Positions 1 to 64,000 of a DNA stretch of 64,000 nt are shown here, piece after piece. Within the stretch, counting starts at the first letter, position 1. Each line of letters starts with the position of its first letter. The position numbers and the translations under genes were made by a program. A model generated the notes under the pieces. It worked only from the letters and a program-made list of their open reading frames with translations. It was not told the origin of the DNA and made no database searches. Origin of the DNA: Golubevia sp. BC0850 (taxonomy: Eukaryota > Basidiomycota > Exobasidiomycetes > Golubeviales > Golubeviaceae). Where the stretch lies: contig JAAVVG010000001.1 of assembly GCA_012976225.1 (NCBI GenBank), positions 1,984,001 through 2,048,000 on the forward strand, read 5' to 3'.

Positions 1-3000
1 TTGCCAAGGATCAAGCAGCAGCTGATAACGAAAAGCCAGGAGCTCCTGGAGCTGCAGGAACGGACAAGCCTGCTGCTGCCGCTCCTCGCAAGGTTGGTGG
101 AGGTGGAATGGTTAAGAAGCCAACTCTAGGGTCCCAATTTAAGCAATCTCTGATTCGTCTCATGGACACGATCGAGAGTACCAACGTTCACTACATCAGG
201 TGTATCAAACCAAACGAGGCTAAGAAGGCTTGGGAGGTGGAACCTCAGAACGTTCTCGGACAGCTGAGAGCTTGTGGTGTTCTGGAAACTATCAAGATCA
301 GTTGTGCTGGTTATCCAAGTAGATGGACCTTCGCCGACTTCGCTGATAGGTATTACATGCTCGGTGAGTTTCTGTCGAACCGTGATTCGGTCCAGCTTTG
401 ACTTTGTGCTCACCTAGCCTCTTTCTTCTCTTTTCCTTTCTTTTTTCCTCCCTCTCAGTCAATTCAAAGAGTTGGGACATGTCTAGTATGGAGAAGGTTC
501 GGAATCTCGCCACTTTCATTCTCAAGTCAACGATCCACGACGAAGACAAGTACCAAATCGGTCTTTCCAAGATCTTCTTCCGAGCTGGAATGCTGGCTCA
601 GTTCGAGCAGAAGCGTTCAGATCGCTTGAACGCTCTAACAACTCTCGTCCAGAAGAACTTGCGTCGTCACGTTCATCAGAAGAGGTATCAGCGTATGCGT
701 ACCGACACCGTCAAGGTCCAATCTTGGTGGAGAATGATTTCAGCTCAGAAACAAGTCGCCAATCTTCGTCGCGAGACCATCGCCACTCAGCTTCAAGTCG
801 CTGCTCGTGGATGGCTCGCTCGTCAAAACTTCAAGAACACTACTGCTGCTATCGTCAAGGTCCAAAGCATGGTTCGTGGAAGAACTATTCGAGCTACCTT
901 CGTCAGTCAGAAGACGGCCTTCGCTGCCACTCGTCTTCAGACCCTCCTTCGTGGTGCTCTGGCTCGTCGGGAGTACGCCAACAGTCGTAAAGGAGTCATT
1001 CATCTTCAATCCTGCTATCGTCGTCGTCTTGCCAAGAAGGAGCTCATCGCTCGTAAGAGCGAGGCCAAGTCGGTAACTCACTTCAAGGAGGTCTCCTACA
1101 AGCTTGAGAACAAGGTCGTAGAGCTCACTCAGAATCTACAGAAGAGAGTTCGGGAGGGCAAGGACCTTCAATCTAAGTGCAAGGCTCTCGAAGGACAGGT
1201 CAAGATCTGGCAAGGAAAGCACGAGGAGATCGACGCTCGCAGTCGAGCTCTTCAGACAGAGGTAGACAAGCCTTCGGTTCCTATCAGCGAATTCGAGGCT
1301 ATCGTAGCAGAGAAGAAGGAAGCGGATGAGAAGTATGGTCAAGCTGTCAAGCGAATCGCTGACTGCGAATCTCAGATCGATCAGCTCAGCGATGAGGTCA
1401 AGAGGCAAGCGGAGGAGCTCGAAGCTCGTGACGAAGCCATCATGGGTCAGAACAAGACTTCGGAGGAGGACATGGCTGCGATGGCAAGCCTTCGATCGGA
1501 GATCTCTGCTCTCAGAGAACAGCTCAACCGAGCCAACGCTCTCAACACCCTCCAGAAGAACTCCAACCGAATCGAGAACGCTGCTCCTCCTGTCTTCAAC
1601 ATGTCGACTGGAAAGGAGAACGGTTACTCAGGAGCTGCTCCTAACAAGCGTAGACCTCGACGTCACTCAGAGACCGGTCCTTGGAGCGACGACCCAGCTC
1701 GTAGGGACCCAGAGGAAGAAGAGATGTTCGCTGCCAAACGTAGCGCTGCCAACGCCAACAGACACGTCTCTGTCGCCTTTGGAGGAGATGGACAGCTCCA
1801 AGGAATGCAGCGTGGAGGATACGGAGACGACTTCGAAGATGACGATCCGTCAGAAGAGATCATGAAGATTCTTCAGAATGAAGAACAGTTGGACGAGGAC
1901 GTTCTCAATGGCCTCATCCGATTCCTCAAGGTCCCAGCTCCAAGTCTTCAGAATCCACCTTCGCCTAAGGAAGTCCTCTTCCCAGCTCATCTCATCTCTC
2001 TGGTGACCAACGAGATGTGGAAGTATGGAATGGTCAGAGACAGCGAAAGGTTCTTGGCCAACGTCATGCAGACCGTTCAGCAACACGTCATGAACTTCCA
2101 GAACGACGATGCAATCACTCCTGGAATCTTTTGGCTCTCTAATGTTCACGAGATTCTCTCTTTCGTCTGCATCGCTGAGAGTGACATGCTTCAAGGTATC
2201 GGACCAGGAGTCGACGGGGCTGCTCAACCTTTCGAATGGGGAGACTACGAAAGACTTGTCACAATGGTCAAGCATGATCTAGACAGTCTTGAGTACAACA
2301 TCTATCACACTTGGATGCAAGAGGCCAAGAAACGTCTTCACAGAATGGTTATCCCAGCTCTAGTCGAAAGTCAATCTCTTCCAGGTTTCGTGACGAGCGA
2401 TTCTGGAGGACGTCTTTTCAATAGAATCATCGGCGCCTCAACTCCTCAATTCTCAATGGATGACATCCTTGGTGTCCTCAACAAGGTCTGGAAGAGTCTG
2501 AAATCTTACTACGTGGAACCTTCAGTCACTGGACAAGTCATCACTGAGCTTCTCAAGTTGATCGGAGTGACCTCCTTCAACGATTTGCTCATGAGACGTA
2601 ACTTCTGTTCTTGGAAGAGAGGTGAGTTCCTGCTGAGGAGAGTTTAGATTCATTTTACCGAATGCTGACCCTCTTGCTATCTGACTCTGTGCTCGCAGCT
2701 ATGCAAATCCAATACAACATCACTCGTATCGAAGAGTGGTGTAAATCTCACGACATGCCTGAAGGAACTCTTCAACTAGAGCACCTCATGCAAGCTACGA
2801 AACTCCTTCAACTCAAGAAGGCTACTCTTAACGATATTGATATTATTTATGACGTTTGTTGGATGCTGACTCCAACTCAGATCCAGAAGTTGATCAGTCA
2901 ATACTACGTCGCTGATTACGAGGTGAGTTATCCCAAATAGACTGTTCAAAGACCTGCTGTCTGACATCTAGTTCCTTCTTCCTCGTCTACAGAACCCAAT

Positions 3001-3315
3001 CTCGCCAGAGATCCTCAAAGCCGTCGCGGCCAGAGTTGTGCCAAACGATCGAAACGATCATCTTCTATTGCCACCGGAGGTCGATGAGGCTGGTCCCTAT
3101 GAGCTACCGGTTCCTCGTGAGGTGACAGGTGAGTAGATATGGGATGGAAGAGAAGGAGAGAAGAGAAAGGGGCGGCACATCTAATTTCCTGAATTGAGAC
3201 TGACAAACGCCCTTCTCCTTCTTCAAACTCTAACTCTGCTGCAGGCATCGAAACTTACTGCCCCGCCTATATCAATGTACCTGGAATCAGAAGACTTGCA
3301 AGTCGCGTAGCGTAA
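1..3315 (+). CDS. MYO2: Class V myosin heavy chain, 5' truncated by window edge
   Basis: Actin motor that carries secretory vesicles and organelles along actin cables. Exons: <1-363, 459-2621, 2699-2922, 2993-3128, 3245-3315, giving 984 residues of the C-terminal part. It opens in an Ala/Gly-rich loop-2 segment, then shows the motor end (RCIKPNE, LGQLRACGVLE, YQIGLSKIFFR). About six IQ repeats follow, matching light-chain binding in class V, then a coiled coil starting near THFKEVSYKLENKV and a C-terminal DIL cargo-binding domain (MRRNFCSWKR joined across an intron to AMQIQYNITRIEEWCKSH). All four introns have GTGAGT donors and every splice keeps frame. The stop is TAA at 3313-3315. The N-terminal motor lies upstream of the window. 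Class V is preferred to class XI because of the fungal context; they share this architecture. Confidence 0.95.
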
Positions 3316-3984
3316 TGGAATATAGAGAGGGGTGGAGGTAGAGAGAATGAAAGCGATGAATGTACATGTACTCCTATTTTCTGAAGTCTAAAATGATGTC
3401 TTTTTTGTCTTCATTGTCTCTGACAGAATCATCTCGATGTGGAGATGGAACGTTTGAGAACGATGGAAGAAGATAACGAAAGTTTCGACTGCCAAAGTTA
3501 GATTAACACTTAATCTCACCTTCTTCTTGGCAAATTCTTCCGTGATTGTTCCGACCCGCCTTACCGAAGGATGGAGAATTAACAAATCTTGAGTTATTCC
3601 AGATTCGTCTAAATTAAAAAGGCTGGTGGTGGCGTGAGAGGCAATTGGAACGCAGCCAAGTCGCGAGTTGATTGGGACTTGGTGATGGGTCTTGGATCTC
3701 GGGTCTCTTCATCCTCCCAATCAATCATGGGCGATCACGTTGAGATAGGATGCAGAGACTTTGAACTTATCTTTCAAGAGCTTGGAAGTATTCAAATGTC
3801 CAATAAAGTTGATTGGGCTGTGGGCCAAGAACTTCCAAGATAGCATCGAATTGATTGAGGGAAGAGGAGGGTCTCTTTAAAAGGAATGAGATGAACATAG
3901 AGAACAGGCTCTTTACATCCCTCTTCAGCTTCATAGCTCATTCTTCAAGTATCTGAAATAGACTTCAAATAACTAGCTACCTCA
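3316..3984. other. Intergenic: MYO2 3' end and DHA2 transporter promoter
   Basis: Gene-free stretch of about 670 bp. It holds the 3' untranslated region of the myosin and the promoter of the next gene. A CTTTAAAAGG stretch near 3876 sits about 110 bp before the transporter start and may serve as a weak TATA-like element. I see no conserved coding frame. Confidence 0.5.
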
Positions 3985-6286
3985 ATGAGTCAAACGAATC
4001 AATATCAAATCGACTGGGACCTTCCAACGCGAGCACCGTCTCTCGACAGCCAAAACTCTATCCACTCCTCATCGTCCGATAGAGACCGGACTGCATACAA
4101 TTCTAGAGCTCCTTCTTTCAAATCGGAAGATCATAAACTCTCAGATGAGGCATCAAAACCTCAAACCGTCAAGGAGGAGGTCGAACTTGAGTCTGACAAC
4201 AAGGTGGGCGAGGACCTTGCCGACCAATCGAACTATCTTCCACACAAGCAGGTAAGTCCTCTTTGAATCACGTAGTCTGTACATAAGTCCTAGCTCATGT
4301 TTCAGCTTCTTTCTCCTCGCCTTTCCAACTTAACGCAGGTCATAGTCGTCTATCTCTCGCTTTGCATCGGTCTCTTCTCGTCATTTTTGGATCAGACAAT
4401 CGTAGCAGCCGCCGTTCCTGCGATCGCTTCTTCTCTGGGAGGAGCGAAAGAAAGTAGTTGGCTCTCTACAGGCTACTTGGTAGCTTCGACTGCCTTTCAG
4501 CCGATCTGGGGGCGGGTGAGCGACATCGTAGGTCGTAAACGATGCTTCCTTCTAGCACTCTTTTTGTTCTCTCTAGGAAATCTTCTGGCCGTCACGGGGG
4601 CGAAGACCATGCTTCAACTCATAGTCTTTCGATCGATCGCTGGACTAGGAGGAGGAGCCGTTCAATCCATGGTCTTGATCATCATTTCAGTGAGTTGATG
4701 TTGAGATCGATGAATTCGCGGCTCACAAACCCACTCAAAGACTAATCTGACTCTGCTCCCTTTCCAGGACATTGTTCCCTTAAAATCAAGAGGAAACTAC
4801 CAAGGACTGATCGGGCTGTTCAACGCTTCTGGTAACGGTGAGTTGTTATTTGTCGACAGGTCGGATGTCGAGCGAACCAAAGGTCACTGATTTGACTCTG
4901 GTACCTCCTCTTACTCACTCATTCCTGACTACAACAGCCATCGGTCCTCTTGTTGGAGGCTCCTTGGTGAAGTCTCCTTCTCTAGGATGGAAAGCTGTCT
5001 TCTTGGTCTCTCTGCCTCTCAATGCCGTCTGTGCTATTTTCACCATCATCTTCATTCCACTGAAGCCAGTACTGGGAAGCACGAAAGACAAAGTCAAGAA
5101 GATCGACTTTGTTGGAACCTTTCTCATCAGCACGGGCACTATCCTTCTTCTTCTAGCCCTCAACTGGGGCGGACTGACTTACTCCTGGTCGAGCTATCAA
5201 ATCCTGCTGCCCCTTTCTCTTTCGGTCGTTCTAATAGCTGCTTTCGTCTTCTGGGAGTGGAAAGGAGCCAAGTTCCCGATCATTCCTCTGGCAATGTTCA
5301 AGAACAGAACCGTCTCTGTTGTCATCGTCTCTGTGAGTCTCCCTTCTTTCACCGTGCTTTCGCCGTGAATGCCTCAAGCTCGATCTCACAGCCTTGTCCG
5401 AGCTGACAGTTGACTTATTTCTTTGGCTTACTTCTTTCTCTCTCAGCAATTCTCGTCTGGCGTGGGGATGTACGTCCTCCTCTTCATGATCCCTCAATTA
5501 CTTCAAGTGGTGAAAGGTTATTCAGGAGTGAAAGCCGGTGTTGCTCTCATTCCACTGACCGTTCTTCAGTCTGTCGGTTCAGCTGGAACAGGGTTTCTGG
5601 TTACGAAGCTCCAACGCTACAAAGCTATCGTTCTTATCGGTTTCGCTATTTATTCTTTAGGAATCGGTCTACTTATAAGCGTCAACCAATCCACGAGTCT
5701 AGAGGTAATCATCGTCTACTGCATCATCGCTGGAATCGGCTCAGGTGGATGCACTCAAACTCAACTTCTAGCAGCACAGTGCGCTGTCTCAAGGAAGGAA
5801 CAATCGTTGGTGACATCGGCTCGTAACTTCTTCCGGTGAGTGTGAGGTATCTGTTCCTTTCCTTCATCTTCACATCATGTTCTGACTTCGTTGATTCCCA
5901 ATTTCAGGCTTTTAGGAGGGACTCTGGGTTTGGCTTTCAGTTACCTTATACTCAACATCGCCGTTACTTCAGTGAAAGGAGACAGTATCACCGAAGAGCT
6001 CATTCTTTCGGATCCAACCTTGTTATACGAGGAGCTTGACTTGGATTCTGAGGTCAGAAGAGCGTACATCAACGCTTACGTCAAGGGATTTCAAAACGTT
6101 TTCACATTTGTTACAGCTTGTCTGCTGCTAGCCTTGATGATCTCGACACTATGGATGAAGGAGTACTCGTTGGCAAGGAAGGATGACGAGGAGATGTTGA
6201 AGAAGGGAGCGGAATTTGTGAAGAAAAGGAAAGGTGGAGAAAAAGATCTGGAGGTGGGAAGCGGAGAACTTTCTAGTCGATCTTAA
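3985..6286 (+). CDS. DHA2-family (14-TM) MFS multidrug transporter
   Basis: Predicted proton-coupled exporter of the major facilitator superfamily in the plasma or vacuolar membrane. Exons: 3985-4251, 4306-4689, 4768-4837, 4938-5332, 5447-5835, 5908-6286; 627 residues. A Ser-rich hydrophilic N-terminus of about 100 residues precedes the first helix. The motif LDQTIVAAAVPAI is the DHA2 signature of helix 1, and WGRVSDIVGRKR is the conserved loop 2-3 motif A. RSIAGLGGGAVQSM and IGPLVGG are typical of helices 4-5. About 14 hydrophobic segments are seen, ending in a charged cytosolic tail. Relatives include SGE1/ATR1/Azr1-type drug exporters; the substrate cannot be read from sequence. Confidence 0.9.
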
Positions 6287-6653
6287 GGTTGCTTCAGCAC
6301 TGTGCATTTTTTCAATCATCATAGACATGCATTCGAATGGAACCAAGTCCGAAAATCCCACTTTCTGCTGCCCAAAGGGCAAAATTTTACAAGCCACATT
6401 CCAGGCCAATCAAAAGTAGAGATCCACTCGATCTGTAGACACACTTGGATGGTCGAGAAAACTGTCGTTCATTTCATCTATTTATGTTGGTTGATTCTGT
6501 GAACAATTGCAGAGCACCTCGACCTCTTTTTGATTAGTTCGATTTCGTTTGAGAGAGAGAAAAATTGGCAGAGCAGAGTTGGGAGAGTTTGAGGACAGTC
6601 AAGATTGAATTGATCGAAATTTGAGAAAAGGAGATGTAGATGATGAATTTGGA
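6287..6653. other. Convergent 3' region
   Basis: About 370 bp between the stop codons of two converging genes (DHA2 transporter and mS38). I see no reading frame or structured element in it; it presumably holds both transcription ends. Confidence 0.5.
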
Positions 6654-8205
6654 TCACTTCTTCATCCTCTGTCTTTCGGAACGTTGACGTTTTCGGAGTT
6701 TGCGGTACCTTTGAAGTTGAAATGTCGGACGCGAGATCGTGAAGAGAAGGTTGGAAGAGAGAAGAGAGAGGAAAGAGAATAGGAGAGAAGATCAGAATCA
6801 GTAAGATGGGTACTCGGTCCTTCTCTTTTGATTGAACTCGTCGAGTCGTAGCTCTCTGAAGGAAGCCGAGTAAGGAAGTGATGACAACTACAAAAGATTG
6901 AATGTATGCTAGCTTTGACTTCTTCTCCATCCTTTCCTCCCCCCCCCCCCTTTCCAGCCCGACCGACCTCATCATCTCTACTCACTTGTGCTTTCTCATC
7001 TTTGTCTTTCTCTTCCTCTTGACACTATCCAAGCCGACTTGATTCTTCCCCTCTTCTCCCATCAGTTCCAATTCTTTCCCAGCCAAAAGGATCCACCCAT
7101 TTTCCTCGGCTTCCTTTGTCAACTGATCAAAGCTCATAATTTTTCCTTCACCTTCTACCTGTAAATCCAATCCGCCCAAACTCTTGTCATTGAAAATCTC
7201 CTTAATAGCTTTCAAATTGATTCCCTTCCTCTCCAAACTCTTATCATTCAAAGCAGCAGAATCCATTAAAGAAGTGATCCTATCCCATTCTAAAGCTTGA
7301 GGTAAAGAAGACTGGATTAGAGCATGAGATAACATTAAAGATGGATCATCGTCTGTTAGATAGACTGTACTCTTTGGACTTAATTTCTGTTGTTTCAGGA
7401 AAGAAGTAGCAGGAGTTGGAGGAGGTGGTGGTTGATAGGCTCTAGTATTCTCTGCTAAAAAGGTTGCCACTCCCTTTCCCCAGGTTGGCTTTGGTCCATT
7501 TGGTTCACCTAAAACAACTAAATCTGATTCTGGACCCAGGGCAGAAGCTAAAGCAGGATCTTCACCTCTTTCTATGGCTAGAGAGATAGCTCTCTTTCTA
7601 TCTTTCTCTTCAGCTTGCTCTGAATGTAAAAGTCTGGAAGTGGATCTAACTAGAGGTGAATGAGGTCCAGTAGATCTACGACTTGATTTAGATGGAGTTG
7701 AAGTTGGAGATGAAGATGGATCAGATGAAGAAAGAGAATCTAAAAGGGATGAAAATCTGGCTGAGGAGATTCTCGAGGCTTTGGTTCTCCAATGAGGTAC
7801 GTTGGTCTGATAATCTTCTGATAAGATGTTCTTGTTGTTAACCTTTCTTGGTAAAGCATCTAATTCTAATAGAGGTCTTCCAGCTGAGAAGAAGGATTGC
7901 CAAATTAGTTGAGGGAGCGCAGTGGGTGGAGGAGTAACAGCAGTTGAGGAGGAGGAGATGCTACGTGGAGAGAAGGAGGATGATGAAGAAGAAGAAGAAG
8001 AAGAAGAAGAGAACGGATTGTTACCATTACTATTTGATCTTGGTCTTAAGGAGGATCTTCCATTGCTTCGACCATTGTCGCTACTCTTGCTGTCTTTGCT
8101 GCTTGCTACTGAGGAAGCAGTCACTGAAGAGCCACTACTACTGCTGGCCGTCCTAGTTGGAGCGGTCAACCGAAGGAGAGCTCGAGCTTGAGTTCTAGAT
8201 CTCAT
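6654..8205 (-). CDS. COX24: Mitochondrial ribosomal protein mS38 (COX24/AURKAIP1 family)
   Basis: Small-subunit mitoribosome protein; yeast COX24/QRI5 is also needed for COX1 expression. Exons on the minus strand: 8205-6986 and 6708-6654; 424 residues. The first frame ends KRKTKMRKHK and runs into a stop immediately, but that stop lies inside a GTGAGT donor. After a 277-bp intron with acceptor TTCAAAG the second exon supplies YRKLRKRQRSERQRMKK and a stop, completing the short basic C-terminal domain that defines the family. The chosen ATG begins MRSRTQARALLRLTAP, a good mitochondrial presequence; an upstream in-frame ATG at 8334 would add 43 residues. The middle is low-complexity (a polyserine tract), and only the C-terminal tail and the WQSFFSAGRPLLELDALP region look conserved. 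It shares a divergent promoter with the LAMMER kinase. Confidence 0.85.
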
Positions 8206-8694
8206 CCCTATTGAAGCGATGGATGAAGATGCTAAGTACGAGGAGGATGGAGAGAGGGAGGGAATAGGATCCAAGGTCAAGTTCGCCACGTGTGATTTGA
8301 GCCTACAATGAAGCTTTGAGGATCTGCTCTCCATCAATTCTCTCAATTATATTTCAGAGAATCATCATCTTCTTAACTAACTTATTCTCTTTGCCCTACT
8401 TCAAGGTCTGCAAAGAGAGCGCTTCGTTGCGTTGAAGAGATTCGATTCACATCCACCTCAGCCTCAGCACCAAACAAAAACAAGTCATCCAACCTCTCAT
8501 ATCAACCAAATCCTCAATCCATTACTCCTTATTCTAGATCCTAATCCTTCCATCTCATCGTTTAATATTGGCCCATCATTTCAGTTCTATCTTATAGTCC
8601 ACTCAAACTTCCTCCTCCATCTCCAACTAATTCTCATTCTCACTCTCATCCTTTCTACCCGAACTCATCCATCCAGCCAATCGATTCTTCAAGT
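8206..8694. promoter_or_regulatory. Divergent promoter of mS38 and LAMMER kinase
   Basis: Region between the two chosen start codons (489 bp, or 360 bp if mS38 starts at 8334). The part next to the kinase is pyrimidine-rich, as in many basidiomycete promoters and 5' leaders. I see no clear TATA box. No other gene fits here. Confidence 0.45.
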
Positions 8695-11348
8695 ATGGCA
8701 ACTGTTCTACCGCGTTCAAAGAAGCGCAAAACTTCCAATGAAGTCTCAGCTGGTCCAAGCGGAGGCGCCTCTGCAAGTCAATCTGCAAGCGTTGGGAGAA
8801 ATAACAGAGGTGTTCAATCTGTGAATGAAGTCATTGGTGGGAAGGTGAGTAATAAGAGACTCGCTCGCGTGTCGGGAAGCAAAGAATTGGACTCCTATGG
8901 AAACATCTCGTCTGAGATTGATAGGAGGAGGGCAGAATCGCTGGGACAAAGGCGAGGTTAGAAGTTGGCTCGTCAGCTTTGATACCCCAATCCTCTCTTC
9001 AAAGATCTCTCCTCCCGGCCACCTCTCGCGCGCAAAATATTCAGACTTTTAGATCAATGCAAATTCACATCTGAATTGAGTGAGATCTGCGATGCGAGCA
9101 AGACGAGTCGCTGGTGCGTTGGGTCAGGTGGAATGATGGATGTGGAGTACGCAAGAGCCTCTACTTCTTTGTTTCTAGTTGCTTCTAGTCAATTCTCAGC
9201 TTCCCTATCTAGAAGTAAATCTTTTCGTCTGACTGATCTCGTATCTTCATCTCCTTTGTCCCTCCCTGCCTCGACCCTGCCTCACCATGTCTTCTTTTCT
9301 CTCTTCCTCCGTCTTCCAGCTTCAGGAAGTCTTCGTCCTCGACTCAGACGACGAGGATGGGGCTCCTCCTTCCAGACCTCTAGCTGCTGATCTACCTCCG
9401 CGCGCGCGACCAAGTAGAAGTAAGGTAGTGAATGGAGGAGCAAGTAGCTCGAGCGCTGTCGTCAATGGCAATGGAAACGGAAATGGACACTACACGAGAT
9501 CTAGTAGGAACGGAGCAAGCGGTGCTGCTATTGCAGAAGCTGCCAGTTCTTTGCCTTCTACTGCTTCTGCCAAAGCAAAGGGGAAGCGCAAAGCCAATGG
9601 AAGCGTCAGTGCTAGCGAGAGTGCCGGTCTCGAATCGAATGGAACTGCTTCTACTCCAGCGACTGCTACGACCAAGAGGAGGAAGAAGGATCACAACGAC
9701 GTCAACACTATCACTCAATCGGCTTCTGCTGCTGCTAGACAACAAGCTGCCATAGCCGCTCAACAGCAGCAGCTTCGACATCAACAAGCTCAAACTGCAG
9801 TTCAATTACAAGCAGCTCAAGCTCTCCAACAGCAGCAGCAGCAACTACTGTACCGTCAAAACATTCCGAGTGGCAGTAGTTACATGAACCAGCAGCAGCA
9901 GCAACAACAACAGGGATGGAGTGGAGCAGCTCGTTATGCCAACGGCAGTGCTTCTTACAGCGAGGGAGTGGGAAGCGAGAGAGCCGTGAGTGTGTTCGCT
10001 GAGAAACGAGATTGAAAAGCTCGTCGACTGGCTGTACTGACTTCTCCTCCTTCGTTTGCAGTCTCAACACTCTCACTTCGGACCGCCTTCTCCTCCGCCC
10101 GGCTTGCCAGTCGACGACAAGGAAGGTCACTTCATCGTTAGGGAAGGAGACTACGTTTCTTCAAGGTACAAGATTCTATCTCAACTTGGTCAAGGAACCT
10201 TTGGAAAGGTGGTAGAGTGCTACGATCGTCAGAAGAAGCAGTACGTTGCTATCAAGATCATCAGAGCCATTCAGAAGTATCGAGATGCAAGTCAAATCGA
10301 GATCAGGGTGCTCAAGACGTTGAGAGAAGAGGATCCGAACAATGACAAGTAAGTATTCGGATCAATAGTACACACCTTTCAACACCATTCACCCACTAAC
10401 ATCGCCTCCTCTTTCTTCCTAACAGCAAATGCATTCATCTTCTAGACACCTTCTCCCACCGAAACCACGTCTGCATCGTCTCCGAACTCTTAGGGAAATC
10501 AGTCTTCGACTTCTTGAAGGAGAACGAGTTCGCCTCTTTCCCAACTCAACACATCTGGGACTTCGCTCGACAGCTGCTCAAGTCGGTAGCCTTCCTACAT
10601 CGATTGAACCTAGTTCATACCGATCTCAAGCCGGAGAACATCTTGCTGGTCGATTCATCTTACTCTATCGTTGGAACTAGTAGAAGACCGAACGCAAAGA
10701 AGAAGAGAGTCTTGACCAACTCAGAGATTCGATTAATCGATTTCGGTTCTGCTACTTTCAACAATGAGTACCATTCAGCTGTAGTCAGTACTAGGCATTA
10801 CAGAGCTCCGGAAATCATCTTGAGTGAGTATTCGGATAGGTTAAGGGAAAGAAAGTCAAGGTTTTGGGGCATACATTCTGACTTTTCCTTTCTTTTCTCC
10901 TCTCCTCCTTTCAGACATGGGATGGTCTTTCCCTTGCGATGCTTGGTCTATCGGATGCATTCTAGTTGAGTTCTATACTGGAGACGCTTTATTCCAAACT
11001 CACGACAACCTGGAACATCTAGCGATGATGGAAGCAGTCTTAGGTGTCATGCCAGACGATTATCGAAGGAAAGCAGAGACTTACAAGCCAGAACTCTTCA
11101 GAGGGGGATCTCTAGATTATCCAAATTCCCAAACTCCCAAAACCTCAAGAAGATACGTCAGGGGTATGAAGAGGTTACATGAGATTCTACCTTCTGTTCA
11201 AAGTTCTGCAGCTTACTCTAAACATCATAGATGCTTCTTGAATCTCATCAGAAGGTTACTGGAATTCGATCCTAGTAAAAGAATCACCGTTGAACAAGCT
11301 TTAGGTCATGAATACTTCAGATTACAGCCTGGCGAAATTCCACCTTAG
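8695..11348 (+). CDS. KNS1: LAMMER (CLK/KNS1-type) dual-specificity protein kinase
   Basis: Kinase of the CLK family; relatives KNS1 and Lkh1 phosphorylate RNA-binding and stress or TORC1-linked proteins. Exons: 8695-8844, 9320-9985, 10062-10348, 10426-10823, 10915-11348; 644 residues. The N-terminal half is disordered, with a basic KKRK stretch, an acidic LDSDDEDG segment and glutamine tracts from CAG/CAA runs. The catalytic domain shows glycine loop LGQGTFGKVV, VAIK lysine, HTDLKPENILL catalytic loop and DFGSA. The family motif appears as EHLAMMEAVLG in exon 5. The first intron is long (475 bp). At exon 2 the acceptor may be 9319 or 9325; both keep frame. Typically nuclear and cytoplasmic. 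Confidence 0.95.
9760..9915 (+). repeat. CAG/CAA tracts coding polyglutamine in the kinase
   Basis: Several runs of mixed CAG and CAA codons, including stretches near 9765, 9830 and 9890-9912, encode broken glutamine tracts in the disordered N-terminal half of the LAMMER kinase. Such tracts vary in length between strains and can mediate condensation or interactions; both are inferences here. Confidence 0.8.
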
Positions 11349-11979
11349 AGAGTAGGAGGCGGAAACTCTCAGGGTCACTGGAGGATGGAAAGGGAGGAAG
11401 GGGAAGGAAAAGTAGTCCTATAAATTAATTCGATCTCTTCGAAGAAAGCTTTTGAGTCGAAGAAAAAGATAGATCGGTTAATGATTTTCTTCAAGTAAGA
11501 AGACTTTCTCAAATTCACACTTCAATTCTTTCCATATCGATCAAAATTCAATCAACCAAATTCACTCGCAGAATCCAACACGCAACAATTCCGCTATCTT
11601 ATCATTTGACAAATCAACAATCTCGGCTTTAGAAAAGAATCCTCTTTGTCTCAGTATGTTTCCACCTTTCCTCCTTGTACTCTCTCTCACAAATCTTCCC
11701 ACCTCTCTCCTCTAGCTTCTTTCTCTGCATCATTGCTTCAGCTCTTCAGCTTACCATCTTCCAACCACCTCGCTGTTTCGCTTTTCCTTTCCTGTGCCGC
11801 GTTTTCTCTCTCCTGTACCTAAGCTTTTGAGAAATATCCAAGCGACGAGAACATGTAGAAAGATTGATCAGACAAGGCAGTGAAATGCTGATTTGAAATC
11901 ATCTAATCGATGTTACACAAAACAAGATACGACAAAGGCGAGAGGAGGTTGAAAGATTCAGGGGCGGTGAGAATGTAAC
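11349..11979. other. Intergenic, no gene seen
   Basis: About 630 bp downstream of the kinase, AT-rich at first (3' UTR) and pyrimidine-rich near 11640-11800. No open frame with coding character was found. It separates two convergent transcription units. Confidence 0.4.
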
Positions 11980-13601
11980 TCAAACGAGTGCTGGACCGCG
12001 AAGGATTGGTAGCCCCGATGGAACTTCGTCGTCGGGCACCCATTGAGGGAACGAGTATAGAGCTGAGGTTTTTTGTTCTACAAAGCCCAAAGGAGAGAAA
12101 GAGCGAAGGTCAACGGTGGTGATCTCGTGGGATCATAGAGAAAAGGCAAGACACGACACCGCGTCTTTACTCACTGAGGGTATTCCCTCTGCAATACGAA
12201 AGTAACTCGGGATCTAGTCTGGCTGCATTGTATTCTACTTCAGCCTTCGAAAGTGCAGTGGTCGTAGAGGACGCATTGGCGCTTAGACTTGAAGAAGAGG
12301 TGACGGGTTGGTTGCACGGGGAAAGATCAAGGCTGTATTAGCGAAGAAAGAGATGAAATCTCAAAGTCAGATATAGCGGGAAGACTGTTTATAGAAACTG
12401 AAGATTGAGAAAAAGATCAAAGTGCTCACCAACGAAGGGAGGAGCGACGAATGAAAACTCATGTGAGGATGGTTCTGGACCGCACTTGAACCCAGCCATG
12501 AGCTCGACTGTGATGGTAAAGATGATATGGCATTGCTAGAAGGGCTCGAGCCTTGATCTTTTCCGTACTGAGAAGAAGAGGGGTTCGGGCTGTAAAGAAA
12601 GCTCTGTCGACAGCTCAAGATCTCAAGGCATCTGCTTCGAGCTCTTGCTAAATCTCCCGCCATGTCTGGGGAATTTAAAAAAAAAAATCCAAAAGAGAGA
12701 ATAAATAAAGAGAAGTTGTGTAGGTTAGGTTTGTGAATTGGCAAACTGCAACTCTCCCAAAAGAAGAAGACCGAACAACTTTCCTACCTCTCTCAAAACT
12801 CACTCTCGACGATACGCGGAGTGTCTCCAGGCGAGGTGAAGCTGCTTGCAGCTTCAATCAGATCCATAACTTGATTCAAAGTCGAGAAAACCACTCTGGA
12901 TTCAGCCCCTTCTTCCGCTTGGCTGACAGCTTTGTCACAGCCCCAAGTGACTGCAGCGGTGAGAGCGCTGCTTGTTGAGGGGCTGTGGACGCTTGAACTT
13001 GGAGCAGAAACGGAGGTGAGTCGATGACCGTTTGGAGACAATTCATCACTCCGTTTCTGAAATGGAAAAGGAGAGATGAGAGATCAAAGTCTGAAGAAAG
13101 TCAGGGGACTCTCGGTCACGAGACAGAAAGCAGCGCACTCACATTCGAAGGAAGAAGCGATGAAGGAGAACTTAGATGAATTTGATGCCGGACTGCATTT
13201 GAGATCGACCGTGGACCCAATTGTGACGAAATCGAAGACAGACCACTACTTGAGCTTTCTTGTTCCCACCAAGGAGATGGTGGAGAAGGGGGATTTGGGC
13301 TGAAAAAGGAGCTTTGTTGATCTGAAGGAGTACCCAAAAGCGAGGACGGATAATTTGTAGCACTGTCGTATTGGAGAAGTGTTGACGGCTCGATTTCTAA
13401 CCCTGCAGATGGCGTGCCAGCAGGAAATGACCCAGAGCCCCCTAAAGACGAAGTGTTGTCTTGATTATCAGCGAAAGCATCTGATCCCGTCAGAAACTTG
13501 TGTGAGAAGGGATTCCCCGGCTCTCTGAGCGCCCAAGTTCTCGTCCGTTCCCCATTGCCTTGACTCTGCGTGACTGACTCGTCAAAGCTGCAACAGTTCA
13601 T
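11980..13601 (-). CDS. Hypothetical Ser/Pro-rich protein with duplicated exon pair
   Basis: Unrecognised gene; exons inferred by eye. From ATG 13601: 13601-13143, 13056-12804, 12665-about 12428, 12332-12175, 12062-11980 with a TGA stop. Exons 1 and 2 join in phase at GTGAGT and TTTCAG, and exon 2 joins exon 3 in phase (giving ENMAGDLARARSRC). Exon 3 resembles the end of exon 1 (FSPNPPSP vs YSPNPSSS; both end SSLLPS before a GTGAG donor), and exon 4 resembles exon 2 (LSPNGHRLTS vs LSPCNQPVTS). Exon 4 continues AEVEYNAARLDPELLSYCRG, and exon 5 gives LYSFPQWVPDDEVPSGLP. The exon 3-4 junction loses frame with the obvious donor and keeps it only with a weaker GTTGGT donor four bases upstream. So this is one gene with an internal duplication, two tandem genes (an in-frame ATG lies at 12663), or a decaying copy. 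Confidence 0.45.
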
Positions 13602-13636
13602 TCCATAGTGACTGTGACATAGACCAGAGAGTTGAT

Positions 13637-13867
13637 ATGTACGAGAGATACCGTCTCCTTGTAGATCGTCTGTTCCATGGCACTCGACCTGATGAGGATA
13701 AGAAGGGGCGAGGAGACTTTAAGTTAGAAGAGAGCTCAAAGATCGCTAGCATTGCAGCGTTTATCCACAGAATCGGGAGGGGAGCTCGTAAGCCCACCTT
13801 TGTGATTAGACAGGAAGCACAAGCTCTTGGAGGTGTGATGAACATTCTGAAGGGCAAGGAAAGTTGA
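13637..13867 (+). CDS. Possible small protein, 76 residues
   Basis: Unspliced ATG-initiated frame starting MYERYRLLVDRLFHG and ending in a lysine-rich tail, with TGA stop. Its amino-acid composition looks coding (charged, mixed, segment IHRIGRGARKPTFVIRQEA), but I recognise no family. It begins only 35 bp from the divergent start proposed for the minus-strand gene, so at least one of the two starts is probably wrong. It could be a leftover exon of a broken gene together with 13996-14259. Confidence 0.3.
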   Translation: MYERYRLLVDRLFHGTRPDEDKKGRGDFKLEESSKIASIAAFIHRIGRGARKPTFVIRQEAQALGGVMNILKGKES

Positions 13868-13995
13868 CGAAGAAGGACGATCGTATGGGAGGTCTAGAGG
13901 CTGTTCACTGAAAGTATAGGCTGTAAGAGTCCTTCACTGTTTGTTGAAGGTTGTGTCTTTTGAGTGACTCGTTCCAGCGTGGAAAGGACTAAGGA

Positions 13996-14259
13996 GTGAT
14001 GATGTCGCAGCTCAATCGAGATCTTGAAGAACTTCTGAAGCGGATTGAAAGGATGAAGGAAAGTGAGAATCGAGTGGATATTGAGCTTAACCCGGTCTCG
14101 AAAGAACAGGAAATTAAGAAAGTAGAGAAAGAGATGGAAAGAGATAGGGAAAGATTCGAGGAGAAGCAGAGAAACGGGGTGGGAAGAACGCTGCAACGGT
14201 CAGGGAAGACGCACGGTTTGACCATCTTGCCCGCCTCTCCAATCAAAGATGAGAATTGA
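13996..14259 (+). CDS. Possible small coiled-coil protein or exon
   Basis: Open frame of 87 codons with a strongly helical, heptad-like charged composition (LNRDLEELLKRIERMKES; KKVEKEMERDRERFEEKQ). A GATGTCGCAG acceptor-like sequence lies just before the coiled coil, so it may be a last exon rather than a whole gene. No family recognised. The opposite strand is also open, but that frame is only the low-complexity shadow of this one. Confidence 0.3.
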   Translation: MMMSQLNRDLEELLKRIERMKESENRVDIELNPVSKEQEIKKVEKEMERDRERFEEKQRNGVGRTLQRSGKTHGLTILPASPIKDEN

Positions 14260-15398
14260 AGTATAGGAGGAGCCTGTCAAGAAGAGCGAGAAGAGGTCAA
14301 AGAGGATCATCTCCAACTATAGTCTCCACCAAAAGTACAGAGGCGCAATCTTGCGGAGTATGCAGCTCCGAAGGCTGGCGATCTGACTGAGCCTCGGTGC
14401 GTTTAGATGGGCATCAAGCATCGAATTCAAGGTCATTTTAAAATCGGAGTTGATACGTTGATCGTTAATCTTTTTTACTCAAATCGACAAGGGGCCAGAC
14501 CCCGGAAACCTCACCATCTCGTAGAAAAGATTTGAGGTTGAGGACAATGTGGCGGCAACTTCACAGGTCAGATGGATCTGCAGCAACGTATACATAAGAC
14601 TGGCTTTGTGTTTAACAAAGAGAAGCAACATCCTTCAGAAAAGAGCAAGCTTTGAATCGTCAGGCGGTAGGTGGAGTGGGATAGTAGAGACGAGAGAGAA
14701 AGCCAAAAGAAAGAAGATCGTCAAGAAGGAAGAACGCGATGATCGATGATCAGCAGCTGCAAACTCACCCCTCTCTGGACTAAGCATCCACTAAGCTTTT
14801 AGGACCTTGACTATTTGCCTCTCAACCATCCTGGATCCTTCTTCTTTGCGTTCTTTGGCCCCTTCATCAAAAGGCCCTTGCCATGACGATGAGCATTGGG
14901 AGTTTGGGGTATGTAACATCTCGTACAGTCCCCTAGGCCAGCCACTTCGATTCGAACTTTGGACACACTTTTGGTATTTCTCATTTCACTGCTTTAGGAG
15001 AAGGAAGGATGAGATCGTTGAACTACTAGAGCCCGGCACGAGACCGCCAACTCGCTGTTGGGAAATCACGCTCCTCTGATGTCCTCTACAGCTCGAGAGT
15101 CCCCCACTCACACACCGCAACAGGAGAGTGTAGTTCGTGACGTACGTTGATTTGGAAAATAAAGAAGTTTCAATATCTACAAAAGGACACTCTTTGAATA
15201 GTGTATCGAAGTTCGACTTCAGGTTCGTTCTTTCTTCTGTTTCTCTCTTTTAATTCTCCATCTCGTCCCCTCGGATTTCGTTATCAATTCTTTCTTTTCA
15301 TTGAGTATTTTCGATTCTAAGTAGAATGTCAATCTTTCACCTTCCCTTTTGTTCCAACTTTGACCTTTTCCAGGCTCCCCTCGACTCCCACTCCCCTT
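14260..15398. other. Intergenic, about 1.1 kb without a supported gene
   Basis: Several short open frames exist on both strands, but none has coding composition, splice continuity or a recognisable motif. The last 200 bp are pyrimidine-rich, next to the stop of the DUF89 gene. I see nothing else. Confidence 0.4.
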
Positions 15399-17714
15399 TT
15401 AATCCTTCCCACAGAATTGAAGAACCGCCCACTTTCCATTAATTCTCCAATCTTTGTCTTTAGATTCGACCTCCTTCAAAACCTCAGCCTCCAACCCCAC
15501 ACAAACATCAGCTTTATTAGTTCTAAAACTGATTAAATTGATTTTCCCAGCCAAAGGACCCAAAGCCTCCTTGAAAGGAGTAGTAGGATCCCATTTAAGA
15601 TCTCCAACAAGTTTTCTATAATTCAAATCTCCTTTAAAGATGACCAGAGAAGCTTGTGCCAATTTCTTCAAGAGTTCAGGATCATGAAGATGCATATTTG
15701 CAAATCCAGTTGGTAAAGTCCAATAATCAGCCTCCCCTTTCTCTCCCAATTTAGATTCCAAAGGAATTGAAAGTTTAAACCTTCCAGTTTCTAAATGAGT
15801 ATTCCATCTTCTAGCCATATGTTGAACAGTAGTATCTTTAGATCTACCTCTTCTTTCTCTTTCTGGACTCATGCTTGCTCCGGATCTTGAAACCGGACCT
15901 GATCTAATAGAAGAATTTCTACCAATTGAAGGTCTACCACTATCCTCTCCATTTCTCATTTCCGAATCTTCTTCATCGTGAATACTCAAACTACTGAAGC
16001 TTTCAGAATTGACCACGTAACTTCTACTAGGACTGATAGTTCTACTTCTAGCGTTTTGGAAATAAGCTGGATCCCCCTTTAGATTACGAGAAGAAGTTGG
16101 ATGATTTCCTTGACCTAATCTCAAGGCTTCAATCGATTCAGAACGTGCTTGAAGGTTTCTAGATCCAGATGGTGATTCAGTTTGTTTCCTTCCTCTGAAA
16201 TCTTCTTCTGACATTTGTAAGTTACGAGAACCTACTGGATGAGGTTTCCCTTCACCGCGAGTGTCGAAAGAGGAATCTACTTGAGTGTCTCTGGTACGAG
16301 AAATTGAACGGGAAGGTCTGGAAGGTTCCGATGTGGTGGTGAAGAAATCTGGTTCTAGTAGAGAATCGAAAGTGTGTCTGAAATCTGGAGCACAGACGTC
16401 CTGTGAAGAAGAGGTGCAAAGCAGAACAAGTTGAGAAACACAAAGCTGGACGTCAAAAATCTCAAAAGAGAAGACGATCAAAGCAAATTCGCCTTTTGAT
16501 TCTCTCCAACTCAACTTACCGAAACAAACCAAGGCATATTCTTAGGATGAAAGACAACTTCTTTAACATGACCAGTAGACAACAACCAATCTCCCATCAT
16601 CAAATCAGTGACCAATTCAAATCCTGAGTTGTCTAGAATGATGTGGCAAGAGCCGTTGCTCTTTCCACCTTCCAAGATCTTCTCCCAAGCCTGATCCAAA
16701 GCGCTAGTTCCAGTCAAGATGAATTTGGAACGAGCTTCTTGTGAAGCAGAATCAGTGGTTTGAAGTTTTTGAATGTCACTATAAGATAAAGAAGTTAAGA
16801 GAGATAGATCGGTTGCATTTCCCCAGAGAGAAGATTGAGACATGGTGTGCCAGATGACCTGTGAGATTAATAGGGAGGGCCATTGATTAGAACTAAAATG
16901 GTCCTTCTGCAGATCTCAACATACATCGTTCTCTAATCTGACCCCTGCCAGCCTCCAACTGCTGCTGCCCTACCATCTCGATTCCCAAGCACTCTGTCTA
17001 CTCACCTTCTGAGCCTCCAAAATCTGTTCCTGACTAGCTCCTCCTTTCTTCTCCTCCTCAGCTTTAGTAATCAGCATTTCCAAACTTTCAGCTAAAGCCT
17101 TGATAGCATTCCCAGAGCTCTGAAAAGTCTCCAACTTAGACTTAGCAAAAGGATCATAAGCTTTCCAGTATTTAGATTCAGAGAAGAAGGATCTCAACAA
17201 TCTATAAAGATAGCATTCAGCGAATAACCATGGTGAAGAGAACCAAGTTAAAGGTTGACCTTTTGATTCTGCGGTCGCTAGAGTTTGGTTTAGTAGATCG
17301 GTTGAAGGTTCATTCGAAGAACTGGTGATGGGCAGTAAAGGACGATCTCGACCTAGATCATGTTTTAAACCTGAAATCTTTTCTACTATGATCTTTGATT
17401 CTGAGATCTTTTCTTGTTGATCGGTACGGGAATAGACTAAGGCGTTGGAAGCTTGGTAGAGACCATCAATGGCTTGAGTTAAGATTGAGGGCCAACGAGT
17501 TACTGTCGAGGTATAGGCGAAGCTGAGAGGATCAGTTTGGAGTAGAATGGGGAATGAAAGAAGTAGAGGGAATAGGGTAACGATGATGAGTGGAAGAGAA
17601 GGAGAGAGAGAGAGAAAGAGAGCGTAGGTGGAGAGAGGCAGGGATAACTTACCTATGTTTATCCTTTGCAGAGCAAGGTTCAACTGGTGGTTCCCATTCT
17701 TGATTAGAAGTCAT
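15399..17714 (-). CDS. ARMT1-like DUF89 damage-control phosphatase
   Basis: Metal-dependent phosphatase of the DUF89/ARMT1 family (yeast YMR027W type), which acts on sugar phosphates such as fructose-1-phosphate. Exons on the minus strand: 17714-17653, 17522-17006, 16858-16520, 16400-15399; 639 residues. The N-terminal helical domain (FAYTSTVTRWPSILTQAIDGL; TWFSSPWLFAECYLYR) is followed by the metal-site segment ILDNSGFELVTDL, with Asp269 and Asn270 as expected ligands, and later FKGDLNYRKL. Between CAPDFRHTF and RRWNTHLETG sits an insert of roughly 180 residues rich in Ser, Arg and acidic residues that is not part of the usual domain; without it the protein would match normal family length (about 440-470). 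It shares a divergent promoter with ARP5. Confidence 0.9.
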
Positions 17715-17949
17715 CTTATAATTGAATGATTGAATGGAATGAATCAGAAGGGAAGGAGGTATGGATCGTCGGAGACAAGAATTAGGTCACAAGGCGAGAA
17801 GAAGACCTGGCCCGAACTCAGAAGAGCCAGACCCATCAGCAACATCATCATCCAACCACTCGAAGTCATCTTGAAAGACAGAGATAGAAGAGAGAGGGAG
17901 AGGTGAAAGAGAGGGAGCAACACCATCACCAGTGATAGTCACAACAACC
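17715..17949. promoter_or_regulatory. Divergent promoter of DUF89 phosphatase and ARP5
   Basis: A 235-bp interval between two head-to-head start codons. It has a purine-rich run near 17880-17915 (GAGAGGGAGAGG and similar) and no clear TATA box. The short spacing implies one shared bidirectional promoter. Confidence 0.55.
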
Positions 17950-20900
17950 ATGACAACGACAACAACGTATCCAATCTCTGAAAGAGAGTATTCACCAACT
18001 CCAATTCCAACTTTGACTTATCCACCAACATCATCTTCAGCTTCATTTACTTCTTCTGAACCTCTAATCATTGACAACGGAACTTCAGAGTTGAGAGCTG
18101 GTTTCGCTTCTTCTGCCATCTCTGATCCTCAATCTTCTTCAAGTTACTCCTATCAGTCATGGTCTAATACACCTCCTCTAGTCTACGATAACGTTGTATC
18201 TAAATTCAGAGATAGGAAGAAGAACCTAAACGTAGTCTTGGTTGGCAAGGACGCTTTTCTAGATCAACAAAGTAGAAGTACTATCAGATCTCCTTTCGAT
18301 AACGATGTCGTTTGTCATTTGGATGTCTTTGTGAGTAGAAATGGTGAGAGATTTGATTGGGTCTAGCTGGTTTGGAAGGGGAAGCTAGGATGGAGTTGGA
18401 AGTAAGGTAGAGGAATCTTGAGAAGAAGATCGATCCATTGATGGTACTCTCTTCCCTTAGGAAAACGTCCTAGATTACACCTTTTCAAGATTAGGAATCA
18501 ACACAGAAACAGTTCAGCATCCGATCTTGATGTCAGAGACGCTTTGCAATCCGAATTATAGTCGAGGAGGTGAGTCGAATCTCTATCTCCATCTCTAGTC
18601 CCTTCTCCTACGATTGCTCTTCCATCTTCTTCTTCTCTAACACTCTCTGTGTATGATCATTAACATTCTTGTCTTCTTCTTCCTTTCCAATCGAACAGTG
18701 ATGAACGAGCTACTGTTCGAAACCTACGGAGCTCCTTCAGTGTCTTATGGTCTAGATTCTCTCTACTCAGCCTACCAGAACGGAATCAAAGACAATGGTT
18801 TGATCATCAATTCAGGGAACTTCAGTACTACAGTCGTACCACTAGTGAATGGGAAAGCTGTCATTTCTTCTTCAAAGAGGTGGGTCTATGGAAACCAAAA
18901 CCTTTCAATTGATTCCCTTTTCTCATTCGAGGTCTCGCTGATTCATCCCCGCTCCCCCTTTTCTCTTAACTCGATCCTTTCAATCAGATTATCGTGGGGA
19001 GGTTCCCAAGCCTCGGATTATCTCCTCCGACTCTTTCAATTAAAATATCCGACCTTCCCTCTTCGATTATCTCAATCCCAATCCGATCACTTATTAACCA
19101 CTCAAACCTTCTGTTCCAATTCTTACTCCAAAGAACTCCTTTACTGTTCTTCTCCTATTTCAGGATCCGATCCAAGATTAGGGATCGAGGCTCTAGATAG
19201 AATCATTCAATTCCCTTTCCCACTTCCAATCAGAGATGAGAAAACTTTGGAAGAATTGAAAGCTCAGGAAGAGAAGAGGAAGGAAAGTGGAAGAAGATTA
19301 CAGGAACAACAAGCTAGACTTAGGTTTGAGAAGATTTTGGAGAAAGAGAGGAATTTGGAGATCTATAAGGGAATCAAGGAGGAGAAGGGGAAGGAGAAGA
19401 AGGTTGATTGGCAGGTGAGTACTTTACTTTCTCTTTGACTTTTCTTTGGAAACCTCAAGATCCAAAAGACTTTCTATTCTTTGGTTTTGTTTTTCTGGAT
19501 TCGATCTCCTCACCTCCTCTGGAACCTGCCTACTGTTTCTGTCTCTGTTGTTCCCCCACCTCATCAGAAAAAGCTAGAAGCCATAGGATTCCAGACCGAA
19601 TCAGAATTAGATGAACAAATCAAGAAATTGACCACTTCCCTCAAGAGAAGTCGAGCCAAGGATTTAGGAATCGAATTCGAAGAGGAGAAGCAAGAGGTGC
19701 CTGATTTCAGCTTGGTGGCTACTCCGGATCATCAATTGGATGAAGAAGGCATCAAGGAGAAAAGGAAACAGAGATTGCTCAAAGCTGGTTATGATGCTAG
19801 GATCAGAATGAAGGAAGAGAAATTGGAGGTAAAAAGAAGAGAAGAGGAGGAAAGGAGGAAAGATGAGGAATTTAGAAAGGGTGATATCGAAGGTTGGAAG
19901 GAGATGATGAGGAGGAATTGGGAGGTGAGTTTCATAGCGGATGTTTCTTGATTATTCACTGATTTTGGGTTTGGAAACAGAAAGAGGTTCGAAAGGCATT
20001 CAAAACTGAATACTTCTAACCACGTCCCCTCCTCCAGGAAACGATCGAAAGAATGAAAGAGAGGAAACAGAAGAAGGAAATGCTTTCGAACAGAAAAAGT
20101 TTGGCAGCTCAACAGAGGATGAAGAATATCACTGCTTTAGCCTCTGAAGTGCCTGAGAAAGGTCCAAAGAGGAAGAAAAGGAAGAATGGTGAGTTGTGCC
20201 GCAGAGCTGGTTGAGGCGCTGGGGTCGAAGAAGATCAGGGAAGAAATCATGCCTTACCTTCTTTTTTGGTCTGATCATTTCTTCCTCCTTCATTTCTCAT
20301 TTTTCAGAGGACGACTTTGGTGCTGACGATGCGGATTGGGGAGTTTATAGAGAAATCGTGAGTCACATTTCTTTCTGCCTTTGCCGTTTTCTCTGACCTT
20401 TCAGTTTGCCTTACTGATTCACATCACCGAACCCTCCACCCCTTGCATTCTTTCACAAAGCGAGGAGCCGACGATTCGGACGACGAAGAAGAAGATTCAA
20501 CAACACTCAAGAACATCGAAAAGAAGCGGTTAGAATTCGATCCGAACTTTAACGAAGTCGATACTTATGCCTCTCAATCGCTCATCAAGAAGAAATTGAC
20601 CAACACTTTCTTAAGAGGTTCGAATTATTTCGCCGATGATTTAGAGAAGAAGGCGAAAGTTTTAGACTCAACCGATCAGAATGAAGCTACGAATCAAGAA
20701 GCAGAAATCTCAGTGGAAGAATTGACAAAGATTCATCAATTACACATGAATGTTGAAAGATTTAGAGTTCCTGAAGTCTTATTTCAACCTCATATGGCTG
20801 GGATCGATCAAGCTGGAATCGATGAAATTTCTTCTCATATTTTGAATGGCTTTGAGGATTCGATCAAACAGAAAATGTTGAAGGTGAGAGAGAGATAGAG

Positions 20901-21251
20901 ATAGGCAGAAACTCTCTTTCAGTAATCCTATGTCAGCTTTGCTAACCTCTTGAATTCTTTCCCGACTTTTTGTGCTTTCTACAGAACGTCTTCTTGACAG
21001 GTCGACACACTCTTTACCCGAACTTGGATCAAAGACTTGAATCCTCTCTTCGATCAACTCAGCCTTCCCATTTTCAAGTCTCGGTTACCAGAGCTAGAGA
21101 TGCCAGATTCGATTCTTGGAGAGGTATGGCCAAATGGTCGATAGAACGTAACGATCGATTCATGCAAACTAGCATATCTAAATCTCAATACGATGAGTTT
21201 GGATCAGAGTGGTTTAAAGATCATGAATTCTCTGGATCGGTTGCTCTGTAG
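17950..21251 (+). CDS. ARP5: Actin-related protein 5, INO80 complex subunit
   Basis: Nuclear actin-fold subunit of the INO80 chromatin remodeller, which couples ATP hydrolysis to nucleosome sliding with Ies6. Exons: 17950-18330, 18461-18569, 18699-18879, 18988-19414, 19568-19924, 20038-20188, 20308-20357, 20461-20883, 20985-21251; 781 residues. Early actin-fold blocks are LIIDNGTSELRAGF, HPILMSETLCNPNYSRG and MNELLFETYGAPSVSYG; late blocks are RFRVPEVLFQPHMAGIDQAG and NVFLTGRHTLYPNLDQRL. In between lies the long charged helical insertion characteristic of Arp5 (KRKESGRRLQEQQARLRFEK onward) plus an acidic ADDSDDEEEDS patch. The ATG at 17950 is the first in frame. All nine exons keep frame. Confidence 0.95.
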
Positions 21252-21474
21252 GTGAGGGGGAGTTTCAAATCGTAATTCCAGCTTAAGATAGACCCTTTGA
21301 TTTGGAACGAAAACATTTTCAAACCTCGAATTACCTGAGTGAAATCAGACCAAAGGGCAAAAGCCAAAGTTGGTGTACGAAAAAAGATTGAGAAAGTTGA
21401 TAAAACTAGAAGAAAAAGTTGATACAAGTTGAACGGTCGTGAAAAGGGAAAAGCAGTCAAAGAAGTCCCACAAT

Positions 21475-23861
21475 TCATTCCTCTTCTTCCTCATCCCCAC
21501 CTTCTTCCCTCCAGAATTGATAAACATTCCTTCTCCTAGCTTCATTAGCTTCCTTCCTACTTGCCATACTGAACAGCTCCTTCAGCAACTCCTTTCTGAA
21601 AGTTTTCAATAATTGCGATCTACTTCCTTCACCACTGGTCAGAGCCAAAAAGATTTCCTTATGATCACTAATCTTCTCCAATAAGTTGCTAACTTTCTCA
21701 TCTTTCTGAATCTCATCACCTTGAACTTCAATGATTTCTCCATCTTTTCCCTTTCGTTTCTTCTTCTTTCCCTCAGTTCCCTCCTCACCCGCCTCTTCGA
21801 ATTTCTCAAGACTTTCTAAAATTCCACTACTCTCTGTCCAAAATTCTCCAAAGACGTTCTTCCAGACCCTTTCGAAGGTGATTTTAGCAGCAGTGGTAGT
21901 TGTGAAGTTGATGAAGGGCTGTAAGAGCTCAATCAAAGGAAGTCTAGAAGAAAGGTTTGAAACTTCAGAAGTTGAGGAGCTTGAAGTTGAAGCAGTTAGA
22001 GCCTTTTCTAATTCATCTAGATAAATGTCAGAAACATGATATGTGATTGATGATGGTAGTTGAATGTTATTTGGGCTAAGCAAAGCAAAGGAAGGAGAGA
22101 AGAGAAGAAGGTTAGCATCTCAAAACAGAACAGTCAGGAATTGGAAACTGGGAGAGAAGGGGGGGGGAGGAAATGTTTCCACTGAGCAAATAAGAGAAGT
22201 CCTACCCCATGTAGAGAATCTAACGGGGTCGGTGAGTAAGTGTGGTTGTTTATGAGACGTTGATCTAGCGAACATTTCCGTGTGCGACGACCCAAGGTTT
22301 GAGAATAAGCCTTTGGCCTGCAAAGTTAAATGCGCATTCCTTCGCGTCATTCTATTCGAATTCTCATCTTTCGGTCGGGTAGCATAACATTGACGATAGG
22401 ATGAGAATTCTGTAGAACAGGGGACGGGGAGTGAAGGGAGGGAACTGGAATAGGGAAGCGAGAACAGAAATAGAAAAAACAACTCACCTCAAGACTCCAC
22501 TGATCAAATTATCACCAAACAATTTCACAGCTTCAGAATTCCAATTCTCAGTAGCTAAGAATCTGAAAGAAGCGTTTAGGAATCTACGCATAAGAAGATA
22601 GAATTTGTCCAATCTTGAAAAATGACAATTGGAGACCGAGAAAAGAGAGAAAGAGAGAGAGAGAGTCAGGGTCGGTCAAAAAATCTTCTCCGCCCGATTG
22701 AACCATCACACTTCGAAGGGACAGAAAATAAAGAGGGAAGGCAGAGAAGAAAAGAATGTTTCCACTGAGCAAATAAGAAGTCCTACCCCATGTAGAGAAT
22801 CTAACGGGGTCGGTGAGTAAGTGTGGTTGTTTATGAGACGTTGATCTAGCGAAATCATTTCCGTGTGCAACGACCAAAGGTTTAGGAATAAGCCTTAGGG
22901 CGGCAAAGTTAAATGCGCATTTCAGAGAAGGGGGAGGGGAGGGGAGTTGCTTTTTCTTTCTTTCAATCCTTCCTTTCAACCATTTCCATCATTCCCATAC
23001 CAACCAGTGATCTCATTCGGTCTTTCTTCAGGCTTTACTCACCTGTACTTGTCCAACATGCTCCACTCTCTGATCATAGCCTTCCAAAACCCATTGACAA
23101 ATGCCAAACCGATTTTAGCTCGATTCGAAACGCTGACTTCGGTTGTGGTGCTTGAAACTGAGTGTTCAGGTTCACTTTTCCGCCTCTTAGATGATTTCTT
23201 AGAGGTGGAAGAAGAAGAAGAGGAGGAAGAGGAAGCAACGGTGGAATGAGGGATTGAAAGAATCAACTCTGAAAGTTCTGCTGCTAAGGCTTGTTGGACT
23301 AGAGGTTTGTCTGACATCCAAAAGCCTAGAAATCGAGGAGGAACCGGATAAGAAATCAGCCTTTGCACAGATTTTGGGAGGGAGAGAACAGTACTTCTTG
23401 CCTTCTTCTTGGGTAGAACTTTTTTTTCCTTTGTTGCACCGACCTCCCTGGCATTCCCCTTCTCTACTCGACATCTAAGACCCTTTTTGAGAAGAAAATT
23501 CAAACACTCACAATAGAAAATACCTTTCCATAACTTGTCCATCTCTGATTCATCTAGGAGTGGATGTGATTGTTGAGGATCTTGAGATCCATTGGCTAGG
23601 AAAGCAGCTAAGGACTTGACTGCTTTGTCTCGAATCGGTTTCTCTGTGAGATGAGAGAAGAATTGTTAGTTGAGTAAAGAGTAGAATGAATAGATAACAG
23701 GGAACAGGGAGAGGATTGGATGAAGGTGTAAACTTACCAGTTGAAGCCAAATATTTTCCTAATGGAATTTCAGCATGGACGGGTTGAGGTGCTTTTCCTT
23801 TACCCTTGTTCTTCAGAGTTGATGGGACAGGTCCATGACTAGATTTAACTGTAACAACCAT
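21475..23861 (-). CDS. RRP1: Ribosomal RNA-processing protein 1 (NOP52 family)
   Basis: Nucleolar protein needed for 27S pre-rRNA maturation and 60S assembly. Exons on the minus strand: 23861-23738, 23643-23512, 23325-23043, 22583-22488, 22075-21475; 411 residues. Conserved NOP52 blocks are [40 protein letters not shown] and FVNGFWKAMIREWSMLDKYR joined to FLNASFRFLATENWN. The C-terminal exon has a Lys-rich stretch and ends in a run of glutamates. A serine run and basic KKSSKRRK segment lie in exon 3. The last two introns are unusually long for this window (459 and 412 bp) and each holds a copy of the same structured element (see ncRNA entries). It is head to head with MRPS16 across 123 bp. 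Confidence 0.93.
22173..22338 (-). ncRNA. Candidate intronic H/ACA snoRNA, copy A
   Basis: Lies in the 412-bp last intron of RRP1, sense to the host. It is about 90 percent identical to copy B in the neighbouring intron, and similarity stops at the element edges. Read on the minus strand it can fold as two hairpins. In the first, an outer stem TGCG/CGCA encloses GGCCAAAGG paired with CCTTGGGTC around a 12-nt loop. A hinge carrying AAACAA (fits H box ANANNA) follows. The second has CCAC/GTGG at its base and ACCCC/GGGGT at its tip, followed by AAACAT, where an ACA box would lie. This is the layout of an H/ACA guide RNA. Guide target unknown. Alternative: a short mobile or introner-like repeat. 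Confidence 0.55.
22756..22922 (-). ncRNA. Candidate intronic H/ACA snoRNA, copy B
   Basis: Second copy, in the 459-bp intron before the last 96-bp exon of RRP1, same orientation. Differences from copy A cluster in hairpin 1 and in the single-stranded hinge. One change converts the outer stem partner from CGCA to TGCA, turning a G-C pair into an allowed G-U pair, so pairing survives. Hairpin 2 and the ACA-like end are unchanged apart from a 2-nt indel in its internal loop. Box C (RTGATGA) and box D are not convincingly placed, so a C/D RNA is less likely. Confidence 0.55.
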
Positions 23862-23984
23862 GGATGTAATAGGAATTAGAATTTGATGGTGTTTGATGCT
23901 GGCTTCTTTGGGACAGAAGGAAGAAGTAATAAACAAAGCCTCTCCAAACCACCACACCTCCTCAAATCTTTCCAATCATTGATC
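23862..23984. promoter_or_regulatory. Compact divergent promoter, RRP1 and MRPS16
   Basis: Only 123 bp separate the two start codons, so both the nucleolar and the mitochondrial ribosome factor must use overlapping control sequences. No TATA box is seen. The transcription starts may lie inside the opposite 5' leader. Confidence 0.6.
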
Positions 23985-24827
23985 ATGGTAGTAAGGCTTA
24001 GACTCTCACGTCAAGGAACCAAGAACAATCCATTTTATCATTTAGTTGCCATAGCCGATCACAAACCTCGAGATGCCAGACCAATTGAAAAATTAGGTGA
24101 ATACGATCCAATCCCAAGAAGGAATCCAATTCTACCAAATTCTCTACGAAATCATTCAAACAACAGGTCAAGTCCGATAACCAGTGGTCTTCCAACTGGT
24201 TTTCGATTGGAAAAGAGGTTGGAATGGGATCAGGATAGAATAAAGCATTGGTTGAAAGAGGGAGCTCAACCTAGTAAACCTGTTGCTAGACTTTTGGATA
24301 GAGTGAGTACTTGAACTTGCACGTGCACATGCACCTCAGACTTTGACAGATTGACTGGGATTCACAAGAATTTGAGAATGAGGCCGGAGAATCAGGGGGG
24401 ATAGAGAGAGTGCAAGCATTGCTTTGTCTTGCCTTCCTCTTCCTTCTTCATCGTAAAGCTCGCATACCATCTCCCAAACACTACATGCATTCCTTCGAAG
24501 AACACTTGAATTGTAAAATGCAACCCTCTACTTTCACCAAGCTCTTCGGCTTTTGAAACCTCTCTGAATCTTCCCTTCTCCCACCATCACCCTCCTCAGG
24601 CCGGTCTAATCCCCAAAGACGTCTTCTACAAAGGAATGTTCAGACCAACAGCAGAATCAACTTCCAATTCTACATCAACTTCTTCAGATTCCGTCGAACC
24701 AGCCACATCTCCAATCAATGAACGAACGGTTCCTTCCGCTGAAGTTTTGGAGGCTTCCAATTCTGAGACTTCAGATGCTGCGAAAGTTGGCGAAGGAAGT
24801 CTGAAGACTATGGATCAAGCTAGCTGA
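23985..24827 (+). CDS. MRPS16: Mitochondrial small ribosomal subunit protein bS16m
   Basis: Mitoribosomal protein of the bacterial S16 family, binding the 5' domain of small-subunit rRNA. Exons: 23985-24302 and 24600-24827; 181 residues. The opening VVRLRLSRQGTKNNPFYHLV with RPIEKLGEYDPIP is the S16 signature; WDQDRIKHWLKEGAQPS continues it. The 297-bp intron has donor GTGAGT and acceptor CTCCTCAG and preserves frame into AGLIPKDVFYKGMFRPT. A Ser/Thr/Glu-rich C-terminal extension of about 60 residues exceeds the bacterial length. No separate cleavable presequence is visible, as is common for this protein. Confidence 0.93.
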
Positions 24828-25265
24828 AGATACTCATATTCGAATTTTAACTGTAGCGTCTGGGAGTCTGTGGAGAGATTTGGAGGTTCTGAATCAAGGG
24901 AAAGGGAAGTTGAGAGGATTCGACTTCTGTTCGTGCTCTGGTCATTCTCTCCGTCCTTCGACTGACGACCGTTTAAATGTGTATCTCATCACCATCCTTT
25001 CCATCAAGCATTCAAAACACTTCTTTGCAAAGTGGACTGAGCTTGTGTGGAATTTTTGGTCTAGAAAGCTCCGAGGAGGCCCAATCTTTAGTTCTTGGTT
25101 CCTTTCCCCATTGCTTCTCTGAAATTCTTATTGTAAAAACGGTGACATGATAAAACACTTGTAGATAGGAACGGAAACGGAAACGGAAACGGAAACGGAA
25201 ACGGAAACAGAAACAGAAACAGAAACAGAAACAGAATGGAAACAAATGATATCTAATCGTCAACA
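24828..25265. other. Convergent 3' region with simple repeat
   Basis: Between the stops of MRPS16 and the Zn2Cys6 gene. Apart from the hexamer array at 25168-25236, I see no coding or structural feature. Confidence 0.5.
25168..25236 (+). repeat. GGAAAC/AGAAAC hexamer microsatellite
   Basis: Tandem hexamers: about six GGAAAC units followed by about five AGAAAC units. The switch of the first base halfway suggests expansion from two variant units. It lies about 30 bp past the 3' end of the Zn2Cys6 coding region (that gene reads leftwards and stops at 25266), so it is probably in its 3' UTR. Confidence 0.9.
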
Positions 25266-28200
25266 TCAAGACGTGTCTCTTTCCTTCCCTTTCGACGCTG
25301 AGGAATCACCGACAACTTCGTCCATCGCAGGGCCTTTTACGCTACCCAAAGCATCGACCCCATCAACATCCCAGAGAGCAGCAGAGAAGTCCACAGTCTC
25401 ATTTCCATTTCCTTCGTCTTGAGCTTGAAACATCTGGTTTTGATTAGCCGTAGGTGTGGCTCCTGGAGCAGGAGGATTCTCTCCTAAAAGACCATTGAGC
25501 CAATCCAAACCCGACCAACTTTCTACGGTAGAGTTTGAGAACTCGAGTAAAGCAGCGTCCAGGGCAGCGTCGTTCGAAGGACCTGAGTTCGATGAAGGCA
25601 TTCCGAAGGAAGGTGTGCCTCCTGGGAAAGGACTATTGCTCTGAGCACCTTCCATGGCAGGGTTCCTAGCGATCTCTGGAGAATGAGACGTCTGGCCTTG
25701 TCCTCCATTGGACATCGGAGTGATTGCTGAAGGGGATACATCTCTGAAGTCTGGAGGATGAACTCTTCTGAGTGAAGCATTACTGGATTGAGGCCTGCTT
25801 GCAGATGGAGTGATCGCTCCAGACTTTTGGCGCATTCCGAGTCTGCTCCTCAAGGATTTGAGTAGACGCATGAGAGCTCTGCGAAGGTTACGAGCTCCTG
25901 GAAGAGATTCCTCGAGGAGACGAAGGCCTGCTACAGCTTCATCTGCCTCTCCAAGTAGCTGGTCAGCATTTGAACTACTGTGCTTGATGACGTTGATAGC
26001 TAAGAATCCGCCGGCGACTAGTAGCTGTTGAGCAAACTCTAGTAGGTAGTGAGAAGGAGGCATGGAGGATGCGATTCTTGGGGCCGCTTTGATGACCATC
26101 AGGGCTCTGAGACGAGAGAACAAAAGGAAGGTGAAAAAATTAGGACTCAAACACAAAGATTTTCATTTCTTGCGAGCCAACACTTACGTTCTTGTGCACT
26201 TTGCCAAGTAAACCTTGCTTTCGGAAAAAGCAGCATCTTGTTCTGAAGCTCCAGAAGTCAGAATGTCATCTTGCAATAGAGACCTGTGAAGAACCATGGT
26301 TGCTGATTGATACTGAAGGATGATGAAACGAGAGCACACAGTTGGTCAAATTCCTGGAAGGGGAAGAAATCGACGACTTCACTAGTATACTCACGATGGA
26401 GAAACAAATAGTTGACTGAACTGCTAAAGGACTACCAGCCTCGTGACGTCCAGATTTGAGATGTTCCGGCAGCTCTTGAAACCATTGGTTAAGCTCATTT
26501 TCGTGTTGAAGCGCTAGGTTTCTTAGCCTTGAAGCCTCTTGATCGTCTCCTCTGTGACGAGCCTGCTCGAGGCGGTTGGCCGTACGAGAGATAGATCCAT
26601 TGAGACGTTGCAACTTGACGACGCTTGAGAATCCTACGTTTAGAGGAAATGGAGGTTGAGGTTCTAGACCTGGAAGTTGAGCATCGATGTTGTCATCTTC
26701 GATTGAGAAAGGTCTTCCCAGAGAAATTGACAGCAATCTATCGAGAACGTAGATGTTCCAAAAGACGTGTCTGCGCATCGAAACTTCGAAGTAAGATAGC
26801 TGTAGATGTTGGATGTCCCTGTGAAGTCCCAGATCGATCGCAGCTCTCAAAGCGGCCCCGCAGAGCAGCCAGCTCTTGGCAGAACAATTACACTGTGCCA
26901 TGTAAAAGGCCAGCAAAGAAGAGCATTGAACCATTTCCAGTCTAGTATGAGTAAATCTATGAAGAGAAAGTACTTGAGCTCTTGCGAAATAGGAGATTCC
27001 AGCTAGTGAGTAGTTCACTGGCTCTTCCTTTCCAGTCGTCTTGCTTGCGTAACCGAACTTCTCCGCCTCCTTTCCTTCGGGACAGACCCTTGGATCCTTG
27101 ACTGCTCTTGAGGCGCAGGCGAAGACTGCGAAAAGAATCGCTAGAAATCCTGGGTCTGCGTTACTTGATGATCGAGGACGGCTGTAGAGCTCCTCGTACT
27201 TGAGAGTGAATTCTCTGGAATCTAGAACTGGAAAAACTGGATGAATCTTATCGAAGTAGACTCTGACTAGCATAGATGAAAGATCGTAGGGAGGGAAGGT
27301 CACCTATAGTGGGAAGGTGAGAAGAGGGCAAAGTCAGCAGAGCATCAGTGTAGGAGGCAAATCTTATTGTCAACCCACTCACAGTCTCAGCAGAAGGTAA
27401 CACGTTAGACAAGCTCATTCCAAGAGATGATGTCAACCATAGCAGTTCGTCTGAGCCAGCTGACGAATCTGGTGGCAGCATCGCAAGCTCGAGGGCTCTA
27501 GAAGCAGACTGTGAGCCAAGAGCGTTGTGAGCATCGAGGAAGAGAGTGACTGAAGCTGAAGGTCCAAGATATCGAAGGGAGCCACTGAAATGTGATCAAG
27601 TTAGAAGAGTCCATTGAGGTGAGAAAGTGGCAGTGGGATCGGAGGAGGGGCCACGATTGATCAGTTCGACTGGAGAAGATTCCCTGTCGTTATCACTCAC
27701 TTCTCATCCATCTGCAAGCGTCCAGCAGTATTTCCTGGCCAAGTTGAAACTAGACTACCTGGACCCTCCAGAGAAGAGACGGGACGAGAAGGTGCCGCTG
27801 ATGTAGCTGGAGTGAGAGCACCGTTAGAGGTTCCCAAAGGAGGCAGGTCCGGTAAGTCAGCTGCTTCATCCGCAAAGCTGAGAGTAGTTGGAAGATTGTT
27901 TGAAGATGCGTAAAAGGAGGCGGAGGGAGAAGTCTGAGGAGGTCCAGATGTGTTTCGTAAAGGTTGGCGTCTCTCGAGATTCTGCTGTTGAGTTCTATAT
28001 GTACCTGTCGAGACTTGATACTGGCTTCCAGGATTGAAAGAACCACTTGTAGTGGCAAGCTCTAAAGCCTGTTCCATCCTCTTTAGTCTAGCTTCTAGGG
28101 AATCGACGTAGCGTCGACTGTAAGCGCTTTTATCCCATGGACTGTTATAGACACAGTCGTCTTCGAACTTGATACCTGTAAGCACAAGAACAAGTAGTTG

Positions 28201-29004
28201 GAATCAGATTAGATTGGATCAGTAATTTTCGTGGATTGAAGGAGGCACGACTCCGCACGAGGCAACGAGGCAGCGAGGCAATGATTCGAGAAGCTGCTGT
28301 TATCTATCTCGTCCACTCACAAAGACTACAGGGTTCCTCTCCGTTTCCGTCACATTTAGTTTCTGTCAAGCACAAGATTTGAATAGACGCGTCAGTGAAT
28401 TGTAGATGAAGAGTGCTTATCTCAATCGTCTGGACCCTCTATTTTCGTACTCACTCTTCTTCCTACAAGTATCGCAAGCTACTACAGCTCTGTTTTTCTT
28501 GACTTTCTCAGTTTCATCTTCATCATCCTTCTTCCTCTTCTTCTTCCCAACCTTGGAGGAATTGGTCGAATTGATAGCAGCGGAAGCAGCGGAAGCATCT
28601 CCGGGCCTTGTTGTTGAAGAAGAAGAAGAGACTGAGACACGACGACGATCTGGTTGGTTTCTATTTTCGTCTTGTTTCTCAGTGTTGAAAGTTGAAGTAG
28701 ATGCGATTGGAGCAGCAGAGGCAGAAGTAGCGCATTTGGAGTTCTTTCCTCGTCCTCTTCTTTTGGAGGAATTTTGTTCTTGTTCTTGTTCTGCGACCTG
28801 CTCTGGGTTCATTTCATCTCTTGATACTTGCTGATTAGTGGGAGCTGTAAGATTGAAGTTGTCATCTTCCTCCCGATCTTGGTTTTGAGGCAGATTTCTT
28901 TGACTCGAACGAGAAGGCCTACCTCTGCCTCTTCTCAAAGAAGGATCTGCTTCCTCGTCTGATGAGGACCTGTCGTTCGACCAGGTGGGTTTTCTTGGAC
29001 CCAT
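25266..29004 (-). CDS. Zn2Cys6 fungal transcription factor
   Basis: Nuclear DNA-binding activator or repressor of the Gal4 class. Exons on the minus strand: 29004-28455, 28362-28321, 28175-27701, 27584-27383, 27303-26395, 26312-26188, 26106-25266; 1047 residues. The binuclear zinc cluster is assembled from three exons: CDTCRKKKTKC, then PCSLC, then IKFEDDC (C-X2-C-X6-C-X7-C-X2-C-X6-C). A coiled linker follows (YVDSLEARLKRMEQAL). Exons 4-6 hold the fungal-specific regulatory domain (RVYFDKIHPVFPVLD, AIDLGLHRDI, RHVFWNIYVLDRLLSISLGRP). The N-terminus is long and basic, with RGRGRPSRSS and RRGRGKNSK resembling AT hooks. The C-terminus is disordered and acidic. The regulon is unknown. Confidence 0.9.
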
Positions 29005-29507
29005 CTTCCGAAGGTGACGAAGAGAGAGTGGAAGGATTGAGTGGTCAGGAAGGAAAGATGGGAGAATCTATTGAGGCAAAGGATGATAAGGCTTGAGCTG
29101 CGCGTGCCTCGGAAAAATTCCTTTCTCTTCGTTGAATTTCTGCAAATTGTTCCAGTCGAAAGACAAAGAAAAGAGTCCTCTCGTGCGGCGTGAGGGAGAG
29201 AGAGGAGACTACTATGGTTCAAAGGAGAGAGAATCTCGAAAGGTGAGGTTGGTACTTGGTCCCCTTTTTCAAAATAGTCAAATTGTCTTCAACATCTCAA
29301 ATCTGGCCATCGACAGGTCAAAAGTCTCTAGACCATAGCGAGAAAGTTCAGAGAAATACGATTTCGCTGGTCTAGCGGAAGGATTCAACAGAGTGGTAAA
29401 AGTCTCGTCGTCTATCTGCAGAACAAAAAATCTAGCACGTCTCTACCCTCCAACAGAGAGATTTAAGGCAACAAATGAAATTATAGGTAACAGATTTGAA
29501 TTGAAAC
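29005..29507. other. Intergenic: Zn2Cys6 promoter and BAT 3' end
   Basis: About 500 bp between two genes on the same strand. It should contain the promoter of the transcription factor and the terminator of the aminotransferase. No frame with coding character was seen. Confidence 0.45.
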
Positions 29508-31259
29508 CTAATCTATCTTGACGCTCCACTCGTGTTCTAATCGACCAGTTTGAATGTCTTCGATTCTTTTTAGTACAGCTCGAGCTACGTCTCCAAGTCC
29601 GTCTTCTCCAGTGTTGATGTGGATATCTTTACCCATGTATCCGATACGTTCGATAGGACAGATGATTGCGGCGGTTCCAGAACCTGGAGAAGTGAATTTG
29701 GAGAAGTAGAGGCGATGAATTTTAGTACGAGGCATCTTCGTCATTCTGCTAACTTCAGAATAGCCTCCGTTCCCGCACTTACCAAACATCTCAGAAAGTG
29801 TTCCCTCAGCTGACGCCTTTAGTAGCTCAGACATAGAGATCTCACGCTCTTCAACAGTGATGGAAGGCAAAGGTAGAGTCTTTCCATCTTCAGAATGGGA
29901 GCGACAAAGGCTCAAGATACTATCTCTGGTAACTCCTGGCAGAATGCATCCATTCAGCGGAGGAGTGATGATTTGAAGACCTGTGGGAAGTCAAATAGAG
30001 GGAAGAGGAGAAAGTCAGCCGGAAGAACAGAAAATCAAGAAGATCTAATCCTTCAACTCACCATCCCCTCTCTTCAGAACGACAAAGAGGTTCATACTTC
30101 CAACCTCTGTTAAGAGATGTTCTCCGTCTTTCTCAAGTAGCCAGAGGTTCTGAGATGTGAGGAGAGAGCAAGAGGCCGGAGACGAGTTTAGCATTTTTTC
30201 TTCTCCTGAGAACCTTGATCCCGTCGACCTCTCACCTGCTGATATCCTTTCTTGGCGGCCTCTCTTTGCGGCATGATAGTTGGCGCGTAATTTCCGCCTA
30301 CCTTGAACTGTCCTACGCCGCCGGGCCAAGCTCTAACTGATCAGAGAAGAATTTGACGAAGTGAAGAAAAGAGAGAGAAGAGGGAATTCCAGGATGAGTT
30401 CACTCGATCTGCGTCGAAATCGTGAAAAGTTGAAACAAGACTAGTTGGTGTGCCAAACCGAACGAGCGTCGTCAGAGACGATGGATCCGAAGAAACAAGA
30501 CTCACCTCTGGAGGGTTCAGCTTCAAGAGATACGGGCTTGAAGCCAGTACTGTAGTAGGGGCCAACGGGACATGTGATGACGAAAAGCATAGCTTCTGAA
30601 ATACTACCCTGACCAAGCGTAGGCTCGGTTCCAATGAGAGTCGGTCTGATGTAAAGTGAAGATCCTTTTCCATCTGGCACCCATCTTTTTTCAGATCTTA
30701 CTAGCTCCTTGATCAAGCGGAGAAGCTCTTCCGACTCGAAGGTCTGAAGATGGAAAGAGACATGTTCAGTTAGTAATCTGATCTATTTGAAACGGAATGG
30801 CAAGCTGAGAATGGCGACTAAAAGACCTACAGGCAGAGCCAACCTCGCAGCACTGCGATTCATCCTCTCCATGTTCATGAGAGGTCGGTACATCCTGATC
30901 GATCCATCTGAAGATTTATAGGCCTTGAGACCTTCGAATAGAGCGGGCGAGTAGTGATACACCATAGCCGCAGGCGAGAGACTGAGGTTTTGGAACTCCT
31001 TTATTTCTGGAGCGAGCCAACCTTCTTCAGCGTTCCACTTGATGAGCAACATGTGATCAGAGAATGCAGTACCCCAAACCAAACCTTCCATTTTTGGAAG
31101 AGATTTAGGGTTGGAAGTCAACGATTTCTGAAGCAGCGAAGAATCGAGTCCACCCTTTGCAACGGGTGATACTTTTTGCGTGATCCCCATACTGTCCGTG
31201 ATCCCAGCAGCGTTGAGGTGGCCATTGGAGGTTGTTTGAGGTTCAATAGATGGAGCCAT
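29508..31259 (-). CDS. BAT: Branched-chain amino acid aminotransferase
   Basis: PLP enzyme exchanging amino groups between Leu, Ile or Val and 2-oxoglutarate. Exons on the minus strand: 31259-30831, 30743-30506, 30336-30236, 30149-30062, 29980-29783, 29683-29508; 409 residues, the usual length. Motifs: [45 protein letters not shown] with the PLP-binding lysine at about residue 234, [10 protein letters not shown] and [12 protein letters not shown]. The last intron is 99 bp, a multiple of three without a stop, so its retention would insert 33 residues before GSGTAA. The N-terminus ([14 protein letters not shown]) has no mitochondrial presequence, which favours a cytosolic enzyme like yeast Bat2. 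Confidence 0.95.
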
Positions 31260-31742
31260 CTTGGAAAGAAGAGAAGAAGAGGAAAAGAGTGGATGGGAAA
31301 GAGGCTGAGAAGTTCAAACTTCAATTTCTTCTGCTCCTTGACTTTTCTGAGTCAGAGCCTTCGGCGACGACTCCGACCTTTACTTGAAATAAAGATCCAG
31401 ATCAGTCATCTGATCCAATTCAGATCTCAAATTCATGTTTCAAATGGCAAGAATTATAGAAATTTTTCGTAAGATTTTTTGCAGTTTTGAATCAGACTTG
31501 GAAGCCTGTTGCTGTTTTGGGTGCATACCCATATTAAGAGATTCATAAAGTGGGATACAAGGTGAGGGGAGAGAGAGCCTCAGAGGCTGAAGAGCGTGTA
31601 GGTTTCGAGAGGAGAATGGCGCAATCGAAAATGGTGGAAGCATGGAAAGCATGAAGCGATGAGATTTTGGGTTGTGAATGAAATACATGAGTTGAGAAAC
31701 AAAAAGGGGAAGCATTGAGAGAAAATAAAAGTAGTAAAACGT
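31260..31742. other. Intergenic: BAT promoter and RPS8 3' end
   Basis: About 480 bp between two minus-strand genes; includes the aminotransferase promoter next to 31260. No coding frame supported. Confidence 0.4.
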
Positions 31743-32837
31743 TTAACCGTGCTTGCTGGCTCCCTTAGCTCTCAGGCGACGAACGTAGAATTCGAGCTCC
31801 TTTCCTTCTAGAATGTATCCATCGGCGCGTCCTGATTGACCTGGACGAGAAGAGATGCAGGCGTATAGGCGACCGGCTCCGAATTGCTGTTCGACTAGAG
31901 GGTCTAGCTTGGAGTCCTTTTGACGGGTCTCTAGCTTCTTCTCAATAGACTTGGACTTCTTTTGAGCTTCGACCTCCTCAACGGCACCGACACCAGCAGC
32001 ACGACGCTTGGTGGTGACCGGCTTTCCGTAGTGCTTCTCGTAGACTTGACGGAAAGGAGTGGCATCGACTTGGATGATGGCGTTCTTGACTAGGGTGTTG
32101 GTACGGACCAACTCGTTATTAGAGGCGTTGTAGACGACTCCGAGTAGACGAGTCTTGGCGGTGATGTGTTCAGAACCCCAGGCAAAGTTACCACTGTGAG
32201 GAGGGAAGGGTAGAAGGTTGGGAGGGGTAGAGTAAGAATTTGCATTCTTGCAGTGCTAGATCACTTTTTCGAGAAAAAGGATCTGACCTTTGCCTTAATC
32301 GATTCCGAATCTGAACAGAGCTTTCACTAATATTCAAATCACGGAAGAATTGAATTCGTGGGAGAATCGACTCTGGAACTTCAGTAGTTGAAGAGAGCAT
32401 GGTACCGATTCTGCACCACCATGACAGGCTGGTGTAGCATGCGACTAAGCGACTTTCATCTCTTTCGAGGAGTTGGGTGGACCGCTCAGACCTGAATCCC
32501 CATGTTTTCACTCTTTCGAGAAAAATGAATGACTTGGATTGGACTTCTTCGCAGCTCTTCCTAGTTTTGCATGATTTCTACTCCCGCCGCCCAGATCGAT
32601 CTCTCTCGCTTCCACCTCTTTCCAATCCTTCCTCCCTGCTTTAAACACTCACGATTCGAGTCTCAAGGCTCTGTGCTTGATGTTTCCACCTCTAACACGA
32701 ACGGTGTGAATTCTCTTGGCTCCCATACGAGTGTTGGCTGGTTGACGTCCCAACTCGAACTTTCTCTTTTTACGATAGTGAGCACGACGAGCACCAGAAG
32801 CGGCACGCTTATGGCGGGAATCACGTGTGATACCCAT
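31743..32837 (-). CDS. RPS8: 40S ribosomal protein S8 (eS8)
   Basis: Cytosolic small-subunit protein. Exons on the minus strand: 32837-32653 and 32193-31743; 211 residues. It starts [20 protein letters not shown] and continues [20 protein letters not shown] and [20 protein letters not shown], diagnostic for eS8; the end is [14 protein letters not shown]. The single intron is 459 bp, about five times the local norm, as is common for ribosomal-protein genes that host or are regulated through introns. Two short perfect hairpins are present in it (AAGAAT/ATTCTT near 32240; CTTTTT/AAAAAG near 32272), which alone prove nothing. Confidence 0.97.
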
Positions 32838-35071
32838 CTAAGGAGAGGGGGAGGAGGGAAGAAGGAGGACGGAGGACGGAGAAGGACGTAGAGGAACGAT
32901 GTCAATTTTCATGGTGCTCCTTTGCGTTAAATTGTATATTATCTCGAAGGAACAGAACAAAAAGATCTGAAGGACTGAAACTTGAGGAGTTGAACTTGAA
33001 AGTAGATCTGGATTGACAGATGTCGGACCATCTCGAAAATCTTTTTGTCTTCTTCGTTTTGCCAACCATTCTGCCTGCTGCTCTTCTCTATTTTCTACTT
33101 AATTGATGTAAAATAGAGCACTAGATTGGGTTGGAAAAAAACTCACATTTGTCTTGATGTGTTGAAAAGAGCAGAAGAAGAAGGATTCGAATGATATTCA
33201 GATATTCAGAGGGCGCGTGTAGCGTTCGATACTTCTCGTTTGGTCCCATCAGGTTGCGGTCAGCCACAGCCAGAGGCAAGGAGAAAAATCGAGAGGAAAG
33301 AGATCTCTTCGGCTATGGAATTTTCGAGAACTTTTCAAAGTCTATATTATATGAAAAGAATATAACACTGTTGGGAGGGGCAAAGTCACACTGCGCGAGA
33401 GAGGAGCTGACTACAATCTCTTCCTAAGTTCATCTGTGGCTCCCATTGACGCCCACAAGTTTTCGTCTCAGGGCTGTGACTCAGAGTTTGAAAATGATTT
33501 AAGATGTTGAATATGTTTCCTAGCCAGAGTTGACCGAGACATGAGCAGTCTTGAGGCCAAAAAAGCCTGGCTGCGGTGTGAGTGGCGTTGGAAGAAGTGG
33601 ATTGAGCAACACTCTTCCTCAGAGACCCTTCACCATGAAAGGACACCATGAAAGGCGCAAGTAGTCTTGAAGTGACTGAGAACGTTCATACGTTCATTGT
33701 ACATGCGCAATCAACGTGCATGGAGTAGAGGCGAGGGCTAGCAAACCTGGAGCGGCCTTGAGCAAGGTGAAAGTCACCCTACGAACTCCAAGTTTCGCCG
33801 TCGACCAAATTGCCCGATACTGCAAGATTCTATTCAGCCAACTCAAGTTGCGTAACCCTTTAGAATGTAGCTCTAGGGAGCCAAAAAATTGAACTTCTGA
33901 CCGGCCTAGACCCGGCGTTTCGCCTCGGCCCTCTCGAAACTCACCACCACCTCCTTCAAGAACGTCTCAACAACTCTACCTCATCTACTTGTATTGCGGA
34001 AATCGAAACCTTCTACTCTGCGGACTCTACTCGATCCCATCAAGCTACCCCAAAGAGATCGCTCCTCGTCAGACTTCAAGTGTAGACTTCAGATTTCATA
34101 GGTATGGCCCAAAATGGAGGGAGAGAAGGAAGAAGACCTTATGAATGACTGACATTCTCAAAGTTCGAAAATGAGTAGGTCAGAAAGTCGCAGAGATCAA
34201 AATGGAGACAGCCTTGATAAGATTCGAGCCGTCCACAAGGCACAAGGTGAGCCGACTTCTGGGACTTGGGACTGTCGAAAATGCGCAAGATCAAAAGAAC
34301 AAGTCCCAGTTCATTCGCCCCGAATTCAAGATTTAGGGATTCAAGCTTCAAGCACAGAAAGGAGCAAATTCCAGGCTCAAGAAGGGAATTGCCTCTGAAG
34401 TCTGAACCTACTTTCACAAGCTTAGGTGGGTAAAGATGATTGAACTTCCACTTGATTTTTTTGAACTCAATCTGTCTAATCTTATGCTTCACCACTTCGT
34501 TCTCAAAAGAAGCTGCAGAGTTCAGTCCAGGACATGCTTTTCCATTGCATCACAGGTGGCGCCGTGGCGCTGTCCTACCTTCTAGCCCATCACGGCCTCT
34601 CTCTTGGCTTAGCGATCCTTTCTCTAAAGAACATAGATATCAGATCAGAACGTTCCAATCAGAGAAAGAGCTAATCTGAAGAGTACCTTTACTCAGTCTC
34701 CAGCCCAGTAGCCCCTCCTGTCTCCCTTCACCAGTTCACCTCACAAATGTGGCTCTGAGTCAGATCAGTTTTGTTCGCCTTATTGTACCTTGTGATTTTG
34801 ACCTTTTTGGGGTTACGCATCTGACGTAATCACCTTTAAACATATGCTATGTTGGTATACATATAGAGATGAAAGGAGATTGGGCGTTCTCTCCTGCGCC
34901 ACTGCGTCTGTCCTTCGGATTAATTTCGCGAAATGAGATGCCGCTAATGTATCTGGATCGGTGGAATAAATCCGAAACTTGCAGAGGATCTTCCTCTTAT
35001 TAAAGGCTTCTCTCTTCTTTGATCCAATTCCCTCCTCAAAACAAACATCTATTATCATCGAAGATTTCATC
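32838..35071. other. 2.2-kb gene-poor divergent intergenic region
   Basis: Longest gap in the window, between the RPS8 start and a DHA1 transporter start. Open frames are short, start mostly without ATG and lack coding composition. A GC-rich inverted structure lies at about 33903-33934 (GGCC, GGCG, TTT, CGCC, GGCC). An RPS8 promoter must lie at the left and an inducible-type transporter promoter at the right. An unannotated noncoding RNA is possible but not shown. Confidence 0.4.
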
Positions 35072-37946
35072 ATGGTCGAGCCCTCGAAGAAGCAAACTCA
35101 ACCTCATCAACCTCCCCTCTACAAGTCAGCCAACTCTGGATCGAAGCCTGCCTCGCCTCTGACGCTCAAACGAACGAACTCCAAGCACCTCTACGATGCT
35201 GACGTTTCAGGGATGGATTCTGAGTTCGCTCTTCATTCTAGGAGTCGACACGAAGACGACGTCGAGTTTCAGAAGAGCGTCTCACGGCTGAGTGGAGGTG
35301 GTAGGCACAAGCGGACCTCTTCATCTAAACACCTTCAAACCAAACCGGACGAGACTCTAGAAGAGGAGGTCAAAGAATGGGAAGAGAAAGACGCTGCCGA
35401 AAGAAGGAAAGAAATGGAGGAATTGGAAGAAGTTAGGAGTGGTGGGGATGGGCACAAGGCTGAACATCTAGGAGAGAAGGAGAAGGAACTCGATGACAAA
35501 TCAACGACTCGAGGTTCAGACTTGGAAGCTCAAATATCTTCAAATCATTCTACTGATGTTGAAAGTTTACCTGTTGGAGAGAAAGTTGAAAGATCTTCGT
35601 CTGGTCATTCATCTCAAGAAGAAGAGGATCCCAATCTCGTCACCTGGGACGGTCCAGACGATCCGGCCAACCCTCGAAATTGGTCGAAGAATAGGAAATG
35701 GGTTGTTACCATCATTGGTGAGTTCTGATTGAAAGTTGTGAGAGAGCGAGCTGCCTACTGACTTCGCTCTTTCTCTGATGTTCGCCTCTTCCCCTGATCG
35801 TCTCGTCCTGGGTAATGGTCTCACCTCTCAGTATCTGGATACACTTTCATGTCGCCGTTGAGCTCTAGTATGATCGCTCCAGCGCTTCCAATCATCTCGG
35901 AGGAGTTCAACGTCACCAACTCAGGTTAGTAGTTCCTCTTGACCCGCTGCGTTCGTTTCAGCTAACGAACCTTCCTTCGCCTCTCCTTTCCCTTCGCAGC
36001 CTTACAATCTCTCATGCTCTCAGTGTTCGTGCTTGCATACGCTATAGGTGAGATCACTTTCTTCAGATCATCCACGGACCATCCGATCTCAATCCACACT
36101 CACACCTCTTCTCCCCAAAATGACTCTTATTACTACCCCTCTCTTAGGCCCGCTTTTCCTAGGTGAGTCTTCAATGTAGTTGTTTGCTTTCTTTTCATCA
36201 AGAGTTGGAGAAAGGGGAGGACAAGGAGGCATCAGCGAGTCATCCCAAAGTTAGGGGAGGGTTCTGATTTTTCGATCTCTCTTCTCTTTTCTAGCACCCC
36301 TCTCCGAGATGTACGGACGTAAGATAGTCTTGACTGCATCCAACCTCTTCTTCCTGGCCTTCACAATTGCTTGTGCTGTAGCTCAGAGCTCAGCCCAGCT
36401 GACCGCTTTCAGGTTTTTGGCCGGCTTGGGTGGTTCAGCTCCGTTGGCCATCGGTGGAGGATCTTTGAGTGATCTTTTCACCCCAGATAATCGAGGTCAA
36501 GCCATGGCTGTCTACAGTCTTTGCCCTCTGCTAGGTCCTGTTATTGGTGAGTGAGCTGCCGAAGCGTGATTCAGGGATGGAATCTGATCTGATCTGTTTA
36601 CCTACCCACCTCCTTTGTCTACTTGTCTTTCCAGGTCCAATCATGGGAGCTTGGAGTGAGTTCTCCTTCCCTACCTTAACATGAACCCTATTCTTCAAAT
36701 TCTGACTTGAGCTTTCCCTTCCTTCAACAGTCACTCAGCGTACTGGAAAGTGGAGGTGGATTTTTGGAGCGACTTGTATTGCTATGGGAATCGTAGCAGG
36801 TGAGTGACGCTGTCTACAAAGTCTCGAGTATGACGACTGTGAGCTAACTATCCTTCCATCCTTCATATTTTGCGCCTCCATCAGTTGCTGGATTCATTCT
36901 TCTACCAGAGACTTACCAGCCTCGGATCCTGGCTCTCAAAGCAGCCAAGCAACGAAAAGAGACAGGAAACGACAAGCTCAAGACAGTCTTCGAACGTGAC
37001 ACAACCGACGGATTCTTCACACGACTTCGACACAACATCGTTCGTCCATTCGTTCTAATTGGTACTCAACCAGTAGTCCAAGCTTTCTCGTTGATCATGG
37101 TCTTCTTATACGGAACCATGTACTTACTGTTGACAACTTTCAACAGTGTGTTCCAAGAAGCCTACAACGAATCAGTTGGAATCGCTTCTTTGAACTACAT
37201 CTCCCTGGGTCTTGGATTCACCTTGGGAGGTCAAATTGGAGGCAGAGGTGTCGACATGATCTACAAGAGATTCAAAGCTAAGAATGGAGGAGTCGGAAGA
37301 CCCGAATATAAGCTTCCTTTAATGATCGTCACCACCTGGATGCTTCCGGCTGGAATGCTCATCTATGGTTGGTCCGTTCAATATCACGTCCACTGGATCG
37401 TACCAAACATCGGAGCTTTCATCTTTGGTACTGGGATGATGTTCTCTTTCTTGGGAGTTCAGAACTACATGGTCGACACTTATTCGCTCTATGCAGCCTC
37501 AGCTTTGGTGAATTTCCGAAATCAGAAACTGAAACTGAAATGACGTTGTTGTCAGGTTCTCCTCCTTTCATTGCTCCAGCGCTGACCTCGTCCCCTCTCC
37601 TTCCTTTTGAACCTCAATTAGTCTGCCGTCGCTTTCCTTCGTAGTCTCGCTGGCTTCGGGTTTCCACTTTTTGCCCCCGCAAGTGAGTGATCAGAGCAAA
37701 AGATTCAGATGGAAAAACGAGCAGAACGGACCTGTCGCCACCAAGCGCTGACCCGCCTACTGCTCTCTCTCTTTCATCCTCCTCCTTTTCTCTTTTTTCT
37801 TTTAACTAGTGTATGCCAAGCTAGGGAATGGATGGGGCAACTCAGTTCTGGCGCTCGTTTCTCTCATGCTGGGGATTCCAGCTCCAATCCTGATGTTCTA
37901 CTACGGACCTTACCTCAGGTCGAAATCTACTTACGCGGCGAAGTGA
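35072..37946 (+). CDS. DHA1-family (12-TM) MFS transporter, polyamine/drug type
   Basis: Predicted plasma-membrane drug:proton or polyamine:proton antiporter. Exons: 35072-35717, 35832-35924, 36000-36047, 36148-36162, 36295-36546, 36635-36655, 36731-36799, 36885-37507, 37622-37682, 37810-37946; 654 residues. An unusually long hydrophilic N-terminus (about 215 residues, Ser/Glu/Lys-rich) precedes WDGPDDPANPRNWS, the usual lead-in to helix 1. APLSEMYGRK is motif A of loop 2-3, and LGPVIGPIMGAW is motif C. Two microexons of 15 and 21 nt are required to keep the helices continuous. The C-terminus is short (YGPYLRSKSTYAAK). The second DHA1 gene at 62201 is a paralogue with related motifs. Confidence 0.92.
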
Positions 37947-38644
37947 TCTCTTTCAATCAACTTCACTAGATCCTCCTACGCCAAGATTTGTCCTCTTTCA
38001 ATTTCGTTTCAACTAGACTTTCATTCATGTACATCACGACTCTACTTTGTTGATTTCTTGACGACTCCCACAAAACGCTTTGTTCATGTTCATTTCTGTA
38101 TCATTTCTCCACCAGCTCATATCTAATTCTCACGATCACTCAGTTTTCTTTCTTCTCGTAGGGTGCATTGGGTGATAGCGCAATAGATCTCAATTCTTGA
38201 ACTTCAACTTGTATTGAAGGAGAAGAAATCTCAAAACTCAGTCCGTTTCGTTCGCAGCTCGAACATCTAGAGATTGTGTAGTATATCTGCATTGAGCATC
38301 CGATTCCAGATCTCAATGGATGAGAAGCTTTATCTACAAAGAAGATGGGAGAAGAGGTCAACGTGTCGAAAAAGGGAACAGAATAGGGCTGTCTAATCAT
38401 GAAAATGCGGCAAAGAAACTGAAACTCTATATGTATGGCGACTGAAGAACGAGAGACATGGTCAGAGAAGAGGAGTCCGGAGGTCGTAAGGGTCGTGTCG
38501 TTAAGAAGAAAATGAATTGCGATACTTGAATCTCGGGCGATTTGGATCTTCCATTATTTCATGTCAACTGGCGTTAATTCTAAAGATTCCAAACAAGATC
38601 TTCGAGCTGTATTGAAAAAGATGTTGAGAGGAAGTTTACCAACC
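37947..38644. other. Convergent 3' region
   Basis: About 700 bp between convergent stops of the DHA1 transporter and the alpha/beta hydrolase. No reading frame or structured element supported. Confidence 0.5.
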
Positions 38645-40934
38645 TTAAGCATCCTCCACGAAATCCTTAACGTCATTAAGAATCTGTCTTGAATACCTAG
38701 TACTTCTTTTACCCATTCCAACAAACAAACTAGCAATACTTTCAGCATGACCCAATTCTCTATAAGCTCTTAATTTAACATGTTCTAAACCAACACCAGT
38801 AAGAAGAGTTTTCATTAAAGTGGATTGTTCAATTGGAACCACAGAATCCTTACCTCCGTGAATCAACAAAAACTTAGGAGGTAGTAAAGCGATATCCAAA
38901 ATATTTTTAGCGGCATAAAGTAAATGAGCTGGAGAATGTAGTAAACAAGCAGTGTGATTTGGACCGACAGATCTTCTTAAAGAAGAAAGAGTTTCAATCC
39001 CTCTTTCAGATTCATGTCTATAACCTTTGATAACATCTGAAACTCCAGCAATTAAAATCATACCAGCCAAAGGAGGGATTTCGATTTCTGGGGAAACTAG
39101 CTTGACTCTTAGTAAACCATTTGAAATCGGAGCAGAGGTTTGTTGGTTTGAGGTAGTTGAAGAAGATGAAGGACCCATATTTTGATGTTGTTGATAAGCT
39201 GAAGAAGGGAAGTGAATCCCGGAAGATCTGGTAAATCTCTCTGCAGTGGTTGAATGACGAGAAGGAAGGTTTTCACCAGCTCTTAAGGTACTGTTACTTC
39301 CATCTCCGATTTCTTCTTCGTCTTCATGCTCTAAAGCTTCCATTTGTTTTCTCACTCTAGCTTCTGCACCTCTGGTAGCTCTTGAAGACATGAATTGACC
39401 AGGTGGGAGCGCTTCTTCTTCATCAACTTCATCGACCCAGGCATCGCTATCAGTTGCAGTTGAAGGTTCATGAGAAAATCCTTCACCTTGATATCCACCT
39501 CTATTGTTAAATCTACCAGATCTTCTTCTAATTGGATTCCTTGAGCTTGAAGGTCCAGGAGTAGGTCCACCTCCTAATTTCAATTCCTCTTCTTCTTCTT
39601 CATTTTCAGCCTCTCCAGCTTCTCTATCCCATCTCATCATTTCTTCATTCTCTTGATATCCACTTCCACGAGGATGTTGTGGGTTTTGGTACTCATTCCC
39701 AAATTCTTCTCTTTCTCTTTCTCTTTCGGATTCAAGCCAACCTTCTCTTGAAAGGACTACTGCTTCTTGAGTGATAGTCAACATAGCCAAATGACTTCCT
39801 AATCCGTGTGACATCAAGTGAATCTTGTTTGGATCTCCACCATATCTTGAACAGTTGAGAGCAGTCCATCTAAGGACCAATCTGAGATCTGTGATGGAAG
39901 CTGAGATACGAGCTTCTGGGAAGTAGGTCTGAGAACATGGGAGAAGGTCAGCGTACTCTCAAACCAACATAAATAAATCATAAATCAGACTCACTATATC
40001 AGGAACAATGACACAAAATCCCATTCTAGTCAGTCTCTCCGCCAATTGAAGATAAGTTTGTCTCTTACTTGTCCAAGTGATGGGAGGAATGACACTGGGT
40101 AGAAAGACTACCACTGGAGCTAGCCTCTCATTTTGAGCTGGAGCAGATCCTGAAGCTTGTCTTTGATGACGAGATCCAGAAGAAGTCGTCTCAGAGTCCT
40201 CTGCGAAGAGAGTCGAATGTTTACGAGTACGAGTGGATCTGGAGGAAGAGTTTGGAGAGAAACCAGTGTTGACAGGGAAATAGACGTCTAGACGCTTTGA
40301 AGGATAAGGAGAACCATAGAGGATTCCTTCCCTGGAAGGTTGAGAGGGTCAAGGAGAGGTGTCAGAGACCAAGGGGGAAAGTGGGAATGTGACTGATAAG
40401 CCAATTGGCTCATCTCTCTTTCTTCTGCTTCGAAGTAACTCTCCTTCTCTTGATCTACTCTATCAGCTCTTCATTCTCAATTCTACAAGATACTCACTTG
40501 ACGTGACCCCCTCTTCCCAACAGCTTAACTCTTCTATGACACCAAATAAAGACAGCGGGGAAACCGACTGCGATTGCCGTCCAACAATATTGAATGGCTA
40601 CCCAATTAACCTTTGCACATCTCTTTGGAGAATAAGGTAAGAATGGAAGGTAAGGGTTTGAATGGAGAGAGGAAGGTGGAGAAGATTGAGCTAGTAGAAG
40701 GTAAGAGAACCAAGGGATCGAATAGAAGAGTAGCAAGGAAAGTGAAAGCAGTAGAGGTAAGGCTAGAACTCCAATTACTGGGACTAGAGATAGAATTAAA
40801 AGGATTGGCCAAGATGGAATTCCTAAGACTATGATTGGAATTAAGGCTAAACGTAGGAAGGAGGAAACGAAAGTGGAAGTTCTGCTTGGTGTTGGAGGAG
40901 AGTTGGAGCTGGAGCTAGTTGAAGCTGAAGTCAT
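38645..40934 (-). CDS. Membrane-anchored alpha/beta hydrolase-fold protein, likely nucleophile-less
   Basis: Esterase/lipase-like protein. Exons on the minus strand: 40934-40498, 40331-39995, 39928-38645; 685 residues. The first exon carries several hydrophobic segments (about residues 25-85) and probably anchors it in an internal membrane. The hydrolase core begins RLDVYFPVNTG, then LAPVVVFLPSV, MGFCVIVPDI and YFPEARISASITDLR. At the nucleophile elbow, where G-X-S-X-G is expected, the protein has S298-H-G300-L-G302, so the catalytic serine position appears to be glycine. The later Asp (LLIHGGKDSVVPIEQ) and His (YRELGHAESIA) blocks are present. An acidic, Ser-rich insert of about 150 residues separates the elbow from PLAGMILIAGVSDV. 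It is related to the isoprenylcysteine methylesterase-like group, but no substrate can be assigned. Confidence 0.8.
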
Positions 40935-41959
40935 GATCGTGTTAAATTAAAGATGACTTTGAATGCTTGGGTTAATATCCTATCGTTAGTTGCAATGAGC
41001 TCTTGAATCCATTGGTGTTGCAAGTGTTGGTTGGGGTCCAAACTCTCACCATAAAGATTTCGGCTCGTGAAAGTGATAGTGAGTGCGCAATCGGCAATCT
41101 CGAATCACCTTCTCAATCTACTTGAAGAGAGGCTGTGCAGATAGATTCCTTGAAATAATTTTTGCCAACAGCTACAGAGGAAGTGGGACAATCAAGAAGG
41201 GAAGCTCCCCCTTCCCATGTTTCTGGAGTCCACTTCCTACTGCCACTCTTCTTCCCAACTTCATCTCACCGCCGACAGTTCTATTGGACTCTAACACAGT
41301 GTCTTATGCTCGACCTTCCAAAATATAACAATGGCTGAGCGCTCACGGTGCTCACAGATGGTTTCTCGCCCAAGCAGAAGCACAGAATGCTTTTAGTCTC
41401 CTCGAAGGTGGCGACTGGCGACTACTAACTCTCCCCGCCGTTTCGAGTTCTCTCAAATTTCTGTCTGGTGTCTCTCATATTCCTCACTTTCCGATTCAGC
41501 TTCTCACCTGCCCTGTCCTGGCATCAGCGGCTCTCCGCCCTTCGAAATGGGATGCTTCCCCCCGTCGACACTCTTCTCTCGTCTGCCCGCCGCCTCTCTC
41601 TCCACTGCTTCGATCTAACAATTCTTCCATTTCGGACCTCAAGCTTTTGTTGAACACGAAACTCGCACCAAAACATGAGATTCCAGTTTCTGGCTGATGA
41701 GTCTGAGTCTATGATTACCTCGACTCTGTGTAAGATTCAAAGCTCAGTACCTACACCCCAGAATTCGCTGTGATCTGCTATGCTGCTTATCACTCGTTCT
41801 TTTTTGTCTTCTTCTTCATCTTCTGACCCAAGAGACTTCAGCTCCGATTTCGAGTTGGGTGAGCCGTCGTGCTCCGCGTGCTCCAAGAATTTCTCATCTT
41901 CTCATTCTTCCATTTTCCAAACCGGACGAGACTCTTCTTCTTCATACACTTTCTTCAAA
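40935..41959. other. Divergent intergenic region, about 1 kb
   Basis: Between the start of the hydrolase gene and the RPS29 start. The part next to RPS29 is pyrimidine-rich (41480-41640 and 41790-41940), as expected for a ribosomal-protein promoter and leader. No frame supported. Confidence 0.45.
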
Positions 41960-43426
41960 ATGGGTGAGTCTACAAACTTGACATAAGGATTGAATTCAAG
42001 ACAACACAATCACAAAGACTGATCGTTCAACTTCTTTTCTTCGAACAGCTCACGACGCAGTTTGGTTCTCCCACCCAAGAAAATACGGAAAAGGCTCTCG
42101 TACCTGGTTAGTAGAAGTTGAAACCTCTCTTCTTCTCTTTTCTCGGTTTCGAAAATCATCAAGATTCATCATTTGAGTTTCAAGAATCATCAAGAGAAGG
42201 GGGGCTGATAAGAGGAGGGTGATGGGAAGAGAGGAAGTCAGCAGAAGGAGGAAGGAGAGGAAGACCCTCGCGCGGAGAGCGCAGGAGCAGGGATGAAAGA
42301 GCGAAAAGTATAAAAAGTAGAGATTTCAATCACGATGAGTAAATGGGGTGAAGTAGCGGGAGGAAGAGGGAGAGGAGGGTATGGATGGCACTAGGCCTAG
42401 GAGCAGAGCAGGAAGGATTTGGAAGATGAGTTCATTCAACCTTCGATCTTCTAGTCTAGTTCTATTCGAATGGTTTCTGTCGATTTGGAGAGATAGTTCA
42501 CCTGTCAGCGATTGTGGGGCGACAATTGGGACATGCAGAGGTCCAGCACATCCGAGCTCTCCCCGCTGTGTCCCAGGTCGTTCCTCAACAGAGTCATCAT
42601 CTGTGCAATACATCTGCTCTTTCTAGACTCATCAACGAGCAGGAATCTCCAGTGCATTCGTTCACTCCATCTGGTGGTCGGATGTTGAAGGTAGATGAAT
42701 GACCATCACAACCTCTGCTGGTCCTGTCCTCTCAAGACCTCTATTATTTAACTTCGTGCCCTGCGCCTTCAAATCCTCTGCAATCGAACTTCCTTTTCAT
42801 CTGAAAATCACTCACTGAATCTCTACCTTTGCTCTTCTGGCCACACTCATGACTTCAGCCTCCCAACTGACCGCGCCCTACCTCTCCCTCCTCCCTCTCT
42901 TCAGCCGTGTATGCGGAAACCCAGGGGGAATCATCCGCAAATACGGATTAGATACCTGCAGACAGTGTTTCCGTGAAAACGCTGCCGTTATTGGATTCGT
43001 GAAGGTGAGCTTTTGAGATTGAGATAGGGTTGGAATCTGAAGTGTATTGAGTTTGAGCGCTCCGACGCCCGGAACGACCAGAACTGGAGAGATCATGTTC
43101 ATGAGATTAAGAGATGAGAATTGGATTTGTGGAGACGTTCATAAGTTGGAGTGCTCGAAAGAAGACAGTGTGTTTGCGAAGGAATGGTACGGGAGGGGCA
43201 TGGGTTCAAGAAGATCGATCTTTCAAAGGCTTGATGGAGCCGACAAGGACGACATCATTGAATTCAACATTAAGTCCTGGAGACAGGTCGCTGCCAGACT
43301 ACATGTGGATACGTGACTTGGTCGAGACGAGGTTCTATCGCTAGTCTCGATTCTTTGTCCTGCCATGATCTCAACTAATTCTTCTTCCTCTCTCCTCTAC
43401 TCTCTTCTTTCTAACAGAACCGTTAA
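41960..43426 (+). CDS. RPS29: 40S ribosomal protein S29 (uS14)
   Basis: Zinc-binding small-subunit protein. Exons: 41960-41963, 42049-42106, 42905-43004, 43418-43426; exactly 56 residues, the family length. The first coding exon holds only ATGG and the last only AACCGTTAA. The protein runs [20 protein letters not shown], then [24 protein letters not shown] and FVKNR, with the four zinc cysteines in C-X2-C ... C-X2-C. Introns of 85, 798 and 413 bp make the transcribed region about 26 times longer than an average exon here. The long introns may host regulatory or noncoding elements; I found none that I trust. Confidence 0.95.
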
Positions 43427-43942
43427 TCTCAAGCAACCCAACCTCAAGTCATCGTCTCTCCAAGCCTTTGCATGCCCAACTCATCTTCTCTATGTTCATT
43501 TCTTTTTCTTCAAAAATCGTTTTGTAACAAATCGTTCTTCATTCATACTCTTCGAGAGTTTTCACTTTGAGTGGATCTATTCACAAGGTTCATCGATTAT
43601 GGAACTCGAGAAACCAAAACTTTTCCATAACTTTGGATCTGAAATTTTAGATTTATTGTTGGTCTTTCTCTCTTTCTCTTTTTTGTGCCTGCGTGATGGC
43701 TGTGGAAGTAATTGGCTCGTCAATTGTTCAGTTGGAACTATTCCGATGATGGTAGTAAGGTTGTAGGGTTAAGGTGTGTGTGGTGCGAGTAACGCAAAGT
43801 GAAGAAACAACTCGCAATCTCGAATGGTTCAGGGAATCGAGAGGTCCCTTCTTTCAGACACGCTTGAGATAGAAATCAACGTACTTAAAAGAGAACGTAC
43901 ACGAGAGCTGGAAAATGGCTCCAGAGAACTTCCGAACAACCC
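43427..43942. other. Convergent 3' region
   Basis: Between the RPS29 stop and the UNG1 stop, about 515 bp. T-rich with no coding frame; presumably both 3' ends. Confidence 0.45.
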
Positions 43943-44102
43943 TTAAAGACGATTCCAATCGATCCCCCCTCCCTTTCCATAACGTTCCTCCAACCAATGA
44001 TTGGCTTTCTTGAAGTGTTCATTTCCAAGAAATCCACGATGAGCGGAAACTAGGTCAATGAGAGACAATGCGAAGATAGAGTAGGTTGGGCATCAGTTAG
44101 TC

Positions 44103-44154
<52 letters not shown>

Positions 44155-46201
44155 ACTCACGAGGCGAAGGATGAGGAGAAGTCAAGATCAAAATGTTGGG
44201 AGATTTCTGAATTTAATTGAAAGTACAGAAAAGAAAAATAAATGGAAGTGAGTCAGTGTCAGTATCGCCGAAAGTGTAAGTGTTGGACTGTCTCCCTTCT
44301 TGGGGTTGGAAACTCACGGCTGTGATTCCAGCGTCCGCTAAAGTCTTAGCAGCAGGCTTTCCCCCTTGGACCACAACAAGATGAACATTTTCCAAGAATG
44401 AGAGGAGTGAAAATGAGTCAGTAAACGCATTCAAAGGCGGCTTGTCCTCTTTCTCTTTCGCTTTCGAGTCAACTCACAAACCAAAAATACAACTCCTTTA
44501 CAGCCACTGCCACTGCCACTCCCACTTGCGTCATCTCCAGAACTTTCCACCTCTTTCCCTTTATCCTTCTTCTCTTTGTCTTCCTTCACTTCCACCTTCT
44601 CCTTCTCCTTCTCCTTCTCCATGACCTCCAATCCTTTCCCATCCTTAGTCTTTCCCCTCTTAGCAGCCAAAGCAAAAGCACTCTGAATTGAACCTTTAGC
44701 CGGACCTACAGGTTTTGAAGAACCAGATGAAGAAGATCCTTCGATTTGATGAAGTTTGACATTTCCAGCTTTTGCAGCTTCAGCTGCAACAGCTTTTAAG
44801 ACTGCAGTGGTGAAAGGTTCCCAACCTTTGTTGTGGTGTGAACCGGCTTGACCTGCAGAGACGGTCTGAATTCGATAATAATGCGAGAACGCGGATTCGA
44901 AATCAGAAAAGGGTATAGAGAGATGAAGAGAGTCTCATGAGAAGTGGAAGTCGAGCAACTCACCAGACAAGCGTTTAGAAGTAAGACTCCTTGTTTAGCC
45001 CATTCATCCAAGCATCTGAAAAGGAAGGAGATAAAGAAACAGAAGTCGATCAGCTGAGCTTTATGAGAGTGAACCTGCTGAATCCCAAAATCGACTCACC
45101 CATGAGGGGGAGCCTTGAAATTCGGATATTCATCTTTCAATTCTTTGTAGATGTTCTTCAGACTTCCAGGGACTGCAATTCCTTTTGGGACTGAAAAACT
45201 TTGACCTGTAGGGACGAAGCAAATTTCGAAAGGAAGTGGAGAAGAATGTTGAGGATCCATAACTAGAAATGAGTTGGAAACTTGAGTAGGGCTGAGCAAA
45301 GCCGATGGAATTACTTACCACAAGCTTGTCCTGGGCCGTGGTAAGCTGTCAGGTTAGACGAAGGAATATGTTTTAGTGTCGGAGAAGGGGTGAATGACTT
45401 GAACGTTTGAAGGGGAACGCCAAGTTAAAGTCAAATGTTATATCGAAGAAGAGACTTACGATCTTGACCCAACACCACGATTTTGACTGATTGAAGAGGA
45501 GTAAATCTTGACCAACTATGAACGAGATTAGCTTTTGAAGTTGGAAGAATTGAATTGTGGCAGAGTCAGGCAATTAGAACGGAAAAAGCAAGTCGTCTAT
45601 CATGATGTAGAATCGAGACTTACGAGGAGGGAAAGTCTTCTTTCCAGCACGCTTCTCGGAATTCAAAAACTTTTTGAGCTTGAGTGTAAGAAAGCAAGAT
45701 TGACAAGTCATCAGTATGGGAAAGGATCTCCAGACAAGATCCGAGCAATCCGAAAAGCGATCTCGATGAACTCACATCAATAAAACTCTGTTTCTTCATA
45801 GCACTTTCCAATCTACTAAACCATTCTTTATCCATAGTAGATTTTTCATCTCCAAGAGGATCGTTCTCGTCTGTTTCTACTTTCGCATTCGATTTGACGA
45901 GCGTTGAAGTAGAAGAAGTGGAAGTAGCCTTCGTCTCCACTTTACTGGAAGAACCACTGGGCGGAGCCTTTGAAGTGATGGTTGAAGGATTGAATTCTTC
46001 TTCAAAAGCTTCTGCAGCAGTCAGAAGAGCTTGGTCATCTAGACCTTCTACTTGATCTATCTCGTTTATCAGGTCAGCATCTACTTGGGAATCTCTGGAA
46101 CTGGATTCAGTCTTGAGCTTCTTGGAAATTGGAGATGAAGATGTGGAGGATAGATTACGTTTCTTGAGATCAGAAGTTGGGGAGATCGATGTCCTTGTCA
46201 T
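43943..46201 (-). CDS. UNG1: Uracil-DNA glycosylase, family 1, with internal insert
   Basis: Removes uracil from DNA to start base excision repair, in nucleus and mitochondria. Ten exons on the minus strand: 46201-45776, 45678-45624, 45531-45460, 45345-45319, 45205-45100, 45015-44964, 44865-44478, 44364-44318, 44206-44161, 44049-43943; 441 residues. Exon 1 is a disordered Ser-rich leader. The catalytic domain shows LKKFLNSEKRAGKKTFPP, VKIVVLGQDPYHGPGQAC with catalytic Asp184, PNFKAPPHG, GVLLLNACL, and SPHPSPLSAHRGF with the second active-site histidine. Between TTAVLKA and GVVFLVWG the family has about 10 residues, but here there are roughly 100, Ser-rich then Lys/Glu-rich. Introns are placed by domain continuity; exon 4 is only 27 nt. 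Divergent from GET3. Confidence 0.93.
44106..44152 (+). repeat. (GA)n microsatellite in a UNG1 intron
   Basis: About 23 GA units, i.e. (TC)n on the UNG1 sense strand, starting 3 bp downstream of the GTGAGT donor of the last intron. Length changes could alter the distance from donor to branch point. Confidence 0.95.
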
Positions 46202-46442
46202 GGTGAAGGTTCGACGGAAATTGGGTGAAATGAAGATTGAAGGTCTGACTAGAATGAATCTGCGGAGATTAGATTTGGCTTGGCTTGTCAGTGGCCAAGA
46301 TGGAATGGATGAAGGATTAGAGAAGTTTCTTACCTGCTAAATTTCATTCAAATCCAGATCAGAACTGAAAGAGTAGGGAAGAACAAGAAGAGACTTGGAG
46401 GTAGGAGCTTCTCTCGCGCTTCTCCTCCAACACACGACAGTG
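46202..46442. promoter_or_regulatory. Divergent promoter of UNG1 and GET3
   Basis: A 241-bp interval between head-to-head start codons. No TATA box is evident. The short size implies shared control. Confidence 0.55.
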
Positions 46443-48094
46443 ATGGATTCGCTAACTCTTCAAGATAATCTTCCTCCAACTTTACAAAACGTTTTAGATC
46501 AAACTTCATTGAAATGGATTTTCTGTGGAGGTAAAGGAGGAGTTGGAAAGACTTCAACTTCTTGCGCTTTAGCAACTCAATTGTCCTACGTTAGAGAATC
46601 TGTTTTACTAATCTCTACAGATCCAGCTCATAATTTATCTGATGCTTTCGGTCAGAAGTTTGGAAAGGAAGCTACAAAGGTTAATGGTTTCAATAACTTG
46701 AGTGCAATGGAAATCGATCCTACAAGTTCCATTCAGGAAATGATTGAACAATGTGAGTACAGACTTCCTGAAGCGGGCCTAGGTCGCTGGTCGAATGATT
46801 GCCGAGTCGTATAAAATTACCAAGGAGATTCACAGAAGAGAGTCAGACTGAAATTGAAAGGTTGAGGGAGGAGGAGAGGAAGCTGCTATCAGACAAGAGA
46901 AGGTCTATCACCCTCCTTTCCATTCAGTCGCTCTCTTACGAGCTAGGTTCTTCTCAATTCAATCCTATCATAGAAGGGGATATATTCTCTCTCGCCCTAC
47001 CTAGAAGAAACCCAGCAGCCTCCGACTCCAGCCCTCCAAGCTCACCCACCTTTCCCTCTCCCCTCATGCCATCTCTGCAGCCGACTCCCAAGGAGGAGCC
47101 ATGGGATCAATGATGCAAGATCTAGCCTTTGCAATTCCCGGAGTAGACGAAGCAATGGGTTTCGCAGAGATCATGAAACATGTCAAATCCATGGAATATT
47201 CCGTCATAGTTTTCGATACAGCTCCAACAGGTCATACCTTACGTTTCCTTTCCTTCCCAACGGTTTTGGAAAAAGCTTTGTCGAAATTTGGAACGATTGG
47301 TAGAAGTTTTGGTCCAATGTTGAATCAAATGAGTAGCATGATGGGAGGTGGAAATGGTGGTCAGGAAGATATGTTTGCTAAATTGGATAGTATGAAGGAG
47401 ATTATTACAGAGGTTAATACTCAGTTTAAGGATCCTGTGAGTATGAGGAGAGAAGGGGAAGAAGTAGATGAGCTCACTGAATAAAGACTGTTTTTCTTTT
47501 CTTCTTTTTTTGTGTGTGTAAAACTTGAACAGGAAAAAACCACCTTCGTTTGTGTTTGTATTGCGGAGTTCTTATCTCTTTATGAAACTGAAAGACTGGT
47601 TCAAGAACTTACGAATTATGAAATCGATACTCATGTCATCGTTTGTAATCAACTTTTATACCCAAAGAAAGGTGAGTCCCTGCTTCTCTTTGCCTCTTTC
47701 TCCCAACTCCTTCTCAAGATCCTTCCCGCCTTTGGGCAAAACTTACTTATTTGTCTTCTCTGCTTTCTATACCTAAACCTTATTTCGCAAATTCGACTCA
47801 CAGGATCAAACTGCGATCACTGTAGGGTAAGGAAATCAATGCAAGAGAAATACCTGGGAGAAATGATGGAACTCTATTCGGAAGATTTCCATATTGTTAG
47901 AATGCCGCTATTGACTGATGAGATTAGAGGGGTTGATAAGATTAAGAATTTCTCGGTGAGTATTCTTTTTCAAGTTCGACAATTGCTTTGTTGGGATCGA
48001 GGGTCTGGTTTTTGAGTTGACTCTGACCCTATTTCTGCCTCTTCTTTCCTCAAAGCAATACCTGATTGAACCTTTCCAACCGCCTAAGGAATAG
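46443..48094 (+). CDS. GET3: ATPase GET3, tail-anchored protein targeting
   Basis: Cytosolic homodimeric ATPase that delivers tail-anchored proteins to the ER via Get1/Get2. Exons: 46443-46752, 47081-47436, 47533-47671, 47804-47955, 48056-48094; 331 residues. Residues 29-38 form the deviant P-loop [22 protein letters not shown] is switch [22 protein letters not shown] and [13 protein letters not shown] (switch II) follow. CDHC, in exon 4, supplies the two cysteines that bind the dimer zinc. [12 protein letters not shown] is the C-terminus, 13 codons from the last acceptor. The 328-bp first intron contains no credible exon. Confidence 0.97.
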
Positions 48095-48402
48095 ACTGCT
48101 CACTCTTGGTTCCAGGAGGACAGATTCCAAATTGATCTACCTGGCCACTCTTGTAATGCAGAAACAATAAAAACTGAAATTGGACCCAAAGTTCCCGTCT
48201 GAAGCGTGTTGGTCTGAGCAATTGAACTTTGTTGCGTTGTTGCGGTTCAGGTAGTAGGATGGAAAAGAGAATTAAAATTAGGTAAAAGGGTATTAGAAGG
48301 TGACAAAAAGCAGGGGAACAAGAATTCCCTCTCACGGAGACGAAAAAAGGGAAGAGAGAAGACGAAGTGAGATCGATCGAGAGACCTGCTTGAAATCTCG
48401 AA
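48095..48402. other. Convergent 3' region
   Basis: About 300 bp between the GET3 stop and the last, 48-nt exon of the ELMO gene. An open frame on the minus strand spans it but has no start or domain support. Confidence 0.45.
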
Positions 48403-51400
48403 CTAAAGTTCGGCAAAGAAAAAGTCTGTTGAGATGGGAATTGGAGCAGGCTGAAGATCTGTTGGTACATCGATCTGGAGTCGGGGATTCGAGAGCAGAG
48501 GAAGGTCAGTGCAAATCACAATTTTGATTCTATAGCCCTTCAAAAGCACTCACCTTCTCTCCACCCAAATCCAACAACTTGATCTTGACTCCAATATCAG
48601 TTAGAATCTGGATGTACTCAGCAGTCTCTCTCGTACTGACAATAGCTCCACCTGCACCTTTCGCGAGACTGTTAACTCCATTATTGGACTGAGAATCCGG
48701 ATCGAAATTCGAACCCAAAGCATCTGCAGTATCCTGTTGTTCCGCTCTCAACATGCTCAATCCATCAGTCCACTCGGCGTACTGAGAGGAGTTCAAAGCG
48801 ACGAGGTCTGCCAAGCTAACGTCTGGAGCTCTGAGAATTGAGAACCCTAGATTCGAATTAGAGCTCTCTACAGCAGCAGTGATTGAGGTGTGAAGAGAGA
48901 TATCACTGACCAACCTGAGATCAATCTTCTCTGGCAAATCGTCTAGTCCACCTCGAACTTGAACCCTCTCGGGAGAATCCTTGTAGCAGAGATACCTCTT
49001 GTTAGGTGAGAGTCGATAGAATCTCCAAAGCTTGTTATTGTAATTCGCATTCGAGTTGTTCTGATTGAAGGACCCTGCTGAAGGCGAAGCTGTTAAGCCA
49101 GTAGAGCCGCTTGAACCTAGCTTTCCTCCTCGTAGAGTACCTGTAGTTGAGCTTAAGCCAGAATTACCAGTCGTTCCAGTATTTGAGGAATGAGTGTTAC
49201 CGAAGTTTCCAGATCCAGAAGCAGAGATACTAGGTGGATTCTTGAACCATGCTCCTTCCAGTAGACATTGAATCCTTTGCTGCCTGACGAATTCGAAGCT
49301 TTCTCTATAAAGTCTACCTCTGAGGTTCCTAATTGAAGCTTTACTTGCAAAGTCGTCTTCGATTTCTAGTTCCCTCATTTGTCTATCTCTGACTGTCCTA
49401 TATTCACTTTCCAGTAGATCTCTCTCGACGTCGAACCAAGTTCTTGAAGATTCTCCTCGAAGAGCTTCCCTGATTTGACTTCTGACCAGAGCTGATACTC
49501 TTGAGAAATCGGAAAGAGCAGCTCCTGAATCTGACCACATTCGAAGGAAGAATCTTAAAGCTAGGTTGTGAACTTTAGGAAGGAAGAATAAGAATGGTAG
49601 GAAGGAAGTTGAGGTAGTGTAACCGGCGTCGATTCCCCAATGGTCGGTAAGAATTTCAGTCACTTCGAGAGAAGCTCTTCCAATTGGGCAGCGTCGGTCT
49701 GGAGATCGATTGACGAGTTCAAGCACGAGCTGGATGGGAGGAGAAGGGATGAGGAAGGTGGTAAGTACATGTAACCAATTCGATTCTCCAGGACTCGTCT
49801 TTCAACTCACCTTGGCATAAGCTTCCGGATCACTTCTCACGTAGCTTTCCAAGCACTCCAAACCCAGCCAGCCAGTCCTCGAGAATTCCTTGCTAACATT
49901 CTCACTCCCAAAGCCTAGCTTTCTCCACTTAAACTTGCTAGCCGCGCTATCTCCATGGCCATCTACCGATTGACTCTCTTGATCGGTTCCATTCAAGTGA
50001 GGAGTTCCATTTCGATCGAATTCGAAATCTTCCGATGAATCAGAGACTCTAGCTTGAAGCCAAATGTAGCTCAAAGCACTGACATGCTTCCTCTCCGTCG
50101 GCGTGACAGCAGTGTTTAATCGATTCTTGTAGACTCTGATGACATTGTTCTGATACTCCAAAATGCACTTGACTAGATCGTCTCCGTTGTTTGAATCCAT
50201 CAGCCTTGCGACAGCCCTTGAGACTGCTAGCTTCTCCAATTCCGAGTTAAATTCATCGAAGAGAGAATTGGTGGCATGTCTCATGAGAGAATTGATGAGA
50301 GAAAGACTGTAGAGACATAGAGTAGTATCTGCACTTCCCAATCTTTGTACCAAGACAGGTAAGAAAGTTGGCTCTTGAGAGATGTGTCGCCAGATCCTGT
50401 CGAATCCGTAAGCTCTGACTTTCCTGACTCCTCCAGCACTTGAAGACCTAGATGGAGCTTCATCTGCTGCTTGATCTTGAGATTGAGCTGATGCACCTGG
50501 ACCTGAAATGACGAGCATCTGCAGAATAGCTGTAGCAGGTCGACAGACGTTGATACGATCCAGAGTCGCTAGAAGTCGGACGATCTATAAAGACGATCGG
50601 ATCAATTGTTGTTGATGAGTTCAGAAGGCTGAGAAAGTGGAATTCTCTCCAATTTGAGAACTCACCTTGCTAATGAAATCTCCACCCAATTCTTCCCAGC
50701 CCTCGGTGCCTCCTTCCATGAGGTTCTGCACGCTGCTCAGAGCATAAGCTAGAGTATTACCACTGATTCCATTCCCTCCTAGCTGCGCATTGCTTCGCCA
50801 AGTGTCTCCAGTGTTACCACCTCCTCCGATGTTAGCACTGACGATCAGAGACTTGAGTTCGGTGAGACCTCCTCTTCTAACGAACTCGTTGGAGAAAGCT
50901 CGCTCTCGAATGAGTCGCTGCAGAGTGTAAGTGGCAAGCTTGAGGACTCTCTCATCTCTGGAAGAGAGCTTGTCTACCATCTCGACGGCTTCAATCGTCG
51001 GAGAGGAACACAGCCTTTGAAAGGTAGGAGAGAAAGAGTAGGTTAGCTTCCCTATGGATGTTCCTCTGAATTGGTCTTAACTTTCTTTATTTCTTATTCA
51101 ACCCGACAATGGTACTACCTCCTATCCTATCCTAGTATCACCAACGATACTCACTTAAAGCTCTTTCCATCTCGGATCTTCCTCTCCATATTGCCATCAT
51201 CAATCAGCTCTTCCGTCTCTTCATCCCTCAATGCGAACAAAGCCGGAGGTTCTTGAACTCCAAGATGTGAATTAGCACAGAGCTGTCTAATGACATCTGA
51301 GACTGGTAGACTTGGATCTATGAGAGCTTTGATGGTGGCAGACCGATACGAAACTAGATTGATCTGAGTAGTAGGAGCCCCAGCCATTCCAGGATTGGAA

Positions 51401-51726
51401 CCTGGTTTGTAAGAAGATTGCGGAGTTGTATTCGAAGTTGAGTTTGATCTTGCAGGATAGGAAGGGTACTGAGAAAAGGGAGCAGACTCATCGTGAGAAG
51501 AGGAAGAAAGAGTCGAAGTATGAGATCGTCCTGAGCTCGGAATGGGGCTGTTTTCGTATGACTGGCTTGCGCTGTTGCTTGAGTTATTGCTGTTGCTCAA
51601 TTGGTTGTTCGATCTGATGTTGCTGTTGTTGCTTGTTAAAGAATAGGACATGTCCTCAGGAAGGCTAAGAGCTGGCACAGGTACCCGCCTGCTGGCTCCA
51701 TCTGAAGATGGATTGGAGGAACTCAT
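48403..51726 (-). CDS. ELMO/CED-12 domain protein
   Basis: Likely partner of a DOCK-type Rac guanine-nucleotide exchange factor at the cell cortex. Exons on the minus strand: 51726-51155, 51014-50666, 50584-49811, 49729-48554, 48450-48403; 972 residues. A disordered Ser/Asn-rich N-terminus (about 115 residues) precedes a ubiquitin-like Rho-binding segment (TIKALIDPSLPVSDVIRQL) and armadillo-like helices (LKLATYTLQRLIRER). The ELMO core follows (KWRKLGFGSENVSKEFSRTG, then WLGLECLESYV), then a C-terminal PH domain (KLWRFYRLSPNKRYLCYKD; IGVKIKLLDLGGEK). The frame stops right after GGEK unless GTGAGT is used as donor; the added 48-nt exon gives PAPIPISTDFFFAEL and a proper ending. ELMO is absent from Saccharomyces but occurs in many basidiomycetes. 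Confidence 0.88.
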
Positions 51727-52263
51727 TCAGCCCGAGACTGTCTTGATTGTTGATTTAGTTGATACTCAGCTAACTTGAAGAAAAGGAAGTAATTGACGAA
51801 TGTGTGGTTGGAGGGATGCGAACCTTCTCAACGTCTCAAAATCTCAACCTCATCTTAACTCGATGATCGCCTCATCACCTCGACTCTCTACCTCTTCTCC
51901 TAAAGGGATGATGCCTCCTACAATCCGAATCATGCACATGGTGCACTGATACCCATGGGCATTCCAAGCTGCATGAAGCTCTGCAGCTGGGGGTTCAAGC
52001 TCACTCCTGACAGCCCACCCTTGAGACGAAAGCAGAGCAAGACAATCCAAACGTCAGACCAAGGAAGTAGAAGAGAAGGAGAAAGTCCTGTATTCAGAAA
52101 CATAATGTTACAAAAAGTTATAAAAGAACATAATCACATGAGTAAGTAAAAAACGGAAGAGAAAAGAGTGAACGATGCAAACGACGAGAGGGTTAAATCG
52201 TAGCGATAGAGACCATGGCTGAGAAGAAAGAGAGATAGAGTACAGTAATTTTGGAAAATAATG
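51727..52263. other. Intergenic: ELMO promoter and H4 3' end
   Basis: About 540 bp. One open frame at 51850-52050 on the minus strand lacks an ATG. No histone-type stem-loop is evident downstream of the H4 stop, in keeping with polyadenylated fungal histone mRNAs. Confidence 0.4.
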
Positions 52264-53642
<1,379 letters not shown>

Positions 53643-54169
53643 GCTCTTTAATCCTGGATCCTTCCTCTTACTTTAGTCACCTTCTGTACCTTCTCTTTTG
53701 GTGATCATTTGATCATTGGACGTTTTTACCTTGTTTCATACCTGTTCTTCTATGTAATTTTACACCCAACTAAGCTTCATGCCTCTTTCTCTTTCTTTGT
53801 TTTCATTGTCTGATCAGACCTCGAACCTCAAGTGCAAGAGAACAGAGATAGCAAAAATAATCAGTTAAACGTCAGATCTGAGATTTGAGATAGAGAAACC
53901 GTTCTGGTAGAATAAGTCAAAGTCTGGATAGAGGACAAGCTAAGGAGGTGAGGTCCTACTCTCCCATTTCTCTTGCTCTTCTCGACTAAGCAATTATAGA
54001 ACCCAGAGATTCTTCTAATAAAGTGTGCATACATAGTTTCCAAACCAAGGGATCTTTTTTGAACTGAGGATTCCGTCGAAACACGAGACACCTGACTTTC
54101 CAAATCACGCTTTCAAAACTTGGAACCCAAACACCAACAACACAATTCACTCATTCTATTCCACAAGTC
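53643..54169. other. Intergenic: H3 3' end and NUF2 promoter
   Basis: About 530 bp. T-rich 3' UTR sequence near H3, then a promoter with no clear TATA box. No coding frame supported. Confidence 0.4.
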
Positions 54170-56383
54170 ATGGTAGCCAATAACAACGGAACATCTTCTG
54201 ATTCAGTTGGACCAACAGCAACAGCTGCTTTCAATTCTTTCCCAATAGTTAAACCTCATGATATCATGACTGCTCTAACTCAAGAATTAGACGTTCAAGT
54301 CATTTTGGACGATATCACCAAACCAACTTCTTCTGTAGCTTTCAGATGCTTTCAAGCTTTCTTGAACGCTCTTTCTGGTATTTCGGATGAGGAAATCGAT
54401 AGAACAAAGGTTCAAATTCAGGGTCAGATGCTTTACAAGGTCAGTTGCAGTGCACCACGGTGGTGAGGAGAGGGGGAGAGAGAGAGCAGCGGTGGCGGTA
54501 GGGGTGGATGAAGGGTTGTGAATAATAAGAGGGTGGATCAATTTGATCAGATTGGCTTAACTCGTGTCAACCACAGCTGGGGTTGGAGCCGAGGAGCTGG
54601 TCGGATGAGAGATTGGGTGAGAGGGAGACAGAACAGCAACAACAAGCAGCAGCAGTCATTTGAAGGGAAACATGATGGGATCAGAAGGATCTAACTTTGA
54701 GAATTAATACTGACAATAGATCTCTCATGATCTTAATCGCAACAGGAACTATACGAGGACGCTCTCACCATCAGGTTGAAGTTAGCTGAAATGTAAGTAG
54801 CACCACCCCCTTTCCCCCTCTCTTTTCCGCTCTTCCCTTTCCTTTTTCAAGCGTTCTGATCTCTACTCATCTCTACGATCCACAGAAAGAGCATGATGAA
54901 AGCTTCAATGGTACACGATTTCACTCTACAAGATCTCACAAGACCTGATCCCAAAAGGTTCCGCAAACATCTCTCTGCTCTCATCAACTTCTATAGATTC
55001 AAAGCTGACAGAGTATTGGAAGTGGGAGAGTTCGAAGCTGAAACTGAAGAGTTGACGGATAGGAGAGAGGATTTGTTGAGTCAGAATGATACTGTTTCTG
55101 CTAGAATCGAACATGAGAAGTGAGTGAGATGAGAAAGAGATGCCTTTTGAAGGGGGAGATTTAGATGCTCGAGAAAAGAATGGAGATGGATGAGAAAGGT
55201 TCTCTCTTGAGAGTAGATGGGTACCAAGTGGGAGCTCGAGGGAAGCCCAACTCTCTCCTCGATTTCTTGCTGGTGCCAGCATCGCACCTCTCTTTCGCCC
55301 ATCAATTCGCAATCTACTCGTCTACTCCGAGCTGACAGTATTTGTAACTCTCACTTCCAATTTCTTGTAGAGCGCGTCGACTAAGAGAGGCTCCCGTTAT
55401 GGAGCAACTGAAAGAAGAGAACGAGAAGCTAAGCGCTGGACTGATGGAATTGAAGAATGTTCAGACGAAGCTGATGGAAGAGGTAGAGACAGCCAGAGCT
55501 GAAAAAGCCAGCCTTACGAAGCAGCAGGTGAGTGTCGAGAGAGGATCCAAGCACTGTTGTTTTCATTCCACCCCATCTTTCTGACGCGTCATTTCTCTTT
55601 TCCCTCCTTTCTCTCGATCCTCCTCTTCCAGACGGAGAACATGCAAGATCTAATGAGATTGAACCAGACGCTACAGAAACTACAAGGAAGAGTCCATTCG
55701 TCTCCCAAGAAGTTGAAGACGGATTTAGAGACCAGGACTGGCGAGCTCTCAGCGTTGAGAGCCAATCTTTCCGTCCTTGAAGCCAGGACTAGAGACTTGA
55801 CGAAGAAGTGTGATGTGTTGGAAAGGTTCGAAGAGGTGAGTTCTCCTAGTAGACCGAAGTGGAAGGCAGAAGGGATCTTGACCTCGGGTTCTGTTGGAGC
55901 TGAAATCTTACTCCTTCCGATTCCAGGATCTCAAAATGTGTCAAGCTCTTCTGGAAGGCGTCAAGATCGAAGTAGGAAGAGTCAAAGGAGAGGTTAAAGA
56001 ACACGATGCTCTCTTGGCCCAAATCCAAGAGACAAGGGAAGGATTGTCAGAGCATGAACATCGTCAACAACAGTTCTTGAGCAGGTTAGCCAAGGCAGAG
56101 GAGAGAGTTTCAAAAGTAAGAGACATTCTAGAAAGAAAGAGAACCGATCATAAGAATGAGAAAGAGTTGAAGGAACAAGATTGGAAGACTTGTCAAGAGA
56201 ACGAGAGCGCCTCTAACTCAAAGATTGAGGAGTTGAAGAACCAAGTCAATCATCACAAGAATCAGGTAAGTTTAACCGGTCGATCTTCATATCTTACTCA
56301 TCCGTAAGATGACTGGAGGTTTAGGCGTTTGACAGCGTGGTCACTGCTTCCTTGAGTAACTGAATCTCGGTTCCCTTCCTTCA

Positions 56384-56422
<39 letters not shown>

Positions 56423-56572
56423 TTCTCTAGATCGAAACCACTGAAGAACAATACAAATCTAATCATGTCGTATGGATTCAGACTAGAGATAATCTGGTGG
56501 CAGTAGCAGGTGAGAGTCGGGCCGCTCTGAATTGACATCAAGGTACTTCGTGATCTGAATTCTGACCACTAC

Positions 56573-56619
<47 letters not shown>

Positions 56620-56736
56620 CCCCCGCATATTAACTTCCGCGATGGTCAATTTCCGTATTCGTCAACTTCCGCAGACAAGTACATCAGAGAAATGACACGA
56701 ATGTTGAGCATGGATCCACTGTCTCCAATTCAATAG
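54170..56736 (+). CDS. NUF2: Kinetochore protein NUF2 (NDC80 complex)
   Basis: Subunit of the NDC80 complex that attaches kinetochores to microtubules. Exons: 54170-54439, 54746-54792, 54886-55119, 55371-55527, 55632-55835, 55927-56265, 56431-56509, 56675-56736; 463 residues, the normal length. The N-terminal calponin-homology region has FPIVKPHDIMTALTQELDV and DFTLQDLTRPDPKRFRKHLS followed by ALINFYRFKADR. The remaining 300 residues are coiled coil. The protein ends DKYIREMTRMLSMDPLSPIQ. The first intron is 306 bp; introns 6 and 7 contain (CT)n runs, the one in intron 6 leading directly into the acceptor. Confidence 0.95.
56387..56420 (+). repeat. (TC)n microsatellite before NUF2 exon 7 acceptor
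   Basis: About 17 TC units ending 10 bp before the TAG acceptor at 56430, so the repeat itself forms the polypyrimidine tract of NUF2 intron 6. Confidence 0.9.
56576..56617 (+). repeat. (CT)n microsatellite in NUF2 intron 7
   Basis: About 20 CT units, followed by a C run, in the middle of the 165-bp intron 7 of NUF2. Confidence 0.9.
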
Positions 56737-56988
56737 ATCTCTCGGACCCCTTGAGTTCAGCCTTTTCTTTTGTAATATTTATAGTGTTATCTCTTGTAAA
56801 TTAATTGTGTGGCCCAATTTAAATTACTGAGGGGGAGGGGGAACAACAAGCAGTTTCGATCTCTTGTCAAGGAGGAAGGTCCAACCCCTTATCCAGCCAC
56901 GGAGACAGACGCCGGAGCGAAGAATCTTCATATAAAGGCTCCTTTTCCGACGTTCTCCCTTCTTTCCCCTTTCTCATCATCCCCTGCC
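56737..56988. other. Short intergenic region NUF2 to Rua1-like gene
   Basis: About 250 bp containing an AT-rich 3' end (TGTAATATTTATAG) and the promoter of the next gene. An open frame extends leftwards in frame with the next gene but has no ATG. Confidence 0.4.
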
Positions 56989-58792
56989 ATGAGTACGATT
57001 CTGATGGATAGAAACGAAAGAGAATCTTATCAGTACATTCCTGAAGGGCAATCTCAACATTCCTACCGTTCTTCTCAACTTGTTCATCATTCTCCTCCAC
57101 CTCATTCTCACCATCATCCTCAAGTTCCGGAGCAAGAATTTTCTCGTCAAAGTCAAAATCACTCTCAACCTTATTCTAGACCTCAAACCTCCGACTCTCT
57201 TACAACCTCTAGACTTGAGGAACTTTATGCAACTAAGAACTTCTCACTCGCAACTCCCATCGCCGTCGTTCAATCATCAGCGTCACAAAACCTCACGACA
57301 CACCTAAACAGATCCAGCTCGGATTATTACAATGGAGTTCAAGCAACAGGAGAGAGCAGATCTTTCAGTCAAAATCCTCAGTGGAGAAATTCAGAGTACT
57401 TAACCCCGGCCACGACTCATCCTCGACCCCTCTCTCACCCGCCTCCAACTTCAAATTACGAGCACAGAGCTTCATTCGATTCTCATCAACTTCCATCTTC
57501 CTCTCTTTATAGTTCAACTCCATTTCAAACTCTTCTTCGTCCTTCGAGCGTCCCAGTCAATCCACCTTCTGAAGTTGACGATGCTATCTCCTCACTACTC
57601 GGAGCTCGTTCTGGGTTCTGGAGTGGAAGTCAAAACTCCGATCAAGGGATGAGAACCTCCAACTCAGAGTTCTCAGATCATCTAAGACTAAACGTTTCCA
57701 CCGCTCAAACTTATGATCGACCTTCAATGATAGTACCTTCTTCTTCTTCTTCTTCTCATCATCTACCAATCGAAAAGCCAAGAGGTCTTCCACCCACTCA
57801 ACGTCCAATCCCAACTCACCGTCAAGTGGATCGTAGAACTCTCTCACCACCACCTTCAGAATCTTCTCGATCTTCAGAAGTAGATCAAATCAGACCTTCT
57901 ACCTCTTCAAAAGACAAGAAAGGTAAGAAAGTTGTAAAGGCTTCCTTAAAGATCACTCCGATTCCAAGAGGTCCCGACAACGAACTTGCTCTACCAGCTC
58001 CAGAGGACACGGAATTTCAACCCTTGGGATATGGGAGATTGATAGAACATGCCAGAGATCCCCCAACTGCTGGAATCGATGACGACGAACTCAAACCTCA
58101 ACCGCAATTCGAGAAGCTTAAGTTCGATGGAGATCGCTATACTCCTCGTTATGTTAGAGGGCTTGGTATTCGTCGAGAGGGATGGTGTTCAAGTTGCCCA
58201 GGAGGTTCATGGCATAAGTTGAAGGTGAGTTGACATCATCTCACGCTGTGCAACAAAGGCTTCTCTACTCAAGGGACCTCAAGTTTAATGGCGCACCTGA
58301 TCTTTCGATCCAAATAGCTGTCGAGTGCTTCCTTTGGCCCTTCTTGAAACTAACCAAACACCATGAACCTCTTCTCCTCGCTCTCAGAACTCTGCCTTCA
58401 ACTTTCATCAGCTTCACTCTCACGGAATTTCATCTACCACAGGTCAGAGATTCGCAGCTCCTCTAGATTTAAGACTAGTCACTAAGAACAAGAAATCAAG
58501 CAGAGTGGAAGGTTTCTGTGGGAAATGTGAAGAATGGGTGGTGATTATGATAGGAAAAAGACGTCCTGCTTGGGGAAATTGGTTTCACCATTGTCATTCG
58601 TGTTACCTCAACTCCAACTTAGGTGAAGGTGGATCTGGAGGGAAGGATAAAGGAAAGAAAAGGAAAGGTAAAAGTCAAGAGGTAGAGGAAGAAGAAGAAG
58701 AGGAGGAAGAAGAAGACGCCGAGTTTAAAAGCGAAAAGGAGAGAGATGGTTGGAGAGGGATCAAGAAGACGAAGAGTGAGACAGAAGATTAG
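56989..58792 (+). CDS. Rua1 C-terminal domain (DUF4451) regulator
   Basis: Predicted nuclear regulator; Rua1 of Ustilago activates a ustilagic-acid cluster, but the domain occurs widely and the target here is unknown. Exons: 56989-58224 and 58388-58792; 546 residues. The first 330 residues are low-complexity, rich in Ser, His, Pro and Gln. The domain begins YTPRYVRGLGIRREGWCSSC and continues across the intron, LK|NSAFNFHQLHSHGIS, then EGFCGKCEEWV and WFHHCHSCY, giving two paired Cys/His sets likely to bind zinc. A glutamate run and basic KGKKRKGK segment end the protein. The intron acceptor (CTCGCTCTCAG) was chosen because it restores the conserved HSHGIS block. Confidence 0.85.
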
Positions 58793-58799
58793 AAACACG

Positions 58800-58802
<3 letters not shown>

Positions 58803-58841
<39 letters not shown>
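58803..58841 (+). repeat. (CT)n microsatellite
   Basis: About 19 CT units, just 11 bp after the stop of the Rua1-like gene, so within its 3' UTR. Confidence 0.95.
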
Positions 58842-58845
<4 letters not shown>

Positions 58846-58939
58846 CTTTTCCTCATTTTTTGTACTTCTAGTCCTCAGCTTTTTGCTACCTTTGTCCATT
58901 GTTCATTTCTTTGTTGCGACGTCGAGCAGAAGACCCAAG

Positions 58940-58955
58940 CCCCCCCCCCCCCCCC
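58940..58955 (+). repeat. Poly-C run of about 16 followed by poly-A
   Basis: A homopolymer C run followed directly by six A. Length is uncertain because such runs are prone to sequencing error. Confidence 0.85.
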
Positions 58956-59227
58956 AAAAAACACACAACCCAATTCAACATCCTGTATTACATTACATCG
59001 ATCCAATCATCTAATAGCTCCTTAAACAATCTATCTTCACGTGTAAAATTTTGAAACGGCTAAGTATCGTTCACGCTGCGCATTAGTTAATTTGCCACTT
59101 TTGGCGATCTCGATTTCACGATTCACGAGATACTCTGAAAAACTATATAGACTCTCTCCACCCCACGATCTTTCTTCTCCCCAGATCCATCCCATCCTCT
59201 CAGGAAACTTCAAAAATTTAATACAAT

Positions 59228-61322
59228 ATGGCAAGTGTCTCAGACATCCCAAAAGAAGCCGGTGTCTCTCCAAAGGGGAAAAATCAAGTTCTCAACAATG
59301 AAGGTGGTGCTATAGGAGCAGACACAGACGCCCCAGCCCCTCAAGCTCCCTCTGGCGCTGGAAAGGGTGCTATTGGCACTGATTCAGACGGTGGAAAGTT
59401 CGACAAAGGTCAGTATTCACAATAGAATGGGCAAGAAAAGAGTGAAGTATGGCAAGCATGGAAAAAGAAGAAGAGTCGGGCAGCATGCTCCACCATGAAC
59501 CAACTCAGTTGTCTTACTCATCAAGTATTCCATCCTCTTGCTCTCCCCTTCCCTCTTTCACTTGCAGTCTACGGTGTTCGACCAAAGACTACATGGCATT
59601 TAAAGAACCCAAAATCATGGAACATCTGGGAATTCGTCGTCTCTTTGGTGAGTAGACCTCATCTACGGACATGGAGAATTGGGATTGCTATCATCTCTAA
59701 GTCCGATCTGACTCTCCACCTGTTTCACCCCCTCTCATTCCCATTCTTCTTCAACAGGATATCTGTCCAGATTCAGTCTACCAGAGGAGAGACCCAAAGC
59801 TACCTCCTCGTGGTCCACCTCCCTACAGACCAATGTGGGAGGAGAACGCCTTCATCTTCCCAAACGCCATGATCCCTCTAGTTCTTCACGCAGCTTGGAA
59901 CTACTTCAACCCTAGTTAGTGTTTGAAAGCATTGTACGACATAATTAGAATGGTTCGGAGAGAGCGAGTAGCAGTTGAACTATATTCCTGACCTTCCTTC
60001 CCTTCCCCTCTGTGCCTCTTACTCTCCTTCCAGCTCATTTGATCCACTGGGCTCCAGCTATGCTCATGTATCATTTGCTATTCATCAACTACGCCCACAG
60101 GCTTATCTCTCGTCTTCACAAATACATGGCCAAGTATGGTTGCTTCGACGAGGACAACCGTGGTCGTGACATGATTGACGATAGACACGTCAACCAACTT
60201 GGACGGTGAGTGAACAGGTTGATAAATGTTGTCGCAAGGTTTCGGTGGCGTTGATAGACGGAAAGATTCAGCCGATTCTTTCGCTTCGAAGGCCATTTGA
60301 AAGCCACGTCCCTCGATCTACTCAAGCTCACCCTTTTCGCCTTCCCTTTTTTCCTCCACCTTCATCTTCAACTCATCTTCAGTTCTATTTAGTGAGTTGA
60401 TCTTTGGAATCGAAGTCCAAGCTTGATGCTTGATCAAAGCGAAGTCTCTGACCTTTGTTCCCTCCTCCGCCTCTGTCTCCTTCTTTCCAGCATTTACACC
60501 GTATTCCGTACCATCGGTCCATTCATTCTCGGCTGGAAGGGTGAAATGGTCAATCCTTTGGAAGGTCTCTCTCTAATGACTCCCGTCAAGCTAGGTCTAT
60601 GGCATATCGCATTGGACTTCTGGTTCTACCTCTACCACCGTAGTTGTCATGAGTTCGACTCCATCTGGTGGATCCACCGTCAGCACCACGCTACTAAACA
60701 TCCAACACCAATTCTCTCGTGAGTATCGTCGACAAGGGATCAGCATGAGCGAAGGAGGTCACCTGTTTTCGCGTCGTTAACTGTCTTTTCTCTCTCTCTT
60801 TCCCCCTTCCTCCGTTCTCTAGCATCTTCGCCGAGGACGTTCAAGAATGCTTGGAAATCTTCATCATCCCATCTTTGGCCACTCTAATCACACCAAAGCT
60901 CTCATTCCCAGAACTTTACTTGACTATCTGTTACACCCTCTACGTCGAAGCTCTTGGACACTCTGGGTAAGTTTGGAACAAACTGACCTCAATGCTTCGA
61001 AAGATTGAGCAGAACAAACGCAATTTCAAAAACTGCTCGTGAAGCGTTGATCAATGTGCTTACATCATACCTTCTTTCCCCCTTTCTCTTCTTCCCTTCC
61101 AACCTTCGTCTCCACCTCTCTTAAACCTCCAGTATCCGTGCTGATTGGCCTCATCCAATCCTAGGAATGGTCCTTCGTCCTTTCGGAATGGAACTAGCAG
61201 TTGAAGATCACGATCTTCATCACAGATTCGGAAAGAGTGGAAAGAATTACGGAAAGCAAACCAGAATCTTCGATGCTATCTTCAACACCAAATCTATTAG
61301 ACTCGAAGGAGAGAGAAAGTAA
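59228..61322 (+). CDS. Fatty acid hydroxylase superfamily protein (ERG25/SUR2 fold)
   Basis: ER-membrane di-iron oxygenase of the sterol desaturase/fatty acid hydroxylase family. Exons: 59228-59408, 59568-59647, 59758-59914, 60034-60205, 60491-60718, 60823-60966, 61133-61322; 383 residues. The histidine clusters for two irons are present: HRSCH (H-X3-H), HRQHH (H-X2-H-H) and HDLHH. Hydrophobic segments include MIPLVLHAAWNYF, FILGWKGEM and KLGLWHIALDFWFYLYH. The N-terminus is a Gly/Ala/Asp-rich hydrophilic stretch with a repeated GAIGxDxD motif. The position of the clusters fits sphingoid C4- or sterol-type hydroxylases, but close motifs that would decide substrate are lacking. Confidence 0.9.
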
Positions 61323-61548
61323 ACTTCGACCAAAAATCTGCTTCTCATCTTTGAAAATCTCAACCTCTCACCCTATCCTATTTTTCTCGGTCCGTTTGTA
61401 TTTATTTATTCTACTTTGCTCCTCTTCCATCTATCACCCCTTGTTTAAAATATCCTCTTTTCTTGTTTACGATAATCAATCTGCCTTGGAGTTATAGCAA
61501 ATATTTTTTGTGTGTGGATATGCGGCCCTCACCACTGGGTCGCCGATG
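61323..61548. terminator. 3' region of hydroxylase gene
   Basis: T-rich 3' UTR-like sequence after the hydroxylase stop, with a TTTATTTATT stretch near 61400. No defined polyadenylation signal can be singled out. Confidence 0.35.
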
Positions 61549-61969
61549 CACTTCGGGAGAGTACTTCCAACAGGCATCAAGAATGAAAACGTTGTAGAAC
61601 TCAGGTTGAGCTCTGCTGGAACTCTGGTAGCCGATCAAAGAGCTATCCAGCAACTCTCGTTTGGGTCGGATGTAGCCTCTTGTCTGCCTTCTCCGATATA
61701 CTCTTCTTCTAGAGACGCTCCTTTCATTCGGCAACCTTTCAATCAGGTAGAAGTAGATCGTGTTTAAAACAGCCGGATCAACTTCTTCGTCTGATCATAG
61801 CTTCTCCAGCTCGAGTAAACACTTCATCGAGGATCTCTCTCTGGCCCCAATTTCCAGAGAGGCCGACGCAGCTGCAATTCTTCTATGGACATTGAATGAT
61901 GAGCTCAAAAAAAGATATGATCGGAGGGAAGAAAGTCGAGGTTGCGAATGGGAGAAAGGAAAGGGATGA
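61549..61969 (+). pseudogene. Possible decayed or mis-framed small gene
   Basis: Two adjoining plus-strand frames look coding but do not join. The first runs from ATG 61549 (MHFGRVLPTGIKNENVVELR) to a stop at 61767. The second is open from about 61761 (TAGSTSSSDHSFSSSSKHF) to a TGA at 61969 and contains DAAAILLWTLNDELKKRYDR, but lacks an ATG. Only a frame change near GTGTTTAAAAC, or an intron too short to be likely (about 25 bp), would link them. No family recognised. It could equally be chance open frames. Confidence 0.3.
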
Positions 61970-62200
61970 AATTGGGACTCTGTGTGTGATCATTCCTTGA
62001 TTCCTTGATTTTGTTTTTGTTGACGTTTGAGGGTCTCTAGATACTCGTATTGCGAATCTAAGTGTATGGGAAAGGAACAAGTACAGAAACAGGAATGTAA
62101 CAAGACGAAACAAGATGACGTGAGAAAAGAAAATGAAGTACAATGAAAAGAAACTGGTCTACTAGTGGTGCGAGACGACGAAACGGAGAGGTGGGTCAAC
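61970..62200. other. Intergenic, 3' end of DHA1 transporter
   Basis: Short convergent interval; no feature seen. Confidence 0.4.
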
Positions 62201-64000
62201 CTAATCGGCGTACTTTGAGCGCGCTCTAAGAGAAGCACCCTTTAACTTCAAGAGGTAGAGGATTGGGATCATGAGAGCGGTGATTCCAGCTAGAAGTGAA
62301 GAGCCAGGTCCGACGCCCAATCTTTGGTAGTAGACGGTTCCAAAGAGTGGGAAGGCTGAGGCGATGGTAGATCTGAAGAGGTCGTTTGAAGCCAAGATAG
62401 AGGCTGCGTAACGATGGTAGGACATCGGTAGGTAGGTCAAGATGGATTGGAAGAGTAAGAAAAGACCTGTGGAGAGAGAGAGAGAGAGACAGCGGTTAGC
62501 GACAGGGATTTGTAAAGGGAGACGTTCCTTTTTACTCACCTGGAAAGTAAAGAGCACTTCCGATGACAGGCAAAATCCAATGGACAGATTCCCTAGCGGA
62601 CCAGCCGTAAATTAGCAGTGCTGCAGGAATGAAGAAACTGGCAAACAAACCCGCCTCCAATCGATCTTCGGGGATCATGACTCCTGTCTTTTGGAATCTG
62701 ACATCGACGATGTAGCGGAGGTAGAGCATGTAGACTGGGACGGTAATTAATGCGGCCACAGCGATTCCGAGGTCTGCGAGAAGGTGAGACAAGATGGAGC
62801 GAAGGGAGGTCAGACAAGGCGACAGCGGTCTCTGAGAATGCTGGAAAGAAGAAATCGTTTATACTCACAAGGCAGACCCTGAGAACCATGAGAGAAGCCA
62901 TAGATACCACCGAATACAAGAGGCATCGACTCGAAGAATAGGTAGAAGCAAGCGTAGGCTAGTCCAAGGTAGACGTTTGCAAAGAGGACCGAAGGCTCGA
63001 ACGAGAGCAGGATAGGTCTCACCAAACTCTCTTTCAGTAGTTGCAAGCTTGATTCTTGAGCCTGATCGATCTCGCTTTGAGACTTGAAGTTCTGATTTCC
63101 TGTCAGCTTCCTGAGGCGTTGAGCTCTTCTTAAGAGAATGGTTCCCTCGTAAGTCTCGGGCAGTAAGAAGATCATGATTGCGAGAGAGATTCCAGCTGAG
63201 ATGAGAATGATGTAGAGAGGCCATCTCCATCCGAGCGCTTGAGCTGCGAAATTTCCCATGACTGGACCCAAGATTGGACCGACTGATACAACGAGGAGAG
63301 GAGGGAAGTGACGGTGTCAGTGAGTGGAAGAGTTGGCATCGCTAGAACGAATCTGAAACTCACGGACCGCTCCAACCGCCCAAATGACAATAGCATAAGG
63401 CAGCTTCATAGGAGAGTAGATGTCCGAGAGAGAAGCTCCTGAAACATTCGGAGAAGGAAAAGGGATCGAGTCAGACATAGGATAGATCATGCTTGGTGTT
63501 GACGTGGTTACTCACCCCCAGTCGCAAGGGCTGGACTTCCAAAGATCCCAGTGAAGAATCTCATGGCCTACATAGAGGAAAAGAGGGATAAGGAAAGAGG
63601 GTCAGTGAAAAAATCGCGAGTTGAAGATCGAGAAGACTGAACTGACCATGAGCGTGGAGTAGTTTGGCGATAGAGCTGTAACGATCGAAAGCAGAAGGAA
63701 GAGTAGAGCGGTGGGCAGGTAGACTCCATTCCTTCCGATCCGTGGGATCTCGCTCAATGGAGAGAGAATCATTGGACCTGCGTAGTGTTGTGTTAGAATG
63801 CAATTTACAAGGTTAGCTCTTGCACGTAACAATAGGTAAAGGTACAAGTTTGACCTTTTTCACGAGCCTTCGAAGACGGAGGGTATTAGCACTTCTACTC
63901 GGCCCTAGTCACTCACCTATCCCGTACGCAAAGATGTAGATGGAGAGTCCTCCGATCGCTTGACGGTCTGAGATGTCGAAGTCCTCGATGAGCCCTGGAA
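62201..64000 (-). CDS. DHA1-family MFS transporter, 5' end beyond the window
   Basis: Predicted drug or polyamine:proton antiporter. Minus-strand exons in the window: >64000-63917, 63777-63647, 63567-63516, 63438-63364, 63282-62869, 62773-62540, 62466-62201. The visible part begins inside helix 1-2 (DFDISDRQAIGGLSIYIFAY) and includes PMILSPLSEIPRIGRNGVYL (motif A variant) and GPILGPVMGNFAAQALGWRW (motif C). A central charged loop and the second bundle follow (FYLFFESMPLVFGGIYGF; SYHRYAASILASNDLFRS). It ends LRARSKYAD. It shares DHA1 family motifs with the transporter at 35072 but its intron positions differ. The N-terminus and first helix lie outside. Confidence 0.92.

Follow-up and report, generated by a model that had tools for sequence, protein, structure and literature searches.

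A duplicated element in two adjacent introns of RRP1 as a candidate pair of box H/ACA snoRNAs

Two near-identical elements of 167 nt were found in adjacent introns of RRP1. Judged from their sequences, and with moderate confidence, these are most likely paralogous box H/ACA snoRNAs of ~168 nt each, encoded within the introns of one and the same host gene. The analysis covered a 64 kb stretch of DNA, referred to below as the window. An H/ACA snoRNA pair had been proposed at this site in a first-pass annotation, and the present results speak for it in some respects and against it in others. In its favor are the H/ACA grammar at ends set by the duplication, the type of host gene, the sense orientation, the presence of one element per intron, and the length, while the missing Rfam match, the ordinary stability of the hairpins, the lopsided loop of hairpin 2 and the failure of any rRNA target to exceed chance count against it.

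Host gene and duplicated element

RRP1 is a 60S assembly factor, and the predicted protein matched the Pfam family Nop52 (E=2e-49). The gene model comprises exons at 23861-23738, 23643-23524, 23325-23043 and 22562-22488, with the last exon starting at 22075, and its introns (94, 198, 480 and 412 nt) are all of the GT..AG type. The gene is flanked by the end of an actin-family gene, which we infer is probably ARP5, and by a gene for ribosomal protein S16. Introns 3 and 4, the two longest of the four, each contain a single unit. Its distance from the 5' splice site is 121 nt in intron 3 and 149 nt in intron 4, and its distance from the 3' splice site is 192 nt and 96 nt, respectively. Exon 4 (22488-22562) sits between the two copies; as it is 75 nt long, skipping it would preserve the reading frame and remove 25 residues.

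Table 1. Positions of RRP1, the two copies and their parts in the window
Feature	Position	Strand	Basis
RRP1 host gene (Nop52 family)	21475-23861	minus	five-exon gene model, ORF list, Pfam
Copy A, 167-nt element, RRP1 intron 4	22172-22338	minus	intron-vs-intron local alignment; grammar test
Copy A hairpin 1	22268-22335	minus	fold -15.1 kcal/mol, z -0.46
Copy A hinge AGATCA...AAACAA	22246-22266	minus	sequence, alignment
Copy A hairpin 2	22179-22245	minus	fold -15.1 kcal/mol, z -1.19
Copy A ACA box	22174-22176	minus	ACA at offset 162
Copy B, 167-nt element, RRP1 intron 3	22755-22921	minus	intron-vs-intron local alignment; grammar test
Copy B hairpin 1 (architecture similar to A)	22849-22918	minus	fold -12.8 kcal/mol, z -0.15
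Copy B hinge AGATCA...AAACAA	22827-22847	minus	sequence, alignment
Copy B hairpin 2	22762-22826	minus	fold -15.3 kcal/mol, z -1.23
Copy B ACA box	22757-22759	minus	ACA at offset 162

The unit reads AATGCGC...AAACATT on the minus strand, and both copies are oriented sense to RRP1. They are identical in 158 of 165 ungapped alignment columns and differ further by two 2-nt gaps (~96% identity). The best local alignments between their flanks consisted of short pyrimidine runs, with scores reached by 7/300 (5' side) and 15/300 (3' side) shuffles. The first-pass annotation had described a near-identical sense element of ~166 nt in two adjacent RRP1 introns that otherwise differ, and both parts of this description were borne out. 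What the DNA shows directly is that the unit is duplicated, how far it extends, where and on which strand it lies, and that it has the box grammar described below.

A search of the whole 64 kb revealed no further copy, either among repeats of at least 40 nt or by local alignment, where scores were no better than those of shuffled queries (20 per copy and strand). Beyond the window, the element had no match in viral contigs (searched with a 26-base pattern) or in plasmids (distant search with copy B). There is just one window to judge from, which leaves a little room for a chance resemblance or an assembly artefact, but such an explanation is scarcely credible: a 167-nt match of ~96% identity that includes seven substitutions and two gaps is due neither to chance nor to a collapsed duplicate, and the flanks differ.

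Hairpins, hinge and boxes

Each copy can be arranged as two hairpins joined by a hinge. The lower stem of hairpin 1 is formed by GCGCATTT and AAATG(2 or 4 nt)CGC, and is followed by a 5+5 internal loop and an imperfect upper stem. The hinge of 21 nt is the same in copies A and B; both the AGATCA at its start and the AAACAA at its end fit the H-box consensus ANANNA, in either copy. In hairpin 2 the upper stem is ACCCC/GGGGT, and pairing of CCAC with GTGG, two bases ahead of the ACA, can close the hairpin. The AAACAA box and the GTGG..ACA end were present as the earlier annotation had described them. In both copies two conserved bases remain after the ACA box before the repeat ends, and the box lies 3 nt from the 3' end in H/ACA snoRNAs (PMC2780460). 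The end of the repeat is that expected of a mature H/ACA RNA, at ACA plus 2–3 nt.

The stability of all four hairpins was ordinary in comparison with shuffled sequences (z -0.15 to -1.23), and the full-length unit, folded without constraint, did not adopt the hairpin-hinge-hairpin form. Hairpin 2 contains an asymmetric internal loop, in which the left side has 9 unpaired bases and the right side 17–19. In the minimum-energy fold of this hairpin, CCAC/GTGG is unpaired in copy A, and CACT/AGTG is used in copy B.

Test of the H/ACA grammar

The grammar test called for an ACA near the end with an adjoining 4-bp stem, an H box preceding that stem, a hairpin 1 closed by a 3-bp stem that adjoins the H box on one side and the 5' end on the other, and folding energies below set maxima. 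At the ends fixed by the duplication, it was passed by only 6/3000 (copy A) and 1/3000 (copy B) dinucleotide shuffles. Copy B passes solely by way of AAACAA, where ATG/CAT forms the closing stem; if bounded by AGATCA, its hairpin 1 (-12.8 kcal/mol) falls short of the -13 threshold. When the ends were left free, 296 of the 7,263 windows with an ACA near the end conformed, forming 80 clusters in the 64 kb, and the grammar alone is unspecific. Since it is so common with free ends, and since the thresholds were chosen only once the element had been seen, the weight of the test rests on the grammar coinciding with the limits of the duplication.

The opposite strand of each copy failed the grammar. 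Another structured small RNA, possibly made from that strand, would agree with its lower folding energies (-40.8 and -42.4 kcal/mol, compared with -33.8 and -31.9 kcal/mol for the full-length sense folds of the two copies). These energies are unremarkable against shuffles (z -0.69 and -0.93), and such an RNA would show neither the H/ACA grammar nor an exact C box and would be antisense to RRP1, making this alternative very doubtful.

Two other classes of snoRNA were considered and rejected. For box C/D, no exact C box (RUGAUGA) was present on either strand of either copy, and CTGA, the sequence of the D box, was absent from the sense strand and occurred once on the antisense strand. In U17/snR30, one side of the 3' hairpin loop carries the m1 motif and the other side the m2 motif. 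An m1-like ATTCCTA was noticed by eye beside AAACC in copy B, but it lies in hairpin 1, where the two sequences adjoin each other, and it is broken in copy A.

The first-pass annotation had suggested an H/ACA covariance or snoRNA search of both copies, and a covariance-model search returned no Rfam match in the window at gathering score. For the region 22050-23050, five matches were obtained with E up to 10, none of them to a snoRNA family.

If copies A and B are H/ACA snoRNAs, splicing of the RRP1 pre-mRNA would release introns 3 and 4, and the freed introns would be trimmed down to the RNA shielded by the H/ACA proteins Cbf5, Nop10, Nhp2 and Gar1. The resulting particle would then isomerise one or two uridines of rRNA or snRNA by means of the loops of both hairpins. 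Expression, protein binding, guide activity and a target are thus predictions made for the candidate snoRNAs.

Differences between the copies and their possible origin

All seven substitutions fall within alignment columns 20–53, a stretch of 34 nt that corresponds to the upper stem-loop of hairpin 1; only 46/200,000 random draws were equally tight. Hairpin 2, the hinge and the boxes are free of substitutions, as is the lower stem of hairpin 1. The two 2-nt gaps affect a bulge in that lower stem and the right-hand strand of hairpin 2. According to the first-pass annotation, the changes sat mainly in loops, the hinge or one side of hairpin 1. The substitutions are in fact all in the upper part of hairpin 1, and the hinge is identical in the two copies. 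A stem change from G-C to G-U, also reported there, is absent from the minimum-energy folds, and no compensatory pair change was seen between A and B. The pattern fits a constraint on the lower stems, loops and boxes, but partial gene conversion would give an equal pattern. If the copies are guides, the freely changing upper hairpin 1 and the near-fixed remainder would offer, on a small scale, a natural test of where such an RNA is under constraint.

An 8-nt direct repeat, CTTCTCTG (minus strand), encloses copy B at 22923-22930 and 22742-22749, one base ahead of the 5' limit of the copy and five bases past its 3' limit. A repeat of this kind was equalled in 19/5000 shuffled flanks, a figure that understates the role of chance because these flanks are rich in pyrimidines and shuffling preserved base composition only. 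The repeat could be a target-site duplication and, together with a unit that is common to both introns while the flanks are not, would agree with a short mobile or retroposed sequence having been inserted in one intron, either with no RNA function or as a decayed retrocopy of a snoRNA. Movement of snoRNAs within genomes is known (PMC3511168). Against this origin, copy A has no bracketing repeat, the sequence lacks an A-tail, a third copy was not seen in the 64 kb, and the flanks of copy B are pyrimidine-rich and of low complexity, so that the repeat is a hint of an insertion of copy B and no more. Overall, this explanation is regarded as unlikely. The copies are also not introners, because the unit does not include splice sites.

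The position of the copies in both introns bordering the in-frame exon 4 would also suit a cis-acting RNA element that controls the splicing of this exon, and intronic snoRNAs can affect the splicing of their host (PMC10324135). A splicing element is nevertheless quite unlikely, as the copies differ in their spacing to the splice sites, and it would leave the repeat limits at the ACA unexplained.

Search for rRNA targets

Under the H/ACA reading, the loops of the two hairpins would be expected to pair with rRNA or snRNA. The rRNA used for the scans was eukaryotic rDNA contained in bacterial records and did not come from the host species. Eukaryotic 18S or rDNA was seen in eight such contigs (L001–L008), and also in plasmids recorded as belonging to Acinetobacter baumannii and Campylobacter hominis; its presence in bacterial genome and plasmid records is probably due to contamination. 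Contig L006 supplied a complete 18S, whereas its 25S reads N beyond ~370 bases; judging from its spacer, this rDNA is probably Saccharomyces-like. Large-subunit sequences of unidentified eukaryotes were taken from L003, where the gene is apparently whole, and from L002, L007 and L008, where it is partial.

In the scan with the 3' loop, the best 18S score was reached by 241/300 shuffled guides and the best 28S score (L003) by 62/300. With wider settings, the best 18S score was reached by 134/1000 shuffled guides for the 3' loop and 790/1000 for the 5' loop. Complementarity of the pockets to 18S/25S rRNA, which had been put forward as a check on the guide function, was therefore not substantiated, no target in the 18S of L006 or the large-subunit rRNA of L003 scoring above shuffled guides.

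Two uridines were ranked high (yeast numbering of 18S). U759 was 2nd of 501 uridines for the 3' loop, with 4+5 pairs at 15 nt from the ACA, and U766 was 3rd of 501 for the 5' loop, with 3+5 pairs at 18–20 nt from AGATCA. The pseudouridylation pocket is usually 14–16 nt from the box, and the distance for U766 falls outside this range. Both positions are among 14 yeast pseudouridines used for comparison, all of which are U in L006. The ranks of U759 and U766 as known sites were equalled by 98 and 93 of 1000 shuffled guides, respectively. These two sites, for the 3' and the 5' loop, may be taken as a weak lead that is suggestive at most.

Other matches were set aside. U558, the top 18S match of the 3' loop (score 25.5), is the one whose score was reached by 134/1000 shuffled guides, and it is not among the 14 yeast pseudouridines. 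Human pseudouridine 609 (PMC8522698) is two bases beyond U558 by our own count. ATCAACGTCT is complementary to a large-subunit stretch in L002, L007 and L008, and was dropped because the left guide and lower stem that it requires are not conserved between A and B. AGGACTTCTTA of copy B is an 11-nt complement to what is probably a stretch of yeast 25S near position 1004. This match was also dropped: it lies 24 nt from the ACA, is shorter in copy A, and is not rare, with ~0.2 such matches expected by a rough estimate.

It is conceivable, though highly improbable, that the copies are a lineage-specific pair with a dual role, guiding pseudouridylation of 18S 759 and 766 and at the same time tuning RRP1 splicing through particle assembly around exon 4. 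If this were true, the output of guide RNA and that of a 60S assembly factor would be coupled within one transcript.

Relation to known systems

That a ribosome-biogenesis gene can host guide RNAs, as the first-pass annotation had remarked, is a known arrangement: snR191 is an H/ACA RNA in an intron of the fungal ribosome-biogenesis gene NOG2 (PMC8476143). The present candidate resembles snR191 in being intronic, of the H/ACA type and within a ribosome-assembly gene. Unlike snR191, the candidate has RRP1 as its host, is present in two copies in adjacent introns, and has neither an Rfam match nor an established target.

An H/ACA snoRNA of Pezizomycotina, number 04, is similar in length (~177 nt on average), in lying consistently within introns, and in its H and ACA boxes; it differs in that the host is a vacuolar sorting protein gene and in having 20 significantly covarying pairs (PMC8216456). 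Isoforms of snoRNAs are reported to arise through duplication and mobility, giving snoRNA copies at new intronic sites (PMC3511168, PMC2780460). This is comparable to the present case, except that here both copies share one gene. In N. crassa, snoRNA genes are reported to be mostly singletons (PMC2780460). The matches listed from the fungal snoRNA and Nop52 literature, in their titles and abstract openings, did not describe snoRNAs in RRP1. If the intron pair is of the H/ACA type, it looks like a fresh example of a well-known arrangement and not a novel type of system.

An Rfam-based survey of Pleurotus ostreatus listed seven snoRNAs, and by its own account was preceded by no such inventory for basidiomycetes (PMC5040776). 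Guide RNAs of basidiomycetes are thinly catalogued, and the duplicated H/ACA candidate in RRP1, which was missed by Rfam, points to possible sites. The seven snoRNAs of the Pleurotus ostreatus survey reportedly carry mostly C/D-type names.

Other structures in the window

Upstream of copy A, RRP1 intron 4 contains a separate strong hairpin (22345-22418, minus strand) with a perfect inner stem of 11 bp and additional outer pairs. Its folding energy was -21.3 kcal/mol (z -4.25), with 1/200 shuffles equally stable, making it a more unusual fold than the 167-nt element. The 13-base motif of its arm had a single occurrence in the window when up to one mismatch was allowed. Long TC/GA dinucleotide tracts are located in the window at 44107-44150, 56367-56623 and 58802-58847.
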